From: Actinomyces sp.
GTDB taxonomy: Bacteria; Actinomycetota; Actinomycetes; Actinomycetales; Actinomycetaceae
Direction: 5' to 3'
DNA: 64,000 bases
NCBI RefSeq assembly: GCF_030524025.1
Contig: NZ_JAUNHI010000003.1
Coordinates: forward strand, 105,648 to 169,647
Shown here: piece after piece, positions 1-64,000 of the stretch
How the letters are laid out: each line of letters opens with the position of its first letter
How positions within the stretch are numbered: position 1 is the first letter of the stretch
The notes under the pieces: model-generated
What the model was told of the DNA's origin: nothing
What the model saw: only the letters and a program-made list of their open reading frames with translations
Database searches by the model: none
Made by a program: the position numbers and the translations under genes

Positions 1-27
1 CCCGGCCGCGTGGCGGCTGGGCGGCCT

Positions 28-73
28 GGGGGGGGGGGGGGGGGCCGCCGGCGCGCCCCCCCCCCCCCCCCCC
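28..73. repeat. G17 / C18 homopolymer inverted repeat
   Basis: A run of 17 G (28-44), an 11-nt GC spacer and a run of 18 C (56-73) lie just past the stop codon of the polyphosphate glucokinase gene. The two runs are complementary and could form a very stable hairpin, so they could act as its terminator. Homopolymers of this length are also where sequencing and assembly fail, so the exact lengths and even the junction should be treated with caution. Confidence 0.6.
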
Positions 74-92
74 ACCCCACCGTCACGTCGGG

Positions 93-842
93 TCAGGAGC
101 TGCGGGACGCCTGGTAGGCGGCACCGACGATGCCCGCGGTGTTGAACAACGTGGCGGGAACGATCTCGGTCTTGAGGTCGAGCAGCGGCAGGAACTTGTG
201 GTGCTTCTTCGACACCCCTCCCCCGACGACGAACAGGTCCGGGGAGAACAGCATCTCGACGTGGGAGTAGTAGCGCTGGAGACGCTTGGCCCACTTGCCC
301 CACGACATGTCCTGAAGGTCCTTCTGCCCGGCCGAGGCCCGTGTCTCGGCGTCGTGGCCGTCGATCTCGAGGTGCCCGAGCTCGGTGTTGGGCACGAGGG
401 TCCCGTCGACGACCACCGCGGAGCCGATGCCGGTTCCCAGGGTGGTGACGATGACGGTGCCGGCCACGCCCTTGGCGGCGCCATAGGCGACCTCGGCCAG
501 GCCGGCGGCGTCGGCGTCGTTGAGGGCGGTCACGCCCCGCCCCAGGTGGCGCATCATCAGCTCGTTGACATCGACCCCGGTCCAGGACTGGTCGAGGTTG
601 GCCATGAAGGGGACGGTGCCGCGGACGATCGGGGCCGGGAAGGCGATGCCGACCGGGATCTCACTGCCGACTTCGAGACGCTCGAGCAGCTCACGACACA
701 CCTCCGCGACCGCGTCGGGCGTCGCCGGCGTCGGCGTGACGATCCGCACCCGCTCTCCGATCAGCTCCCCACTGTCCAGGTCGACGAGCGCGCCCTTGAC
801 GCCCGAGCCTCCGATATCGATCCCGCATCCCACTGCTGTCAT
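93..842 (-). CDS. ppgK: Polyphosphate glucokinase (ROK family)
   Basis: Phosphorylates glucose to glucose-6-phosphate using polyphosphate (and usually ATP), a cytoplasmic entry step of glycolysis typical of Actinomycetota. The 249-residue product fits the family length. It has the N-terminal phosphate loop [15 protein letters not shown], a second phosphate motif [10 protein letters not shown] near residue 136, and the ROK-type ELGHLEIDG near residue 155. The ATG at 842 is chosen over the upstream one at 860 because GAGGAGG lies about 8 nt before it. It is transcribed alone, leftward, towards the G/C homopolymer hairpin. The call is firm; whether polyphosphate or ATP is preferred cannot be read from the sequence. 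Confidence 0.93.
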
Positions 843-1189
843 CGTGTCCTCCTCAAGCATCGTCGCGTGACACGGGCCTCAGAATATCGTAGGCGCCCGG
901 CTCCTCGTGGCCGTCCGGCGGGGCCAGATGGGCAGCGGCGGGACCTTCTGGGCAGCATAGGCAACACTGAGCGCATTACCTCATGGCGCACTTGGCCAAG
1001 ACCTCGCCCTCGCCCGCGCGCCGACCATTGGCAGGCGTGTCGGTCATACCATTCTTCGCCTGGAATGACGCGCATGAGCCGCTTGTGGCCCCCACCAGCG
1101 CATCCCCCTGTTGCCGACCGGATTCGGTCGTCTTAACGTCGAATGCGTCAGATGCGTCCATGTCCGCCCCGCAACGAGAGGAGCCCACC
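843..1189. other. Divergent intergenic region between ppgK and the DUF1540 gene
   Basis: This 347-nt gap holds the promoters of two divergent genes. A TACGAT-like -10 for ppgK can be read on the minus strand at 886-891. A GAGAGGAG ribosome binding site ends the region in front of the DUF1540 gene. No convincing ORF, RNA or repeat was seen. Confidence 0.5.
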
Positions 1190-1471
1190 ATGTCCACCGT
1201 CACCGCCGTCACCTCCTGCGCCACGACCTCCTGCGCCTACAACCACAATGGGTGCACCGCCTTCGCGATCACCATCGGCGGTCAGGACGCCGCCCCGTCG
1301 TGCACGACCTTCATCAGCCTCGACGCGCGCGGCGGCCTGCCCGTCGCCCAGGGCCACGTCGGCGCCTGCCAGCGCCTGGAGTGCGTGCACAACACCGACC
1401 TCATGTGCTCGGCCGAGGCCGTCAGCATCGGTGGCGACACTGCGGGCTGCCTGTCCTACGAGGCCCGCTGA
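1190..1471 (+). CDS. Small Cys-rich protein with two tandem DUF1540 units
   Basis: A 93-residue protein of unknown function. It holds two copies of the DUF1540 cysteine pattern: C10-x4-C15-x6-C22-x15-C38 and C60-x4-C65-x7-C73-x13-C87. All eight cysteines are in these units, which suggests paired metal (probably zinc) sites; that is inference, since the family has no assigned role. There is no signal peptide or membrane segment. The start is fixed by GAGAGGAG 6-9 nt upstream. The gene is monocistronic and ends at a strong bidirectional terminator. Longer upstream starts in the frame lack a ribosome binding site and were discarded. Confidence 0.85.
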   Translation: MSTVTAVTSCATTSCAYNHNGCTAFAITIGGQDAAPSCTTFISLDARGGLPVAQGHVGACQRLECVHNTDLMCSAEAVSIGGDTAGCLSYEAR

Positions 1472-1553
1472 GTCCAACGTTCCTCTGCCGGACCCGTCCG
1501 AGCCCGGCAGGCTCCCGCCTCGACCTGGCGCGCGCGACGCGTCGCACCTGACC

Positions 1554-1586
1554 GACGGGGCCCCACCGCATCGGTGGGGCCCCGTC
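1554..1586. terminator. Bidirectional terminator hairpin
   Basis: A perfect 15-bp stem (1554-1568 with 1572-1586) and a CAT loop sit between the convergent DUF1540 gene and the DUF2470-like gene. It can terminate both. There is no U-tract, as is common in GC-rich Actinomycetota. Confidence 0.85.
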
Positions 1587-1614
1587 CTGCGCCCGGCCGA
1601 GGCGGTCAGATGCG

Positions 1615-2478
1615 CTACGGGCGCGCCCCGGCCGAGTCCCGCACGAGACGGTCGAGCTCGTCGACCACCTCGCGAGCCGTGGGGGCCGTCCGGAGAAGGT
1701 CGACCCGGACGGTCACCGCCTCCGGACCGGTCAGCTGCATGAGGGTGACGTCCTGCGGGCAGGCGTCGACGCACAGCACCTGCCCGGCCAGCCCGGCGCA
1801 GGCGGCGCCGAGCGGACGCACCGAGCACAGGCGCCCCGGGACGGAGCCGTCAACGACCCCCGCGCACAATGCCGCCAGAACCGGTGTCCCGAGCGACTTG
1901 ACGGCCTCCTGGGCGGCGAGCTCATCGAGGGCCGACCACAACGGAGCCTGCGGCTCGACCCCCGCCGGGTCGAGGAGCTCAGCAACGGCGTGGCCATGAA
2001 TCCCCAGGGCGTCGTGGACGACGACACGCTCGGCCAGGACGACTCCGAGCCGCCCGCTCGGTGCGTGGGAGAGCTCGATGATGCCATCGAGCGGGTCACT
2101 GCCCGCCACCGCGCAGTGGCAGGCCGCGCTGTGGGCGTCGGCCAGGGCGAGATCCCGCTCCTGCCCCTCCAGCCAGGTCAGGACCCCCAGAAGGTGGGCC
2201 GAGGCGGCCGTCAGATGCATGCCGGGCTCGGCGGCGTCGAGGGTGATGTCGAGGCGCACCGAGGTCGCCACGCCGGCGGGCGTGCGAGCCAGGGCCGATG
2301 TGGGGCAGGCGGCCACGAAGATCCGGCCGGTCGTGTCCATGGCGTGCAGGACGAGCTGGTCGTCGCCCGGGTCGATCCGGAAGGCGGTCAGGCTCGCGCT
2401 GCCCGACCCGGCCAGGAGGCGCCGCCCCATGCGCCGGGAACCGACAACGGGCGCGCTCGACGGGTTGCTGGAGGTCAC
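1615..2478 (-). CDS. DUF2470-like (split FMN-barrel/HugZ-related) protein, iron-regulated
   Basis: A 287-residue cytoplasmic protein. Residues around 25-60 (LVLHAMDTTGRIFVAAC) resemble the pyridoxamine-phosphate-oxidase-like barrel. The last 70 residues, ending VRVDLLRTAPTAREVVDEL, resemble the DUF2470 tail found in heme-utilisation (HugZ-type) proteins. A role in heme or iron handling is inferred from that fold and from the DtxR/IdeR-type iron box upstream. The GTG at 2478 is preferred because GGAAGGGGA precedes it. The ATG at 2517 would put the iron box inside the coding sequence. No heme ligand could be assigned by eye, so enzymatic activity is open. Confidence 0.6.
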   Translation of the reverse strand: MTSSNPSSAPVVGSRRMGRRLLAGSGSASLTAFRIDPGDDQLVLHAMDTTGRIFVAACPTSALARTPAGVATSVRLDITLDAAEPGMHLTAASAHLLGVLTWLEGQERDLALADAHSAACHCAVAGSDPLDGIIELSHAPSGRLGVVLAERVVVHDALGIHGHAVAELLDPAGVEPQAPLWSALDELAAQEAVKSLGTPVLAALCAGVVDGSVPGRLCSVRPLGAACAGLAGQVLCVDACPQDVTLMQLTGPEAVTVRVDLLRTAPTAREVVDELDRLVRDSAGARP

Positions 2479-2504
2479 GGGTCCCCTTCCGCACGGGATG
2501 GCTT

Positions 2505-2523
2505 TGAGGTAAGGCAACCCTAA
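2505..2523 (-). promoter_or_regulatory. DtxR/IdeR-type iron box
   Basis: TGAGGTAAGGCAACCCTAA matches 16 of 19 positions of the actinobacterial iron-box consensus (TTAGGTAAGGCTAACCTAA type). It lies 27 nt upstream of the GTG start of the DUF2470-like gene, where a repressor would block transcription when iron is plentiful. Confidence 0.72.
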
Positions 2524-2663
2524 TGGTCTGGGGAGGTCGGCGCCACCCCTTGGACCTACTCGTCCAGGCGCCGGACACGGAGTCGGTCGCGGCGGTCATG
2601 ACCGCGATCATCGGCTTCATCCTGTCGGCATCAACGCTCCGGCGCTTGTACCGCACAACCACG

Positions 2664-2688
2664 CGTGCCCCGCGACAGGCGGGGCACG
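2664..2688. terminator. Terminator downstream of the tRNA-Ala pair
   Basis: A perfect 10-bp stem (2664-2673 with 2679-2688) and a 5-nt loop lie 18 nt beyond the 3' end of the second tRNA gene. On the plus strand it is followed by a T-rich stretch. Confidence 0.65.
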
Positions 2689-2706
2689 GTTCGTTTCTTC
2701 TGTCGG

Positions 2707-2779
2707 TGGAGCTAGGGGGATTCGAACCCCCGACCTCTTCCATGCCATGGAAGCGCGCTACCAACTGCGCCATAGCCCC
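2707..2779 (-). tRNA. tRNA-Ala (anticodon GGC), copy 2
   Basis: A 73-nt cloverleaf read on the minus strand. The acceptor GGGGCTA pairs with TAGCTCC (one G-U), the discriminator is A, the anticodon stem is CTTCC/GGAAG and the loop ATGGCAT gives anticodon GGC. The T-arm is GGGGG TTCGAAT CCCCC. CCA is not encoded. It is identical to the copy at 2812-2884 and is presumably cotranscribed with it. Confidence 0.96.
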
Positions 2780-2811
2780 GTGGATTCACCGCGCCGGCAC
2801 CGGCGTGGTCG

Positions 2812-2884
2812 TGGAGCTAGGGGGATTCGAACCCCCGACCTCTTCCATGCCATGGAAGCGCGCTACCAACTGCGCCATAGCCCC
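2812..2884 (-). tRNA. tRNA-Ala (anticodon GGC), copy 1
   Basis: Identical 73-nt sequence to the gene at 2707-2779, 32 nt upstream of it on the same strand, again without an encoded CCA. The tandem arrangement suggests one precursor transcript cut into two tRNAs that read GCC, likely a common alanine codon in this GC-rich genome. Confidence 0.96.
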
Positions 2885-2969
2885 GGGACGGGCGCCGCCG
2901 CGACGGGCGACGCGGATAACTGTAGGGAGTCGCGCGCACCGAGGGCAAATCCCGGTGGCGTGCGCTACC

Positions 2970-3569
2970 TCACCCGAGGTTCCACCCCAGGAGCGTCCAG
3001 CCCGGGGGGCGGTCCCCCGAGCTGAGGAGGGCGTGGCGGCAGTTGTCCAGGCCGCGCAGGCCGAACCAATCCGCCGGCTCCATCCCGAGCAGATGGGTCG
3101 CCCCGAGCGTGAGCGACGCGCCGTGCGAGACGACAACGACCGTCTCATCGCCGCTGAGCCGCGCGATGCGCCTGAGGGTGGCCCCGACTCGCTCGGCGGC
3201 GGCGTTGCGGGGCTCGACCCCGACGGATGCGGGGTCCTCACCCTGGCGCCAGGCCCGGTACTCCCGCGGCCAGCGCTCCTTCATCTCCTTGCGAGTCAGA
3301 CCCTCGAACTCGCCGAAGGAGCGCTCGACGAGGTCCTGCTCGACCTCGACCGGCAGCCCGACGGCGGCGGCGAGCGCCTCGGCGGTCCCCATTGCCCTGC
3401 CCAGCGGCGAGGAGAAGATCCGCACCGGGTCGAGGCCCTGAAGGGCGGGGACCGCCGCCCGGACCTGGGCGAGACCCGCCTCATTGAGCGGGATGTCGAC
3501 ACGCCCCTGGATCCGTCCCTGTGCGTTGTAGTCGGTCTGGCCGTGGCGCCACAGCACGAGCCGGGTCAT
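2970..3569 (-). CDS. Histidine phosphatase family protein (phosphoglycerate mutase-like)
   Basis: A 199-residue member of the histidine phosphatase superfamily. The N-terminal WRHGQTDYN carries the phospho-accepting His, and VVVSHGASL near residue 145 carries the second catalytic His. The exact substrate is not determined by sequence; actinobacterial members of this type include glucosyl-3-phosphoglycerate phosphatases and cofactor-dependent phosphatases. Its ATG overlaps the rsfS stop by 4 nt (ATGA), so it is translationally coupled as the last gene of the nadD - membrane protein - rsfS operon. That neighbourhood is widely conserved in Actinomycetota. Confidence 0.88.
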   Translation of the reverse strand: MTRLVLWRHGQTDYNAQGRIQGRVDIPLNEAGLAQVRAAVPALQGLDPVRIFSSPLGRAMGTAEALAAAVGLPVEVEQDLVERSFGEFEGLTRKEMKERWPREYRAWRQGEDPASVGVEPRNAAAERVGATLRRIARLSGDETVVVVSHGASLTLGATHLLGMEPADWFGLRGLDNCRHALLSSGDRPPGWTLLGWNLG

Positions 3570-3988
3570 CTGGAGCCCTGCGTCGAGCGCGCCGCACCGT
3601 CGGCGGGCAACTCGAGCGAGCCTGCCGCGAGGTCCTCGGGCAGGGAAATGAGGGGGCAGTCCCTCCAGAGGCGCTCGAGGGCGTAGTACTCCCGGTCCTC
3701 GCTCTGCTGGACGTGGATGACCAGGTCGGTGTAGTCGAGCAGCACCCAGTGTGCCTCCTCGACGCCCTCGCGCGCCCGACGGCGCCCGCCCGCCTGGTGC
3801 AGGGCCTCCTCGACGGCGTCGACGATGGACCGCACCTGCCGGTCATTGGCCCCCGACACGATGAGAAAGACATCGGTCAGCGCCAGGCGCTCGGAGACGT
3901 CGATGGCGATGATCTCCTCGGCCTTCTTGCCCGCTGCGGCGCGGGCGGCGGTGATGGCGAGCTCGACGGACTGCGGGGTGGCGGGCAC
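3566..3988 (-). CDS. rsfS: Ribosomal silencing factor RsfS
   Basis: A 140-residue Iojap/RsfS family protein that binds ribosomal protein uL14 and blocks joining of the 30S and 50S subunits under starvation. The signature HWVLLDYTDLVIHVQ, followed by the conserved YYALERLWRDCP segment, lies near residues 78-115. The GTG start at 3988 is supported by AGGAGCCCA just upstream. It overlaps the downstream phosphatase by 4 nt and follows the disordered membrane protein gene by 60 nt. Linkage to nadD is characteristic of the family. Confidence 0.95.
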   Translation of the reverse strand: MPATPQSVELAITAARAAAGKKAEEIIAIDVSERLALTDVFLIVSGANDRQVRSIVDAVEEALHQAGGRRRAREGVEEAHWVLLDYTDLVIHVQQSEDREYYALERLWRDCPLISLPEDLAAGSLELPADGAARSTQGSR

Positions 3989-4048
3989 TGGGCTCCTCGG
4001 TGTTCGGTTCGACAGTGGGACGGAGTGTGTGGGGCACCGGAACGAGGG

Positions 4049-5800
4049 TCAGGTCAGCAGACTGGTCCACGTGGCGATCGCCTGGGCGGCCATGGCGGTC
4101 GAGGCGGTGTCACGCAGGAGCACGAACCACACGACGGCCAGGATGACCAGCAGGATCACGACGACGAGCAGCGCGATGAGGAGCACGCGCGTCAGCGTCG
4201 ATGTCCGCTTGCCCTCGGGGGCGCGGGCCACGTCCTTGGTGGCCGCGGGGCTGGTCCGCTCGGCCGGCTCGGCCGTCCCGGGACGCTCCGGGGCGACGGG
4301 CTCCGGCTCGGAGGTGTACGGGCTCGTCGCGATCGTCTTGCCGCCCGAGCCGGTCGGGCCGCCCCCGTGCAGGGAGGGCCACTGCGGGTTGTCGATGCCT
4401 CCGTAGCCCTCCTCGCCCTCACCCGTGGCCGCCTGGCCACGGGTCGTCGACGGCGAGGACGGCTCTGCGGCGGCCGGCGCCTGCGCGGCCGAGCCGGCGG
4501 AGGGCGACGCCGCGGCGGCCGAACCGGCCGACAGTGCTGCTCCTGCCGCGCTCGCCGAGGCCGCGGAGCCCGCCGAGTGGAGGGTGCGCCAGTGGAGCGA
4601 GCTGTCCTCGGCCGCATCCTCCACCGGCTGGACGGCGCTCAGCTCACCGGAGTCGATGTCGATGGTGCGCACGCCCTGCGCGGCCGAGGGCACCCGGACG
4701 ATCGGCCGACGCACCGGGCCGGCGGCGTCGCCGTCCTCCACCTCGGTGCTCGATGCGGTCACAGTCGGTTCGGCGGAACCGGCGGGCCGGGCGCCGACCG
4801 ACGGGACGGCGGGAGCGGTCGTTGGAGAGGATGCCGGGCCGGCAGGAGCCGCCGAGGTCGTCGGGGACCAGGACGTCGCCGGCGAGGCGGGTGGACTCGC
4901 CGGGACCGCCGGTCCGGCCGTGGGCCCCTGGTCCACCGGCTCCGCAGGGCTCGTGCGCCCCAGGACGGAGCGCCGCTCGGGCAGGCTCGAGGTTCCGGTC
5001 GGTGTCGAGTCGACCTGCGGAGACCTGATCGGCAGGTCCACCGGCGTGTAGACGCCGGTGGGCATCTCCGAGAGCTCGTCGATCCGGTCGGCCGTCAGCC
5101 CGGCGTCGGCCACCTGGGGAGCCTCAGGCCCGCGCGGAGCCGGGACGGCCCCGGCGGTCGGCACCGCGGGGGCGGCAACGGGCGGGGGCGAGACCGGTGG
5201 GGCCGACACCGGCGGCAGCACCGGTGACGGGGTCGCCACGGGCGAGGGCGAGTGCGTCGACGCCGCCGAGGCTGCCGACCAGGCCGGGACGGCGGGCAGC
5301 AGCGGTGAGGGCGTCACCGGTGCGGGCGAGGCGGGCACCACCGGTGATGGCGTCGGAGTGGCCGCTGGGGAGGGGGTTTCGGCCAGCGGGGCCGAGGAGG
5401 GCTGCCGCTGCCATGAGGGCGTGGGGGCCGCGGGAGCGGCCGGTGCCACCGGCGCCGCGGGGGACACCGGCTCCGGCGTCCGCCGGACCTCCTCCTGCAC
5501 CGGCACTCCCTGGGAGCCGGTGGCCGGGATCTGGATGTCGGACTGGTCGAGGAGGGGGTTCTGGAGGGCTCGTGCCTGCTCCATCGTCAGCTCTCCGGCG
5601 GCGACGGCGGCACGCAGGGCAGCGGCTTCCTCGCGCTGCCGCTTGAGCTCGCGGCGAGTGAGCACGGGCTGCTGACCAGTGAGGTAGGCCTCGCGCTCGG
5701 CGGCGCGCTCCGCCTGTCTCTTGGCCCGTCGGCTGGAGTGCGTCGCGTCGTCGCCGTCGGCGGGACGAGCCCCGCCGACGTCGCTGGGTTCACTCACCAT
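4049..5800 (-). CDS. Large Ala/Pro-rich, single-pass membrane protein of unknown function
   Basis: 583 residues with three visible parts. The charged N-terminus (residues 20-90) contains [20 protein letters not shown] and [15 protein letters not shown], and is probably helical or coiled coil. Residues about 100-500 are a low-complexity Pro/Ala/Ser/Thr region that should be disordered. One hydrophobic segment near residues 535-560 ([20 protein letters not shown]) is followed by a short tail. There is no N-terminal signal, so the bulk is predicted to be cytoplasmic with a C-terminal anchor. Its ATG overlaps the end of nadD by 11 nt, and rsfS follows after 60 nt, so it is part of that operon. 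No known domain was recognised; function unknown. Confidence 0.8.
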
Positions 5801-6470
5801 GGTTTTCCTCCCTCAGGGACTGCTCTCTCGCGACATGAGCCGTCATCGACGTCGTGGATGCCGGTCGGTGCACCATACGGTAGAGCCCGTACTTGCGGAT
5901 GTACTGAACCACGCCGTCGGGCACGAGGTACCACACCGGTACGCCGCTGCCGACACGCCGGCGGCAGTCGGTCGACGAGATCGCCATCGCCGGGACCTCA
6001 ACAAGGGACACCTTGTCCTGGGGCAGTCCCGGGTCGGAGAGCACGTGCCCGGGGCGTGTGACGCCCACCATGTGGGCCAGGTCGAAGATCTCCTCGTTGT
6101 CCTTCCACGTCAGGATCTGCGCCAGGGCGTCCGCGCCCGTGATGAAGTACAGCTCGGCGCCCGGGTACTCCGAGGCGATGTCGTGGAGGGTGTCGATCGT
6201 GTAGGTCGTGCCGCCCCGGTCGATGTCGACCCGCGAGACCGTGAACCGGGGGTTCGGTGCGGTGGCGATCACCGTCATGAGGTAGCGGTGCTCGGCCGGC
6301 GTCACGCGCCGGTCCCGTTTGAAGGGCTGGGCCCAGGTCGGTACGAAGATGACCTCGTCAAGACCGAAGGCGTCCTGTACCTCTGAGGCCGCCACGAGGT
6401 GCCCGTGATGGATCGGGTCGAAGGTCCCTCCCATGATGCCGATGCGCAGGCGGCGCGAGCTCTCACTCAT
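5790..6470 (-). CDS. nadD: Nicotinate-nucleotide adenylyltransferase
   Basis: Joins nicotinate mononucleotide and ATP to form deamido-NAD+, the penultimate step of NAD synthesis. The nucleotidyltransferase motif [12 protein letters not shown] lies at residues 14-25, and ISSTDCRRR near residue 180 is the usual C-terminal ISST/R motif. The ATG at 6470 is preferred to an in-frame ATG at 6527 because the family begins just before [11 protein letters not shown] and GGAG lies about 10 nt upstream; the longer start has no ribosome binding site. It is the first gene of the nadD - membrane protein - rsfS - phosphatase operon. Confidence 0.95.
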
Positions 6471-6610
6471 GGGCGTCGCTCCACGGTCAGGGTCAGCACG
6501 GGTACTCCTCAGGTCATCATCGCCCATTCGGGGGGGGCACGGTCATGACCATACTGCCACGCCTCGGGCCGCGGGCGGGGCGCACCACGCCCGACGTGAA
6601 CACGCCGGCC

Positions 6611-7564
6611 TCATCCTCCGTCCTGGGTCTCCAGGGCCCTCCCGGCGCTCCCCAGCGCCTGGGACCACGGGCCGAGGCCCGCCGCCAGCACTCTCGGCGG
6701 CGGGCAGACGGTCAGCAGTGCCGCCACCCGCTGCCGCAAGGGCTCCAGGAGCCGTGTCTCGCCCGCTCCGGCCAGGCCGCCGCCGATGACGACGTCGAGC
6801 GGGCCCAGCAGGCACGTCGTGCGGGCGATGAGCTCGGCCAGCGCGTCGAGCCCGGTGTCCCACACGCGGACGGCCTCGGCGTCACCGGCCTCGACCTCCC
6901 GCAGGAGGCCGAGAGCCCCCTCCTCCAGGACCAGGCGCCTGGTGTCGACGGGCCGCGAGCCGGCCCACCGGCGGGCCAGAGCCCCTGCGCTCGCAACCTC
7001 CTCCAGACGCACCGAGGAGCCGGGCGCGTCCGGGTCGGGCACGAGCATCTGGCCGACCTCTCCGGCCCAGCCCCCGCAGACCACCGGCGTGCCGTCGATT
7101 ACCAGGGCGGCCGACAGCCCGGTGCCCAGTGCCAGGTACAGGCAGTCCCGACCGGCCGCCCCCCACCGGGACTCCGCCCACGCCCCGCTGCGCACGTCGT
7201 GCCCCAGGGATACCGGACGCCCCAGGGCCTGCTCGAGGTCGAGGCGCATCGGAAACCCGCGCCAGCCGAGATTGACCGACAGGACGGCCAGCCCGGCGCG
7301 CTCATCGACGATCCCGGGGACATCGACACCAACGGGCCGCGCGACCTCGTCGGCGGTCAGCCTCCGGGCGCCGGCGCACACGCGCCCCGCCTCCAGGTCG
7401 GCGTCGAGGGCCGCGACGATCCGGGCCACGGCGTCCACAACCGCCTGCCCGCCGTGAGGCGTGGGGTCGGTGCGCCTGAGGACCGCCTCCCCCGCTCCGT
7501 CGGCCAGGACGGTCTTGATCGTCGTGCCGCCGACGTCGACGCCGACGGCCCAGCGCGCCGCCAT
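6611..7564 (-). CDS. ROK-family sugar kinase
   Basis: A 317-residue ROK kinase. The phosphate loop AVGVDVGGTTIKTVLAD is at residues 6-22, and ALGTGLSAALVIDG and GWAGEVGQMLV are in the middle. The CxCGxxGC zinc cluster of many ROK proteins is not evident, so this may be a zinc-free member. It begins 5 nt after the stop of the SIS-domain gene, so the pair is cotranscribed. Sugar substrate is uncertain: the SIS partner suggests an amino sugar such as GlcNAc, GalNAc or ManNAc. The start was taken at the ATG next to the conserved N-terminus; upstream in-frame sequence lies inside the SIS gene. Confidence 0.82.
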   Translation of the reverse strand: MAARWAVGVDVGGTTIKTVLADGAGEAVLRRTDPTPHGGQAVVDAVARIVAALDADLEAGRVCAGARRLTADEVARPVGVDVPGIVDERAGLAVLSVNLGWRGFPMRLDLEQALGRPVSLGHDVRSGAWAESRWGAAGRDCLYLALGTGLSAALVIDGTPVVCGGWAGEVGQMLVPDPDAPGSSVRLEEVASAGALARRWAGSRPVDTRRLVLEEGALGLLREVEAGDAEAVRVWDTGLDALAELIARTTCLLGPLDVVIGGGLAGAGETRLLEPLRQRVAALLTVCPPPRVLAAGLGPWSQALGSAGRALETQDGG

Positions 7565-7569
7565 GCCGG

Positions 7570-8463
7570 TCAGCCCTGCGGCCCGGGCAGGATGACCGCC
7601 CGGCTGAGGTGCCGCGGGCGGTCGGGATCCAGGCCGCGGGCGTGGGCGCGGGCCACCGCAGTCCGCTGGGCCAGGACGAGCACCGCCAGTGGGTCGAGCT
7701 CGAAGGTGAGCAGCGTGGCACCGGTCAGGGCCACCTGCTCCGCCATCCCGGCGGGGGCCTGACCGAACACCCAGGTCAGGCGCCCGGGCTCGGCGATGGC
7801 GATCGGCCCGTGGCGGTACTCCATGGCGGGGTAGGCCTCGGTCCACGCCTGGGAGGCCTCACGCCACTTGAGGGCGGCCTCGTTGGCCAGGCCGTAGCAC
7901 CAGCCCTCCCCCAGGAAGGAGACCTGGGAGGCCTCGACCCACTCAGCGGGGATCTCCGTGTCCAGGGCCGCGCGGGCGTCGGCCACCGACCTCGACAGGT
8001 CCTGGCCGGTCGAGGCGCGCAGCAGGCTGAGAGCCGTCGTGGCGAAGCGGGTCTGGACCACCGACTGCTCGTCGGCGAAGTCGAGGACGATCTCCTCGGC
8101 CACGTGCGGCGTCACGGGACCGTCCCCCACCGCGGTGATCAGGGTCGAGGGCGTGCCACGCTCCCGCAGGGCCACGGCGACGTCGACGATCTCGGTGGTC
8201 GTGCCCGAGCGCGACAGGAGGATGGCGCGGTCGTAGTCCCGGTCGACCGGGAGCAGGGAGGCGGTGAAGGCGTCGGTCTGCCCCTGACCCGCCTCCTCCC
8301 GCAGCACCGCGTAGGACTGGGCCATGAACCACGAGGTGCCGCAGCCGATGATGGCTACGTTCTCCCCCGGCTGCGGCAGTCCCGCCACACCGCGGGCCAG
8401 CTCGGCGGCCCTGTCCCACAGCTCGGGCTGGCTGATGATCTCCGAGGTTGTTCTGCTGGTCAC
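7570..8463 (-). CDS. SIS-domain sugar isomerase/deaminase-like protein
   Basis: 297 residues with two SIS (sugar isomerase) domains. The first contains AIIGCGTSWFMAQSY and the Ser-rich ILLSRSGTTTEIVD, which bind sugar phosphate. The second contains FLGEGWCYGLANEAALKWRE and the MEYRHGPIA motif of glucosamine-6-phosphate synthase isomerase domains. It resembles AgaS-type aldose-ketose isomerases or deaminases acting on hexosamine phosphates; there is no glutaminase domain. The GTG at 8463 is chosen because TAGGGGGACAT lies directly upstream and homology starts there. Together with the ROK kinase 5 nt downstream it probably processes a phosphorylated amino sugar. Confidence 0.8.
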   Translation of the reverse strand: MTSRTTSEIISQPELWDRAAELARGVAGLPQPGENVAIIGCGTSWFMAQSYAVLREEAGQGQTDAFTASLLPVDRDYDRAILLSRSGTTTEIVDVAVALRERGTPSTLITAVGDGPVTPHVAEEIVLDFADEQSVVQTRFATTALSLLRASTGQDLSRSVADARAALDTEIPAEWVEASQVSFLGEGWCYGLANEAALKWREASQAWTEAYPAMEYRHGPIAIAEPGRLTWVFGQAPAGMAEQVALTGATLLTFELDPLAVLVLAQRTAVARAHARGLDPDRPRHLSRAVILPGPQG

Positions 8464-8694
8464 ATGTCCCCCTAAGGACGACGCGGATCTCTCCGCTGGG
8501 CTGATCGAATGCGACGAGAATAGCACTAAAAACATCATCTTTCATCGTCTCGATCGGTGCGGGGAGCGCTCCGCAGGTTCCTGAGCACTCTCTCATCGTC
8601 GCCTCATCACCCTGTAGCCCCCGCCCTCCAGGATCGATCGTGGGTGGGCGTGACACCGCGATGCCACCCAGGACGACGGAGGCACACGACAACC

Positions 8695-9092
8695 ATGGGA
8701 CACGACAACGCAATCGGGAACGCGATCAGGGTGGTGCTCTACAGCCACGACTCGCAGGGCCTGGGACACCTGCGCCGCAATCTCGCACTCGCCCACCACC
8801 TGGCGGACCACCTGCCCTCCCTGACCGGGCGCGCAGTGAGCGGTCTGATCGTCACCGGGCTGACGACCGACCACGGCTTCGTCCTGCCCACGGGCTTCGA
8901 CTGACTGACCCTTCCCGGTGTCACGAAGACCGATTCGGGCTACGCCCCCGCAGCCTCGGGGTCGACACCGCCTCCCTGCGCACGGTGCGCAGCCAGGTCC
9001 TCGACGCTGCCCTTCTCGCCCTCGGCCCGGACCTCGTCATCATCGACCGCCGGCCCCACCGGCCGACGGAGCCTGGGCCGGCAGCGGCGTGA
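8695..9092 (+). pseudogene. Remnant of a COG4671-type glycosyltransferase
   Basis: The first frame gives RVVLYSHDSQGLGHLRRNLA, the start of predicted glycosyltransferases that normally run to about 400 residues. It hits a TGA after PTGFD at 8904. Homology continues past the stop as LTLPGVTKTDSGYAP, then jumps to another frame (RSLGVDTASLRTVRSQVLDA, then LGPDLVIIDRRP). It therefore carries a nonsense codon, a frameshift and a missing 3' two-thirds. It is the first of three broken genes in a row and is not expected to make a functional enzyme. Confidence 0.75.
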
Positions 9093-9132
9093 CGCACCTC
9101 ATCGACTCCCCCACCAGCGGAAGGACACGCCT

Positions 9133-9804
9133 GTGAGCCCCACCGGATACGTCCTCAAGGTCTACCCACGCTTCTCCGAGACCTTCATCGTCACCGAGAT
9201 CCTCGCCCGCGAGGCCCACGGCGACGACCTGTCCATCTACGCCCAGCGGCCCACGACCGACGCACGCTTCCACCCCGAGATCGCGCGGGTCCGCGCCCAG
9301 GTGCCCCGGGTTCCCCGCCCCGCACGGCCCACCGAGATGTGGGCGCAGATAGTCGGCGGCCTGGCCGACGACACCCAGCGCGCACGATTCGCCGCTCTCA
9401 TGCCGACCCTGGCCGGCCTGCCCGGCGACGAGGTCTCCCAGGCCGTGTCCCTGGCCCACTGCGCCCAGCACGACGGCATCACCCACCTCCACGCCCACTT
9501 CGCGACCCTGGCGGGCCGCACCGCCTGGATCGGCTCGCAGCTCACGGGCATCCCCTACACGGTGACCACCCACGCCAAGGACATCTACCACGAGTCGGTC
9601 GACCGGCAGTGGCTACGCCGGGTGTGCGCCGACGCCGACAGGGCCATCGCCATCTCCCGCTTCAACGAGGAGTACCTGCGCGCCGGGCGTCTGCGCATCA
9701 AGCCCGGGATGTCGGTGGCGGTCTCGCTGGTCGGCCGCGGTGACGGGGTGCCGATGGGTGGGCGCGCCTGCTGTGGCCGGTCAGCCACTCCAAGGCGGAG
9801 TTGA
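9133..9804 (+). pseudogene. Truncated GT4-type glycosyltransferase (N-terminal domain only)
   Basis: An open frame of 223 residues from a GTG at 9133 with AAGGA upstream. Residues 4-185 look like the N-terminal Rossmann half of a family 4 glycosyltransferase (KVYPRFSETFIVTEILARE, THLHAHFATLAGRTAW, YTVTTHAKDIYH, AIAISRFNEEYLR). The C-terminal donor-binding half is absent. After residue 187 the sequence reads RLRIKPGM, reminiscent of the RLRxKPGMTG signature of polyprenyl-phosphate sugar transferases, then becomes unrelated until the stop. This suggests a deletion fused pieces of two polysaccharide genes. A stable N-terminal fragment could be made but should not be catalytic. Confidence 0.7.
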
Positions 9805-10229
9805 GCCGTCGGCGGGCCGAGCGCGTGGGCCTGAGCACACACCGGCGCCTCCTGGACGATGGGTTGCTGGTCGAGCACGGCTCGATCCCCTCCGACCCGC
9901 GCCTGAGCGCGGTCATCGCCCGGGCCCGCCGGAGCGGGGTCCTGGAGGACTGGCGGCCCGACGCCGTGCTGCGCCACAACCCCCTGCGGCGCCTCGTCGT
10001 GGCCGCCCACCCGGACCCGGCGGCCAGCCGCACGGTCCTCGACCTGCTCGACTCCGTGGCCGAGGCGATGGCGGTGCGCCCCGAGCGGCTCCAGGCCTAC
10101 ACGCACGCGGCCAGGCTGCGTCTGGTGTGCGTGCACGCCTTCCGGCCCGGGGCCCGGTCGTGGCTGGAGGGCTGGCGGCGACACAGCCTGCTCGCCCAGG
10201 GGGCACGGCTGGCGGTGCACGGCCCATGA
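9744..10229 (+). pseudogene. Unrecognised gene fragment lacking a start codon
   Basis: Open from just after a TGA at 9741 to 10229. The frame begins GWARLLWPVSHSKAEL without an ATG or GTG; the first ATG is internal at 9801 and has no ribosome binding site. Codon positions look coding (strong GC bias in third positions, few rare codons), but I do not recognise the family. It overlaps the truncated glycosyltransferase in another frame, so it is best read as the 3' portion of a gene whose 5' end was lost in the same deletion. A short real protein starting at 9801 cannot be excluded. Confidence 0.45.
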
Positions 10230-10299
10230 CCGCAGCGGCCCGCCGCCCACCGGGTTCCTGTCACCGGGCCGGTTCCCCCGACGCCGCGCCCGCGTCGAG

Positions 10300-10305
10300 C
10301 ACAAT
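10300..10305 (+). promoter_or_regulatory. Leaderless -10 box before the sensor kinase
   Basis: CACAAT followed by 6 nt and then the GTG start at 10312. No Shine-Dalgarno sequence is present. Confidence 0.45.
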
Positions 10306-10311
10306 GGGACG

Positions 10312-11772
10312 GTGCGCCGCCTCGCGTCTCCGAAGGTCACGATCCAGACCCGCGTCATGCTCGCGATCCTGCTCGTGTCCTGCGTGGCGCTGGCCAACTC
10401 GGGGGTGCTCATCTGGATCCTGGGGATCCGCGGTGTCGAGCGGGGGGTCGACGACCAGCTGCGCGCCGAGCGCAGCCAGCTGCGCGTCCTGGCCGAGGAC
10501 GGCCTCCACCCCGCGACCGGCGAGCCCCTGACCACCCCGGCGATGGTGGTCGAGACCTACCTTGGCCGCACCGTGCTGCAGCCCTCGGAGTCCGCCCTGG
10601 GCTTCCTGGACGGCAAGGCCACATGGACCGTCCCCTCCCAGGTGCAACTGCGGCCCGAGGACGACACCGAGCTGCTCACCGCCATCGCCCCGCTGGCCAG
10701 CGGGTCGGAGTCGGTCATCGAGACGGTGCGCACCTCCCGGAGCACCTACCGGGTCCTTGTCGTCCCGGTCATCGAGGAGGGCCAGCCCGTGGCCAGCCTC
10801 GTCCACGTCGTCGACATGGAGGCCGCTGCCGCCGACCTGCGCCGCATGATGCTCCTGTACACGGCGGCGGCACTGATCAGCGTCGCCCTCGTGGCCGGCC
10901 TGGCGTGGTTCGCCGTCGACCGGCTCGTCCGCCCCATCGAGGAGCTGCGGCGGGCGGCGGAGTCCATCGACGAACGCGACCTGACCAGCAGGGTCCCCGT
11001 GCGCGGACGGGACGACCTCAGCGCCCTGGCCGAGACCGTCAACCGGATGCTCGACCGGGTCCAACGTGCCATCGAGGGCCAGCGCGAGCTGCTCGACGAC
11101 GTCGGCCACGAGCTGCGCACCCCGATCACGATCATTCGCGGGCACCTCGAGCTCATCGACCCCACCGACGTGACCGACGTGCGCCAGACCCAGGAGCTGG
11201 CCCTCGATGAGCTGGACCGCATGGGTGTCCTCGTCAACGACCTGCTCCTGCTGGCCAAGAGCACCCAGGCCGGCTTCGTCTCCCCCACACCCACCGACGT
11301 GGCCGCCCTGACCGACCAGGTCCTCGACAAGGCCCAGGCCCTGGGGGAACGGCGCTGGAGCCTGGACGCGCGGGCCGAGGTCCTCGTCATGCTGGACGCC
11401 GCCAGGACGACCCAGGCCTGGCTCCAGCTGGCCGCCAACGCCGTCAAGTACTCGGCACCGGACAGCCCGGTCTCGCTGGGCTCCCGGATCGAGGAGGGCG
11501 ACCTGCTCATGTGGGTCGCCGACCGCGGAATCGGCATCGCCCCCGACGACCTCGAGACCGTGCGCCAGCGCTTCGGCCGGTCGCGCATCGCCAGCCAACA
11601 CGCCGCCGGCTCGGGACTGGGGCTGAGCATCGTGCAGAATATCGTCAGCGCCCACGGCGGCGCGCTCGACATCGACTCGGTGCTCGGGGAGGGCTCATGC
11701 TTCACGCTCCGGATCCCCCTGGGCCTTGACCAGACCCCTGACCCGCATCCCGAGGAGCAGACCCGACCATGA
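10312..11772 (+). CDS. Sensor histidine kinase (HAMP-HisKA-HATPase)
   Basis: A 486-residue membrane kinase. One hydrophobic segment lies at about residues 13-36, an extracytoplasmic sensor region runs to about 180, a second membrane helix follows (LLYTAAALISVALVAGLAWF), then HAMP. The HisKA domain has the phospho-accepting His266 in DDVGHELRTPITI, and the ATPase domain has ADRGIGIAPDDL and GSGLGLSIV boxes. It phosphorylates the response regulator whose ATG overlaps its stop by 4 nt. The GTG start at 10312 is supported by a leaderless-type -10 box rather than a ribosome binding site. The signal sensed is unknown. Confidence 0.9.
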   Translation: MRRLASPKVTIQTRVMLAILLVSCVALANSGVLIWILGIRGVERGVDDQLRAERSQLRVLAEDGLHPATGEPLTTPAMVVETYLGRTVLQPSESALGFLDGKATWTVPSQVQLRPEDDTELLTAIAPLASGSESVIETVRTSRSTYRVLVVPVIEEGQPVASLVHVVDMEAAAADLRRMMLLYTAAALISVALVAGLAWFAVDRLVRPIEELRRAAESIDERDLTSRVPVRGRDDLSALAETVNRMLDRVQRAIEGQRELLDDVGHELRTPITIIRGHLELIDPTDVTDVRQTQELALDELDRMGVLVNDLLLLAKSTQAGFVSPTPTDVAALTDQVLDKAQALGERRWSLDARAEVLVMLDAARTTQAWLQLAANAVKYSAPDSPVSLGSRIEEGDLLMWVADRGIGIAPDDLETVRQRFGRSRIASQHAAGSGLGLSIVQNIVSAHGGALDIDSVLGEGSCFTLRIPLGLDQTPDPHPEEQTRP

Positions 11773-12431
11773 GCACGATACTCATCGTTGAGGACGAGGC
11801 GCGCATCGCCTCCTTCATCGCCAAGGGACTCAAGGCGGCAGGCTTCGTCCCCCGCACCACATCCCTGGGACGCGAGGCCGTCGAGCTGGCCCTCCAAGGG
11901 GACCCCGACCTCATCCTGCTCGACGTCGGCCTGCCCGACATCTCCGGCTTCGACGTGCTCACCGCCCTGCGGGGCCAGGGGGTGACCACACCGGTCATCA
12001 TGCTCACGGCGCGCTCCTCGGTGGCCGACAGGGTCGCCGGCCTCCAGGGCGGGGCGGACGACTACATGCCCAAGCCCTTCTCCTTCGAAGAGCTCCTCGC
12101 GCGGGTCCGCCTGCGCCTGCGCGCCGAGCCGGCCCCCGCCGAGGGGACGATGACCCTGACCCACCACGACCTCACGCTGGACATCAAGACGCGTCGTGTC
12201 GACGTGGCGGGCACGACCGTCGAGCTCAGCGCCCGCGAGTTCTCCCTCCTGGAGACCTTCATGCGCCACCCCGGTCAGGTGCTCAGCCGCGAACAGCTCC
12301 TGTCTACGGTGTGGGGCCTGGACTTCGACCCGGGTTCCAACGTGGTCGAGGTCTACGTCTCCTACCTGCGCCAGAAGCTCGGCAAGGAGCGCCTGCGCAC
12401 TGTGCGCGGCATGGGCTACCGCCTCGAGTAG
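11769..12431 (+). CDS. OmpR-family response regulator
   Basis: 220 residues: a receiver domain (acidic pocket VEDEARI, phospho-acceptor Asp52 in LLDVGLPDISG, Lys in YMPKPFSFEEL) followed by a winged-helix DNA-binding domain (SAREFSLLETFMRHPG, VEVYVSYLRQKLG, RTVRGMGYRLE). It overlaps the upstream kinase by 4 nt, so the two are translationally coupled. It is convergent with a small secreted protein gene 24 nt away. Target promoters are unknown. Confidence 0.94.
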   Translation: MSTILIVEDEARIASFIAKGLKAAGFVPRTTSLGREAVELALQGDPDLILLDVGLPDISGFDVLTALRGQGVTTPVIMLTARSSVADRVAGLQGGADDYMPKPFSFEELLARVRLRLRAEPAPAEGTMTLTHHDLTLDIKTRRVDVAGTTVELSAREFSLLETFMRHPGQVLSREQLLSTVWGLDFDPGSNVVEVYVSYLRQKLGKERLRTVRGMGYRLE

Positions 12432-12455
12432 GGCACCGAGGAGGACGCCGAGGGC

Positions 12456-12815
12456 TCAGTCGTCGGTGTCGCCCGCGTCATCGGCCTCGCCGGCATCGTC
12501 GGAGGACACGGCGACGTCGTCGTGCTGGACCTCGACCGGGTTGGCGACCTCGCCGGCTGGGGCCGCCGGCTGGGGTGCGGCCGGCGCCTGAGTGGCCGGG
12601 GGCTCGGCGGTCACCGGCGTCGTCGGGGATGCGTCGGCGGCCGGGTCGGTGGGCGGTGCGGTCGAGGTCGATCCCGAGACCGGGGGCATGACGACACCGG
12701 ACTCCGAGGAGGCGTCGGCCGAGGCGCGCAACGAGGCGACCCCGAGCACGACGAGCAGCGCCGCGGCGCCCGTCACAACGCCCGAGGCGATCACCTTGCC
12801 CCGTGAGATGCTCAT
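12456..12815 (-). CDS. Small secreted or membrane-anchored Pro/Ala-rich acidic-tailed protein
   Basis: 119 residues. The N-terminus MSISRGKVIASGV is followed by a hydrophobic segment (TGAAALLVVLGVASL, residues 15-29) that is a signal peptide or anchor. The rest is a low-complexity Ser/Thr/Pro/Ala region and an Asp-rich C-terminus (DDAGEADDAGDTDD). No domain is recognised. ATG at 12815 is chosen because AGAGGA precedes it by 9 nt and it starts directly before the signal; longer in-frame starts lack a site. It is convergent with the two-component regulator. A surface or envelope role is inference only. Confidence 0.6.
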   Translation of the reverse strand: MSISRGKVIASGVVTGAAALLVVLGVASLRASADASSESGVVMPPVSGSTSTAPPTDPAADASPTTPVTAEPPATQAPAAPQPAAPAGEVANPVEVQHDDVAVSSDDAGEADDAGDTDD

Positions 12816-13141
12816 CGAACCAGTCCTCTCTGTGCCGCCTGACAACACAGGGCGGCGTCTCATGGTGGTCGGTGCCCACCCCATGCTACGTGCCGCATCC
12901 GGCCCGACAACAGGCCGTTGGCGGGCATGCAGGCATGAGTCTGCTCGCATGCCCCGGGTGCCCGCCGAGGCCCTCCCACCGGCAAGCCCGGCTTCACCCG
13001 GCGAAATGCTCGATCCTGATCTATGCTGAGTGCATCCCGGTCCATCGTGCACGGACCGCGCAACTCACGAGCCCGTGGTGGTGGGTGCCCCTGGCCGGAC
13101 AGCCGCAACGACGCGGACCACAAACCTGTGAGGAGGACAGG
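12816..13141. other. Divergent intergenic region upstream of the DeoR regulator
   Basis: 326 nt between the divergent small secreted gene and the DeoR gene. TATGCT at 13022-13027 could be a -10 for the regulator. An inverted pair GTGCA (13030-13034) and TGCAC (13048-13052) just downstream could be an operator. AGGAGGACAGG directly precedes the DeoR ATG. No ORF of its own is convincing here. Confidence 0.4.
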
Positions 13142-13918
13142 ATGACCCGTCATGAGCGCCTCTCCGCCATCCTGAGCATCGTTGTCGATGAGGGCAGCGT
13201 CCACATCGACGACATCATCGACCGTCTCGGCGTCTCGGCGGCCACCGCCCGCCGCGACCTCGACCTGCTCGCCGACCAGCAGCTGGTCACCCGCACCCGG
13301 GGCGGGGCCTCGGCCAACCCCACCTCCTCCCAGCTGCCCCTGCGCTTCAAGTCCAGCCGCATGGGCCTGGAGAAGGCCAAGATCGCCCATGCCGCCGCGG
13401 CCATGGTCCGGGCCGGGGACATCGTCGGGCTCAACGGCGGCACGACGACCACCGAGGTGGCCCGCGAGATCGCGCTCCTGGCGGGGCTGACCGACGCCGA
13501 CAACCCGATCACGGTGGTGACCAACGCCGTCAACATCGCCAGCGAGCTGACCGTGCGCCAGTGCGTGCGGGTGGTCGTCACCGGCGGCGTGGCGCGCAGC
13601 CAGTCCTACGAGCTGACCGGCCCGCTGTCCGACCTCATCCTGCCCCAGATCAATGTGGGCACCCTCTTCCTGGGCGTCGACGCCCTCGACACCTCCGGCG
13701 CCTACGCCCAGCACGAAGGAGAGGCGGCGGTCAACGCCGCACTCGTGCGGGCCGCTCGACGCGTGGTCGTCGTCGCCGACCACACCAAGCTGGGGATGAG
13801 CGCCTTCGCCCTCATCTGCCGGATCTCGGACGTCCACGCCCTCATCACCGACGACGGCGCCACCCCCGAGCAGGTGGAGGCCCTGCGCGGCGCCGGCATC
13901 GAGGTCCGCCTCGTGTAA
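13142..13918 (+). CDS. DeoR-family transcriptional regulator
   Basis: 258 residues: an N-terminal winged HTH (VHIDDIIDRLGVSAATARRD, residues 21-40) followed by a DeoR sensor domain with the sugar-phosphate-binding NGGTTTTEVAR near residue 99, plus VTGGVARS and VVVADHTKLG. Such regulators respond to phosphorylated sugars. It sits immediately upstream of lnpA in the same direction, so it probably controls galacto-/lacto-N-biose use. AGGAGGACAGG fixes the start at 13142. A hairpin separates it from lnpA, so the two may be partly uncoupled. Confidence 0.9.
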   Translation: MTRHERLSAILSIVVDEGSVHIDDIIDRLGVSAATARRDLDLLADQQLVTRTRGGASANPTSSQLPLRFKSSRMGLEKAKIAHAAAAMVRAGDIVGLNGGTTTTEVAREIALLAGLTDADNPITVVTNAVNIASELTVRQCVRVVVTGGVARSQSYELTGPLSDLILPQINVGTLFLGVDALDTSGAYAQHEGEAAVNAALVRAARRVVVVADHTKLGMSAFALICRISDVHALITDDGATPEQVEALRGAGIEVRLV

Positions 13919-13942
13919 GCCCTCGACGACCCCCGACCCACC

Positions 13943-13975
13943 GGGTCCGGGCCCCTTCCCCAGGGCCCCGGACCC
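13943..13975 (+). terminator. Hairpin between the DeoR gene and lnpA
   Basis: A 9-bp perfect stem (13943-13951 with 13967-13975) lies in the 89-nt gap. It could be a partial terminator or attenuator that lowers readthrough into lnpA; the lnpA ribosome binding site follows about 25 nt later. Confidence 0.5.
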
Positions 13976-14007
13976 ACCTATTGAGTACCACCCAGCAAGG
14001 AGTTCCC

Positions 14008-16215
14008 ATGCCCCTCCCGCCATCCCCCTCGCCCCGCACCACCGGTCGCGTCACCCTTCCCATCGAGGAGGGCATCGACGACCAGCTCCGCGAGCTCGTC
14101 GCGGCCCTGGGGGCCGACGCGGTGCGCAACTCCGACGGCACCTGGCTGCCCGAGGTCGCCACCGAGCTCGTCGAGAAGGTCTACTCGACCTACTTCCCCG
14201 CCCGGGGCGACCAGGAGTGGGCACTGGCCCACCCCGACACCCTGGTCAACCAGTACCTCCTGAGCCCCCGCGTGACCGCGACCGGGCCCGGCCCGCTGGA
14301 CATCGACGTCATGGAGGGCTATTTCCGCGAGCAGTTCACGCCCTGCTACGAGCGTGTCGAGAGGTTCTGGGAGGTCATCGACCGCACGACCGGCCGGGTC
14401 GTGCCCACCCAGGAGTGGAGCGTCGAGCAGTCCACGGGTGTGGTCACCATTTCCCGGCCCGAGCCGTGGCACGTCTACACCGTCGCCTTCCTCGCCGACC
14501 AGGTGTGGGACACCACCCAGATGTACAACTACATCACCAACGGCTGGGACTCCACCGACCCCACCCGCGTCAAGGAGCGCCCCTACGACATCCGCAAGAA
14601 CGGGGTGTGGGAGCACGCCCGCCAGGCGCTGAGCAGCTGGCTCGAGGACCACCCCGAGGTAGACGTCGTGCGCTTCACGACTTTCTTCTACCACTTCACT
14701 ATTGCCTTCGACACCGAGGGCCGGGAGAAGTTCGTCGACTGGTTCGGTTACTCGGCCTCGGTGTCCCCCGAGGCGATCGACGCCTTCGAGGCGGAGTACG
14801 GCTACGCCCTGCGCGCCGAGGACTTCGTCGACGCCGGCTACTACAACTCCCCCTTCCGCATCCCCTCACCGGCCTTCCGGGACTGGATCGACTTCCAGTC
14901 GCGTTTCGTGTCCGCCCGCGCCAAGGAGCTGGTCGACATCACCCACGCCGCCGGGCGCGAGGCCATGATGTTCCTCGGCGACAACTGGATCGGCACCGAG
15001 CCCTACGGGCCGCACTTCGCCTCCATCGGCCTGGACGCCGTCGTCGGCTCGGCCGGCTCGGCCGCCACGACCCGGCTCATCGGCGACATCCCGGGGGTGA
15101 GATACACCGAGGTGCGGTTCCTGCCCTACTTCTTCCCCGACGTGTTCAACCACGACGGCGGTGACCCAGTGGGCGAGGCCAACGAGTCATGGCTGACCAG
15201 CCGCCGCGCCATCGTGCGCCGCCCCCTGGACCGCATGGGCTACGGCGGCTACGTCTCCCTGGCCCTGGAGTTCCCGGAGTTCATCGAGAGGATCACCGAG
15301 ATCTGCCAGGAGTTCCGCGACATCCACGAACGCTCCGGCGGCGAGCTGCCCGCCAACGCCCCCTTCACCGTCGGCATCCTCAACTCCTGGGGCGCCCTGC
15401 GCTCCTGGCAGACCCACATGGTGGCCCACGCCAAGTGGTACAAGGCCGCCTACTCCTACGTCGGCGTCGTCGAGGCACTGGCCGGGCTGCCCTTCGAGGT
15501 GCGATTCCTGTCCTTCGACGAGGTCCTGGCCGACGGCGTGCCCGAGGACATCGGGGTGCTCATCAACGCAGGCGCGGCCGGCACCGCCTTCTCCGGGGGC
15601 GAGTCCTGGGCCGACGAGCGCCTGACCGGCCTCATCCGCTCCTGGGTGGCGGCCGGCCACGGCTTCATCGGCGTGGGCGAGCCCACCGCCGTCGACCACG
15701 GGGGCGCCTTCCTCCAGCTCTCTGACGTCCTGGGCGTTGAGCGCGAGCGCCAGCTGAGCCTGTCGACCGACCGCTACCCGGTCCTGGTCGAGGACCACCC
15801 CATCATGGCCGATGTCGAGGGGGCCTTCGACGACGGGCAGGGCGCCGGCGGGGACGTCTACGCCACGGGGCCGCTCGCCCGGGTGCTGTCCTACGTCGAG
15901 GGCACCGTGCGGGTGGCGGTCAACGAGTTCGGGGAGGGTCGGGCCGTGTACTTCTCCGGCCTGCCCTACTCCCCGGTCAACTCCCGCACGCTTCAGCGCG
16001 CCCTGTACTGGGCCGCCGGGCGCGAGGACCTGCTTGAGCAGTGGTTCGCCTCCCACCCGTCCACCGAGGTGGCCTGGTACCCCGGCGGGCGCCGCTTCCT
16101 GGTCACCAACAACTCCTCTCAGACGGTGCGCACCTGCGTGCGCGGCCTGGGTCGGAGCTGGGACCTGGAGATCGAGCCCATGGGCCTGGTGTGGGTCGAC
16201 GTGGAGGGCTCCTGA
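14008..16215 (+). CDS. lnpA: 1,3-beta-galactosyl-N-acetylhexosamine phosphorylase (GH112)
   Basis: Phosphorolyses lacto-N-biose and galacto-N-biose to galactose-1-phosphate plus GlcNAc or GalNAc in the cytoplasm. These disaccharides come from human milk oligosaccharides and mucin glycans. The 735-residue length matches the family (about 720-750). The catalytic acid is Asp325 in MFLGDNWIGTEPYG. The TIM-barrel core (RFTTFFYHFTIAFD, DWFGYSASVSPEAI) precedes it, and the C-terminal part has a glutamine-amidotransferase-like fold. AAGGAG about 7 nt before ATG 14008 sets the start. The DeoR regulator lies upstream; no LNB transporter, nahK or galE is adjacent, unlike the bifidobacterial cluster. Confidence 0.94.
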   Translation: MPLPPSPSPRTTGRVTLPIEEGIDDQLRELVAALGADAVRNSDGTWLPEVATELVEKVYSTYFPARGDQEWALAHPDTLVNQYLLSPRVTATGPGPLDIDVMEGYFREQFTPCYERVERFWEVIDRTTGRVVPTQEWSVEQSTGVVTISRPEPWHVYTVAFLADQVWDTTQMYNYITNGWDSTDPTRVKERPYDIRKNGVWEHARQALSSWLEDHPEVDVVRFTTFFYHFTIAFDTEGREKFVDWFGYSASVSPEAIDAFEAEYGYALRAEDFVDAGYYNSPFRIPSPAFRDWIDFQSRFVSARAKELVDITHAAGREAMMFLGDNWIGTEPYGPHFASIGLDAVVGSAGSAATTRLIGDIPGVRYTEVRFLPYFFPDVFNHDGGDPVGEANESWLTSRRAIVRRPLDRMGYGGYVSLALEFPEFIERITEICQEFRDIHERSGGELPANAPFTVGILNSWGALRSWQTHMVAHAKWYKAAYSYVGVVEALAGLPFEVRFLSFDEVLADGVPEDIGVLINAGAAGTAFSGGESWADERLTGLIRSWVAAGHGFIGVGEPTAVDHGGAFLQLSDVLGVERERQLSLSTDRYPVLVEDHPIMADVEGAFDDGQGAGGDVYATGPLARVLSYVEGTVRVAVNEFGEGRAVYFSGLPYSPVNSRTLQRALYWAAGREDLLEQWFASHPSTEVAWYPGGRRFLVTNNSSQTVRTCVRGLGRSWDLEIEPMGLVWVDVEGS

Positions 16216-16223
16216 CCGCCGGG

Positions 16224-16273
16224 ACCGGGACTCATGACACCCCGAGATCGAGACATATGGCACCTCGAGATCA
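16224..16273. repeat. 23-bp tandem repeat array (locus 1)
   Basis: A partial unit (to 16240), a full 23-nt unit (16241-16263) starting CCCGAGATCG and ending GGCAC, and a partial third unit (from 16264, CTCGAGATC). The same unit family is found at 60202-60247. The array fills the convergent gap between lnpA and proA. Confidence 0.7.
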
Positions 16274-16287
16274 GGGGTGGCAGGGGC

Positions 16288-17631
16288 TCAGGGGCGGATG
16301 TGCCCGTCGCCCTCGACGACCCAGGTCGTGCTCGTCAGGGCGGTCAGTCCCATGGGCCCGCGGGCGTGGAGCTTCTGGGTGGAGATGCCCAGCTCGGCCC
16401 CCAGGCCCAGTTGGCCGCCGTCGGTGAAACGGGTCGAGGCGTTGACCATGATGGCCGCCGAGTCCACCCCGGCCACGAAACGGTTGATCGCGGCGACGTC
16501 GCGGCTGAGGATCGCCTCGGTGTGCCCGGTGGAGTGGGCCGCGATGTGGGCGACGGCGTCGTCGAGGTCCTCGACCACCCTGACGGCCAGGTCGAGGCTG
16601 CCGTACTCGGTGTCCCAGTCCTGTGAGGTGGCCGGCGCGAGCAGGGCACCGTGGCCGTCGGCCTTGGCGGTCTCGGCCAGGGCGCCGTGCGCGGCCGGGT
16701 CGGCGTGGAGCGTGACCCCCTCGGCCCACAGGGCCGCGGCCGCCGCCGGCAGGAGCTCACCCGCGACGTCGGGGTGGACGAGGAGGGTCTCGGCGGCATT
16801 GCACACGCCCACCCGTTGGGTCTTGGCGTTGACGATGATCCTGACCGCCGCCTCCAGGTCGGCCGCCGCGTCGACGTAGATGTGGCAGTTGCCGGAGCCG
16901 GTCTCGATCACCGGCACCGAGGACTGCTCGACGACTGCCCGGATGAGTCCGGCCCCGCCACGGGGCACAAGGACGTCGATGAGGCCACGGGCACCCATGA
17001 GGGCCGTGGCGCCGGCGCGTCCGGCGGGGTCGATCGTGGTGACAAGGTCGACGGGAAGGCCGGTGGAGGCCAGTGCCTCACGCAGGACCGCGATGATCGC
17101 GGCGTTGGAGGACTGGGCGGCGCTGCCGCCGCGCAGCACGACGGCGTTGCCGGACTTCAGGGTCAAGGCGGCGACGTCGACGGTGACATTGGGTCGCGCC
17201 TCGTAGATCATGCCGACCACGCCCATGGGCACGCGGATGCGCCGCACCCGCAGACCGTTGGGCAGGGTCTGGCCGTCGACGACCTGGCCGACGGGGTCGG
17301 GCAGGGCCGCGATCTCGCGCACGGCCGCCGCGATGGCCTCGATGCGCTCGGCGGTCAGGGCCAGCCGGTCGATCAGGCCCGGTTTCATCCCCTCCTGACG
17401 GGCGCGCTCGAGGTCCTCGGCGTTGGCCTCCAGGATCGTGTCGGTGGCCGCGACGAGGTGGTCGGCCATGGCCGACAGCGCGGCGTCCTTGGCCTCGCGG
17501 TTGAGCCCCGCGATGCCCCGCTGGGCGGCGCGTGCGGCTCGGGCGACGGCCTCGACGTAGGCGGTGGCGTCCTGTGTGTGGTCGGGCAGTGCGGTGCTGG
17601 AGGCGTCAGGGGTGACCGGCGTCGTGCTCAT
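16288..17631 (-). CDS. proA: Glutamate-5-semialdehyde dehydrogenase (gamma-glutamyl phosphate reductase)
   Basis: Second step of proline synthesis: NADPH-dependent reduction of gamma-glutamyl phosphate. 447 residues of the aldehyde dehydrogenase superfamily, slightly long for ProA because of an N-terminal extension of about 20 residues. Family signatures are [25 protein letters not shown] and the active-site Cys in [11 protein letters not shown]. Normally it follows proB closely; here a 1.5-kb insertion separates them. It starts at ATG 17631, 6 nt after TACTGT, so it has its own leaderless promoter and can be expressed without proB readthrough. Confidence 0.95.
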
Positions 17632-17637
17632 GGAGCC

Positions 17638-17643
17638 ACAGTA
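17638..17643 (-). promoter_or_regulatory. Leaderless promoter of proA
   Basis: TACTGT (minus strand) lies 6 nt before the proA ATG. TGACCC at 17661-17666 lies 17 nt further upstream as a -35. Both are on the proA side of the 37-bp repeat, so the insertion left them intact. Confidence 0.55.
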
Positions 17644-17718
17644 GGGTGCGCGGCCTCCCCGGGTCACGGACCGTCTCACCCCCGGCCGGTGCCGCCCGGT
17701 CTCGGGCCCCAGGTGGGT

Positions 17719-17755
17719 CTCAGCCGGCGGTGCGGGGCAGCTCGGCGAGGTCGTC
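17719..17755 (+). repeat. 37-bp direct repeat, left copy (att-like)
   Basis: Identical over 37 bp to 19252-19288; flanking bases differ on both sides. It duplicates the last 11 codons and the stop of proB. Confidence 0.92.
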
Positions 17756-17838
17756 CATACCGAACAAGGCGATATGGGACAATCCGTGCAGTTGGCGGCG
17801 GGCCGCGACCCGCCCCTCGCATGCTGAGAGGTGACCTG

Positions 17839-19002
17839 GTGCGGATCACACACATCTGCGCAAGCAACTGGCGGAACTTCAAGAACGTCGATTTCGAGGT
17901 CGGCGACCGGCTGTTCATCGTCGGCCCCAACGCCTCGGGGAAATCGAATCTTCTCGACCTTCTCCGCTTCCTGTCTGACATCGCCGAGCCAGGAGGAGGC
18001 CTGGCCTCGGCGATCGAGCGCCGAGGAGGCCTGACCAAGGTACGCAGTCTCTTCGCTCGCAACAACGCCAAGGGGCGCCTGGTCGTCGACGTGCGTCTGC
18101 GCGACGGGGCGGACCTGTGGCGCTACCACCTGTCGATCAAGGGAGAGTCCGGCGGGCGCAACCGGCCGATCGTCGACGCCGAGATCGTCGAGCTCAACGA
18201 CACGACGCTGCTGCACCGGCCCGATGAGGACGACCGGGAGGACCCTGAGCGGCTCACCCAGACCCACCTCGAGCAGATCGCCGCCAACAAGGAGTTCCGC
18301 CTCATCGCGGACTACTTCTCCCGCGTCCAGTACTTCCACCTCGTCCCCCAGATCATTCGTGACCCGGGTCGGACCACCCCCGCGCACGACGACCCGTACG
18401 GCAGCGAGTTCATCGCGCAGATGAACGCCACGCCGACACTGACGCGCAACGCATGGCTCCGGCGGATGCAGGCGGCGCTCCAGGCCGCCGTCCCGGGCTT
18501 CGAGTCCCTGAGCATTGAAACCGACGCGGCGGGACGACCACACCTGGTGGCGGGCTACAAGAACTGGCGCTCGAAGCCATCACGCCAGTCCGAGGCGGAT
18601 TTCTCCGACGGGACGCTCCGACTCATCGGCCTCCTGTGGTCCATCATCAAGGCCCCGGCCAATCCCGGTGTCCTACTGCTTGAGGAGCCCGAGCTGTCGC
18701 TCAACAACGCTATCGTGAGGACACTGCCATCCGTCCTGGCCCAGGTGAGACGCTCCTCGGACCTGCAGATCATCTTGTCGACGCACGCCCCCGAGATTCT
18801 CAACGACGAGGGCATTCACCCAGATGAAGTCCTCGTCCTGCGCGTCACCGACGACGGCTCCCGGGCCTGCCTGCTGGCGGAGCTGCCTGAGGTCGCGCAG
18901 CTCGAGATCGGTCTGAGTGTCTCGGAGGTCGTCGAGGGACTCATCGCTCCTGACGACCTCACAGGGTTCATGACCGCGACCCGGGGCAAGGGCCGCCGAT
19001 GA
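17839..19002 (+). CDS. AAA family ATPase (AAA_21 / OLD-like, SMC-type nucleotide binding)
   Basis: 387 residues with an SMC/RecF-like ATPase core. The N-terminal strand is [19 protein letters not shown], the Walker A is [14 protein letters not shown] near residue 30, the signature-like segment is [13 protein letters not shown], the Walker B is [13 protein letters not shown], and the H-loop is [13 protein letters not shown]. This matches predicted ATPases of the AAA_21 group that pair with TOPRIM-type nucleases in anti-phage systems. GTG at 17839 is preferred because GAGAGGTG precedes it. Its stop overlaps the start of the next gene (ATGA), so the two form an operon. It lies between 37-bp repeats of the proB 3' end. 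A defence role is inference from the gene pairing. Confidence 0.85.
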
Positions 19003-19376
19003 GCAACGCCCCCGGGGACCCGTCCGTGCGGGTCGCTGTCGAGGGCCAGTCCGACACGGGCATGGTCGAGACTCTGCTCGCACACGTCGGACTAGCCCTG
19101 ACCCGTCCCTGCCTCGTCAGGAACGGGTCATCGAAGCTCGATGACCTCATCCCGAACCTAGCCCGCACGACGCTCTACGACCCGTGGATCGTCTTCCGCG
19201 ACGCTGATACCGCCTGCCCCGATACGACTCGGAGTACCGCCCCTTGCGGGGCTCAGCCGGCGGTGCGGGGCAGCTCGGCGAGGTCGTCGCGGTGCACGAC
19301 GGGGGCCACGTGGTCGGGGCCGGGCCGTCGGTGGGCGCGCGCCTCGATGACCTCCTCGAGCTCGGCGGCCGAGTAG
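18999..19376 (+). pseudogene. Truncated TOPRIM/DUF4276-like partner of the ATPase
   Basis: The ATG overlaps the ATPase stop by 4 nt. Residues 9-72 look like the start of a DUF4276/OLD-type TOPRIM domain: VRVAVEGQSDTGMVETLL carries the conserved Glu, and WIVFRDADTACP carries the acidic pair. After about position 19215 the homology ends. The frame then runs into the antisense of proB, producing a Ser/Arg-rich shadow tail to 19376. Full-length partners are about 200 residues, so the 3' two-thirds is missing. Either the nuclease is dead or the fusion makes a short peptide. It ends where the right-hand 37-bp repeat begins. Confidence 0.6.
19252..19288 (+). repeat. 37-bp direct repeat, right copy (proB 3' end)
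   Basis: The resident copy: it includes the proB stop (19253-19255) and its last codons. It is identical to 17719-17755. A small GCCCC-TTGC-GGGGC hairpin (19239-19252) abuts it and may terminate proB transcription. Confidence 0.92.
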
Positions 19377-20413
19377 CGGCAGATCCCGCGGGCCACCGGC
19401 CCGTCGGGTCCGACGACCTCGACCACGGAGCCGGACTCGAAGTCGCCGGCGACGGCGGTCACGCCCGGCAGCAGGAGCGACTTCTTGCCCACGGTCACCG
19501 CCCGCGCCGCACCGGCGTCGATGATGACGCGCCCCTCGGGAATCGAGGCGTAGGCCATCCACAGGCGCCGGCTGGGCCGGTGCGGTCCCGTGGGCTCGAA
19601 CCAGGTCCCCAGGTCCTGGGGGATGGTGGCCTGACCCAGGAGGCGGGCGGCGTCATTGGCGGCGGCCACGATCGTGGCCGTGCCCGAGGCGCAGGCGATC
19701 GTGGCGGCCTGAGCTTTGGAGCGCATCCCCCCGGTGCCCAGGGCCGAGCCGCGTGCCGAGACATCGACCGAGGCGAGCTGGCCGGCACCGACGACGTGGC
19801 GCACCGGTACCGCCCCCGGGGTGCCCGGCCGGGCCGTCCACAGGCCGTCGACATCGGTGAACAGCACGAGGACGTCGGCGGTCACCAGGTGCGAGACGAG
19901 GGCCGCGAGATGGTCGTTGTCCCCCAGGCTGAACTCGGTGGTGGCCACGGCGTCGTTCTCATTGACCACCGGCACCGCGCCCAGGGACAGCAGGGCGTCG
20001 AAGGTGGCGCGCACGGTCCGGTAGTGGCTGCGCACCGCCACGTCCTGGACGGTGAGCAGCACCTGGGCAGTGACCACCCCGTAGGCGCTCATGGCCGTCT
20101 GCCAGCGGGCCACCAGGTTGCCCTGGCCGACCGAGGCGGCCGCCTGGAGCAGCCGCAGCTCGGTGGGCCGGGCCTCCATGCCCAGGGGGACCATGCCCGC
20201 GGCCACCGCCCCGGAGGACACGAGGACGACGTCGTGGCCCCGCTGGCGCATTCGGGCGATGAGGCCGGCCAGGATGTCGATCCGGTTGAGGTCCAGGCCC
20301 CCGTCGGGCCGGGTCAGGCTCGAGGAGCCGACCTTGAGGACGACCCGCGCACCGCTGGGCAGGCTCGTGGGACGGCCCGACGGGTCGACGGCTGGGCGCG
20401 AGGCGGTTGTCAC
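19253..20413 (-). CDS. proB: Glutamate 5-kinase
   Basis: First step of proline synthesis: ATP-dependent phosphorylation of glutamate. 386 residues: an amino-acid kinase domain ([58 protein letters not shown]) followed by a C-terminal PUA domain ([27 protein letters not shown]). The kinase domain is the usual site of proline feedback. Its ATG overlaps the obg stop by 4 nt, so it is coupled to obg. Its 3' end is the target of the inserted module, but the coding sequence and stop are intact. Confidence 0.96.
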
Positions 20414-21993
20414 GGCTCGTCCTCCTCGTCCTGCCAGGTGGAGGCGTCCGTCCAGATCCCTTCGGCGGCCTCCTCGCGCAACTCGGCTCGGGCAGCCTCC
20501 TTGGCGTCCATCATCTCGTGGTAGCCCGCCCGGCGCTCAGCGTTGGTGCGGCGGTGACGGTCCTCCAGGCGCATGTCGGTGCCGCGCGCCCCCAGCAGCT
20601 CGGCCCCGGTGGACATCGTGGGCTCCCAGGTGAACAGGACCCCGCCCTCGACCTCGCCGATGAGCACGGCGTCGCCCGCGTGCGCCCCGGCGCGCACGAG
20701 CTCGTCCTCGACGCCCGCGGTCGCCAGGCGGTCGGCGAGGTAGCCCACCGCCTCGTCGTTGGAGAAGTCGGTCTGGAGCACCCACCGCTCGGGCTTGTCG
20801 CCGCGCACCTGGTAGACCCGGCCCTCCTGCGGGTGGTTGATGAGACTGACGACGGCCACCGCAGGCTCGTGGCGGGAGCCCACGGCCGCCGGGCGGATGA
20901 CCGGGCGCTGCCCGCCGTGGCCGGCACGCTCGCCCGGCTCATCGCGCCGGGCCTGCTCGACAAGCCCGGCCAGCGTGAAGGAGAGCTCCTTGAGGCCCGT
21001 GCGGGCGACGGCGGACACCGGCAGGACCGTCAGGCCGCGGGAGGTCAGGTCCTCGGTGACGAAGTCGGCGAGCTCGGCGGCCTCGGGCACGTCCACCTTG
21101 GCCAGGACGACCACCCGCGGCCGGGCCATGAGCGGGGCCCGCCCGGTCAGCGCGGGGTCGTCCTCCTGGCGGCCCAGCCGCTCGGCATAGGCGGCGAGCT
21201 CGGCCTCGATGCTCTCCAGGTCCGAGACAGGGTCTCGCCCGGGCTCCAGGGTCGCGCAGTCCAGGACGTGCACGATGACGGCGCAGCGCTCGATATGGCG
21301 CAGGAACTCCAGGCCCAGGCCCTTGCCGCGGCTCGCCCCGGGGATGAGGCCGGGCACGTCGGCGATCGTGTACCGCGTGTCGCCGGCCTCGACCACCCCG
21401 AGGTTGGGCACGAGCGTGGTGAAGGGGTAGTCGGCGATCTTGGGACGGGCGGCGCTCATCGAGGCGATGAGGGAGGACTTGCCGGCACTGGGGTAGCCCA
21501 CGAGGGCGACGTCGGCGATCGTCTTGAGCTCGAGGGTGACGTCGCGCCGCTGGCCGGGCAGTCCCAGGAGGTGGAATCCCGGCGCCTTGCGCCTGGCAGA
21601 GGCCAGGGAGAAGTTGCCCCTCCCCCCGGTGCCGCCACTGGCCACGACGAGCCGGGTCCCGGGGCCGACAAGGTCGGCCAGGACGGCGCCGTCGGCGTCC
21701 TTGACGACCGTGCCCTCGGGCACGGGCAGGACGAGGTCCTCACCGTCGACTCCGCGGCGCCAGTCGCCCATGCCGGGAGTGCCGTTGCCCGCCTGGCGGT
21801 GGGGCGAGCGGTGGTAGGACAGCAGCGTCGTCACCCGGGGGTCGACCTCGAGGATGACGTCGCCTCCGTGGCCGCCGTCACCGCCGTCGGGCCCGGCCAG
21901 GGGCTTGAACTTCTCACGGTGCACCGAGGTGCAGCCGTGGCCGCCGTCTCCGCCAGCGACGTGGAGGACCACGCGATCGATGAAGCTGGGCAT
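20410..21993 (-). CDS. obg: GTPase Obg/CgtA
   Basis: Essential GTPase of 50S ribosome assembly and stress control. 527 residues: a Gly-rich Obg fold ([28 protein letters not shown]), a G domain with [11 protein letters not shown], switch [16 protein letters not shown] and the guanine-base NKxD loop in the form AKVD, then the OCT domain ([14 protein letters not shown]), and an Arg/Glu-rich tail. ATG 21993 is preferred over 22038 because AGGAGAGACC precedes it and homology begins with MPSFIDRV. A terminator separates it from rpmA, and proB follows with a 4-nt overlap. Confidence 0.97.
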
Positions 21994-22038
21994 GTGGTCT
22001 CTCCTCGCGGGATGAGGGTGGGGCTTCGTCAACGGCAC

Positions 22039-22067
22039 GAGGGCGGACGGCCAAGCCGTCCGCCCTC
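22039..22067. terminator. Terminator after rpmA
   Basis: A perfect 13-bp stem (22039-22051 with 22055-22067) and a CAA loop lie between the rpmA stop and the obg start. It separates the ribosomal protein pair from obg-proB. Confidence 0.85.
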
Positions 22068-22107
22068 GGTCAGTCCTCGGTCAGTGATGTCGTGGGTGCG
22101 CCGGGGC

Positions 22108-22365
22108 TCAGGCCTCGGCGAGCACAACGTTAACGACCCTGCGGCCGCGGCGGGTGCCGAAATGGACGTTGCCCGCGGCGGTGGCGAACAGGGTGTCGTC
22201 ATTGCCGCGGCCCACATTGGCGCCGGGGTGGAAGTGCGTGCCGCGCTGGCGGACGATGATCTCGCCGGCCTTGACGAACTGGCCGCCGAAGCGCTTGACG
22301 CCCAGGCGCTGGGCGTTGGAGTCACGGCCGTTCCGGGAGGAACCAAGACCCTTCTTGTGTGCCAT
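22108..22365 (-). CDS. rpmA: 50S ribosomal protein L27
   Basis: 85 residues; binds near the peptidyl-transferase centre with its N-terminal tail. The full family signature is present: [20 protein letters not shown] at the N-terminus, then [19 protein letters not shown]. There is no N-terminal cleavable extension of the Firmicutes type. It follows rplU by 47 nt in the conserved rplU-rpmA-obg order. Confidence 0.98.
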
Positions 22366-22412
22366 CTCAGATGTCTTTCCTAGTCAGCGGGTGAGTGCGT
22401 CGGGACGGCCGC

Positions 22413-22730
22413 TCAGCCGATCGCCTTGATCCTGATGGCGGTCAGCTGGGCGCGGTGGCCCTGGCGCCTGCGGTAGCCCGTCTTGTTCTTGAACTTGAGG
22501 ATGTTGATCTTCGGGCCCTTCTCGTCACCGACGATCTCGGCGGTGACCGAGGTGGAGGCAAGGTCCGCAGCAGTGGTCACCTTGTCGCCGTCGACCAGCA
22601 TGACGGGGGCGAGGCTGACCTCGTCGCCGATCTCACCGGGGAGCTTGTCGACGACCACGACGTCGCCGACGGAGACCTTCTCCTGACGGCCGCCGGCCTT
22701 GACGATCGCGTAGACCACTTGAATGCTCAT
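22413..22730 (-). CDS. rplU: 50S ribosomal protein L21
   Basis: 105 residues; binds 23S rRNA. The signature [19 protein letters not shown] is at the N-terminus and [19 protein letters not shown] at the C-terminus. ATG at 22730 is taken, giving a 4-residue lead before the conserved start; a GTG four codons further in is possible. It is the first gene of the rplU-rpmA transcript. Confidence 0.97.
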
Positions 22731-22893
22731 CTCTGTCGTAACTTCAGACGCCCGGGACCGGTCAGGTCCACTGCCGGGCCGGGCTATGTCCATGGCATGG
22801 GTGCATGAGGCACCGGCCGACTACTTTATGCGATCGGCAACGCCGGACCAACCCGCGCCATTGCCCGGAGCGTGTGGTCTTCCGCACGAGGCA

Positions 22894-22909
22894 GGCGGCG
22901 CAGGCCGCC
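22894..22909 (-). terminator. Hairpin at the RNase E/G stop codon
   Basis: GGCGGC/GCCGCC, a 6-bp stem with a 4-nt loop, starts immediately after the rne stop. It is short, so it may be only a processing or weak termination signal. Confidence 0.4.
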
Positions 22910-25624
22910 TCAGGCCGGGTCGCCGTCCTTGTGGGCGTGCTCAGCGGCCGCGGCGATCTGGGCGAGCGCCCCACGGACCGCTGCCCGCGCGGCGTCGTCC
23001 GGGCCACTGGCCTCCTGAGCCTCCTCAGAGCCGCCGGTCCGGGCGGCCTGCTCGGCCGAGGCCTGGGCCTCCTTGGCCTTGGACTTGCCCGTGGCCTTGC
23101 GCCCGCGGCCCCGCCCGTTGCCGCGCTGGCCCTGCACCTCGCCCCGGCCCCCGTTCTCCACCGGGGTGTCGTGGACGATGAACCCGCGCCCCGAGCAGCA
23201 CTCGCAGGGCGTGGAGAAGGCCTCGACCAGGCCCTGACCGACCCGCTTGCGGGTCATCTGCACCAGGCCCAGGCTCGTGACCTCGGTGACCTGGTGGCGG
23301 GTGCGGTCCCTGCCCAGGCACTCCACCAGGCGGCGCAGCACGAGGTCGCGGTTGGACTCCAGCACCATGTCGACGAAGTCGATGACGACCATGCCGCCGA
23401 TGTCGCGCAGGCGCAGCTGGCGCACGATCTCCTCGGCCGCCTCGAGGTTGTTGCGGGTGACGGTCTCCTCCAGGGTGCCCCCCGCTCCGGTGAACCGGCC
23501 GGTGTTGACGTCGATGACGGTCATCGCCTCGGTGCGGTCGATGACGAGCGTGCCGCCGCTGGGCAGCCACACCTTGCGGTCGAAGCCCTTGGCGAGCTGC
23601 TCGTCGACCCGGTGCGCGGCGAAGACGTCCTCGGGACCCACCCAGTGCTCGAGACGGTCGGCGAGGTCGGGGCTCAGCTCGGTGACGTACTGGCTGATCG
23701 TCCTCCAGGCCTGGTCGCCCGAGACGACGAGCCTGCGGAAGTCCTCGTTGAACACGTCGCGCACGACGCGCACGGCCAGCTCGGGCTCCCCCTTGAGCAG
23801 CTGCGGCGCCTTGCCCGAGCCCCTGAGGATCTGGGAGGCCTTCTTGTCGATGGCCTCCCACTGGGAGACCAGGCGTGCGACGTCGTCGGCGAGCTGGTCC
23901 TCACTGGCGCCCTCGGCCGCGGTGCGCACGATGACGCCGGCGTCCTCGGGGACGATCCGCTTGAGGATCTTCTTGAGGCGGGCCCGCTCGGTGTCGGGCA
24001 GCTTGCGGGAGATGCCCGTCATCGTCCCGCCGGGGACCAGGACGAGGTAGCGCCCGGCGAGGGTGACCTGGCTGGTCAGGCGCGCACCCTTGTGCCCGAT
24101 GGGGTCCTTGGTCACCTGAACCAGGACCGTGTCGCCGCTGGACAGCGCGTCCTCGATCCGCCGGGGACGGCCCTCCATGCCGGCGGCGTCCCAGTTGACC
24201 TCACCGGCGTAGAGCACGGCGTTGCGTCCCTTGCCCAGGTCGACGAAGGCGGCCTCCATCGAGGGCAGGACGTTCTGGACTCGGCCGATGTAGACGTTGC
24301 CGACCATGGAGGACTGGGTGTGGCGGGCCACGTAGTGCTCGACGAGCAGCCCGTCCTCAAGCACGGCGATCTGGTTGAGGCCGTCCTGCTCACGCACGAC
24401 CATCTGCCGGTCGACGCTTTCACGCCGGGCCAGGAACTCGGCCTCGGTGACGATGGGGCGCCTCCGGCCCGCCGCACGCCCCTCGCGGCGCCGCTGGCGC
24501 TTGGCCTCCAGGCGGGTCGAGCCCTTGAGGGCGGTCACCTCGTCACGCACGTCGCGCCCGGAGTCCGAACGCGTGCGCGACCGCCGACGGCGCCGACGGC
24601 GCGAGGAGCCCTGGGCCTCGGCGTCCCCGGGGTCTGTCAACTCCTCGGGCTCCCCGGCCTCGGTATCGTCCTCACCGTCATGCTGATCCTCGGCGGCGGC
24701 CTCCTCGGCCAGGTCCTGGACCGACTCCTCCGTCCTGCCCCGCGCCCGCCGTCCGCGTCCGCCGCGGCGGCGCTTGCGGCGTCCCGCACCGTCCTCGGCG
24801 GGGTCGAGGCCGTCCCCGGACCCGGTGGAGTCGTCGGTCGAGGCCTGCTCCTCGGCGTCCTCCTCCTGGCCGCGAGCGCTGCGGCCACTGGCCGGCGGGA
24901 TGCGCTCGGGGGTCGTCGAGGGGGCGCTCGCCTGGCGGCGACGACGGCCACGGCCCGGCGCGGCGTCCTCCTCCTCGGTCTCGGCCGGCGGCGCCTGCTC
25001 CGCCGGCGCAACGCGCTGCGGCGAGGTGGTGGCCGCTGTCGCCTTGCGGCGACGGCGCCGCGCCCGCGCCGGGTCGGGGGCCTGGAAGAGTAGGGAGGCG
25101 GCGGGCAGGCGGGTGGGCTCGTTGTCCTCGTCCACAGCCTCCTCAGCGTCGTCAGCCTCCTCAGTCTCCTCGGCGTCCTCAGCCTCGTCGACCTCCTCAG
25201 GCTCCTTGTCATCCGCCGGCGGCACGGCCCCCTCGGCCTCAGGGGCCAGGTCGGGATCGGCATCGGCGGCGGTGAGGACGGGCTGCTCGGCGGCCGGGGC
25301 ATGCTGGGGCGTCGTCGCGGCGGCCGTCGCCTTGCGGCGCCGGCGCACGGGTCGAGCCGAGGATCCGGCGGGTTCCTGCGCGGACCGGGGGGCCGTCGAC
25401 TCGACCTCCTGGGGCACAGTGCCACCGGAGTCGCCGGAGTCGTCGGCGTGAGCGGAGGAGGCCGGGGGGCCGGGCAGCTCGGGAGCCGGGGCGGGGGTCC
25501 TTGCCGCGGCCGTGGCCCGGCGGCGCCGACGGGCCGGGGAGGTCCCGGCCGATCCCTGGGAGGTGGCCGCGGCCTCGTCGTCGGGCTGGGAGGCCGATGT
25601 CTCGTTCGGCTGGGAGGAAGCCAT
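22910..25624 (-). CDS. rne: Ribonuclease E/G family endoribonuclease
   Basis: 904 residues; the main mRNA-decay and rRNA-processing endonuclease. The N-terminal 330 residues are disordered and alternate acidic runs with at least four Arg-rich repeats of the form RRRRxAxAxxxTPxxxP. The catalytic core follows: an S1 domain (NVYIGRVQNVLPSMEAAFVD), the DNase-I-like site (MTVIDVNTGRFTG and VVIDFVDM), and the zinc-link Cys motif CECCSGRG near the C-terminus. The short C-terminal tail is Arg/Lys-rich. AGAAGGAGC lies before ATG 25624. The disordered-first layout is the mycobacterial/actinobacterial type, with RNA- or partner-binding repeats in front of the core rather than behind it. Confidence 0.95.
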   Translation of the reverse strand: MASSQPNETSASQPDDEAAATSQGSAGTSPARRRRRATAAARTPAPAPELPGPPASSAHADDSGDSGGTVPQEVESTAPRSAQEPAGSSARPVRRRRKATAAATTPQHAPAAEQPVLTAADADPDLAPEAEGAVPPADDKEPEEVDEAEDAEETEEADDAEEAVDEDNEPTRLPAASLLFQAPDPARARRRRRKATAATTSPQRVAPAEQAPPAETEEEDAAPGRGRRRRQASAPSTTPERIPPASGRSARGQEEDAEEQASTDDSTGSGDGLDPAEDGAGRRKRRRGGRGRRARGRTEESVQDLAEEAAAEDQHDGEDDTEAGEPEELTDPGDAEAQGSSRRRRRRRSRTRSDSGRDVRDEVTALKGSTRLEAKRQRRREGRAAGRRRPIVTEAEFLARRESVDRQMVVREQDGLNQIAVLEDGLLVEHYVARHTQSSMVGNVYIGRVQNVLPSMEAAFVDLGKGRNAVLYAGEVNWDAAGMEGRPRRIEDALSSGDTVLVQVTKDPIGHKGARLTSQVTLAGRYLVLVPGGTMTGISRKLPDTERARLKKILKRIVPEDAGVIVRTAAEGASEDQLADDVARLVSQWEAIDKKASQILRGSGKAPQLLKGEPELAVRVVRDVFNEDFRRLVVSGDQAWRTISQYVTELSPDLADRLEHWVGPEDVFAAHRVDEQLAKGFDRKVWLPSGGTLVIDRTEAMTVIDVNTGRFTGAGGTLEETVTRNNLEAAEEIVRQLRLRDIGGMVVIDFVDMVLESNRDLVLRRLVECLGRDRTRHQVTEVTSLGLVQMTRKRVGQGLVEAFSTPCECCSGRGFIVHDTPVENGGRGEVQGQRGNGRGRGRKATGKSKAKEAQASAEQAARTGGSEEAQEASGPDDAARAAVRGALAQIAAAAEHAHKDGDPA

Positions 25625-26078
25625 GGGGTCTGCTCCTTCTGGACGAGCCGGGCACCGCCGTACCTGCGACGCCGTCGCGTGGTCGCGCTCCCATCACAGG
25701 AAGCGGAAAAGTCTGTGGATGCACCAGATGGCGCCGGCCTGCGGCGGAACTCGCTGCGAGCGGGAGTGCGGCGGCGCGCTGAGCGGCGCACGTCCCCAAG
25801 CGGCCTCGACCGAGGTTCGGACTCCGGAGTGCCGGTACGAGGCGACCCCGGGGCCAGACCGAGTATCCCACACCGCGGCCCACGACGGCGCGCGGCAACG
25901 CGGGCGCGCGGCGTGTCTCGCCAGGAGCGGACAGCCGGAGGCGACCGCACCGTGACCTGATCGCGCGGAGGTTTTACGACGTCCCGTCACAGCCTCACCT
26001 ATACTCGGCACAAGCTCCGCGCAGTTGCACGGATGAACTTATCATTCTTATCAACTTCACCTGAGAAAGGCGGGCTCG
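25625..26078. other. Divergent promoter region between rne and cydA
   Basis: 454 nt without a credible gene. TATACT at 26000-26005 is a good -10 for cydA; a clear -35 was not found. The rne side has AGAAGGAGC at the start. A small palindrome CCTCG-AC-CGAGG lies near 25803. A search by eye for Rex- or DosR-like operators was negative. Confidence 0.5.
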
Positions 26079-27575
26079 ATGGACATCGCACCAATGGCGC
26101 TGGACTCCCTCGATCTGGCACGGTGGCAGTTCGGCATCACCACCGTCTACCACTTCATCCTCGTCCCCCTGACGATCGGCCTGTCCCCGCTGGTGGCGCT
26201 CATGGAGACCCTCTACCTACGGACCGGCAACGAGCAGTGGCGCACCGTCACGAAGTTCTTCGGCAAGATCCTGCTCATCAACTTCGCGCTCGGGGTGGCC
26301 ACCGGCATCGTCCAGGAGTTCCAGTTCGGCATGAACTGGTCGGAGTACTCCCGCTTCGTGGGCAACATCTTCGGCGCCCCCCTGGCCTTCGAGGCGCTCC
26401 TGGCCTTCTTCATGGAGTCCACCTTCCTCGGGCTGTGGATCTTCGGCTGGGACCGCCTGAGCCCCAAGATCCACAACCTATGCATGTGGATGGTGGCGCT
26501 GGGCACGAACTTCTCCGCCGTGTTCATCCTGGCGGCCAACTCCTGGATGCAGCATCCCGTGGGCGCGGTCATCAACCCCGAGACCGGGCGCGCCGAGCTC
26601 GACGGCGTCGGCGGATTCCTCAAGGTGCTGACCAACCCGATCCTGTGGACGACGATCCCCCACGTCATCGCCTCGGCCCTGCTCGTGGCCGGCGCGGTCA
26701 TCGTCGGGGTCTCCGTGTGGTGGATGACTAAGGCCGCACGCGCCGGGCAGGACTTCGAGGCACGCGAGCTGTGGCGCCGCGCGGCGCGTTTCGGGGCGAT
26801 CGTCATGGTGCTCGGCGGCCTGGTCACCGCCGGCTCGGGCCACCACCAGGGCCAGCTCGTGGCCGAGGAGCAGCCGGCCAAGATGGCGGCGGCCGAGGCC
26901 CTGTGCCACACCGAGTCCGGAGCCGGTTTCACCGTCCTGGCCTTCGGCAGCTGCGACGGGGAGATCACCCGGGTCATCACCGTGCCCCACGTCTACTCCT
27001 TCATGGCGACCAATGACCCCAACGCCGAGTTGATGGGGCTCGACGACGCCCAGGCGATGTACGAGGAGCAGTTCGGCACCGGCGTGGACTACACGCCCAA
27101 TGTCATGGTCACCTTCTGGTCCTTCCGCCTCATGATCGGGCTGGGCATGGCCTCCCTGGGCGTCGGCGTCCTGGCTCTGTGGCTGACCCGCAAGGGCCGG
27201 CTCGTCACCGACCCGCGGATCGGCACGGCCGCCCTGTGGACGATGTGGCTGCCCTTCATCGCCTGCAGCTTCGGCTGGATCCTCACCGAGATGGGGCGCC
27301 AGCCCTGGGTGGTCGCCCCCAACCTCGCCGACCCCGTCTCCCAGGTCCACCTGCTCACCCAGGACGGTGTGTCGACGGTCGTGTCCTCGGCCACGGTCCT
27401 GACCTCCTTGGTCGTCTTCACCCTCCTGTACGCGGCCCTGGGCGTAGTCTGGTTCGTCCTGCTCCGCCGCTACATCCGTGAGGGCGTCCACACCCCGACC
27501 GACCCGTCCCCGCAGGACGACGGTCCGGGCAAGGAGCCCACCACCGACGCCGACCACCTGTCCTTCGCGTACTGA
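26079..27575 (+). CDS. cydA: Cytochrome bd ubiquinol/menaquinol oxidase subunit I
   Basis: Quinol-oxidising, heme-bearing subunit of the high-affinity terminal oxidase. 498 residues with about nine membrane helices. Visible conserved elements are RWQFGITTVYHFILVPLTIG, with the heme b595 ligand His, the helix around FFMESTFLGLWIFGWDR, and the GRQPW signature (EMGRQPWVVAP). The Q-loop is short, as in Actinomycetota. AGAAAGGCGGG precedes ATG 26079. It is the first gene of cydAB, followed by cydB after 25 nt, and the cydDC exporter needed for assembly lies downstream. Confidence 0.97.
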   Translation: MDIAPMALDSLDLARWQFGITTVYHFILVPLTIGLSPLVALMETLYLRTGNEQWRTVTKFFGKILLINFALGVATGIVQEFQFGMNWSEYSRFVGNIFGAPLAFEALLAFFMESTFLGLWIFGWDRLSPKIHNLCMWMVALGTNFSAVFILAANSWMQHPVGAVINPETGRAELDGVGGFLKVLTNPILWTTIPHVIASALLVAGAVIVGVSVWWMTKAARAGQDFEARELWRRAARFGAIVMVLGGLVTAGSGHHQGQLVAEEQPAKMAAAEALCHTESGAGFTVLAFGSCDGEITRVITVPHVYSFMATNDPNAELMGLDDAQAMYEEQFGTGVDYTPNVMVTFWSFRLMIGLGMASLGVGVLALWLTRKGRLVTDPRIGTAALWTMWLPFIACSFGWILTEMGRQPWVVAPNLADPVSQVHLLTQDGVSTVVSSATVLTSLVVFTLLYAALGVVWFVLLRRYIREGVHTPTDPSPQDDGPGKEPTTDADHLSFAY

Positions 27576-27600
27576 GCCGCAGGAAGTAGAGGTACACACC

Positions 27601-28734
27601 ATGACCCTGTCCATCCTCTGGTTCATTCTCATCGCCGTCCTGTGGACCGGCTACCTCGCGCTGGAGGGCTTCGACTTCGGCGTCGGGATGCTGCTGCGGG
27701 TCCTGGGCCGCGACGAGCGGGAGCGCCGCGCGATGATGAGGTCGATCGGCCCTCACTGGGACGGCAACGAGGTCTGGCTCCTGACCGCCGGCGGCGCCAC
27801 CTTCGCCGCCTTCCCCGAGTGGTACTCCACCCTGTTCTCCGGCGCGTACATCGCCCTGTTCCTCATCCTGCTGTGCCTCATCGTGCGCGTGTGCGCCATC
27901 GAGTGGCGCCCCAAGATCAACGACCAGCGGTGGCGCGACCGCTGGGACATCGTGCACACCGTGGCGGCCTGGGTCGTGTCGATCCTGTGGGGGGTGGCCT
28001 TCGCCAACCTCGTCCAGGGCATGCGGATCGAGGTGGTCGACACCGCCTCGGGCTCTGTGGTCCCTGCCGCCCAGGTTCCGGCCGACGGCCTGGTCGTGGG
28101 CGCCTCTCACCAGATCACCGGCGGATTCCTGTCGATGATCACGCCCTTCACGCTGGTGGGCGGCGCGGTGACCTGTCTGCTGTTCCTCACCCACGGCGCC
28201 CTGTTCATCGCGCTCAAGACCGCCGGTGACCTGTCGACGCGCGCCCTGGGACTGGCCCGGCGCATCGGGGTCGTCTCGACGGCACTGGCCGCCGCCTGGG
28301 CGCTGTGGGCACAGGTCGCCCACTCCCCCAACACCGCCTCCTGGGCCCCCCTCACGCTGACGGCCGGATGCCTGGTCGGCTCCCTGTTGGCCGTGCGCCA
28401 GGGCCGCGACAGCTGGGCCTTCGGCCTGCACTTCGGCGGGATCGTCTTTGCCGTCGCCTTCATCTTCGCCGCCATGGCCCCCGACGTCATGCGCTCCTCG
28501 ATCGACCAGGCCTACTCCCTGACCATCGAGCAGGCGGCCTCGGCCGACACGACCCTGCTCATCATGTCGGTCGCCGCGGCGGTGTTCACCCCGATGGTCC
28601 TCCTCTACACCATCTGGTCCTACCGGGTGTTCTCCAGCCGTGTCAGCGCCGAGGCCATCGACCCCGACACCGGCGGCCTCCACCCCACCAAGGTGCGCGA
28701 CTCCGAGCAGCCCGAAGCCCTCATCGGCTACTGA
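27601..28734 (+). CDS. cydB: Cytochrome bd oxidase subunit II
   Basis: 377-residue membrane partner of CydA. The family N-terminus (LWFILIAVLWTGYLALEGFD, then GVGML) and the conserved WDGNEVWLLTAGGATFAAFP are present, with 8-9 hydrophobic helices. The 25-nt gap from cydA, with AGGAAG upstream, indicates cotranscription. A strong terminator follows, so cydAB and cydDC are separate units. Confidence 0.97.
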   Translation: MTLSILWFILIAVLWTGYLALEGFDFGVGMLLRVLGRDERERRAMMRSIGPHWDGNEVWLLTAGGATFAAFPEWYSTLFSGAYIALFLILLCLIVRVCAIEWRPKINDQRWRDRWDIVHTVAAWVVSILWGVAFANLVQGMRIEVVDTASGSVVPAAQVPADGLVVGASHQITGGFLSMITPFTLVGGAVTCLLFLTHGALFIALKTAGDLSTRALGLARRIGVVSTALAAAWALWAQVAHSPNTASWAPLTLTAGCLVGSLLAVRQGRDSWAFGLHFGGIVFAVAFIFAAMAPDVMRSSIDQAYSLTIEQAASADTTLLIMSVAAAVFTPMVLLYTIWSYRVFSSRVSAEAIDPDTGGLHPTKVRDSEQPEALIGY

Positions 28735-28740
28735 CCGCCC

Positions 28741-28775
28741 GCGCCGGGGACGCAGCGCAGCGCCGTCCCCGGCGC
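28741..28775 (+). terminator. Terminator after cydAB
   Basis: A perfect 12-bp stem (28741-28752 with 28764-28775) and an 11-nt loop begin 6 nt after the cydB stop. Confidence 0.85.
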
Positions 28776-28803
28776 CATAGCGAGAACACCGGGACCACAG
28801 TCC

Positions 28804-28809
28804 TACTAT
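28804..28809 (+). promoter_or_regulatory. -10 box of cydDC (probably leaderless)
   Basis: TACTAT ends 9 nt before the GTG of cydD, with no ribosome binding site between. It follows the cydAB terminator, which fits a separate cydDC promoter. Confidence 0.5.
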
Positions 28810-28818
28810 CCTGGACGG

Positions 28819-30561
28819 GTGAAGCCACTGGACCCCCGGCTCCTGCGTCACGCGCGCTCGGCCCGGCGCTACATCGTCACCACGGCGGTCACCGGCACGC
28901 TCACCGCGCTGCTCGTCGTCGCCCAGGCCCATCTCATCTCCCGGGCGGTCGCCCCCATGGTCACCGGCTCCCCCGCAGCACGACCAGCTGCCGGGCTCCT
29001 TGGCGCCCTGGCGCTCGTCCTGGCCGGCCGTGCCCTCGTCCTGCTCCTCCAGGAGCGTCAGGCCCACCGTGCCGCCACGGGCACCGTCATCGAGCTGCGC
29101 CGCCAGGTCCTCGAGCACGCCGGCGCACTGGGCCCGCGCTGGCAGGCCATCCACGGCCCGTCGACCGCGACCCTGCTCACCCGCGGCCTGGAGGACCTCC
29201 AGCCCTACTTCACCCGTTACCTGCCCCAGCTGCTCCTGGCGGCCACGGTCACGCCGATGACCGCCCTGGTCATGCTCGTCCAGGACGTGCCCTCCACGGT
29301 CGCCGTGGCCGTGACGGTCCCCCTCATCCCGGTTTTCATGGTTCTCATCGGCCGCCTCACCCAGCGGCACTCCGAGGAGCGTCTCGCAGCGATGGACCGC
29401 CTGGGCGCCCAGGTCCTCGACCTGCTGGCCGGGCTGCCCACCCTGAAGGCCCTGGGCCGCGAGCAGGGTCCCGGACGCCGGGTGGCCGCGCTGGGACGGG
29501 CCTACAACGCCACGACCATGCAGACCCTCAAGGTCGCCTTCCTGTCGGGGGCGGTCCTGGAGTTCATCACGACGCTGTCGGTGGCGATCATCGCCGTCGA
29601 AGTCGGGTTCCGGCTTCTGTACGGACGCATGGACCTGGCCACCGGGCTGCTCGTCATCATGATCGCTCCGGAGGTCTACCAGCCCCTGCGCCAGGTGGGC
29701 TTCCACTTCCACGCCTCGGCCAACGGTGTGGCCGCCGCCCAGGCCGTCTTCGAGGTGCTCGACACCCCCCGCCCCGAACGGGGCGCCCTGCCCGCCCCGG
29801 ACCTGCGCGGCGCGGTCATCGAGATCGAGGACCTGTGGGTCCGTGCGCGCGGCACCTGGGCGCCGGCCGCGCTGAGCGCCGCCATCTCGCCGGGCCGCCT
29901 CGTGGCCCTGACCGGGCCGTCGGGCGCGGGCAAGACGACGACGGCCCTCGTCCTGCTGTCCCTCCTGCCGGCCAACCGCGGTGCTGTACGGGTGCGCACG
30001 CCCGACGGCTCCCGGACCGACCTGGCCGACATCGACCCCGCCTCCTGGTGGAGGCAGGTCTCCTGGGTGCCCCAGCGGCCCGTCATCGTCCCGGGGACCA
30101 TCGCCGACAACGTCCTGGGCCCGGAGCGGGCCGCGCGGTGCGCCGAGGAGCCACCGGCCGCGCTCCTCGAGGCGGCGCGCGCCACCGGCCTGGACGAGGT
30201 GGTCGACGTCCTCCCCCAGGGATGGCTCACCCCGGTGGGCCAGGCCGGGGCGGGCCTGTCGGTGGGCCAGCGCCAGCGCCTGGCCCTGACCCGGGCGCTT
30301 GTCGACTCCACCCCACTGGTCGTGCTCGATGAGCCGACCGCCCACCTCGACGCGGCCAGTGAGGCCCACGTCCTGGCCGGGGTCGAGGCGCTGCGCGCCG
30401 CCGGACGCACCGTGGTCGTCGTCGCCCACCGCCAGGCGCTCATCGCCCGGGCCGACGACGTGGTCGCGGTCTCCAGCACCCCGGTGGACCGCCCGGAGGG
30501 CGGCGCCGAGCCGCCGGTCCTCGTGGCGCCCCGCGCCCAGGTCGAGGGGGCGGGACGATGA
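28819..30561 (+). CDS. cydD: Thiol reductant ABC exporter subunit CydD
   Basis: 580 residues: six-helix ABC exporter membrane domain (residues 20-310) plus an ATPase domain with Walker A LTGPSGAGKTTTALV, signature GLSVGQRQRLALTRAL, Walker B VVLDEPTAHLD and H-loop VVVAHRQ. With CydC it exports glutathione/cysteine-type thiols or handles heme, and is needed for cytochrome bd assembly. The GTG start at 28819 has no ribosome binding site but a TACTAT box 9 nt upstream. It overlaps cydC by 4 nt. Confidence 0.94.
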   Translation: MKPLDPRLLRHARSARRYIVTTAVTGTLTALLVVAQAHLISRAVAPMVTGSPAARPAAGLLGALALVLAGRALVLLLQERQAHRAATGTVIELRRQVLEHAGALGPRWQAIHGPSTATLLTRGLEDLQPYFTRYLPQLLLAATVTPMTALVMLVQDVPSTVAVAVTVPLIPVFMVLIGRLTQRHSEERLAAMDRLGAQVLDLLAGLPTLKALGREQGPGRRVAALGRAYNATTMQTLKVAFLSGAVLEFITTLSVAIIAVEVGFRLLYGRMDLATGLLVIMIAPEVYQPLRQVGFHFHASANGVAAAQAVFEVLDTPRPERGALPAPDLRGAVIEIEDLWVRARGTWAPAALSAAISPGRLVALTGPSGAGKTTTALVLLSLLPANRGAVRVRTPDGSRTDLADIDPASWWRQVSWVPQRPVIVPGTIADNVLGPERAARCAEEPPAALLEAARATGLDEVVDVLPQGWLTPVGQAGAGLSVGQRQRLALTRALVDSTPLVVLDEPTAHLDAASEAHVLAGVEALRAAGRTVVVVAHRQALIARADDVVAVSSTPVDRPEGGAEPPVLVAPRAQVEGAGR

Positions 30562-32345
30562 CCGCCGTGCTCACCAAGGAGGAGACGCGAGCCCTGCGCA
30601 GGGCGGTGGGCCTGCTCGGCCTGCGCCGCAGGACCCTGGCGCTCAGCGTGGCGACGGGCTCGCTCAGCCTCATGAGCGCTGTCGCCCTGGCCGGGGTCGC
30701 GGCCTGGCTCATCGCACGCGCCGCGCAGATGCCCGACATCGTCGCCCTGGGCGTGGCACCGGTGGCCGTCCGCCTGTTCGGCATCTCCCGGCCGCTCATG
30801 CGCTACTGCGAGCGGCTGGCCTCCCACGACACCGCGCTGCACGGGATGAGCGCGCTGCGCACCCGCCTCTACGAGATCCTGGCCGCCTCGCGCGCCGACG
30901 TCGTCGTGGGCCTGCGCCGCGGGGACGTGCTGGCGCGCGTGGGCGCGGACGTGGACGCGGTGGGCGACCTCGTCGTGCGCGCCGTGCTGCCCATGGCCGT
31001 CGCGATCGTCCTCGGCGTCTCCACGAGCCTGGGCCTGGGCCTCATCCACCCTCCCGCGGGACTCATCGTCGCCGTCTGCCTGCTCATCTCGGGAGTCGGC
31101 GGGCCCCTGGCCACAGTGCGGGCCGCCCGGCGGGCCGAGCTGGCCCGCCAGGAGCAGGCCACCGACCTGTCGGCCACCGTCCTGGCGGCGGTCGAGGGCG
31201 GCCCCGAGCTCAGTGTCTCGGGCCGCATGCCCCGCCTCATGGAGGATCTGGCCGGCCTCGAGCGCCACCTGGCCGCCTCGCGCGACGCCGCCGCCCGCCC
31301 GGCCGCCCTGGCCGCCTCCATCGACTCCGCCGCGATGGGGCTGGCGGTGCTGGGCAACCTCATCGTGGGCACCGCCGCGGTCGCCGCGGGCGAGCTGCCG
31401 TCCACCCTCCTGGCGGTGATCGTCCTCGTTCCGCTCAGCGCCTTCGAGGCGTCCTCCGCCCTGGGACCGGCCACCGTCCAGCTCGTCACCTCGGCGGGCG
31501 CGGCCCTGCGGCTCATCGAGCTCGTCGAACGGGCCGAGGACTCAACGGCCCAGGCGCCCGCCCCCCGGCCCCTGCCCGCCGGCGCGGCGGGGGGACCGCG
31601 CCTGACCGCACGCGACCTGGCCGTGGGCTGGCCCGGCGGGCCGGTCGTGGCCGAAGGCATCAGCCTCAGCCTCGCCCCCGGAGACAGGCTCGCGGTCGTC
31701 GGCCCCTCCGGTGTCGGCAAGACGACCCTCCTGCTCACCCTGGCCGGGCTGCTGCCTCCCCTGTCCGGCACGCTCAGCCTCGCTGGCGCCGATCCGTGGT
31801 CCGCCGACCGCGCCGAGGTCGCCGCCCGGGTGACGCTGACCGCCGAGGACGCCCATGTCTTCGACACGACGGTCCTGGAGAACCTGCGCGTGGCCAACGG
31901 GGCGCTCGAGGCCACCGAGGCGGTCGAGGTGCTCGAGCGCGCCGGCCTGGGCCCGTGGCTCGCCTCGCTCCCCCAGGGCCTGGACACGCCGATCGGCTCG
32001 GACGCGACGACGGTCTCCGGCGGCGAGCGCCGCCGGCTGCTCCTGGCCCGAGCGCTGGCGGCGCCCGCCCCCGTCATGCTCCTGGACGAACCGGGAGAGC
32101 ACCTGGACTCCGCCACCGCCGACGGCCTCGTCGAGGACCTGCTCGGCGACCGGCCCGCCCGGGGGGTGTTGCTCGTCACCCACCGCCTGTCGGCCCTGGC
32201 CCGGGCGGACGAGGTCATCGTCCTCGGCCGCCCGGACCCCGCCGGGCCGGCTCGTGTCCAGCGCCGCGGGCCCCACGCCCGTCTGCTCGCCGAGGACCGG
32301 GACTACAGGTGGGCCGTGGACCAGGAGGTGACCGACCGTGGCTGA
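30558..32345 (+). CDS. cydC: Thiol reductant ABC exporter subunit CydC
   Basis: 595 residues, the second half of the heterodimeric exporter: membrane domain (about 20-320), then ATPase with Walker A VVGPSGVGKTTLLLT, signature TVSGGERRRLLLARAL, Walker B VMLLDEPGEHLD and H-loop LLVTHRLSAL. The ATG lies inside the cydD stop (4-nt overlap), and its own stop overlaps the start of the histidine kinase gene by 8 nt. The kinase is therefore in the same transcript. Confidence 0.94.
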   Translation: MTAVLTKEETRALRRAVGLLGLRRRTLALSVATGSLSLMSAVALAGVAAWLIARAAQMPDIVALGVAPVAVRLFGISRPLMRYCERLASHDTALHGMSALRTRLYEILAASRADVVVGLRRGDVLARVGADVDAVGDLVVRAVLPMAVAIVLGVSTSLGLGLIHPPAGLIVAVCLLISGVGGPLATVRAARRAELARQEQATDLSATVLAAVEGGPELSVSGRMPRLMEDLAGLERHLAASRDAAARPAALAASIDSAAMGLAVLGNLIVGTAAVAAGELPSTLLAVIVLVPLSAFEASSALGPATVQLVTSAGAALRLIELVERAEDSTAQAPAPRPLPAGAAGGPRLTARDLAVGWPGGPVVAEGISLSLAPGDRLAVVGPSGVGKTTLLLTLAGLLPPLSGTLSLAGADPWSADRAEVAARVTLTAEDAHVFDTTVLENLRVANGALEATEAVEVLERAGLGPWLASLPQGLDTPIGSDATTVSGGERRRLLLARALAAPAPVMLLDEPGEHLDSATADGLVEDLLGDRPARGVLLVTHRLSALARADEVIVLGRPDPAGPARVQRRGPHARLLAEDRDYRWAVDQEVTDRG

Positions 32346-34257
32346 GCGGCCCACCGACGCCGGCAGGGTCCTACTGCCCGGGGTCCCCGACGACGACCTC
32401 ATCCTGCATCTGCCCGCCGGCCCCGGGCCCGATGCCTCCGGGGCGGGAACCATCGCCTACGCGGTGCACACCGAGCGGCTCACCTCGACCCGCAGCCGCC
32501 CCGCCCGCCCGGCGGCGCCCGACCGGGGCGCGGGCGGCGTCGACCTGTTCCGCGAGGCCCTGCGCCTGACCAGCTCGCTCAGGGTCCCCGAGGCACTGCG
32601 CCGCCTGGCCGACTCGGCGTGCACGGTCACCGGGGCGAGCTGGGCCACCATCGCGGTTCTCGGGCGGGCCGACCGCGCGCCCCTGACCTCGGGCGCCGCG
32701 ACTGCCTCCCCCGACGAGCTCGACGCGATGATCACCGGGGCCGCCACGGGCGCCCGCGGGGAGGGCGACGTCGTCATCTGCAACGACCTGTCGAGCGCCC
32801 CCTTCACCGGCGCCATCGAGGGCGAGGGCCCGGGATCGGTGCTCTCGGCGCCGCTGCGGGTGCACGGCTACGTGTACGGCCGGCTCTACCTGTGCGACAA
32901 GGCCGAGGGCTTCGATGCCGCGGACGCGGCCACCGTCGTCGCCCTGGCCGAGGCGGCCGCGGTCGCCGTGGAGAACTCCCGCCTGTACCGCCAGGCCCGC
33001 GACCGCGAGCAGTGGATGGCCCTGGCTCAGGAGCTGACGACGCTGCTGTTGTCGGGGGCCGAGCAGGACGACGCGCTGACCCACATCGCCCACCGGGTGC
33101 GTGAGGTCGCCCACGCCGACACGGCCGCGCTCATCCTGCCCAGTGTCGGGGAGACCTGGATCTGCGAGATCGCCGACGGCGCCCACGCCGGAGAGCTGAT
33201 CGGCACCTTCTTCCCCCCGGAGGGCCGGGCGCTGACCGCCCTGGCACACCGCACGGGCCTCATCGAGGAGTCCCTCGCCCAGGCCTGGGACGCCAGCGAC
33301 CTGCTCGTCGAGGAGCTGGCGCACTTCGGCCCGGCCCTGTATGCCCCGATGGTCCACCGCGGCCGCGGCGTGGGGGTCATGCTCCTGCTGCGGGAGCAGG
33401 GCGCCGCGCCCTTCACCCGTCAGGAGCTCGAGGTCGCCGAGCTCTTCGCCGGCCAGGCGACGATGGCCTTCGAGCTCGCCGACGCCCAGCACGCCGAGGA
33501 GATGGCCACCCTGCTCGACGAGCGCGCCCGCATCGGCCGGGACCTGCACGACCTGGCCATCCAGCAGCTCTTCGCCACCGGCATGCAGATCTCCGCGGCC
33601 CACGACCGCATCCGCCGGGCCGCCCAGGCCGGTGTCGTGGACCCCGAGGATGCCTGCTCGGCCCTCGAGGGCTCGCTGGCGGCCATCGACGACTCGGTGG
33701 AGCAGATCCGCTCGATCGTGCGCTCGCTGCGCGACCGCGACGAGGATGTGGGGATGGTCGAGCGCCTGCGGCGCGAGGCCTCCCTGGCGCGGACCTCCCT
33801 GGGCTACGCCCCCTCCCTCCTGCTGACCGTCGACGGGCACGGGCTGGCCCAGGCCGACTCCCGCGACGCCGACGAGCTGGTCGACGCCGTCGACGCCGCG
33901 GTGGAGGCCGACATCGCCGACGACGCCGTGGCGGTGGTCCGTGAGGCCCTGTCCAACGTGGCACGGCACGCCCGGGCCTCCTCGGTCAAGGTCGAGGTCT
34001 CGGTCAACGGCGTCCTGGCCGCGGGCGTCCTCGGTGCCCGCAGCTGCCCGGAACGGGGGGTGCCCGCGCTCGAGATCGTGTGCACCGACGACGGCGTGGG
34101 CGTCGACCCGGCGGTCACGCGCCGCTCGGGCACGGCCAACATGTCGGAGCGGGCCAGACGCCGGGCCGGCACCTTCGTCATCGGGTCCGGCGCCGGCGGG
34201 GGCACGCGCCTGGTGTGGTGGGCCCCGCTGGAGCACCCCGGCCGGGCGCTGCGCTGA
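32338..34257 (+). CDS. GAF-domain sensor histidine kinase (NarX/DosS type)
   Basis: 639 residues, soluble: two GAF-like domains (about 60-220 and 240-380), HisKA_3 with phospho-accepting His404 in ARIGRDLHDLAIQQLFATG, and a C-terminal ATPase (ALSNVARHARASSVKVEVSV, CTDDGVGVDP). The architecture resembles DosS/DevS oxygen/redox kinases, and location at the end of cydDC supports control of microaerobic metabolism. Heme binding by a GAF domain cannot be confirmed from the sequence. GTG at 32338 has GGAGGTG upstream and overlaps cydC by 8 nt. The likely partner regulator is convergent, 15 nt away. Confidence 0.88.
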   Translation: MAERPTDAGRVLLPGVPDDDLILHLPAGPGPDASGAGTIAYAVHTERLTSTRSRPARPAAPDRGAGGVDLFREALRLTSSLRVPEALRRLADSACTVTGASWATIAVLGRADRAPLTSGAATASPDELDAMITGAATGARGEGDVVICNDLSSAPFTGAIEGEGPGSVLSAPLRVHGYVYGRLYLCDKAEGFDAADAATVVALAEAAAVAVENSRLYRQARDREQWMALAQELTTLLLSGAEQDDALTHIAHRVREVAHADTAALILPSVGETWICEIADGAHAGELIGTFFPPEGRALTALAHRTGLIEESLAQAWDASDLLVEELAHFGPALYAPMVHRGRGVGVMLLLREQGAAPFTRQELEVAELFAGQATMAFELADAQHAEEMATLLDERARIGRDLHDLAIQQLFATGMQISAAHDRIRRAAQAGVVDPEDACSALEGSLAAIDDSVEQIRSIVRSLRDRDEDVGMVERLRREASLARTSLGYAPSLLLTVDGHGLAQADSRDADELVDAVDAAVEADIADDAVAVVREALSNVARHARASSVKVEVSVNGVLAAGVLGARSCPERGVPALEIVCTDDGVGVDPAVTRRSGTANMSERARRRAGTFVIGSGAGGGTRLVWWAPLEHPGRALR

Positions 34258-34272
34258 GGCCGGCGCCCGGGC

Positions 34273-34926
34273 TCAGGGGCGGCGCCAGCCGGAGGCGCGC
34301 TGGCCGGCCACCCAGGCCGCCACCTGGGTGCGGCGCTGCAGGCCCATCTTGGCCAGCAGGGAGGTGATGTGGTTCTTGACCGTCTTCTCGGCCACCCCGA
34401 GGCGCTCGCCGATCTCGCGGTTGGACAGTCCGTCGCCGATGAGGTCGAGGACCTTGCGCTCGGCGTTGGTCAGGTCGGCGGTCGGGTCGTCGTGGTCGGC
34501 CCTGCGACGGGTGACCGTGCGCTCGTCGAGCAGGACGCGTCCCGAGGCCACGGCGCGCACGACGTCGGAGATCTCCGCCCCGTGGACGGTTTTGAGCAGG
34601 TAGGCGCGGGCGCCGGCGTCGAGGGCCTCGGCCAGGGCGTCGTCGTCGTCGAAGGAGGTCAGCACGATCGGCAGGGCCCCGGGGACGGACTCGCGCAGCT
34701 CGCGCATCAGCTCGATGCCGGTGCCGTCGGGCAGCTGGAGGTCGACGAGCACGACGTCGGGGTGCACGAGCTCGGCCCTGCGCAGTGCCTCGGCCTTGGA
34801 GCCGGCCTCCGCCACGATGTCGAGATCCTCGGCCCGGTCGATGATCTCGGCAATGCCTCTGCGGACGATCTCATGGTCATCGACGATCATGACTCGGGCA
34901 GTCTCGGCGGAGGCGGGGCTGGGCAT
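34273..34926 (-). CDS. NarL/DosR-family response regulator
   Basis: 217 residues: receiver domain (MIVDDHEIVRRG, phospho-acceptor Asp62 in VLVDLQLPDG, Lys in YLLKTVHGAE) and a C-terminal LuxR-type HTH (LTNAERKVLDLIGDGLSNRE, then VAEKTVKNHITSLLAKMG). Very similar in layout to DevR/DosR, the hypoxia regulator. It is encoded tail-to-tail with the GAF kinase. A TACCCT box 6 nt before ATG 34926 suggests a leaderless transcript. Control of cydABDC is a reasonable inference, but no DosR box was found by eye. Confidence 0.93.
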   Translation of the reverse strand: MPSPASAETARVMIVDDHEIVRRGIAEIIDRAEDLDIVAEAGSKAEALRRAELVHPDVVLVDLQLPDGTGIELMRELRESVPGALPIVLTSFDDDDALAEALDAGARAYLLKTVHGAEISDVVRAVASGRVLLDERTVTRRRADHDDPTADLTNAERKVLDLIGDGLSNREIGERLGVAEKTVKNHITSLLAKMGLQRRTQVAAWVAGQRASGWRRP

Positions 34927-34932
34927 GCCGTG

Positions 34933-34938
34933 AGGGTA
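34933..34938 (-). promoter_or_regulatory. Leaderless -10 box of the DosR-like gene
   Basis: TACCCT on the minus strand, 6 nt before the ATG at 34926; no ribosome binding site. Confidence 0.5.
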
Positions 34939-35018
34939 TCAGCACCGGGGACCTACGTCGCACGCATGGCGGTATCGCCCCGTGAGGCGGCGGGCCCAAC
35001 GGCCGTGACGCACGTATG

Positions 35019-36029
35019 TCAGGTCTCCAGCGGGCGCACCTGGCAGACCGGGCAGGAGGTGTGGCTGCGCCCCGCCAACCGCTCGGTGCGCAGGGTCGTG
35101 CCGCATCTGCGGCAGGGCCGGCCCGCCCGGCCGTAGGCGGCGAGCTCGCGGGCGAAGTACCCGGCGGCCCCCTCGGCGTCGACGTACAGGGAGTCGAAGC
35201 TCGTCCCGCCCGCCGCCAGGGCCCGGGTCATCACCTCCGCCGTGCGGTCGAACAGCTCGGCGAGGCGGTCGGGAGCGAGTCCCGATCCGGGGCGCAGGCC
35301 GTGGACCCGCGCGGCCCACAGGCCCTCGTCGGCGTAGATGTTGCCGACCCCCGACACGAGGCGCTGGTCGAGCAGGAGGGTCTTGACGGCTCGCGCCGAG
35401 CGACCCGCCCGGGCCTCCAGGGCACTGCGGTCCAGGTCGGGGTCGAGCAGGTCGCGGGCGATGTGCGCGGCGTCGCGGGGCAGCCGGGTCTCTGGGCTGC
35501 CCTCACCCCCGGGCCCGCCGTCCGCGGTGGGCACGAGCGCGCTGAGGCGCAGCCCGCCGAACATGCGCTGGTCAACCAGGTCGAGCGCCGCACCACCCGG
35601 GGCGTCCCCGGGGCGGGCGGCCAGGTGGAGGCGAACCCGCAGGTGCCGCGGGCGCGCCTCGACCCCGGGTCTCAGGGCCGGGGGCCGCCGGGCGGTCAGG
35701 TCGGCACCCTCGGCCGCCGGGTCGACCACCGCCTGACGCTCCAGCTGCGGCGGTGGAGCCGTGCCGGTGCCACGCACGAGCAGCTGGCCGCTCATGCCCA
35801 GGTGGGCCGACACGGCGGCGCCGTCGTCCAGCGGCAGCCACAGGAACTTGCCGCGGCGCACCGCCCCGGTGATGGTCCGGCCGCTCAGGCCCTGGGCGAA
35901 GGCCTGCGGCCCGCCCTCCTGACGGCGCAGGGGGCGGGGGTCGAGCACCTCGACCCGCTCGACGCTCCGTCCCGTCAGGTGCCGTGCCAGCCCCCGCCGG
36001 ACGGCCTCGACCTCGGGCAGCTCGGGCAC
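35019..36029 (-). CDS. mutM: Formamidopyrimidine-DNA glycosylase
   Basis: Base-excision repair enzyme removing 8-oxoguanine and formamidopyrimidines. 336 residues, longer than the usual 270-300 because of an Arg/Pro-rich insert around residues 95-160. The catalytic N-terminus (P)ELPEVEAVRRG follows the initiator and supplies Pro2/Glu3. The C-terminus has the zinc finger CRRCGTTLRTE and HTSCPVCQ. The H2TH region is VKTLLLDQRLVSGVGNIYAD. GTG 36029 is forced by the requirement for Pro2. It follows rnc by 4 nt in the operon. Confidence 0.95.
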   Translation of the reverse strand: MPELPEVEAVRRGLARHLTGRSVERVEVLDPRPLRRQEGGPQAFAQGLSGRTITGAVRRGKFLWLPLDDGAAVSAHLGMSGQLLVRGTGTAPPPQLERQAVVDPAAEGADLTARRPPALRPGVEARPRHLRVRLHLAARPGDAPGGAALDLVDQRMFGGLRLSALVPTADGGPGGEGSPETRLPRDAAHIARDLLDPDLDRSALEARAGRSARAVKTLLLDQRLVSGVGNIYADEGLWAARVHGLRPGSGLAPDRLAELFDRTAEVMTRALAAGGTSFDSLYVDAEGAAGYFARELAAYGRAGRPCRRCGTTLRTERLAGRSHTSCPVCQVRPLET

Positions 36030-36033
36030 CGTC

Positions 36034-36834
36034 TCAGGCCCCGGCGGCGCGGTCGCGGTGGGCGGCGAGGTCGGCACGCAGCGCCTCGTTGACCCCGGGC
36101 AGGTCGAGACCGCCGTCGCCGTGGGCGGCGAGGATCGAGGCGTAGGCGGCCTCGGCGGCGGCGTGCTCGGCGACCTTCTTCGAGGTGCCCGAGCCCCGGC
36201 CGAGGACCTGTCCGTCCACCAGGGCCCGGGCGGTGAAGACACGCTCGTGGTCGGGGCCCACCCCCTCGACCTCGTAGACGGGGTTGCCCAGGGAGTGGGC
36301 GGCGCTCAGCTCCTGCAGGCTCGTCTTCCAGTCCAGGCCCGCCCCCCGGGTGCGCGCGGTGTCGAGGAAGCGGGAGACGAGGCGCTCGACGACCTCACGG
36401 GTCGGCTCGAGGCCGTGGCTGAGGTAGGTGGCGCCGATCAGCGCCTCGACGCCGTCGGACAGGATCGAGTCCTTGTCCCGGCCGCCCGACAGCGCCTCGC
36501 CCTTGCCGAGCTTGATGAACTCCCCCAGCCCTAGGTCGCGGGCCACCGCGGCCAGGGCCGGCTCGGAGACGGTGGCCGCACGCATCTTGGCCAGCTGCCC
36601 CTCGGCGACCGTCGGGTGGGTGCGGAACAGGTACTCGGTGACCACCAGTCCCAGGACGGAGTCGCCCAGAAACTCGAGGCGCTCGTTGGTGGGCAGGCCT
36701 CCATTCTCGTGCGCCCAGGAGCGGTGGGTCAGGGCCAGGTCGAGCAGGGAGGGCTCGATCGGTGGTCCCCAGCGGTAGACGAGAGTATCGACGTCGGTGC
36801 GCGCCGGGGGTGCGGGGCGGCGGGACCGGGCCAT
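36034..36834 (-). CDS. rnc: Ribonuclease III
   Basis: 266 residues; cleaves double-stranded RNA in rRNA maturation. The signature [16 protein letters not shown] near residues 50-65 and [20 protein letters not shown] near 120-140 hold the metal-binding acids. A C-terminal dsRNA-binding domain ([33 protein letters not shown]) follows. The ATG overlaps the DUF177 stop by 1 nt (TGATG), so translation is coupled. The order DUF177-rnc-mutM is conserved in Actinomycetota, but rpmF is missing between the first two. Confidence 0.97.
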
Positions 36835-37391
36835 CAGCCCCGCCCCGGCTCGTCGGGGGCCGCCAGCAGCCCCGCCAGGGCCGACCAGCGCGGGTCGATG
36901 CTCTCATGGGAGTGGTCGGTGGGCAGGTCCTCGATCCGCTCGCCGCACTGGGGGCACAGGCCTGCGCACTGGGGGGTGCACAGGGGGCGGAAGGGCAGGG
37001 TGAGCACGAGGGCGTCACGCAGGGCGGGCTCCAGGTCCAGCCCCGTGTCCCCCAGGAGGAAGAGGTCGTCGGCCTCCTCGTCGCCCTGCTCGGCCTGGGC
37101 GCGTGCCGCCTCGGGCAGGAGGTAGAGCTCGTCGAAGGACACGGTCCGCTGCTCGTCGAGGTCGCGCAGGCAGCGCACGCACTGCCCGTGGACGCTCAGG
37201 TCGGCCCTGCCGCGCACAAGGACCCCGTCGTCGAGGCTCGTCAGCTCGGCGTCCACAAGGATCGGGCTGCCCGGGGGCACGCCGATCACCTCGGTGCCCA
37301 GGTCGGCGGGGGCGGGCACCTCGAGGTGCACGTCCTTGGTGGATCCGGCCTGTGTCGACAGGTCGACGATGTCCACGACGAGTGAGGCCAT
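36834..37391 (-). CDS. DUF177 / YceD-family protein
   Basis: 185 residues, the YceD family linked to 23S rRNA stability and large-subunit assembly. Conserved elements are [11 protein letters not shown] near residues 72-82 and a Cys-rich C-terminal stretch [14 protein letters not shown], likely binding zinc. It is translated ahead of rnc with a 1-nt overlap. In most relatives rpmF (L32) follows directly; there is no room for it here. Confidence 0.92.
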
Positions 37392-37471
37392 GGCTTCCTC
37401 CTGGGTGGCGCGGTCGGCGGGCGTCGGCGGGTGCGCGGACGTCCTCGGGGGCGAGAGTACCCGGGTGCGGC

Positions 37472-38035
37472 TCAGTGGCGAGAGGCCGAGGGGTCCACCG
37501 ACCAGCCCGCCGAGCGGCGCCCGGCATCGCGTCCGGTGTCGCGCCCGGTGTCGTGGCGGTCGGGCCCCATGCGGTCGGCCAGCACCTGTCGGCCGGCATG
37601 CACCTGCTCGGTGATCCTGCCCAGCTCGGCCTCGAGCGCCGCCAGGGTACGGTCGGAGTAGCCGTCGGCGCCGCGGCGCAGGTCGGCGGCCTTGTCCTCG
37701 GCCGCCGAGATGATGACGTCGGCCCGGTCGTTGGCCAGGCGCACGACGTTCTCCCCGGCGACGAGCCGGTCGGCCTCCTCATGGGCCCGCTCGACGATCC
37801 GCTCGGCCTCGGCCCGCCCCTGGGCGAGCACCGCGTCGGCCTCGGCGACGATCTTCTCGGCGCGGCGCACGGCCGTGGGGACCGCCCGGCGCGCGCGCTC
37901 GACGAGGTCGAGGACCTCATCCCGGTTGACAATGGCCGAGGCGCTCATGGGCATCGAGCGCGCCGACACGACCAGGGAGTCGATCTCGTCGAGGATGCGC
38001 AGGAGGTCCTCGCCTGCGTCACGGCTGGTGGTCAC
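37472..38035 (-). CDS. DivIVA/ATP-synthase-b-like coiled-coil protein
   Basis: 187 residues, mostly one long helix: LLRILDEIDSLVVSARSMPM, then VNRDEVLDLVERARRAVPTA and EAERIVERAHEEADRLVAGE, with a polar tail. The family is commonly found between coaD and DUF177 in Actinomycetota and resembles DivIVA/SepIVA-type cell-envelope coiled coils; its exact function is not established. The GTG at 38035 has AAGGA 7 nt upstream. An ATG at 38053 in the same frame is an alternative, lengthening the overlap with coaD from 17 to 35 nt. Confidence 0.82.
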   Translation of the reverse strand: MTTSRDAGEDLLRILDEIDSLVVSARSMPMSASAIVNRDEVLDLVERARRAVPTAVRRAEKIVAEADAVLAQGRAEAERIVERAHEEADRLVAGENVVRLANDRADVIISAAEDKAADLRRGADGYSDRTLAALEAELGRITEQVHAGRQVLADRMGPDRHDTGRDTGRDAGRRSAGWSVDPSASRH

Positions 38036-38561
38036 GGTGGGGTCCTTCGTCATCATGGTGGGCATGGGTCGGGCCGACGGCGCCGGCCAGGGCCTGGGCC
38101 AGCGCCACGACGACGCCGGGGGGCACGAGCGCGGAGACGTCCCCGCCGTGGCGGGCCACGTCCTTGACCAGGGAGGACGAGATGTGGGCGTGGGCCGGGG
38201 CCGCCACGAGGAAGACAGTCTCGGGGGCCCCCAAGTCGCGGTTGAGCAGCGCCATGGGGACCTCGGCGTCCAGGTCCGATCCTGAGCGCAGGCCCTTGAC
38301 GATGGCGCCGGCCCCGCGCTCCCGGCAGAAGTCGGCCAGCAGGCCCGGCACGACGGCGACCTCGACACCGGGCAGCGGGGCCAGCGCCGCACGGGCCAGG
38401 GCCACGCGCCGCTCGAGGTCGAACAGGTGGCTGCCCGCCTTGGCCGCGTTGTGCGCGACACCGACCACGACCCGGTCGAACACGCTGCACGCCCGACGCA
38501 CGACGTCGACGTGCCCGAGGGTGATCGGGTCGAAGGTTCCTGGGTAGACGGCCACGGTCAT
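38019..38561 (-). CDS. coaD: Phosphopantetheine adenylyltransferase
   Basis: Fourth step of coenzyme A synthesis, transferring AMP to 4'-phosphopantetheine. 180 residues with YPGTFDPITLGHVDVVRRA at the N-terminus and the ISSSLVKDVARHGGDV motif (residues 126-140). The last 20 residues are His/Asp-rich and extend past the usual end because of the overlap with the next gene. A TAACCT box 6 nt before the ATG suggests a leaderless start. Relatives place it right after rsmD; here the beta-galactosidase gene lies between. Confidence 0.96.
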   Translation of the reverse strand: MTVAVYPGTFDPITLGHVDVVRRACSVFDRVVVGVAHNAAKAGSHLFDLERRVALARAALAPLPGVEVAVVPGLLADFCRERGAGAIVKGLRSGSDLDAEVPMALLNRDLGAPETVFLVAAPAHAHISSSLVKDVARHGGDVSALVPPGVVVALAQALAGAVGPTHAHHDDEGPHRDHQP

Positions 38562-38567
38562 GCCGCG

Positions 38568-38573
38568 AGGTTA
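38568..38573 (-). promoter_or_regulatory. Leaderless -10 box of coaD
   Basis: TAACCT (minus strand) ends 6 nt before the coaD ATG; no ribosome binding site. Confidence 0.5.
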
Positions 38574-38582
38574 ACGGCTGGG

Positions 38583-38598
38583 CCCCGGCCCTCCGGGG
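38583..38598 (-). terminator. Short hairpin downstream of lacZ
   Basis: CCCCGG/CCGGGG, a 6-bp stem with a 4-nt loop, lies 30 nt past the lacZ stop and close to the coaD promoter. Confidence 0.45.
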
Positions 38599-38628
38599 AC
38601 GCGCGCCGGGGGCGTCGCGCCAGGCTCC

Positions 38629-42624
<3,996 letters not shown>

Positions 42625-42633
42625 TCAGGAGGC

Positions 42634-44931
42634 TCAGGACCTGTCCAGCCAGACCCGCGACTCCTCATCGAGCCGCTCGGCGATCGCCTCGAACAGGGCG
42701 GGGTGGCGCGCCAGGGACGGGTCCTCCGCCACGATCGCCTCGGCCTGGTCGCGCACGCGGGCGATGAGGGCGGCGTCCCGGGTCACGCGCAACAGGGCGA
42801 GGTCCGAACGGCGCCCCGACTGAGCCGAGCCCAGCACATTGCCCTCGCTGCGCAGCTCGAGGTCGGCCTCGGCCAGGGCGAAGCCGTCGGTGGTCGAGGC
42901 GAATGCCTTGAGCCGGTGGAAGGCCGTCGAGCCGACCTCCGCCCCGGTCACCGCCATGCACACCGCCGGGGCGGAGCCGCGCCCCACCCGGCCCCGCAGC
43001 TGGTGAAGCTGGGACAGCCCGAAGCGGTCGGCGTCGAGGATGACCATCATAGTGGCCGCGGGCACGTCGACCCCCACCTCGACCACCGTCGTGGCCACGA
43101 GCACGGGGGTGCGCCCCGAGGCGAAGTCCTCCATGGCGGCGTCCTTGTCCGCCCTGGTCATCCGGCCAGTCAAGGTGCCCACACCCGCCCCGCCCAGGGC
43201 GGGCTCGGCGCGCAGACGCTCGGCCCAGTCGACGACGGCGGCCAGCGGGCGCGCCTGGGCCGTGACATCCGCGTCCTCCGCGGCCCCCGCCGACTCGGCG
43301 ACATCCGGGCCGTCCTCGGGGGCGTCGGTGTCCTCAATGCGCGGGCACACGACGTAGACGCGCCCGCCGGCGGCAATCTCCCGGGCGGCGCGCCGCCACA
43401 GTCCCTCGACCCAGGTCGTCCTGGCCCAGGGCACGAGGTGGGTGTCGACGGGGCTGCGGCCGGCGGGCAGGCCATCGAGGACGACGGTGTCGAGGTCGCC
43501 GAAGACCGTCATGGCGATAGTGCGCGGGATGGGCGTGGCGGTCATGACGAGCAGGTGGGGGGTGCGGCGCCCGGAGTCGGAGGGGTCGGCCACGGCCCCG
43601 CGCTCGCGCAGGGCATCGCGCTGGGCCACACCGAAGCGGTGCTGCTCGTCGACGACGACCATCCCCAGGAAGGGAATCTGGACGGTGTCGGCCAGCAGGG
43701 CGTGCGTGCCCACGACGAGGGCGGGCTCGCCGCCCGCGAGCGCCGCCAGCACGCCGCGGCGCTCGGCCGCCGGGGTCGAACCGGTCAGCAGGTGGACGCG
43801 CGTGGCGCGCTCGGCGCCGACCAGGGTCCCGGCCTGCGCCAGCGGCCCGAGCAGGGCCTCGAGCGAGGCGTGGTGCTGGGCGGCCAGGACCTCGGTGGGG
43901 GCCAGCAGGGCCGCCTGCCCGCCAGCACCGACGACCTGGAGCATGGCGCGCAGGGCCACGAGGGTCTTGCCCGAGCCGACGTCGCCCTGCAGGAGGCACT
44001 GCATCGGCGTGGTCGAGTCCAGGGCGGACTCCAGCTCAGCGCCGACGCGCACCTGTCCGGGGGTCAACGTGTAGGGCAGCGCGGCGTCGAGGTCGGCGCG
44101 CAGGGAGTCCGGGTCCGGCACGGGCCAGGCGGTGGAGGTGCGTTCAGCGCGGTGCTCGGCGCGGCGCTGGGCCAAGGCGGTGAGCAGGACGAGGGCCTCC
44201 TCGTGGCGCAGGCGGGCCCGGCCCGCGCGCCACTGGCCGGGGTCGGCGGGGTGGTGGACCCACTGGTAGGCGGTCAGGGCGTCGACCAGGCCCTCGGCCG
44301 CGCGCAGGGCCTCGGGCAGGGGGTCGGGGACGTCCTCGGCCGTCAGCTGGTCGAGGACGGTGCGCACGGCCTTGGCCACCTTCCAGGAGGGCAGGGCGTC
44401 GGTGGCGGGGTAGATCGGCACGGGCATGGCCAGGACGGCCTCGCGCTCGGCCGCGTCGAGGTCGTCGAGGACCTGGAAGCGGGGGCCGACCAGCTGCCTG
44501 CGTCCCCGGTGGCGCCCGACCCGGCCCGACAGGAGGACCGTCGTGCCGGGAGCGAGCTGCGCGGCGTGGTGGCGCATGAGTCCGACGGCGCCGAACAGGA
44601 CGATGTCCATCGTCGTCGCGCCGTCGGTGACGGTGGCCTCCATGAGGGCGGGCGGGCGGCCCGAGCGCGTGCGCCGGGACGAGGAGGTCAGGACCTGGGC
44701 CTGGACGGTCGCCTGCTCGCCGTCGACCAGGGTGCGCAGGTCGGTCAGCTCGCCCCAGGTGTCGTAGCGGCGCGGCAGCAGGCGCATGAGGTCGGCACCG
44801 GTGTCGACGCCCTGCTTGGCCAGCTGGGCGGCCGTGGCGGCGCCGAGCAGCTTGGCGAGGGGACGGCGCAGCAGCGGGACGGCGCCGCGGGGCGCGGCGC
44901 GGCGCCCGGGCGGGCCCGAGGGTGGGGACAT
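42634..44931 (-). CDS. recG: ATP-dependent DNA helicase RecG
   Basis: 765 residues; remodels stalled forks and Holliday junctions. N-terminal wedge/OB domain (RRYDTWGELTDLRTL, HHAAQLAPGTTVLLSGRVGR), Walker A LLQGDVGSGKTLVALRAM, the DEQH box MVVVDEQHRFG, MTATPIPRTIAM (motif III) and the TRG region (LHQLRGRVGRG). The ATG at 44931 has AGGAAACC upstream. It follows the DAK gene by 25 nt, the usual actinobacterial DAK-recG pair. Confidence 0.96.
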   Translation of the reverse strand: MSPPSGPPGRRAAPRGAVPLLRRPLAKLLGAATAAQLAKQGVDTGADLMRLLPRRYDTWGELTDLRTLVDGEQATVQAQVLTSSSRRTRSGRPPALMEATVTDGATTMDIVLFGAVGLMRHHAAQLAPGTTVLLSGRVGRHRGRRQLVGPRFQVLDDLDAAEREAVLAMPVPIYPATDALPSWKVAKAVRTVLDQLTAEDVPDPLPEALRAAEGLVDALTAYQWVHHPADPGQWRAGRARLRHEEALVLLTALAQRRAEHRAERTSTAWPVPDPDSLRADLDAALPYTLTPGQVRVGAELESALDSTTPMQCLLQGDVGSGKTLVALRAMLQVVGAGGQAALLAPTEVLAAQHHASLEALLGPLAQAGTLVGAERATRVHLLTGSTPAAERRGVLAALAGGEPALVVGTHALLADTVQIPFLGMVVVDEQHRFGVAQRDALRERGAVADPSDSGRRTPHLLVMTATPIPRTIAMTVFGDLDTVVLDGLPAGRSPVDTHLVPWARTTWVEGLWRRAAREIAAGGRVYVVCPRIEDTDAPEDGPDVAESAGAAEDADVTAQARPLAAVVDWAERLRAEPALGGAGVGTLTGRMTRADKDAAMEDFASGRTPVLVATTVVEVGVDVPAATMMVILDADRFGLSQLHQLRGRVGRGSAPAVCMAVTGAEVGSTAFHRLKAFASTTDGFALAEADLELRSEGNVLGSAQSGRRSDLALLRVTRDAALIARVRDQAEAIVAEDPSLARHPALFEAIAERLDEESRVWLDRS

Positions 44932-44956
44932 GGGTCGGTTTCCTGTCACGCGTCGG

Positions 44957-46810
44957 TCACTCGATGGCCAGAAGGACCTCGGGTTCCGCCTGCCCCCCGG
45001 CGTGGACGACGACCTCGACCCGGTCGGGGTCGGCCAGGACCTCCTCGCAGTAGGAGGACACCGCCGCAGTGGCCAGGGCGCCGACATCGGGCAGGGCGCC
45101 CCGCCCCAGGATGACGGTGACGAGCTCGTCGTCGGGTCTGAGCAGTCCGCCGAGTGCCCGGGCCACGGCCTCGGGCTCGGCGGTCGGGCCGGCAAGCGCC
45201 GTCGTGCGCACGGCCACGGCCGCCTGGCCGGCCCGGCGCGTCACCCCGGCGATCCCGACAGTGTCGGTCTGGCCCGCCACAGCGACGGCCGCGGCCAGGA
45301 CACGGGCCTCGTCGTCGGTGTCGCACACGATGAGCTGGACGGGGTCCCCCGCCTCCGGGGTCGTCTCGACCCCGGAGGCGCCGCGCACGGTGGAGACGGC
45401 GGAGCGGGCGGCCAGGAAGCGGGCGGCCTCGTGGGCACTGGCAACGCAGGCCGAGTCGCAGGGCAGGACGGCCACCCGCGCCAGCCCCAGGTCGCCGGCG
45501 GCGCGCACGATGCCGTCGCGCTCGGGGAACAGGACGACGACGGCTCCCGTGCGGGCCAGCTGCTCGACCAGCCCGGGGGCGCGGGTGCAGGCCACGACCC
45601 CGACGCGCTCGGCGCCTCTGCCCCCAGGGACCTGGGTCCCGGCGTACTGGGAGGGGTGGAGGCTCACGGACTCGTCGCGCTGAGCCGCCTCCCGCTGGGC
45701 ACGGCGGGCGGCCAGTCGCTCGAAGGACACGACGTGACCGTCGCCCCGGCCCACGGGAAGCGGGGCGGGCTCCCAGTGGGCTGCCAGGGCCAGCGCCGTG
45801 GGATGGAGGTGGTGGACGCAGACCTGGCGGGCCCTGCCCTGGCGCGGCAGGGCGGCGCGCGGCGTGTCGGTGTGGACGTGCACCTGGTAGAGGCCGACGC
45901 CCAGGGCGTCGGGGGTGCCCACCACCCCGACGGAGTCGCCGATGCGCTCGAGGTCGGCGCGCAGCGCGGCGGCCTGGGCGGCGGTGGCCTCGAGGAGGTA
46001 CATGACCTCGAACTCCCCGGTCGAGACCTCGCCGGTGGCGGCCGCCTGTACCCCGTGGGCGCGGGGGCCGTGCGTGGCGGCGTCCACAAGGTCGGTGAGC
46101 ATCTGCCAGGCGACGTCGGTGTAGGGGTGTTCCCCTTCCGGTCCGGCGGCGTTGATCGTGTCCGACAGCCCGGTGAGCATGAGCATGAGGGCCGCGCCCC
46201 CGGCGTCGACCGGCCCGTGCCCCAGGCCGGCGGTCTCCACGACGCTCTCCTGGGCGCCGAAGGCCGCGGCGGCGGCGATGAGAGAGGCAGTCGGTGGCGC
46301 GGCGCCCCCCGCCTCCTCCAGGGCGCTGCGGGCGCCGAGCGCGGCGTCCTTGGCGACGGTCAGCAGCGTCCCGGTCACCGGGCGCGACACCGCCTGCCAG
46401 GTGGTGTCGGCGATGCGCTCGTAGGCGTGGACGAGGTCGACGGGCACCAGCCGCCAGGGATCGGCGGACTCGGCGCACACGTCGGCCAGGGCCGCCAGCG
46501 CCTGAGAGACGAGCAGCCCCGAGTTGCCCCGCGCGCCGCGCACGGCACCGTCGGAGGCGGCGCGGGAGGTCTGCACGAGGTCGGCCGAGGCGGGCAGACG
46601 GTCCATGGCCTCGCAGGCGGCTGCCAGCGTGAGCAGGACGTTGGTCCCCGTGTCGGAGTCGGGCACGGGGAAGACGTTGAGGGAGTCGACCAGGGCACGG
46701 CTGGACTGCGCCACCCGGCGGGCCTGCTCCAGCCACGCCCGCAGCACGGCAGCCGTCACCTCGCCCGCGGGGCGGACAGCGGCGGTGGACCGGTCCTGGG
46801 TGTCCGACAC
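44957..46810 (-). CDS. DAK2-domain protein (FakA-like fatty acid kinase)
   Basis: 617 residues. The DAK2 domain (residues about 15-210) has the Mg-ATP site FPVPDSDTGTNVLLTL and the GARGNSGLLVSQAL loop. A central domain and a C-terminal domain follow (residues about 300-615), similar to FakA, which phosphorylates fatty acids delivered by a FakB binding protein for phospholipid synthesis. No FakB is adjacent. GTG 46810 has AGGAGGGCACAG before it. It is upstream of recG in one transcript and divergent from rpmB. Confidence 0.88.
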   Translation of the reverse strand: MSDTQDRSTAAVRPAGEVTAAVLRAWLEQARRVAQSSRALVDSLNVFPVPDSDTGTNVLLTLAAACEAMDRLPASADLVQTSRAASDGAVRGARGNSGLLVSQALAALADVCAESADPWRLVPVDLVHAYERIADTTWQAVSRPVTGTLLTVAKDAALGARSALEEAGGAAPPTASLIAAAAAFGAQESVVETAGLGHGPVDAGGAALMLMLTGLSDTINAAGPEGEHPYTDVAWQMLTDLVDAATHGPRAHGVQAAATGEVSTGEFEVMYLLEATAAQAAALRADLERIGDSVGVVGTPDALGVGLYQVHVHTDTPRAALPRQGRARQVCVHHLHPTALALAAHWEPAPLPVGRGDGHVVSFERLAARRAQREAAQRDESVSLHPSQYAGTQVPGGRGAERVGVVACTRAPGLVEQLARTGAVVVLFPERDGIVRAAGDLGLARVAVLPCDSACVASAHEAARFLAARSAVSTVRGASGVETTPEAGDPVQLIVCDTDDEARVLAAAVAVAGQTDTVGIAGVTRRAGQAAVAVRTTALAGPTAEPEAVARALGGLLRPDDELVTVILGRGALPDVGALATAAVSSYCEEVLADPDRVEVVVHAGGQAEPEVLLAIE

Positions 46811-47090
46811 CTGTGCCCTCCTGTGCGTCTGTAGCGACGTGGGCCGTGTCCGCCAGCCCCCGCCCGTCCGCATCTAGGCTACCGGCCGTGCCCGCTCCTC
46901 GCCGCCCGGCGGTGCTGCGCGGACGGGCGCATGTGCCTCACCCCACGCCCCGCGCGCTTTGGGCCAGGGTGCGCCGTCGGATACAGTGGCGGGGTTGTCC
47001 CGGGGCCGGTCCTCGGGCGGAAGACCCTGCGCCGGGCCCTCGGGCTCGAGCGCCTCAGCGACTAGATTGACTAGATTGAGGAGTGAGACC

Positions 47091-47282
47091 GTGGCTGCTG
47101 TGTGCGACGTCTGCGGCAAGAGCCCCATCTTCGGCAAGAGCGTCTCGCACTCCCACGTGCGGACCAGCCGCCGGTGGAACCCCAACATCCAGCGTGTGCG
47201 TGCACTCGTCAACGGCGCCCCCAAGCGCCTCAACGTGTGCACCTCCTGCCTCAAGGCCGGCAAGGTCACGCGCAACGTCTGA
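47091..47282 (+). CDS. rpmB: 50S ribosomal protein L28
   Basis: 63 residues with SVSHSHVRTSRRWNPNIQRV in the middle. It retains the zinc-binding pairs CDVCG and CTSC (C+ type), so this paralogue needs zinc. GTG 47091 has TTGAGGAGTGAG upstream. GATACAGT at 46980-46987 is a plausible promoter element. Two ACTAGATTG repeats lie just before the ribosome binding site. It is monocistronic, ending at a strong terminator. Confidence 0.97.
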   Translation: MAAVCDVCGKSPIFGKSVSHSHVRTSRRWNPNIQRVRALVNGAPKRLNVCTSCLKAGKVTRNV

Positions 47283-47303
47283 CAGGCCCTCGTGGGCCGA
47301 CCC

Positions 47304-47336
47304 GGGCCGCCACTTCCAGGACGGGAGTGGCGGCCC
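47304..47336. terminator. Terminator after rpmB
   Basis: A perfect 11-bp stem (47304-47314 with 47326-47336) and an 11-nt loop lie in the convergent rpmB/thiL gap and can serve both. Confidence 0.85.
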
Positions 47337-47378
47337 GTCGCGTGCGCCTGGGGCGCACCCCGAGGCGTACAGGCTCTG

Positions 47379-48419
47379 TCAGGTGCGGGCGGTGAAGTGG
47401 TCCCAGCCGACGTGGTCGGGGGCGGCGCCCTCGACGGTGACCGCGGGGCCCCGGGCGCCCGCCGCCAGGACGCGGCCGATGACCCGGCAGCCGGGCGGCA
47501 GCCGGGCGAGAGCACCGGGCGGGACGGCGGCGAGCATGCCGTGGTCCTCCCCGCCGGTCAGCACCCACTGGCGCGCCACGGCAGAGGGGTTCTCGGCGCC
47601 GAGGAACCGGGCCACCTCGACGAGCTCGGCCAGGTCGGTGGCTGTCCCCGACGCCGGATCGGTCGGCTCGGCCAGGTCGATGGCCACCCCCGAGGCCCGA
47701 GCCATGCGCCCGGCGTCGCGCAGCAGGGAGTCCGAGACGTCCATCATCGCCGTGGCCCCCGCCTGGGCCAGGGCGGGTCCGGCGGCCAGGGGCGGGTGGG
47801 GGGCGCGGAAGACCTCGACGGCCTGGCGCGCGGCGTCGGGAACCGGCCCCCGGTCCGCCAGGGCGCCCGCCTCGAGCAGTGCCAGGCCCGCGGCGGAGCG
47901 CCCCAGGGTTCCGACGTGGACAAGCAGGTCGCCGGGCCTGGCCCCCGAGCGCAGGACGGGGGCCAGGCCTTCCAGGTCCCCGTGGGCGGTGACCGCGATG
48001 ACGAGCCCGTCCCCGGCGCTCAAGTCCCCGCCGACGACGCCGGCTCCCACCGGCTGGCAGGCGGCGGCCAGGCCCGCGGCCAGGTCGGTGACCCAGTCCA
48101 GGGGGGTGGACGAGGGCAGGACGAGGGCGACGACCAGCGCCACGGGGCGGGCGCCCATGGCGGCGACGTCGGCCAGGTTCTGCGCCGCGGCACGCCGGCC
48201 GATGTCGTGACCGGTGGACCAGGCGGTGCGGAAGTGGCGGCCCTCGACGAGCACGTCGGTGGTCACGCAGTAGCGGCCGTCGGGCGCGGCGAGCACGGCG
48301 CAGTCATCACCGGGGCCCACCAGCGCCAGATCCGATCCGGGCAGCACAGGGAGGATGGCGTCCAGGACCGCGGCCTCGCCGAGCTCGCCGACGCTGGGCC
48401 CGCCCTCAGCGGTTGACAT
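47379..48419 (-). CDS. thiL: Thiamine-phosphate kinase
   Basis: Makes thiamine diphosphate from thiamine phosphate. 346 residues of the PurM/ThiL fold: GPGDDCAVLAAP (N-terminal), TTDVLVEGRHF, AAQNLADVAAMGARP, GGDLSAGDGL, MMDVSDSLLRDA and LTGGEDHGM. The ATG overlaps the end of ddl by 14 nt. No TPP riboswitch is possible upstream because of that overlap. Confidence 0.96.
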   Translation of the reverse strand: MSTAEGGPSVGELGEAAVLDAILPVLPGSDLALVGPGDDCAVLAAPDGRYCVTTDVLVEGRHFRTAWSTGHDIGRRAAAQNLADVAAMGARPVALVVALVLPSSTPLDWVTDLAAGLAAACQPVGAGVVGGDLSAGDGLVIAVTAHGDLEGLAPVLRSGARPGDLLVHVGTLGRSAAGLALLEAGALADRGPVPDAARQAVEVFRAPHPPLAAGPALAQAGATAMMDVSDSLLRDAGRMARASGVAIDLAEPTDPASGTATDLAELVEVARFLGAENPSAVARQWVLTGGEDHGMLAAVPPGALARLPPGCRVIGRVLAAGARGPAVTVEGAAPDHVGWDHFTART

Positions 48420-49602
48420 CGGCGGGGCGCTCCAGGGCCAGCTCGATGAGCTCGCTGACCAGGTCGCCGTACTCCAACCCGGAGACCTGCCACATGTAGG
48501 GGTACATGGAGAAGGGGGTGAAGCCCGGCATGGTATTGACCTCGTTGACGATGACCCGGCCGTCCTCGGTCACGAAGAAGTCAACTCTGGCCAGCCCCTC
48601 GCAGCCCAGGGCCGTGAACGCCCGGGCGGCGGTGGACATGAGCAGCTCGCGGGTCTCCTGGGGCAGCGGTGCGGGGCAGACCACCTGGACGGCGTCGTGG
48701 GCGAGGTACTTCGTCTCGTAGTCGTAGAACTCCCCGGCGCCCTGGTCGGCGTCCATGACGATCTCACCGGGCAGGGCCACGCGGGGGTCGGAGTCGCCGA
48801 CACCGCCCAGGACCGCCACCTCGATCTCCCGGCCGGTGACCCCAGACTCGACCAGGACCTTGGGGTCGACGGCGCGCGCCGCCTCGATGGCGGCCGCCAG
48901 GCCCCCGTGGCTCGTCACGCGGGTGATGCCCAGGGAGGAGCCGGCGCGCGCGGGCTTGACGAAGACTGGCAGGCTCAGGGACCGGCACTGCTCGAGGACG
49001 GCGGCTCGCTCGCGGCTCCAACGGTGCGGCTCGACCAGGACGTGCTCGGCGGTGGCGATGCCCGCCGCGCCCAGGAGCACCTTGGTCACCTGCTTGTCCA
49101 TGCATGCCGCGCTGGCCAGCACCCCGCAGCCGACATAGGGGATCCCCAGCATCTCAAGCATCCCCTGGATGGTGCCGTCCTCGCCGTAGGGGCCGTGCAG
49201 CAGCGGCAGGACGACGTCGACAACACCCAGGCCGGTGGTCCCGGCGGCGGTGCGCACGACGAGCTCGCCTCCCCCCAGGGGCACCGACAGCTCGCCGCGG
49301 CCCAGGCCGTCGGCAGCGATCTCCACCGGCGGGCGGGTGTCATCGAGCTCAAGGGCGGCGGGGTCGTCGTCGACAAGGACCCACTGCCCGCCCGGCGTGA
49401 TGCCGATGGGCACGACCTCGTAGCGCTCCCGGTCGATGGAGCGCAGCACCCCGGCCGCCGTGGCGCAGGAGATCGTGTGCTCCCCGCTGCGCCCGCCGAA
49501 GACAACGGCGACACGGGTGCGTCTCGGGGCACCCGGTCCCGGAGGCACGGCGGGCGGGGTGCTCGGCGCCTGCGACGCGCCGGTGGCCTGGATGTCTGTC
49601 AT
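48406..49602 (-). CDS. ddl: D-alanine--D-alanine ligase
   Basis: Forms the D-Ala-D-Ala dipeptide for peptidoglycan. 398 residues, ATP-grasp: VVFGGRSGEHTISCATA at the N-terminus (after a Pro/Ala-rich 28-residue lead), LLHGPYGEDGTIQGMLE, FVKPARAGSSLGITRV, and the metal site RVDFFVTEDGRVIVNEVNTM. TAGCGT 7 nt before ATG 49602 suggests a leaderless start. Followed by thiL with an overlap. Confidence 0.97.
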   Translation of the reverse strand: MTDIQATGASQAPSTPPAVPPGPGAPRRTRVAVVFGGRSGEHTISCATAAGVLRSIDRERYEVVPIGITPGGQWVLVDDDPAALELDDTRPPVEIAADGLGRGELSVPLGGGELVVRTAAGTTGLGVVDVVLPLLHGPYGEDGTIQGMLEMLGIPYVGCGVLASAACMDKQVTKVLLGAAGIATAEHVLVEPHRWSRERAAVLEQCRSLSLPVFVKPARAGSSLGITRVTSHGGLAAAIEAARAVDPKVLVESGVTGREIEVAVLGGVGDSDPRVALPGEIVMDADQGAGEFYDYETKYLAHDAVQVVCPAPLPQETRELLMSTAARAFTALGCEGLARVDFFVTEDGRVIVNEVNTMPGFTPFSMYPYMWQVSGLEYGDLVSELIELALERPADVNR

Positions 49603-49609
49603 GGCGGCA

Positions 49610-49615
49610 ACGCTA
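49610..49615 (-). promoter_or_regulatory. Leaderless -10 box of ddl
   Basis: TAGCGT (minus strand) followed by 7 nt and the ddl ATG; no ribosome binding site. Confidence 0.5.
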
Positions 49616-49704
49616 CCGCGCCGCGGTTACCCTGTGGGCAACACCGTGCGGGCCGTGACCCGCGGACCGGCACGGCACCGACCGCACCCGTCCCAGGAGG
49701 CGTC

Positions 49705-50409
49705 ATGTCCCCCCAGCCCAGTGCCCTCCCGGCCCCGCGCTCCCGCAGGTCGATGCTCCGTGCCGCCCGGGCGGCCGGGGTGCTGGCCGCCGTCGCCCTG
49801 CCGGTGGCCGCCTGCTCAGCCGGGTCCTCGACCGTGTCGAGCTCGACGTCGCCCTCGAGCTCGACACACTCCGGGGGGACGCCGACGACCTCGACGCCCT
49901 CGGCCGACGCCTCCCCGGCGCACCACCCGCTGACCAAGGACGAGGCCACGGCCCAGGCCACGGAGGACGGCGGATCGGGCTGGACCTCGACGGCCTCGGA
50001 GCAGACCTCCACGGGCGACTGCGGCATCGAGGTCGATGTGCGCACCGGCGTCCACGAGGGCTACGACCGGGTGGTGGTCGAGATGAGCGGTCAGGGCACC
50101 CCGGGCTGGTGGGCCGACTGGGTGACCGACGCGGCCACCCAGGGCCGGGGCGAGCCGATCACGGTGTCGGGGGAGCATATGCTCCGGGTGCTGGGCCAGG
50201 GCACCTCCTACCCCTCTGAGGAGTCCGCGAGCGCCCAGTACACCGGGTCCGGCCCGATCCCCGTGGGGGGCAGGGGCGTGACCGAGGTGTGGTTCGACGG
50301 GACCTTCGAGTCCCAGTTCCAGCTCGTCATCGGCACCCACTCCCAGAGCTACCGGGTCTTCACCCTGTCCGAGCCCACCCGGCTCGTCATCGACGTCGCC
50401 CACCCGTAG
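49705..50409 (+). CDS. Lipoprotein with AMIN-like domain
   Basis: 234 residues. Twin-Arg-containing signal region (RSRRSMLRAARAAG) ending in lipobox LPVAAC, so Cys37 is the lipid anchor. A Ser/Thr-rich linker (38-75) follows, then a C-terminal domain (105-234) resembling AMIN-like cell-wall-binding domains of actinobacterial lipoproteins (GYDRVVVEMSG near the start, EPTRLVIDVAHP at the end). CAGGAGG precedes ATG 49705. Its 3' end overlaps gpsA by 23 nt on the opposite strand. Role in the envelope is inferred. Confidence 0.82.
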   Translation: MSPQPSALPAPRSRRSMLRAARAAGVLAAVALPVAACSAGSSTVSSSTSPSSSTHSGGTPTTSTPSADASPAHHPLTKDEATAQATEDGGSGWTSTASEQTSTGDCGIEVDVRTGVHEGYDRVVVEMSGQGTPGWWADWVTDAATQGRGEPITVSGEHMLRVLGQGTSYPSEESASAQYTGSGPIPVGGRGVTEVWFDGTFESQFQLVIGTHSQSYRVFTLSEPTRLVIDVAHP

Positions 50410-51427
50410 GCCGGGCGTGGACGCCCTCGGCCTTGCGGGGGCGGGCCAGCAGGGCGTCGTTGACCTCGGTGACGGTGGCCGTGCCCTCGACCACGGCGAC
50501 GATCCCCGCGGTGATCGGCATCTCCACCCCGTGGGCGGTGGCCAGGTCGAGCACGGCGCGCGCCGACCTGGCGCCCTCGGCCACCCCCCGGGAGGCCGCC
50601 GCCGCCTGCTCGACGCTCATCCCCTCTCCCAGCCTGCGGCCGAAGGTCTGGTTGCGCGACAGGGGGCTCGAGCAGGTCGCCACGAGGTCCCCCATGCCGG
50701 CCAGCCCCGCGAAGGTCTCGGGACGGGCGCCCAGCGCCAGGCCCAGGCGGGTGATCTCGACCAGGCCGCGGGTGATGATCGTGGCCTTGGAGTTGTCCCC
50801 GAAGCCGCAGCCCGCCGCCGCGCCCACGGCCAGGGCGATGACGTTCTTGACCGCTCCGCTCAGCTCGACGCCGAGCACGTCGGTGTTCGTGTAGGGGCGG
50901 AAGGCGGGCGTGGCGCACAGGGTGGCCACCCGGGCGGCCACCGCCTCGTCCTGGGCGGCCACGACCGTGGCGGTGGGCTGCCGGGCGGCGATCTCGTCGG
51001 CCAGGTTGGGACCCGAGACGACGGCGACCCGCTCGGCGGGCAGGTCGAGGACCTCGGCGAGGACCTCGCTCATGCGCAGACCGGTGCCCGTCTCGACGCC
51101 TTTCATGAGGGACACCGCCAGGGCCCCCTCGTCCAGGGCGCCGCCCAGGGGGCGCAGGACTCCCCGGGCGCTCTGGGAGGGCACCGCCACGACGACCAGG
51201 CCCGCGCCGTCGACGGCCCGGTGGATGTCGGTGGTGGCCCGGACATCGGGGGGTAGGCGGCAGTCCGGCACGTAGCGCTCGTTGGTGCCGGCGTTGATCT
51301 CCTCGGCGATCTCGGGGCGCCGGGCCCACACGACGGTGGGGGTGCCGGCCTCGGCCAAGAGGCAGGCGAAGGTGGTGCCCCACGCTCCCGAGCCGATGAC
51401 GGCGGCCCGTGCGACCCCGGCGCTCAC
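50387..51427 (-). CDS. gpsA: Glycerol-3-phosphate dehydrogenase (NAD(P)+)
   Basis: Supplies glycerol-3-phosphate for phospholipids from dihydroxyacetone phosphate. 346 residues: AVIGSGAWGTTFACLLAEAG nucleotide loop, VAVPSQSAR, SLMKGVETGTGLRMSEVL, catalytic Lys in SGAVKNVIALAVGAA, and AGMGDLVATCSSPLSRN. The GTG start overlaps the plsC stop by 4 nt (GTGA), so it is coupled to plsC, another phospholipid gene. Confidence 0.97.
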   Translation of the reverse strand: MSAGVARAAVIGSGAWGTTFACLLAEAGTPTVVWARRPEIAEEINAGTNERYVPDCRLPPDVRATTDIHRAVDGAGLVVVAVPSQSARGVLRPLGGALDEGALAVSLMKGVETGTGLRMSEVLAEVLDLPAERVAVVSGPNLADEIAARQPTATVVAAQDEAVAARVATLCATPAFRPYTNTDVLGVELSGAVKNVIALAVGAAAGCGFGDNSKATIITRGLVEITRLGLALGARPETFAGLAGMGDLVATCSSPLSRNQTFGRRLGEGMSVEQAAAASRGVAEGARSARAVLDLATAHGVEMPITAGIVAVVEGTATVTEVNDALLARPRKAEGVHARPTGGRRR

Positions 51428-52257
51428 GCGGTGGCCCCGTCCTGGACCGCGTCCGGGTCCTCGCCGGACGCACGGGTGCCCGGGGCGGGGTCCTCAGCGC
51501 CGGTCGGCGGGTCGGGACGGCGCACCCCCCGCTTGCCCTTGCCGGGGTCGCCGTCGTACTTCATGTCGTAGGGGCGGGGGGCCTTGAGCCCGCGCAGCTG
51601 CTCGACGATCTCGGTGATGGCCCGCATGATCTCGGCGGTGGCCTCGCGCACGGCCTCCCGGTCGGTCGTGTCGGTGCCGAAGCGCGACAGATCGAGGGGC
51701 CGGCCGATCATGACGCGCACCTCCTTGCGCGGGAAGGGGTGGAAGCCCCCGCCGAAGGAGTCGATGATCTCCTGGGCACCCCACTGGCCCATCGGCAGGA
51801 CGGGCACCCCAGTGGCCATGGCCAGCCGGGCGGCCCCGGTCTTGCCCGTCATCGGCCACTGGAGGGGGTCGCGCGACAAGGTCCCCTCGGGGAAGACCAT
51901 GACGACATCGCCCCCGCGCAGCCTCCGTTCGGCCTCGACCAGGGCGTTGCCGGCCTGGGCCGACTGCCGGTAGACGGGGATCTGGCCGCCGGCCTTGAAG
52001 ACCCGTCCGAGCAGGGGGATGTCGAAGAGCGTGGACTTGGCCAGGGAGTAGGCCGGCACGTCGACGTCGACCAGGGCGCGCATCGCGGTCAGGGAGTCGA
52101 GATCGGACAGGTGGTTGGCCACGGCGACGAAACCGCCGGAGGACGGGATGTTCTCGGTTCCCGTCACCTGCTGTCGGGAGACGGCCTTGAGGAAGGGGAT
52201 GATCGCCCCGCGGGATGCGAAGCGGTAGAAGGGGGTCATCGGTCGCGTCGTGGGCAC
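51424..52257 (-). CDS. plsC: 1-acyl-sn-glycerol-3-phosphate acyltransferase
   Basis: 277 residues; acylates lysophosphatidate in phospholipid synthesis. Acyltransferase motifs: NHLSDLDSLT (HxxxxD), VYRQSAQ, FPEGTLSRD (EGT), and VPVLPMGQWG. The C-terminal 50 residues are basic and disordered. GTG 52257 has TAGTCT 7 nt upstream, again leaderless. Paired with gpsA. Confidence 0.94.
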   Translation of the reverse strand: MPTTRPMTPFYRFASRGAIIPFLKAVSRQQVTGTENIPSSGGFVAVANHLSDLDSLTAMRALVDVDVPAYSLAKSTLFDIPLLGRVFKAGGQIPVYRQSAQAGNALVEAERRLRGGDVVMVFPEGTLSRDPLQWPMTGKTGAARLAMATGVPVLPMGQWGAQEIIDSFGGGFHPFPRKEVRVMIGRPLDLSRFGTDTTDREAVREATAEIMRAITEIVEQLRGLKAPRPYDMKYDGDPGKGKRGVRRPDPPTGAEDPAPGTRASGEDPDAVQDGATA

Positions 52258-52264
52258 GCCCCGA

Positions 52265-52270
52265 AGACTA
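52265..52270 (-). promoter_or_regulatory. Leaderless -10 box of plsC-gpsA
   Basis: TAGTCT (minus strand) followed by 7 nt and GTG 52257. Confidence 0.5.
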
Positions 52271-52299
52271 CCGGGTCCCGCCCGGGCCGGCGCGGGGCC

Positions 52300-53622
52300 T
52301 TAGGCCAGGCGGGTCACCGCGGCGTCGAGGGAGGTCAGCTTGCTCATGAAGTGCTCGTAGCCGCGGTCGATGAGGTTGATACCCTCGACACGGCTCGTGC
52401 CTTCGGCGGCCAGGGCCGCGATGAGGTGGGAGAAGCCGCCGCGCAGGTCGGGCACGACGATGTCGGCGCCCCGCAGCGGCGTCGGGCCGGAGATGACCGC
52501 TGAGTGGTAGAAGTTGCGCTGGCCGAAGCGGCAAGCGGTCCCTCCCAGGCACTCCCGGTAGACCTGGATGGTCGCACCCATCTGGCGCAGGGCCTTGGTG
52601 AAGCCCAAGCGGTTCTCGTAGACCGTCTCGTGGACGATCGACAGGCCCTCGGCCTGGGTCAGGGCCACGACGAGGGGCTGCTGCCAGTCGGTCATGAACC
52701 CGGGGTGGACATTGGTCTCCACGACGATGGAGCGCAGGTCGCCGCCGGGGTGGTAGAAGCGGATCCCGTCGTCGCGCACATCGAAGGCGCCACCGACCTT
52801 GCGGAAGGTGTTGAGGAAGGTGGTCATGTCGCCCTGGTGGGCCCCGCGCACGAAGAGGTCGCCGTGGGTGGCCAGCGCCGCCGAGGCCCACGAGGCCGTC
52901 TCGATGCGGTCGGGCAGCGCCGAGTGGTTGTAGCCGATCAGCTCCTCGACGCCCTCGACGTGGATCGTGCGGTCGGTGTCCACCGAGATGATCGCGCCCA
53001 TCTTCTGCAGGACGTCGACCAGGTCCATGATCTCGGGCTCGACGGCCGCCCCCCGCAGCTCGGTCAGGCCCGCCGAGCGCACGGCGGTCAGCAGGGTCTG
53101 CTCGGTGGCACCCACGCTCGGGTAGGGCAGCTCGATGACGGTCCCGTGCAGCCCGTCGGGGGCGGTCAGGGCGATGCCCTGGGACTGCTTGTCGACGACC
53201 GCGCCGAACTGGCGCAGGATCTCCAGGTGGAAGTCGATGGGCCGGTCCCCGATGCGGCAGCCTCCCAGGTCGGGGATGAAGGCCTCGCCCAGGCGGTGCA
53301 GGAGGGGCCCGCAGAAGAGGATCGGGATGCGCGAGCTGCCGGCGTGGGCGTCGATGTCGGCCACGTGCGCCGACTCGACCTTGGAGGGGTCGAGCTTGAG
53401 GACGCCCTCGGACTGGTCGTAGTCGATGGTCACCCCGTGCAGGGACAGCAGGCCCGAGACGACGTCGACGTCGCGGATGAGCGGGACGTTGCGCAGGACC
53501 GAGGGCGTCGTGCCCAGGAGCGCCGCGACCATGGCCTTGGAGACCAGGTTCTTGGCTCCGCGCACCGTGATCTCACCGGTGAGCGGGCGTCCGCCCTCGA
53601 CCTGGAGCAGACCGTCGACCAT
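52300..53622 (-). CDS. murA: UDP-N-acetylglucosamine 1-carboxyvinyltransferase
   Basis: First committed step of peptidoglycan synthesis. 440 residues; GRPLTGEITVRGAKNLVSKA at the N-terminus, catalytic Cys122 in GGCRIGDRPIDFH (the fosfomycin-target Cys is present), and LRGADIVVPDLRGGFSHLIA near the C-terminus. GGAGGTACCC precedes ATG 53622. It lies between leuD and plsC as in many Actinomycetota. Confidence 0.97.
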   Translation of the reverse strand: MVDGLLQVEGGRPLTGEITVRGAKNLVSKAMVAALLGTTPSVLRNVPLIRDVDVVSGLLSLHGVTIDYDQSEGVLKLDPSKVESAHVADIDAHAGSSRIPILFCGPLLHRLGEAFIPDLGGCRIGDRPIDFHLEILRQFGAVVDKQSQGIALTAPDGLHGTVIELPYPSVGATEQTLLTAVRSAGLTELRGAAVEPEIMDLVDVLQKMGAIISVDTDRTIHVEGVEELIGYNHSALPDRIETASWASAALATHGDLFVRGAHQGDMTTFLNTFRKVGGAFDVRDDGIRFYHPGGDLRSIVVETNVHPGFMTDWQQPLVVALTQAEGLSIVHETVYENRLGFTKALRQMGATIQVYRECLGGTACRFGQRNFYHSAVISGPTPLRGADIVVPDLRGGFSHLIAALAAEGTSRVEGINLIDRGYEHFMSKLTSLDAAVTRLA

Positions 53623-53705
53623 GGGTACCTCCGCGAAATGTGTTCCTGTGCGGGACGCGCCCGCCCCTCCGCACGGCGTGAGGGTGCAGAGTCGTCCCAG
53701 CATAG

Positions 53706-53756
53706 GCGTTCGCCGTGGGCTGCCCGGACTCGCTGCGGGCGGCCCACGGCGAACGC
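53706..53756. terminator. Terminator between leuD and murA
   Basis: A perfect 15-bp stem (53706-53720 with 53742-53756); the 21-nt loop can form a further CCCG/CGGG stem. It ends the leuCD transcript. Confidence 0.88.
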
Positions 53757-53792
53757 TCAGGTGGTGTGCCTCACCCCGTGGCCGGGGCAGGC

Positions 53793-54446
53793 TCAGGGCT
53801 GCGGCATGTCGGCGGCCCGGGCAGGCACCACCTGGGCGGCGGGCTCGTGGAGGGCGGGCAGCGTGCGCGGCTTGTAGGCGGGGCGGGAGCCCTCGTAGGC
53901 GGCGATCTCCTCCTCGTGGGTCAGGGTCAGGGAGATGTCATCCAGGCCCTCCATGAGGGTCCAACGCACGTAGTCGTCGATGGCGAAGGTGGTGCGCAGG
54001 CCACCGGCCTCGACCGTGCGGTTCTCCAGGTCGACCGTCACCTCCGCGCCGGGCTCGGACTCCAGGATCTTCCACAGCTGCTCGGTGTCCTCCTGGGTCA
54101 GGACTCCCGCGACGAGCCCCTGCTTGCCCGCGTTGCCGCGGAAGATGTCGGCGAAGCGCGGAGCCAGGACCACCTTGAAGCCGTAGTCCTTGAGCGCCCA
54201 CACCGCGTGCTCACGCGAGGAGCCGGTGCCGAAGTCGGGGCCCGCCACGAGGACGGAGGCACGGGCGTAGGCCTCCTGGTTGAGGATGAAGTCGGGCTCA
54301 CCGGCGCGCCACGAGGCGAACAGGGCGTCCTCGAAACCCGTGCGGGTGATGCGCTTGAGGTAGACCGCGGGGATGATCTGGTCGGTGTCGACGGCGCTGC
54401 GGCGCAGGGGGGCGCCGATGCCGGTGTGGCGGATGAACTTGTCCAT
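53793..54446 (-). CDS. leuD: 3-isopropylmalate dehydratase small subunit
   Basis: Leucine synthesis with LeuC. 217 residues; the swivelling domain with [20 protein letters not shown] and [30 protein letters not shown] precedes ATG 54446. It follows leuC by 22 nt. Confidence 0.97.
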
Positions 54447-54468
54447 GGTGGGATCTCCTTGCTCCGGC

Positions 54469-55875
54469 TCAGGCGCCCAGGTCGGCGGGGGCGGACAGCG
54501 TGCCGCGCACGGCGGTGGCCGCGGCCACGACCGGCGAGACGAGGTGGGTGCGCCCGCCCGTGCCCTGACGCCCCTCGAAGTTGCGGTTGGAGGTCGAGGC
54601 GGCCCGCTCCCCCGGGGCGAGCTTGTCGGGGTTCATCGCCAGGCACATCGAGCAGCCGGCGTTGCGCCACTCGGCGCCGAAGTCCGTGAAGACCTGGTCC
54701 AAGCCCTCGGCCTCGGCCTGGATGCGGATGCGCGCCGAGGCGGGCACGACGAGCATGCGCACCCCCGGCGCCTTCCTGCGGCCCCGCAGGACCTCGGCCG
54801 CGGCGCGCAGGTCCTCGATACGGCCGTTGGTGCAGCTGCCCAGGAAGACGGCGTCGACCCGAATGTCGCGCAGCGGCGTGCCGGGGGTCAGGTCCATGTA
54901 CTCGATGGCCCGCTCGGCCGCCCGGCGCTCGTTGGCGTCGGCGATGTCCTCGGGCACCGGCACGTTGGCCGAGATGGGCAGGCCCTGGCCCGGGTTGGTC
55001 CCCCAGGTCACGTAGGGCTCGATGTCGGCGGCCTCCAGGACCACCTCGGTGTCGAAGACGGCGTCGTCATCGCTGCGCAGCGAGCGCCAGTAGGTCACGG
55101 CCTCGTCCCAGTCCTGGCCGACCGGGGCGTGCGGACGCCCGGCGAGGTAGTCGACAGTGGTCTGGTCGGGGGCGATCATGCCGGCCCGGGCACCGGCCTC
55201 GATGCTCATGTTGCAGATCGTCATACGCGCCTCCATCGACAACTGCTCGATGGCCCGGCCGCGATACTCGATGACGTGTCCCTGGGCGCCGTTGGTGCCG
55301 ATCTTGGCGATGATGGCCAGGATGATATCCTTGGCGCCGCTGCCCGCAGGCAGCTCGCCGTCGATGCGCACGCTCATCGTCTTGAACGGTGCGATGGGCA
55401 GGGTCTGGGTGGCCAGGACATGCTCGACCTGGCTCGTGCCGATGCCGAAGGCAAGCGCCCCGAAGGCGCCGTGGGTCGAGGTGTGGGAGTCCCCGCACAC
55501 GACGGTCATGCCCGGCTGGGTCAGGCCCAGCTGGGGGCCGACAGCGTGGACGATGCCCTGGTCGGCGTCGCCCAGGGAGTGCAGGCGCACCCCGAACTCG
55601 GCGCAGTTGGCCCGCAGCGTGTCGATCTGGGTGCGGCTGGTCAGGTCGGCGATCGGCAGGTCGATGTCGAGGGTCGGGGTGTTGTGGTCCTCGGTGGCCA
55701 GCGTCAGGTCGGGACGGCGGACACGGCGACCGGCCAGGCGCAGGCCCTCGAAGGCCTGGGGGCTGGTGACCTCGTGGACGAGGTGGAGGTCGATGTAGAG
55801 GAGGTCGGGGGCCCCGTCGGCGCCCTGAGCGACGACGTGGTCGCGCCAAACCTTCTGCGCGAGGGTCATTCCCAT
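54469..55875 (-). CDS. leuC: 3-isopropylmalate dehydratase large subunit
   Basis: 468 residues; isomerises 2- to 3-isopropylmalate using a 4Fe-4S cluster. Motifs [30 protein letters not shown] (cluster Cys) and [11 protein letters not shown] (two cluster Cys). AAGGAAG precedes ATG 55875. Divergent from the IclR regulator, which probably controls it. Confidence 0.97.
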
Positions 55876-56005
55876 CGCTACGCTTCCTTTCCTGGAGGTT
55901 GGCCCGGTCCCGGAGCTGCGGGCTCGGGGTCGCCTCGGGCACGGCTCCGGCGGCGGTGTGGACGTGAAAGTGCCGACACTGCGCCAGTGATCCGGTCAAA
56001 GTACT

Positions 56006-56015
56006 TGAGATCTCA
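56006..56015. promoter_or_regulatory. Candidate operator between leuCD and its IclR regulator
   Basis: The palindrome TGAGATCTCA lies in the 165-nt divergent gap, with TTGACC (minus strand, 55994-55999) beside it as a possible leuC -35 and a second GAGAT-like word (ATCTC) just after. Its position fits binding by the LtbR/NdgR-type regulator encoded next to it. Confidence 0.5.
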
Positions 56016-56040
56016 TCTCGTGGGATGGCAGTATCAGATT

Positions 56041-56781
56041 ATGGACGCGTTGAATGACGTGGAGAGCAGCAGCGGGGTCGGAGTGATCGACAAGGCCGCG
56101 CTGGTCATGAGCGCGCTGGAGGCCGGGCCTGCGACCCTCGCCCAGCTGGTGGCGACGACCCACCTCGCGCGGCCCACGGCCCACCGGATCGCCGTGGCCC
56201 TGGAGTACCACCGGCTCGTGTCCCGCGACTCCCAGGGCCGCTTCGTCCTGGGGCCGCGGCTCAACGAGCTGGCCTCGGCCGCCGGCGAGGACCACCTCCT
56301 GGCCGCGGCGGGCCCCGTCCTGGCGGCCCTGCGCGACAAGACCCACGAGTCGGCCCAGCTCTACCGCCGCCAGGGCGACGTGCGCATCTGCGTGGCCAAC
56401 GCCGAGCGGCCGATCGGGCTGCGCGACTCCATCCCGGTGGGCGCGACGATGTCGATGCAGGGCGGCTCGGGAGCCCAGGTCCTCCTGGCCTGGGAGGAGC
56501 CCGACCGGCTCCACCGGGGCCTGGTGGGCGCCCGCTTCAACGCCACCATGCTCTCGGCCGTGCGGCGCCGGGGCTGGGCCCAGTCCGTGGGCGAGCGGGA
56601 GCCGGGGGTGGCCAGCGTCTCGGCGCCCGTGCGCGGCACCGGGGGCAAGGTAGTGGCCGCGGTGTCGATCTCCGGGCCGATCGAGCGCATGGGTCGCCAG
56701 CCGGGCCGGGTCCACGGCGCCGTCGTCATGGCCGCGGCGCGCCGCCTGTCGGAGGTGCTGCGCTCCTCCGACGAGGGCTGA
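56041..56781 (+). CDS. IclR-family regulator of leucine biosynthesis (LtbR/NdgR type)
   Basis: 246 residues: an N-terminal winged HTH (LAQLVATTHLARPTAHRIAV, residues 35-54) and the IclR effector domain. Divergent position next to leuCD is the standard place for LtbR (Corynebacterium) or NdgR (Streptomyces), which regulate leuCD and sometimes amino-acid or tryptophan genes. The start was taken at ATG 56041; the first segment MDALNDVESSSGVGVIDKAA includes the family start. Confidence 0.92.
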   Translation: MDALNDVESSSGVGVIDKAALVMSALEAGPATLAQLVATTHLARPTAHRIAVALEYHRLVSRDSQGRFVLGPRLNELASAAGEDHLLAAAGPVLAALRDKTHESAQLYRRQGDVRICVANAERPIGLRDSIPVGATMSMQGGSGAQVLLAWEEPDRLHRGLVGARFNATMLSAVRRRGWAQSVGEREPGVASVSAPVRGTGGKVVAAVSISGPIERMGRQPGRVHGAVVMAAARRLSEVLRSSDEG

Positions 56782-56816
56782 CCGGCGCCCTGCGGCACGG
56801 GACGGCGGGAGCCTCG

Positions 56817-56822
56817 TAGACT
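56817..56822 (+). promoter_or_regulatory. Leaderless -10 box of the PimB-like gene
   Basis: TAGACT followed by 7 nt and ATG 56830; no ribosome binding site. Confidence 0.5.
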
Positions 56823-56829
56823 CCGCCCC

Positions 56830-57969
56830 ATGCGCAGGACCCTTCTCGTCACCAACGACTTCCCGCCCGTGGTCGGAGGGATCCAGTCCTACCTCGAGGA
56901 CTACGCGCGGCGGCTGCCCGCCGAGGACCTGGTCGTGCTGGCCTCCACGCCCCCCGAGGGGCCCGAGGCGGCGGCCGCCTACGACGCCACCGCCCCCTTC
57001 ACCGTCGTGCGCATGCCCACGCGCGTGCTGCTGCCCACCCCGGACGTGCGCGCCCGCATGCGCCGGCTCATTGAGGACGAGCGCATCGAGACCGTCTGGT
57101 TCGGCGCCGCCGCCCCGCTGGGGCTCTTGGGGGGCACGGCCAAGCGGGCCGGGGCCACGCGGGTCATCGCCACCACCCACGGCCACGAGGTCGGCTGGTC
57201 GATGCTGCCCGGCGCGCGCCAGGCACTGGGCCGCATCCTGGAGCAGGCCGACGTCGTCACCTACATCTCGGAGTACACCCTGGGCCGCCTGCGCCCCCTC
57301 GTTCCCCGGGGAACCCGGACCCTGCGCCTGCCCAGCGGGATCGACGTCGAGCGCTTCCACCCCGACCCGGCGGCCCGCCTGCGGCTGCGGGAGCGCTACG
57401 GCCTGGGCGAGGCGCCCACCGCGGTGTGCGTCTCTCGGCTCGTGGCGCGCAAGGGCCAGGACTCCCTCATCGAGGCCTGGCCCCGCGTCGTGGCCCAGGT
57501 GCCCGACGCCCGCCTCGTCATCGTCGGCTGGGGCTCCTACGCCCGTCGGCTGGCACTGGCCCGGCGCTCCTCGCCGGTGCGTGACCACATCGTCCTGACC
57601 GGCAAGGTGGCGGCCGAGGAGCTGCCCGGGCATGTGGCCATGGGTGACGTGTTCGCCATGCCCTGCCGCACCCGGGGCGGCGGCCTGGACGTCGAGGGCC
57701 TGGGCATCGTCTTCCTCGAGGCCTCGGCCACCGGGCTGCCCGTCATCGCGGGCACGAGCGGCGGCGCACCGGAGACGGTGGTCGAGGGGGTGACCGGATC
57801 GGTGGTCGACGGCCGCGACGAGGAGGCCCTGGTGGCGGCCCTCGTCCGCCAGCTCGCGGACCCCGGCCTGCGCGCCCGGATGGGGGCGGCCGGACGCGAG
57901 CTGATGATCGAGCGGTGGACCTGGCCCTCCCTGGTCGACAGCCTCGTCGAGGCCGTGGACGCCCGGTGA
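56830..57969 (+). CDS. GT4 mannosyltransferase, PimB type
   Basis: 379 residues, two-Rossmann GT-B fold. LLVTNDFPPVVGGIQSYLED at the N-terminus, SRLVARKGQDSLIEAWP around residue 200, and the donor-binding GLDVEGLGIVFLEASATGLP with the EGLGxxxxE-type motif. Close to PimB', which adds the second mannose to phosphatidylinositol mannoside using GDP-mannose; a related glycolipid or glycan acceptor is possible. Convergent with nrdR. Confidence 0.87.
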   Translation: MRRTLLVTNDFPPVVGGIQSYLEDYARRLPAEDLVVLASTPPEGPEAAAAYDATAPFTVVRMPTRVLLPTPDVRARMRRLIEDERIETVWFGAAAPLGLLGGTAKRAGATRVIATTHGHEVGWSMLPGARQALGRILEQADVVTYISEYTLGRLRPLVPRGTRTLRLPSGIDVERFHPDPAARLRLRERYGLGEAPTAVCVSRLVARKGQDSLIEAWPRVVAQVPDARLVIVGWGSYARRLALARRSSPVRDHIVLTGKVAAEELPGHVAMGDVFAMPCRTRGGGLDVEGLGIVFLEASATGLPVIAGTSGGAPETVVEGVTGSVVDGRDEEALVAALVRQLADPGLRARMGAAGRELMIERWTWPSLVDSLVEAVDAR

Positions 57970-57979
57970 GCCGGGCGGC

Positions 57980-58438
57980 TCAGGCGCGGTCGGTGCGGCT
58001 GGCGCGCAGTCCCGCGATGGCCCGCTCGAAGTCCTCCAGGGAGTTGAAGTCGGAGTAGACCGAGGCGAAGCGGAGGTAGGCGACCTCGTCGAGCTCGCGC
58101 AGCGGCCCGAGGATCGCCAGGCCCACCTCGTGGGAGTCGACCAGCGACTGGCCCGTGTGCCGGATCGCCTCCTCGACCTTGTGCGCCAGTAGGGCCAGGT
58201 CGTCCTCGGACACGGGACGTCCCTGGCAGGCCCTGCGCACGCCGACGATCACTTTGGTGCGGGAGAAGGGCTCGATCGCCCCGGAGCGCTTGCGCACCGA
58301 CAGGCTGGCGGTCTCGATGGTGGTGAAGCGGCTCCCGCACTGGGTGCACTCGCGCCTGCGGCGGATCGACATGCCGTCCTCGACCGTCCGGGAGTCAACG
58401 ACGCGGGACCCGTCGTGTCGGCAGAAGGGGCAGTGCAC
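57980..58438 (-). CDS. nrdR: Transcriptional repressor NrdR
   Basis: 152 residues; represses ribonucleotide reductase genes in response to ATP/dATP. Zinc ribbon [20 protein letters not shown] with [11 protein letters not shown], then the ATP-cone ([20 protein letters not shown]). GTG 58438 is preferred over ATG 58456: GGAGGAG lies 6 nt upstream, and the family begins M-x-CPFC. Follows the LysM gene on the same strand. Confidence 0.96.
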
Positions 58439-58514
58439 GCGTGGCTCCTCCGACATCAGGTGGCATATGTCCTGTCCGGAGGGTAGGCACGCGCGCCCGC
58501 TCACCGCAAGCCCG

Positions 58515-59225
58515 TCACTGGACCGGGACGAGAAGGGTCTGCCCCGGCTGGAGGGTCGAGGTGCTCGGGTCGTTGAGCTCGACGATCTGGGCCATCGCCT
58601 CATCGACGTCCGAGGCACCGGTCGCGGCCGCCAGGTCCCACAAGGACTGCCCCTGCCCCACCGTGGCGGTCCTCGTGTGCTGCACGGCCGAGTCGAAGCC
58701 CGCCACGACGATGCCGGCGGCCACGATGGCGGCGGCGGCGAGCACCCCGGCCCCGGCGGCCAGGAGACGGCGCAGCACGAGCGGCGCCGGGACCCCGGCC
58801 TCGCGCCGCGGCTCACGGGCGGCCGGGACCGCCGCACGGTCCGCTGCGGCTCCGCGCGCCGCGACCGAGCCGCGGCGACGAGCCCGCACGGCCGGGTGGT
58901 TGGGCGCCAGCTCCTCCAGGTCCTCGAGCCGCGTGCGAGCCACCGCCGAGACACGACCCTCAGCCGCGCGACGGGGCCGGGGAGCCGCGGGCCGGCGGGC
59001 CGAGCGCGGGGCCGTCTCCCCGGCCTCCCGGCCGCTCCGGGTCGGAGCCACCGGCTCGCCGGAGGTCACGAGCCGCAGATGAGCCCGGCCCACGCCCCGG
59101 GGGCCGGGAGCAGCCGACTCCGGGGCGGCTGGTCCCGCCACACCGGCACGCTCGGCACCGGCACGCTCGGCACCGGAGTTGACGAGGCGCAGCCGGGGCG
59201 AGGGCGGGATCGCGAGAGCACTCAT
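58515..59225 (-). CDS. LysM-domain membrane protein (SOS-regulated cell-division suppressor candidate)
   Basis: 236 residues: a basic, Arg/Ala/Pro-rich cytoplasmic N-terminus (1-145), one membrane helix ([20 protein letters not shown], about 158-177) and a C-terminal LysM domain ([30 protein letters not shown]) outside the membrane. Divergence from lexA with three SOS boxes between places it where Actinomycetota keep YneA/DivS-type division inhibitors; inhibition itself is inferred. AGGAGGTTGTCCC precedes ATG 59225. Confidence 0.88.
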
Positions 59226-59238
59226 GGGACAACCTCCT

Positions 59239-59254
59239 GGAACACATGTTCGAC
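59239..59254. promoter_or_regulatory. LexA/SOS box 1
   Basis: TGGAACACATGTTCGA matches 15 of 16 of the TCGAACRNNYGTTCGA SOS consensus. It lies 14 nt upstream of the LysM gene start and overlaps its promoter region. Confidence 0.88.
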
Positions 59255-59269
59255 GAACATCTGTTCGAT
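59254..59269. promoter_or_regulatory. LexA/SOS box 2
   Basis: ACGAACATCTGTTCGA, 15 of 16 matches, directly abutting box 1; the pair is probably bound cooperatively. Confidence 0.88.
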
Positions 59270-59306
59270 ACGATAGCGGCCGCAGGCGGACGCGTCCAGC
59301 ACATCT

Positions 59307-59322
59307 TCGAACACATGTTTGA
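59307..59322. promoter_or_regulatory. LexA/SOS box 3
   Basis: TCGAACACATGTTTGA, 15 of 16 matches, nearer lexA and well placed for autoregulation. Its position rules out lexA starts upstream of about 59340. Confidence 0.88.
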
Positions 59323-59447
59323 ATGCGTGGACGTTCCGCCGTAGGCTGGACCCATCAAGGTCATCACGGGGCACCGACATGAATTCGCCCCTCCCGCCCC
59401 CGGGCGGCAGAGGGGGCGGACCCCGGCACACGAAGGGAGGGCCGCCG

Positions 59448-60200
59448 ATGATCGGGGGCACCGAGCACGAGCGCGACCCGCGGACCGGGCCGGTCGCACA
59501 GGCCCTGGAGGGGCTCGACGCACGGGCCCGGGCGGTCTACGACACCGTGCGCGAGGCGGTTGCCTCCCACGGCTACCCGCCCTCGATGCGGGAGATCGGG
59601 GCGAGGGTCGGGCTGACCAGCCCGTCGTCGGTCAAGCACCAGCTCGACAAGCTCGAGAGGCTCGGCCTGGTGCGCCGCGACCCGAACCGGCCGCGGGCGC
59701 TGGAGGTCATCGCCCCGGCGGCCGAGCGGCCCGGCCCGCCGGAGGCGGCGGCGCCGGCGCCCGCGGGGCCTCCGGCCCCGGCCGTGCCGCTCCTGCCCGG
59801 GATTGGGCAGGGGGAGGCGGTCGCCGTCCCCCTCGTGGGACGGATCGCCGCGGGCTCACCCATCCTGGCCGAGCAGGAGGTCGAGGACGTCATGGCGCTG
59901 CCGCGTCGGCTGACCGGTGAGGGCCGGCTCTTCATGCTCCAGGTCGAGGGGGACTCGATGGTAGAGGCGGCGATCTGCGACGGTGACTGGGTCGTCGTGC
60001 GCGCCCAGGCCGACGCCTCCAACGGAGACATCGTGGCGGCGATGGTCCAGGACGTCGACGGTGCGAGCGCCACCGTCAAGGTCCTGTCCCGCAAGGACGG
60101 CCACCAGTGGCTCCTGCCCCGCAACGCCGACTACTCCCCGATCCCCGGTGACGAGGCGACCATCATGGGCAAGGTCGTCACCGTGCTGCGCGCCCTGTAG
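59448..60200 (+). CDS. lexA: LexA repressor
   Basis: SOS repressor and autoprotease. 250 residues: winged HTH ([20 protein letters not shown], then [13 protein letters not shown]), a Pro/Ala linker, and the S24 peptidase domain with cleavage site Ala135-Gly136 (RIAAGSP), Ser170 (VEGDSMVEA) and Lys211 (ATVKVL). ATG 59448 has AAGGGAGGG 8 nt upstream; two upstream in-frame ATGs lie in the SOS-box region or lack a site. The leader of about 20 residues before the HTH is longer than in E. coli but normal for Actinomycetota. Confidence 0.96.
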
Positions 60201-60201
60201 C

Positions 60202-60247
60202 CCCGAGATCGGGACTTGTGACACCTCGAGATCGGTACATCTGGCAC
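60202..60247. repeat. 23-bp tandem repeat array (locus 2)
   Basis: Two back-to-back 23-nt units (60202-60224 and 60225-60247) with shared pattern CYCGAGATCG ... CAC. The same family occurs at 16224-16273. It starts 1 nt after the lexA stop, in a convergent gap. Confidence 0.75.
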
Positions 60248-60268
60248 GTGCGGCGCCTGGCACGACGC

Positions 60269-60302
60269 GAGGGCCCGGACCCCCTCGGGGGCCCGGGCCC
60301 TC
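60269..60302. terminator. Terminator between lexA and ldh
   Basis: A perfect 10-bp stem (60269-60278 with 60293-60302); the loop holds a second C/G stem. It serves convergent lexA and ldh. Confidence 0.82.
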
Positions 60303-60358
60303 AGCCCAAGGGATCCGGCTGGACGGGCCGGTTCGACGTCGAGAACGCCTCCGGGTCG

Positions 60359-61363
60359 TCAGTAGCCCAGGCCGCGGGCGACCTCGCGCAGGTGCTCCGC
60401 CGAGGCAGTCAGGCGGTCGCGCTCGTCGAGGGTCAGCGGCAGCTCGAGGCGGCGGCCCGCGCCGTTGCGCCCGACGATCGTCGGCACGGCCATGCACACA
60501 TCGGAGATGCCGTGCCAGTTCTCCAGCAGCGGGGAGATGGTGAGCACGCGCTGCTCGTCGTTGAGGACGGCGGAGATGATCCGCTGAACGGCCAGGCCGA
60601 CGGCGTAGTTGGTCGCCCCCTTGCCCTCGATGATGCGGTAGGCCGAGCGCACCACGTCGTGGGCGATGCGGTCGCGCTTGGCCTGGTCGAAGACCCCGCC
60701 GTCGAGGGTCTTGCCCCACTGGGTGATCGGCACCCCTCCGATCCCGGTGGTCGACCACAGGGGGACCTCGGAGTCACCGTGCTCACCGGCGATGTAGCCG
60801 TGGATGTTCTGGGTGGCGGTGCCGGTCTCCAAGGAGACGAGGTACCGCATCCGCGCGGTGTCGAGCACCGTGCCCGAGCCGAAGACCTGGTTCTCGGGCA
60901 GCCCGGTGATCTTCTTGGCGCAGTAGGTGACCACGTCGACCGGGTTGGCCACGAGCAGGAAGATCGCGTTGGGGGCGACCTCGACGAGCTTGGGGAGGAT
61001 CTTCTCCATGATGCCCACCGTTGCTCCGGCGAGCTCGAGGCGGGACTGCCCGGGCTTCTGCTTGGCCCCGGCGGTGATGGCCACGACGTCGGCGTCCCGG
61101 CAGATCTCGGGGTCGTCGGAGCCCAGCACGGATCCGGCCGAGGTGAACTGGATGCCCTGGGCGATGTCGAGGGCCTCGGCCTCGACCTTCTCCTTGGCGA
61201 TGTCCTGCAGGACGACCTCGCGTGCGACCCCCTTGGTCACACAGGCGTAGGCCAGCGTGGAGCCGACGGCGCCGGCACCGATGATCGCCACCTTCGAGGG
61301 GCGGCCGCCTGCTGCGGTGGGGTAGGAGCCTTGGGCGCTGTTGGTGATGGTGACGTCGGACAC
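60359..61363 (-). CDS. ldh: L-lactate dehydrogenase
   Basis: Reduces pyruvate to L-lactate, regenerating NAD+ in fermentation. 334 residues: VAIIGAGAVGSTLAYACV dinucleotide loop, VANPVDVVTYCAKKITGLP, GSGTVLDTARMR and active-site His in GYIAGEHGDSEVPLWS. The GTG at 61363 has GGAGGAATGCA upstream. Consistent with a lactate-producing, facultatively anaerobic organism that also keeps cytochrome bd. Confidence 0.97.
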   Translation of the reverse strand: MSDVTITNSAQGSYPTAAGGRPSKVAIIGAGAVGSTLAYACVTKGVAREVVLQDIAKEKVEAEALDIAQGIQFTSAGSVLGSDDPEICRDADVVAITAGAKQKPGQSRLELAGATVGIMEKILPKLVEVAPNAIFLLVANPVDVVTYCAKKITGLPENQVFGSGTVLDTARMRYLVSLETGTATQNIHGYIAGEHGDSEVPLWSTTGIGGVPITQWGKTLDGGVFDQAKRDRIAHDVVRSAYRIIEGKGATNYAVGLAVQRIISAVLNDEQRVLTISPLLENWHGISDVCMAVPTIVGRNGAGRRLELPLTLDERDRLTASAEHLREVARGLGY

Positions 61364-61460
61364 TGCATTCCTCCGAATCAGGGTGGGGTGGCAAGGCGGT
61401 CTCGCCCCGTGCAGGTTCAAGGCTACGCGCCACCGAGCCCTGCCCGCAGGGGCGTTGGAC

Positions 61461-63495
61461 CTAACTCGTGGACGAATCCGGACTTGTGGACGAATCCCGG
61501 TCGGCCAGGCGTGCCAACGCCCCCAGGACGATCTCCCTGTCCCGCGTGGGCCACAGCGGCGGCATGGAGCGGGCCAGGAAGGCGCCGTACCGGGCGGTGC
61601 GCAGGCGCGGGTCGAGAACCGCCACGACCCCGCGGTCCTCGGCCCGGCGCACGAGCCGCCCCGCGCCTTGGGCCAGGAGGAGGGCGGCGTGCACCGCGGA
61701 GACCGCCATGAATCCGTTGCCCCCGGCGGCCTCCACGGCCTCCGAGCGGGCCTGGGCGACCGGGTCGTCGGGCCGGGGAAAGGGGATGCGGTCGATGACG
61801 ACGAGCCGGCAGGCGCGTCCGGGCACGTCGACCCCCTGCCACAGGGACAGGGTGCCCACCAGGCAGGCGTCCTCCTCGGCGGCGAAAGCCTCGACGAGCG
61901 TGGGCAGCTGGTCCTCGCCCTGGGCGTACACGGTCAGGTCGGTCGCGCCGCGCAGCACCTCGGCGGCCTCCTGGGCGGCGCGCCGCGAGGAGAACAGGCC
62001 CAGCATCCCGCCGCCGGAGGCCTCCGCCAGGGCCAGGACCTCGTCGAGGGCCGCCTCGGAGATGCCCACGCCCGGGCGTGGCAGGTGGGTGGGGGTGTAC
62101 AGGATGCCTTGACGGCCATAGTCGAAGGGCGTCCCCACGTCGATGCCGCGCCAGCTGGAGCCCGCCAGGCTCAGCCCCAGGGCGTGGGCCATGGGCTCGA
62201 ATCCGCCGCCCAGGGACAAGGTGGCCGAGGTGAGCACCGCGGCCCTGTCGTCCAGGAGGGTGTCGGCCACGCTTCCGGCGACGTCGATCGGGGCCAGGGT
62301 GAGCCGGGGAGGATCTGGCCCCCAGACGAGGGCGCTCGACCCAGGCGACGTCGCGGCGCTGCGCCACCGAGTCGGAGGTCATCCGTGCCGCCGCCTCCAC
62401 GAGCTCGTTGAGCGCGGTGCGGGCCAGGGCGGTCCCGCCCGCGGCCTGGCCTGCGTTCCTCTCGGACCCCTTGGCGGCCTCGCGCAGGTCGGTGAGCACC
62501 TGGCGCGCGGCGGCCTCGACCACGACGAGCGCCTCGCGCAGGGCCTGCGGCAGCCCTCCGGCCAGCCGGCCGTCGGGCAGGTCGGCCAGGACCAGCTGGA
62601 GCCCCTGCCCGGCCGACTCCAGGTCGGCGACCAGGACCGAGGCGTGCTTGCGGGCCGTGGCCGCCACCCGCGCCACGGCGGAGGCCGACAGGCTCACCGT
62701 GCCCTGGGAGCGGACCCGGTCGGCGAGCTCGTGGGCCTCGTCGACGACGAGCACCCTGTGCTCGGGCAGGACCCCGGTGTTGCCGGCGGCCGCGATGCCC
62801 AGCATGGCGTGGTTGGTCACGACGACATCGGCCTGGGCGGCGGCTGCCCGCGCGAGCTCGGGGAAGCACTCGGTGCGCAGGGGGCACGACGGCCCCAGGC
62901 ACTCGGCCCGGGACACCGAGACCTGGGCCCAGACGCGGTCCGGCACGCCCGGCGCGAGGTCGTCGCGGTCGCCGGTGTCGGTCGTGGCCGCCCACTGGCG
63001 CAGGCGCACGACCTGCTCCCCCGTGCTCGTCGCCTCCCCCCGGCCCGTGCGCGGGGCGCGGGCGGCCTGCCCGGCGGAGAACAGGGCGTCGTCGTCCTCC
63101 GGGTAACCGCCCGCCAGGCGGTGGCGGCACAGGTAGTTCTGCCAGCCCTTGAGCAGGGCGACCACCGGACGGGTCCCGGTGACCGCCTCGACGGCGTCGG
63201 CCGCCACCGGCGCGTCCTTGGTCAGGACCTGGCGCTGGAGGGCCAGGGTCGCGGTCGACACGACGGCGCGCTGGCCGGTGTCGACGGCATGGACCATGAC
63301 CGGCACGAGGTAGGCCAGCGACTTGCCGGTCCCGGTTCCCGCCTGGACGAGCAGGTGCTCCCCGTCGAGGGCGGCCGCCACCTGGCGGGCCATCTCGGAC
63401 TGTCCCTGCCGCGGGCTGCCACCCAGGCGCGCGACGGCACCGGCCAGGGCGGTCTCGGTGCGCGCCGGAGGGTCCTGCGGGCTCTGTGCGCTCAC
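61461..63495 (-). pseudogene. DinG-like ATP-dependent helicase, frameshifted
   Basis: An iron-sulfur superfamily 2 helicase in two frames. The first part (63495 to about 62335) has QAGTGTGKSLAYLVP (Walker A), the Cys set YLCRHR and ECLGPSCPLRTEC (4Fe-4S), and VLVVDEAHELAD (DEAH). The second part (about 62335 to 61461) has AAVLTSATLSLGG, LGLFSSRRAAQEAAE, GTLSLWQGVDVPG and GAGRLVRRAEDRG. They join at about 62331-62337, where one base too many (or two too few) shifts the frame after DVAWVER into ALVWGPDPPRLTLAP. Both halves look under selection, so this is a recent mutation or a sequence error. Start GTG 63495 lies 7 nt after the hflX stop. Confidence 0.85.
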
Positions 63496-63502
63496 CGAGG
63501 CC

Positions 63503-64000
63503 TCATCGAGCGGCCGGTTCCTGCGCGGCGGGTCCCCCACGACCGAGGTCGGCCGCCGCCAGCTCGGCGGCCAGGGGGGCGTCGACCCGGCCGGTGATGC
63601 GCGTGCCGGCCTCGACGTAGTCGATGGCGTCGATCTCGCCGTCGGCGTGCACGCGCGAGACGAGGTCGCCGCGCGAGTAGGGCACGACGACGTCGACGGC
63701 CACCGCGGGACGCGGCAGGCGCTCGTCGATCGCCGCCCGGAGCGCGTCGATCCCCTGGCCGGTGCGGGCCGAGACGGTCACCGCCCCGGGGAAGCGGGTG
63801 CGCAGCGCCGCCAGGGTCACGGCGTCGGCGAGGTCGCCCTTGTTGAGCACGATGAGCTCGGGGACCTCCAGGGCGCCCGGAATGTCAGCCAGGACGGCCC
63901 GCACGGCCGCGACCTGCCCCAGGGGGTCGGGGTGGGCGGCGTCGACGACGTGGAGAAGCAGATCCGCCCCGGCCACCTCCTCGAGGGTGGAGCGGAAGGC
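63503..64000 (-). CDS. hflX: GTPase HflX, 3' part (continues beyond the window)
   Basis: 166 codons, open to the window edge. AFRSTLEEVAGADLLLHVVD is the switch II region of HflX, and LIVLNKGDLAD is the NKxD base-recognition motif. The C-terminal domain follows (VVVPYSRGDLVSRVHADGEI). HflX rescues stalled ribosomes and splits 70S particles. It is upstream of the DinG-like helicase by 7 nt, in one transcript. The G1 motif and N-terminal domain lie outside the window. Confidence 0.95.
   Translation of the reverse strand, partial: AFRSTLEEVAGADLLLHVVDAAHPDPLGQVAAVRAVLADIPGALEVPELIVLNKGDLADAVTLAALRTRFPGAVTVSARTGQGIDALRAAIDERLPRPAVAVDVVVPYSRGDLVSRVHADGEIDAIDYVEAGTRITGRVDAPLAAELAAADLGRGGPAAQEPAAR

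Follow-up and report, generated by a model that had tools for sequence, protein, structure and literature searches.

A two-gene cassette in an Actinomyces genome lies between proA and proB and is bounded by two identical copies of the proB 3' end. This layout raises the question of how the cassette reached its position and whether the repeat is a trace of its insertion. The window, i.e. the whole 64-kb stretch of DNA that was analysed and to which all positions refer, belongs to a draft assembly of 55 contigs (genome G000). The features at the locus are the following:

16345–17631, minus strand: proA (glutamate-5-semialdehyde dehydrogenase), left neighbour; start codon at 17631; Pfam Aldedh, 4.4e-18
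17719–17755, plus strand: left, orphan copy of the proB 3' end (37/37), read as a remnant of a target duplication
17756–17838, plus strand: left end of the cassette and upstream region of the ATPase gene, 83 bp, partly common to G012
17839–19002, plus strand: HEC-01A-type ABC/AAA_21 ATPase, 387 aa, frame intact; AAA_21, 1.8e-29
18999–19223, plus strand: truncated HEC-01B-type TOPRIM partner, ~75 genuine codons, from similarity to the G012 partner
19239–19252, plus strand: GC-rich hairpin (GCCCC TTGC GGGGC) beside the proB stop codon, read from the sequence
19252–19288, plus strand: right copy, the true proB 3' end including the stop codon, from sequence reading and repeat search
19253–20413, minus strand: proB (glutamate 5-kinase), intact right neighbour; AA_kinase, 3.4e-35, and PUA, 5.8e-17

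The two copies are identical in all 37 positions, and their coordinates agree with a sequence-only reading of the window, which had recognized the right copy as the end of proB and the left copy as an orphan. The complement of the proB stop codon is located at 19253–19255, and the left copy starts 88 bp from the start codon of proA. The alignment can be stretched to 50 nt with 92% identity; the immediate flanks of the 37-bp copies differ. Scoring the proB end against the proA–proB gap yields a value of 36, whereas none of 20 shuffles exceeds 12. A 27-nt core of the repeat, with up to 3 mismatches allowed, occurs at exactly two places in the entire G000 genome, which are the known copies. The ATPase gene and the partner fragment are alone between the copies. 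No recombinase is present there, and none of the six neighbouring window genes tested encodes one. The hairpin at 19239–19252 is possibly a terminator, and a looser look-alike adjoins the left copy. Elsewhere, the window contains a tandem pair of tRNA-Ala genes with anticodon GGC (2705–2884) and a gene for a lacto-N-biose phosphorylase of 739 aa beside a DeoR-type regulator (13996–16215).

The ATPase gene and the start of its partner are both on the strand opposite to proB and proA and overlap by 4 nt. The ATPase matches the PADLOC profile of HEC-01A (PDLC04180) with an E-value of 1.2e-163 over residues 1–376 of 387, and the whole partners found in relatives match HEC-01B (PDLC04197) with E-values of 1e-71 to 1e-86. 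A further likeness is that the two genes are neighbours and in many cases overlap by 4 nt. Judged by these profile matches, in which the whole partners of relatives were scanned, the pair is the PADLOC candidate defence system HEC-01. The earlier description of an AAA_21 ATPase with a TOPRIM-like partner, forming a defence-type module, is thus upheld and can be narrowed to a candidate family; additionally, the partner in the window is truncated, unlike in HEC-01.

The pair shares with OLD and PARIS the combination of an ABC ATPase and a TOPRIM protein, in split form. In structure comparisons, the fold of the partner is closest to the TOPRIM chains of OLD and PARIS; the partner profile finds no match among PDB sequences up to an E-value of 1. 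AriA and AriB of PARIS are separate genes as well, according to an excerpt of one report (PMC10568477). In contrast to PARIS, the ATPase is far more similar to HEC-01A than to AriA (3.7e-28), and no AriB model is among the matches of two whole partners at E-values up to 0.1. By analogy, an intact pair probably acts as a split OLD nuclease. Homology suggests that the ATPase would sense infection and hold or release the TOPRIM nuclease, as in PARIS.

The two genes in the window differ in their state of preservation. The dN/dS ratio of the ATPase is 0.21 between G000 and G012 and ranges from 0.07 to 0.21 across six pairs, and its single-chain structure model has a pLDDT of 88.4. The partner is broken, with ~75 genuine codons left compared to ~200 in the whole partners of relatives. 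Where the fragment aligns with the G012 partner the identity is 69%, and the open frame continues to 19376 through non-homologous sequence. The distance from the partner start to the proB stop codon is 254 nt in G000 and 624 nt in G012. As no whole partner is present, the window locus is a decayed copy of HEC-01.

The proB–proA slot was surveyed in 49 Actinomyces genomes including G000. proA was matched in 48 of these, and the proA side was read in 47 relatives. The ATPase or a remnant of it occupies the slot in 18 of 48 genomes: 14 slots contain most of the ATPase (two frameshifted) and four contain remnants, in G033, G003 and G035 and, as a weak match of 43 aa, in G025. Verification showed eleven ATPase frames to be whole, and a twelfth, in G023, is not interrupted by a stop codon. 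Whole partners are present at the slot in eight relatives. Since the ATPase or its remains are this widespread, the insertion is not recent, and the slot is a long-standing home of the ATPase in the genus, with loss and decay. Junctions without the pair, which the sequence-only reading had proposed to look for, do exist: both genes are in reach at 47 junctions, and 20 of these have an approximate proA–proB gap of at most 238 bp. None of these 20 is near G000. The nearest relative, G012, also has an occupied slot, and the survey found no empty slot in any genome close to G000.

A single clean ancestral insertion followed by descent is not clearly supported. Identities of the ATPase and of ProA plus ProB correlate over 105 non-independent pairs (Pearson 0.73, Spearman 0.47), but in a quick ATPase tree of 58 rows the placement of all proAB-located rows in one clade is rejected (AU p 0.017), and G030 takes different positions in the ATPase and proAB trees. 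As the proAB rows do not form one clade, several arrivals or exchange between species are possible. In four genomes (G000, G005, G015 and G017) a whole ATPase stands with a lost or broken partner. A rule that the partner is lost before the ATPase is not claimed, because G003 retains most of the partner: in its gap (L091), the first ~117 ATPase residues are apparently fused in one frame with most of the TOPRIM protein.

The proB–proA junction is variable in general. In the gaps of G015 (L095) and G048 (L084) the partner was not found, and a LacI-type regulator and a sugar ABC-transporter-like operon (named by eye) lie between the ATPase and proB. Other open frames are located in the gaps of G006, G008, G016 and G042 (L090, L101, L100 and L089, respectively; among them a lipoprotein-like frame, by eye), of G004 (L085) and of G002 (L106). 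In G033 (L077), proB is absent within 10 kb of proA, and the proB-end pattern finds a match ~12 kb off. Furthermore, six of the 49 genomes have, between proA and the ATPase, a structured element of ~95 nt that is conserved and very stable, in a single copy each:

L074:1907–2005, L080:1905–2003, L075:1844–1940 and L078:1897–1995: structured element
L076:9757–9855 and L077:9809–9905, minus strand: structured element

Three of the 32 predicted pairs of this element have changes on both sides and none is broken. Rfam searches at gathering thresholds with three loci of relatives gave no match, and the element is missing from the G000 genome.

A proA-side duplicate of the genome's own proB end was sought in 42 junctions, 17 of them occupied. 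It is present in three, all occupied: G000 (37 bp), G012 (25/25) and G026 (49/51). Beside G000, two of 16 occupied junctions therefore have a duplicate, and 14 of 17 lack a flanking repeat. The G026 duplicate is next to proA. The G012 duplicate occupies the homologous position, with flanks common to both genomes, in a separate single-contig assembly with a whole partner. Because this homologous copy coexists with a whole partner, the duplicate predates the truncation of the G000 partner. The left copies of G000 and G012 differ at 0 of 25 sites, whereas the synonymous difference (pS) is ~0.3. By a rough hand estimate, 25 identical nucleotides would occur by chance in ~1 of 10,000 cases if the sequence were neutral. 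The left copy is thus more conserved than its surroundings, which is not predicted for a neutral remnant. The identity would be explained if the left copy had a function or had been converted by proB.

HEC-01 cassettes outside the slot were examined at 89 further ATPase loci, whose flanks extended to at most 5 kb (1.5 kb for nine). proA or proB is in reach at seven of these, all from Actinomyces. Seventeen loci were dropped, namely these seven, four duplicates or reversed loci and six in which the partner match was absent or the flanks were short. Flanking repeats with a score of at least 18 are present at 10 of the 72 remaining cassettes. Displaced windows from the same loci, used as controls in place of other imported cassettes, show such a repeat in 1 of 259 cases (Fisher p 1.3e-6). 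An earlier version with wider flanks and a score of at least 23 gave 12 of 85 and 4 of 190, respectively. No flanking repeat is seen at 62 of the 72 cassettes.

The longest repeats are those of L192 (107/112, at a methylase-type gene), Microbacterium thalli (L124, 105/105 bp) and L176 (97/97). The others are L125 (65/71), L191 (57/69), L130 (50/57), L213 (55/56), L203 (42/43), L189 (25/28) and L157 (25/26). The last one is weak: it is 26 bp long, and the genes are 429 and 122 bp away from its copies. The L191 repeat was discounted by eye, as similar, paralogous-looking genes are present on both sides; it is still included in the ten. The repeats of L135 and L136 in the wider-flank version were discounted for similar genes on both sides, also by eye, and were not reached in the 72-cassette count. 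Two more repeats, L281 (22/22) and L247 (61/68), came from eleven extra loci, among which L280 and probably L282 repeat sites tested before. Over the other cassettes, the duplication length thus ranges from 22 to 112 bp.

The position of the repeats relative to the genes is similar in many cassettes. In five of the ten, 74–80 bp separate the end of the left copy from the beginning of the ATPase match; in G000, its distance to the start codon is 83 bp. In seven of the ten the right copy begins at most 82 bp from the partner stop codon. Inspection by eye revealed no terminal sequence common to the cassettes. The duplicated targets include starts and ends of genes, in differing sequences. The duplicate comprises the last codons and the stop of a DUF1697 gene in M. 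thalli, the end of dtd in G152 (42/43), a piece of rpoC ~110 bp before its stop codon in L125 and, by eye, a stretch near the end of a long permease-like frame in L281. In L189 it is the start of a DUF1156 gene (confirmed by profile), and the duplicates of L192 and L247 look like the start of a DUF1156-type gene by translation. With the exception of this group at DUF1156-type genes, the repeats differ from cassette to cassette, and no single core sequence is common to all insertions. In L192, L189 and L247, HEC-01 is directly before the DUF1156-type gene and the gene start is duplicated on the other side. This placement is a possible route for embedding HEC-01 in larger defence operons.

Relatives without the insert are found at two of these sites, DUF1697 and dtd. 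In Microbacterium, a DUF1697 protein was matched in 54 of 119 genomes, many weakly, and a second copy of the gene end is present in M. thalli only. At the DUF1697 site, none of the 29 other Microbacterium genomes read has the ATPase. A recQ match starts 55–971 bp downstream in 24 of these 29; in M. thalli, recQ stands beyond the cassette. Of the 30 dtd loci read in the G152 genus, two contain the ATPase. At E-values of at most 1e-90, the ATPase was found in five of 396 genomes sampled from the phylum and in seven of 398 from the M. thalli family. Carriage by plasmids or phages was considered and rejected, as the ATPase has no match among plasmids (1e-30) or phages (1e-20). One IMG/VR contig matches it with 43% identity.

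Taken together, an old HEC-01 insertion with target duplication downstream of proB, which is now decaying, in a family that moves as a bare cassette, is considered the probable explanation. The cassette would consist of ~80 bp of upstream DNA, the ABC/AAA_21 ATPase and the TOPRIM-fold partner. On entering downstream of proB it would duplicate the proB 3' end, so that an orphan copy is left on the proA side and proB stays whole because its end is duplicated. Afterwards, the G000 partner would have lost its last two thirds. The family would generally move as this two-gene unit, with long and variable duplications of any target entered. We infer that the 37-bp repeat originated in the insertion itself. 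The lack of a repeat at 62 of 72 cassettes and 14 of 17 occupied junctions requires the assumption that repeats decayed or that insertion can occur without them. The sequence-only reading had proposed the footprint of a mobile defence cassette. This holds insofar as the pair is mobile in evolution and the repeat fits a duplication of the proB end, but the footprint is not fresh.

The same reading had assumed site-specific integration at proB. In such a model, a tyrosine or serine recombinase that has been lost or works in trans would act at the proB 3' end, with the copies corresponding to attL and attR. The duplicated piece is indeed a gene 3' end with proB left whole, the ATPase or its remnants recur at this slot in 18 of 48 genomes, and the quick ATPase tree allows more than one arrival. 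In contrast, integrase-type genomic islands differ from the window in that no recombinase gene lies between the copies or among the six neighbours, the cassettes elsewhere duplicate other sequences of varying length, some of them gene starts, and the duplicate is found in only three of 42 proAB junctions. The proB gene does not serve as a dedicated attachment site. This explanation is accordingly regarded as very improbable, and a recent insertion of this kind is rejected on the distribution in the genus and the varied targets. Unlikely, too, is a later local event, by which gene conversion or DNA of a relative placed the proB piece beside proA or shortened the partner. It would agree with the perfect identity of the G000 copies in an old slot and with the discordance of G030, a sign of exchange between species. 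The flanks of both copies are also alike, and the partner deletion may thus have involved the repeat. Against it, the homologous copy beside the whole partner of G012 makes the duplicate older than the truncation, and a like layout is seen at unrelated sites whose relatives are without an insert. A more far-reaching proposal, rated as quite unlikely, is that HEC-01 is itself a mobile element whose ATPase and TOPRIM nuclease cut and copy their own cassette into new sites and thereby produce the long staggered duplications, the immune nuclease doubling as transposase. The draft state of the assembly could point to an artefact or to chance, but the score of the proB end, the differing flanks and the homologous left copy of the single-contig G012 assembly leave this with next to no probability.

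An old insertion with target duplication has a counterpart in restriction-modification genes, which insert with long target duplication in Helicobacter pylori and others, according to excerpts of three reports (PMC3874152, PMC3031569, PMC1643837), and in one case possibly inside another restriction-modification cluster, according to part of a further one (PMC4978471). As far as these excerpts describe it, the likeness consists of a cassette without a transposase of its own and direct target repeats of variable length, in the order of 100 bp. The window cassette likewise has a direct repeat at both ends and contains no transposase or integrase. The HEC-01 cargo differs in being an ATPase–TOPRIM pair, and several of its repeats are shorter (22–57 bp) than in those excerpts. 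Furthermore, the HEC-01 hosts span several phyla and are partly metagenome bins, unlike in the restriction-modification case. HEC-01 is listed as a detected system in an excerpt of one paper (PMC12724379). Titles and opening abstracts of the literature on HEC-01, covering few bioRxiv preprints, state no mobility pattern, and an earlier report is possible. HEC-01 with long target duplication is best read as a new instance of the pattern known for restriction-modification genes.

The locus bears on how small defence modules without a transposase travel between genomes. The present findings suggest that HEC-01-type modules move between genomes without carrying a transposase. If HEC-01 does so in the manner of restriction-modification genes, long target duplication is not special to the latter. 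If true, the repeats mark the ends of the cassettes and permit tests for empty sites. M. thalli with its 105-bp repeat would represent a recent-looking case and the Actinomyces slot the later fate of such an insertion, with long residence, loss and decay.
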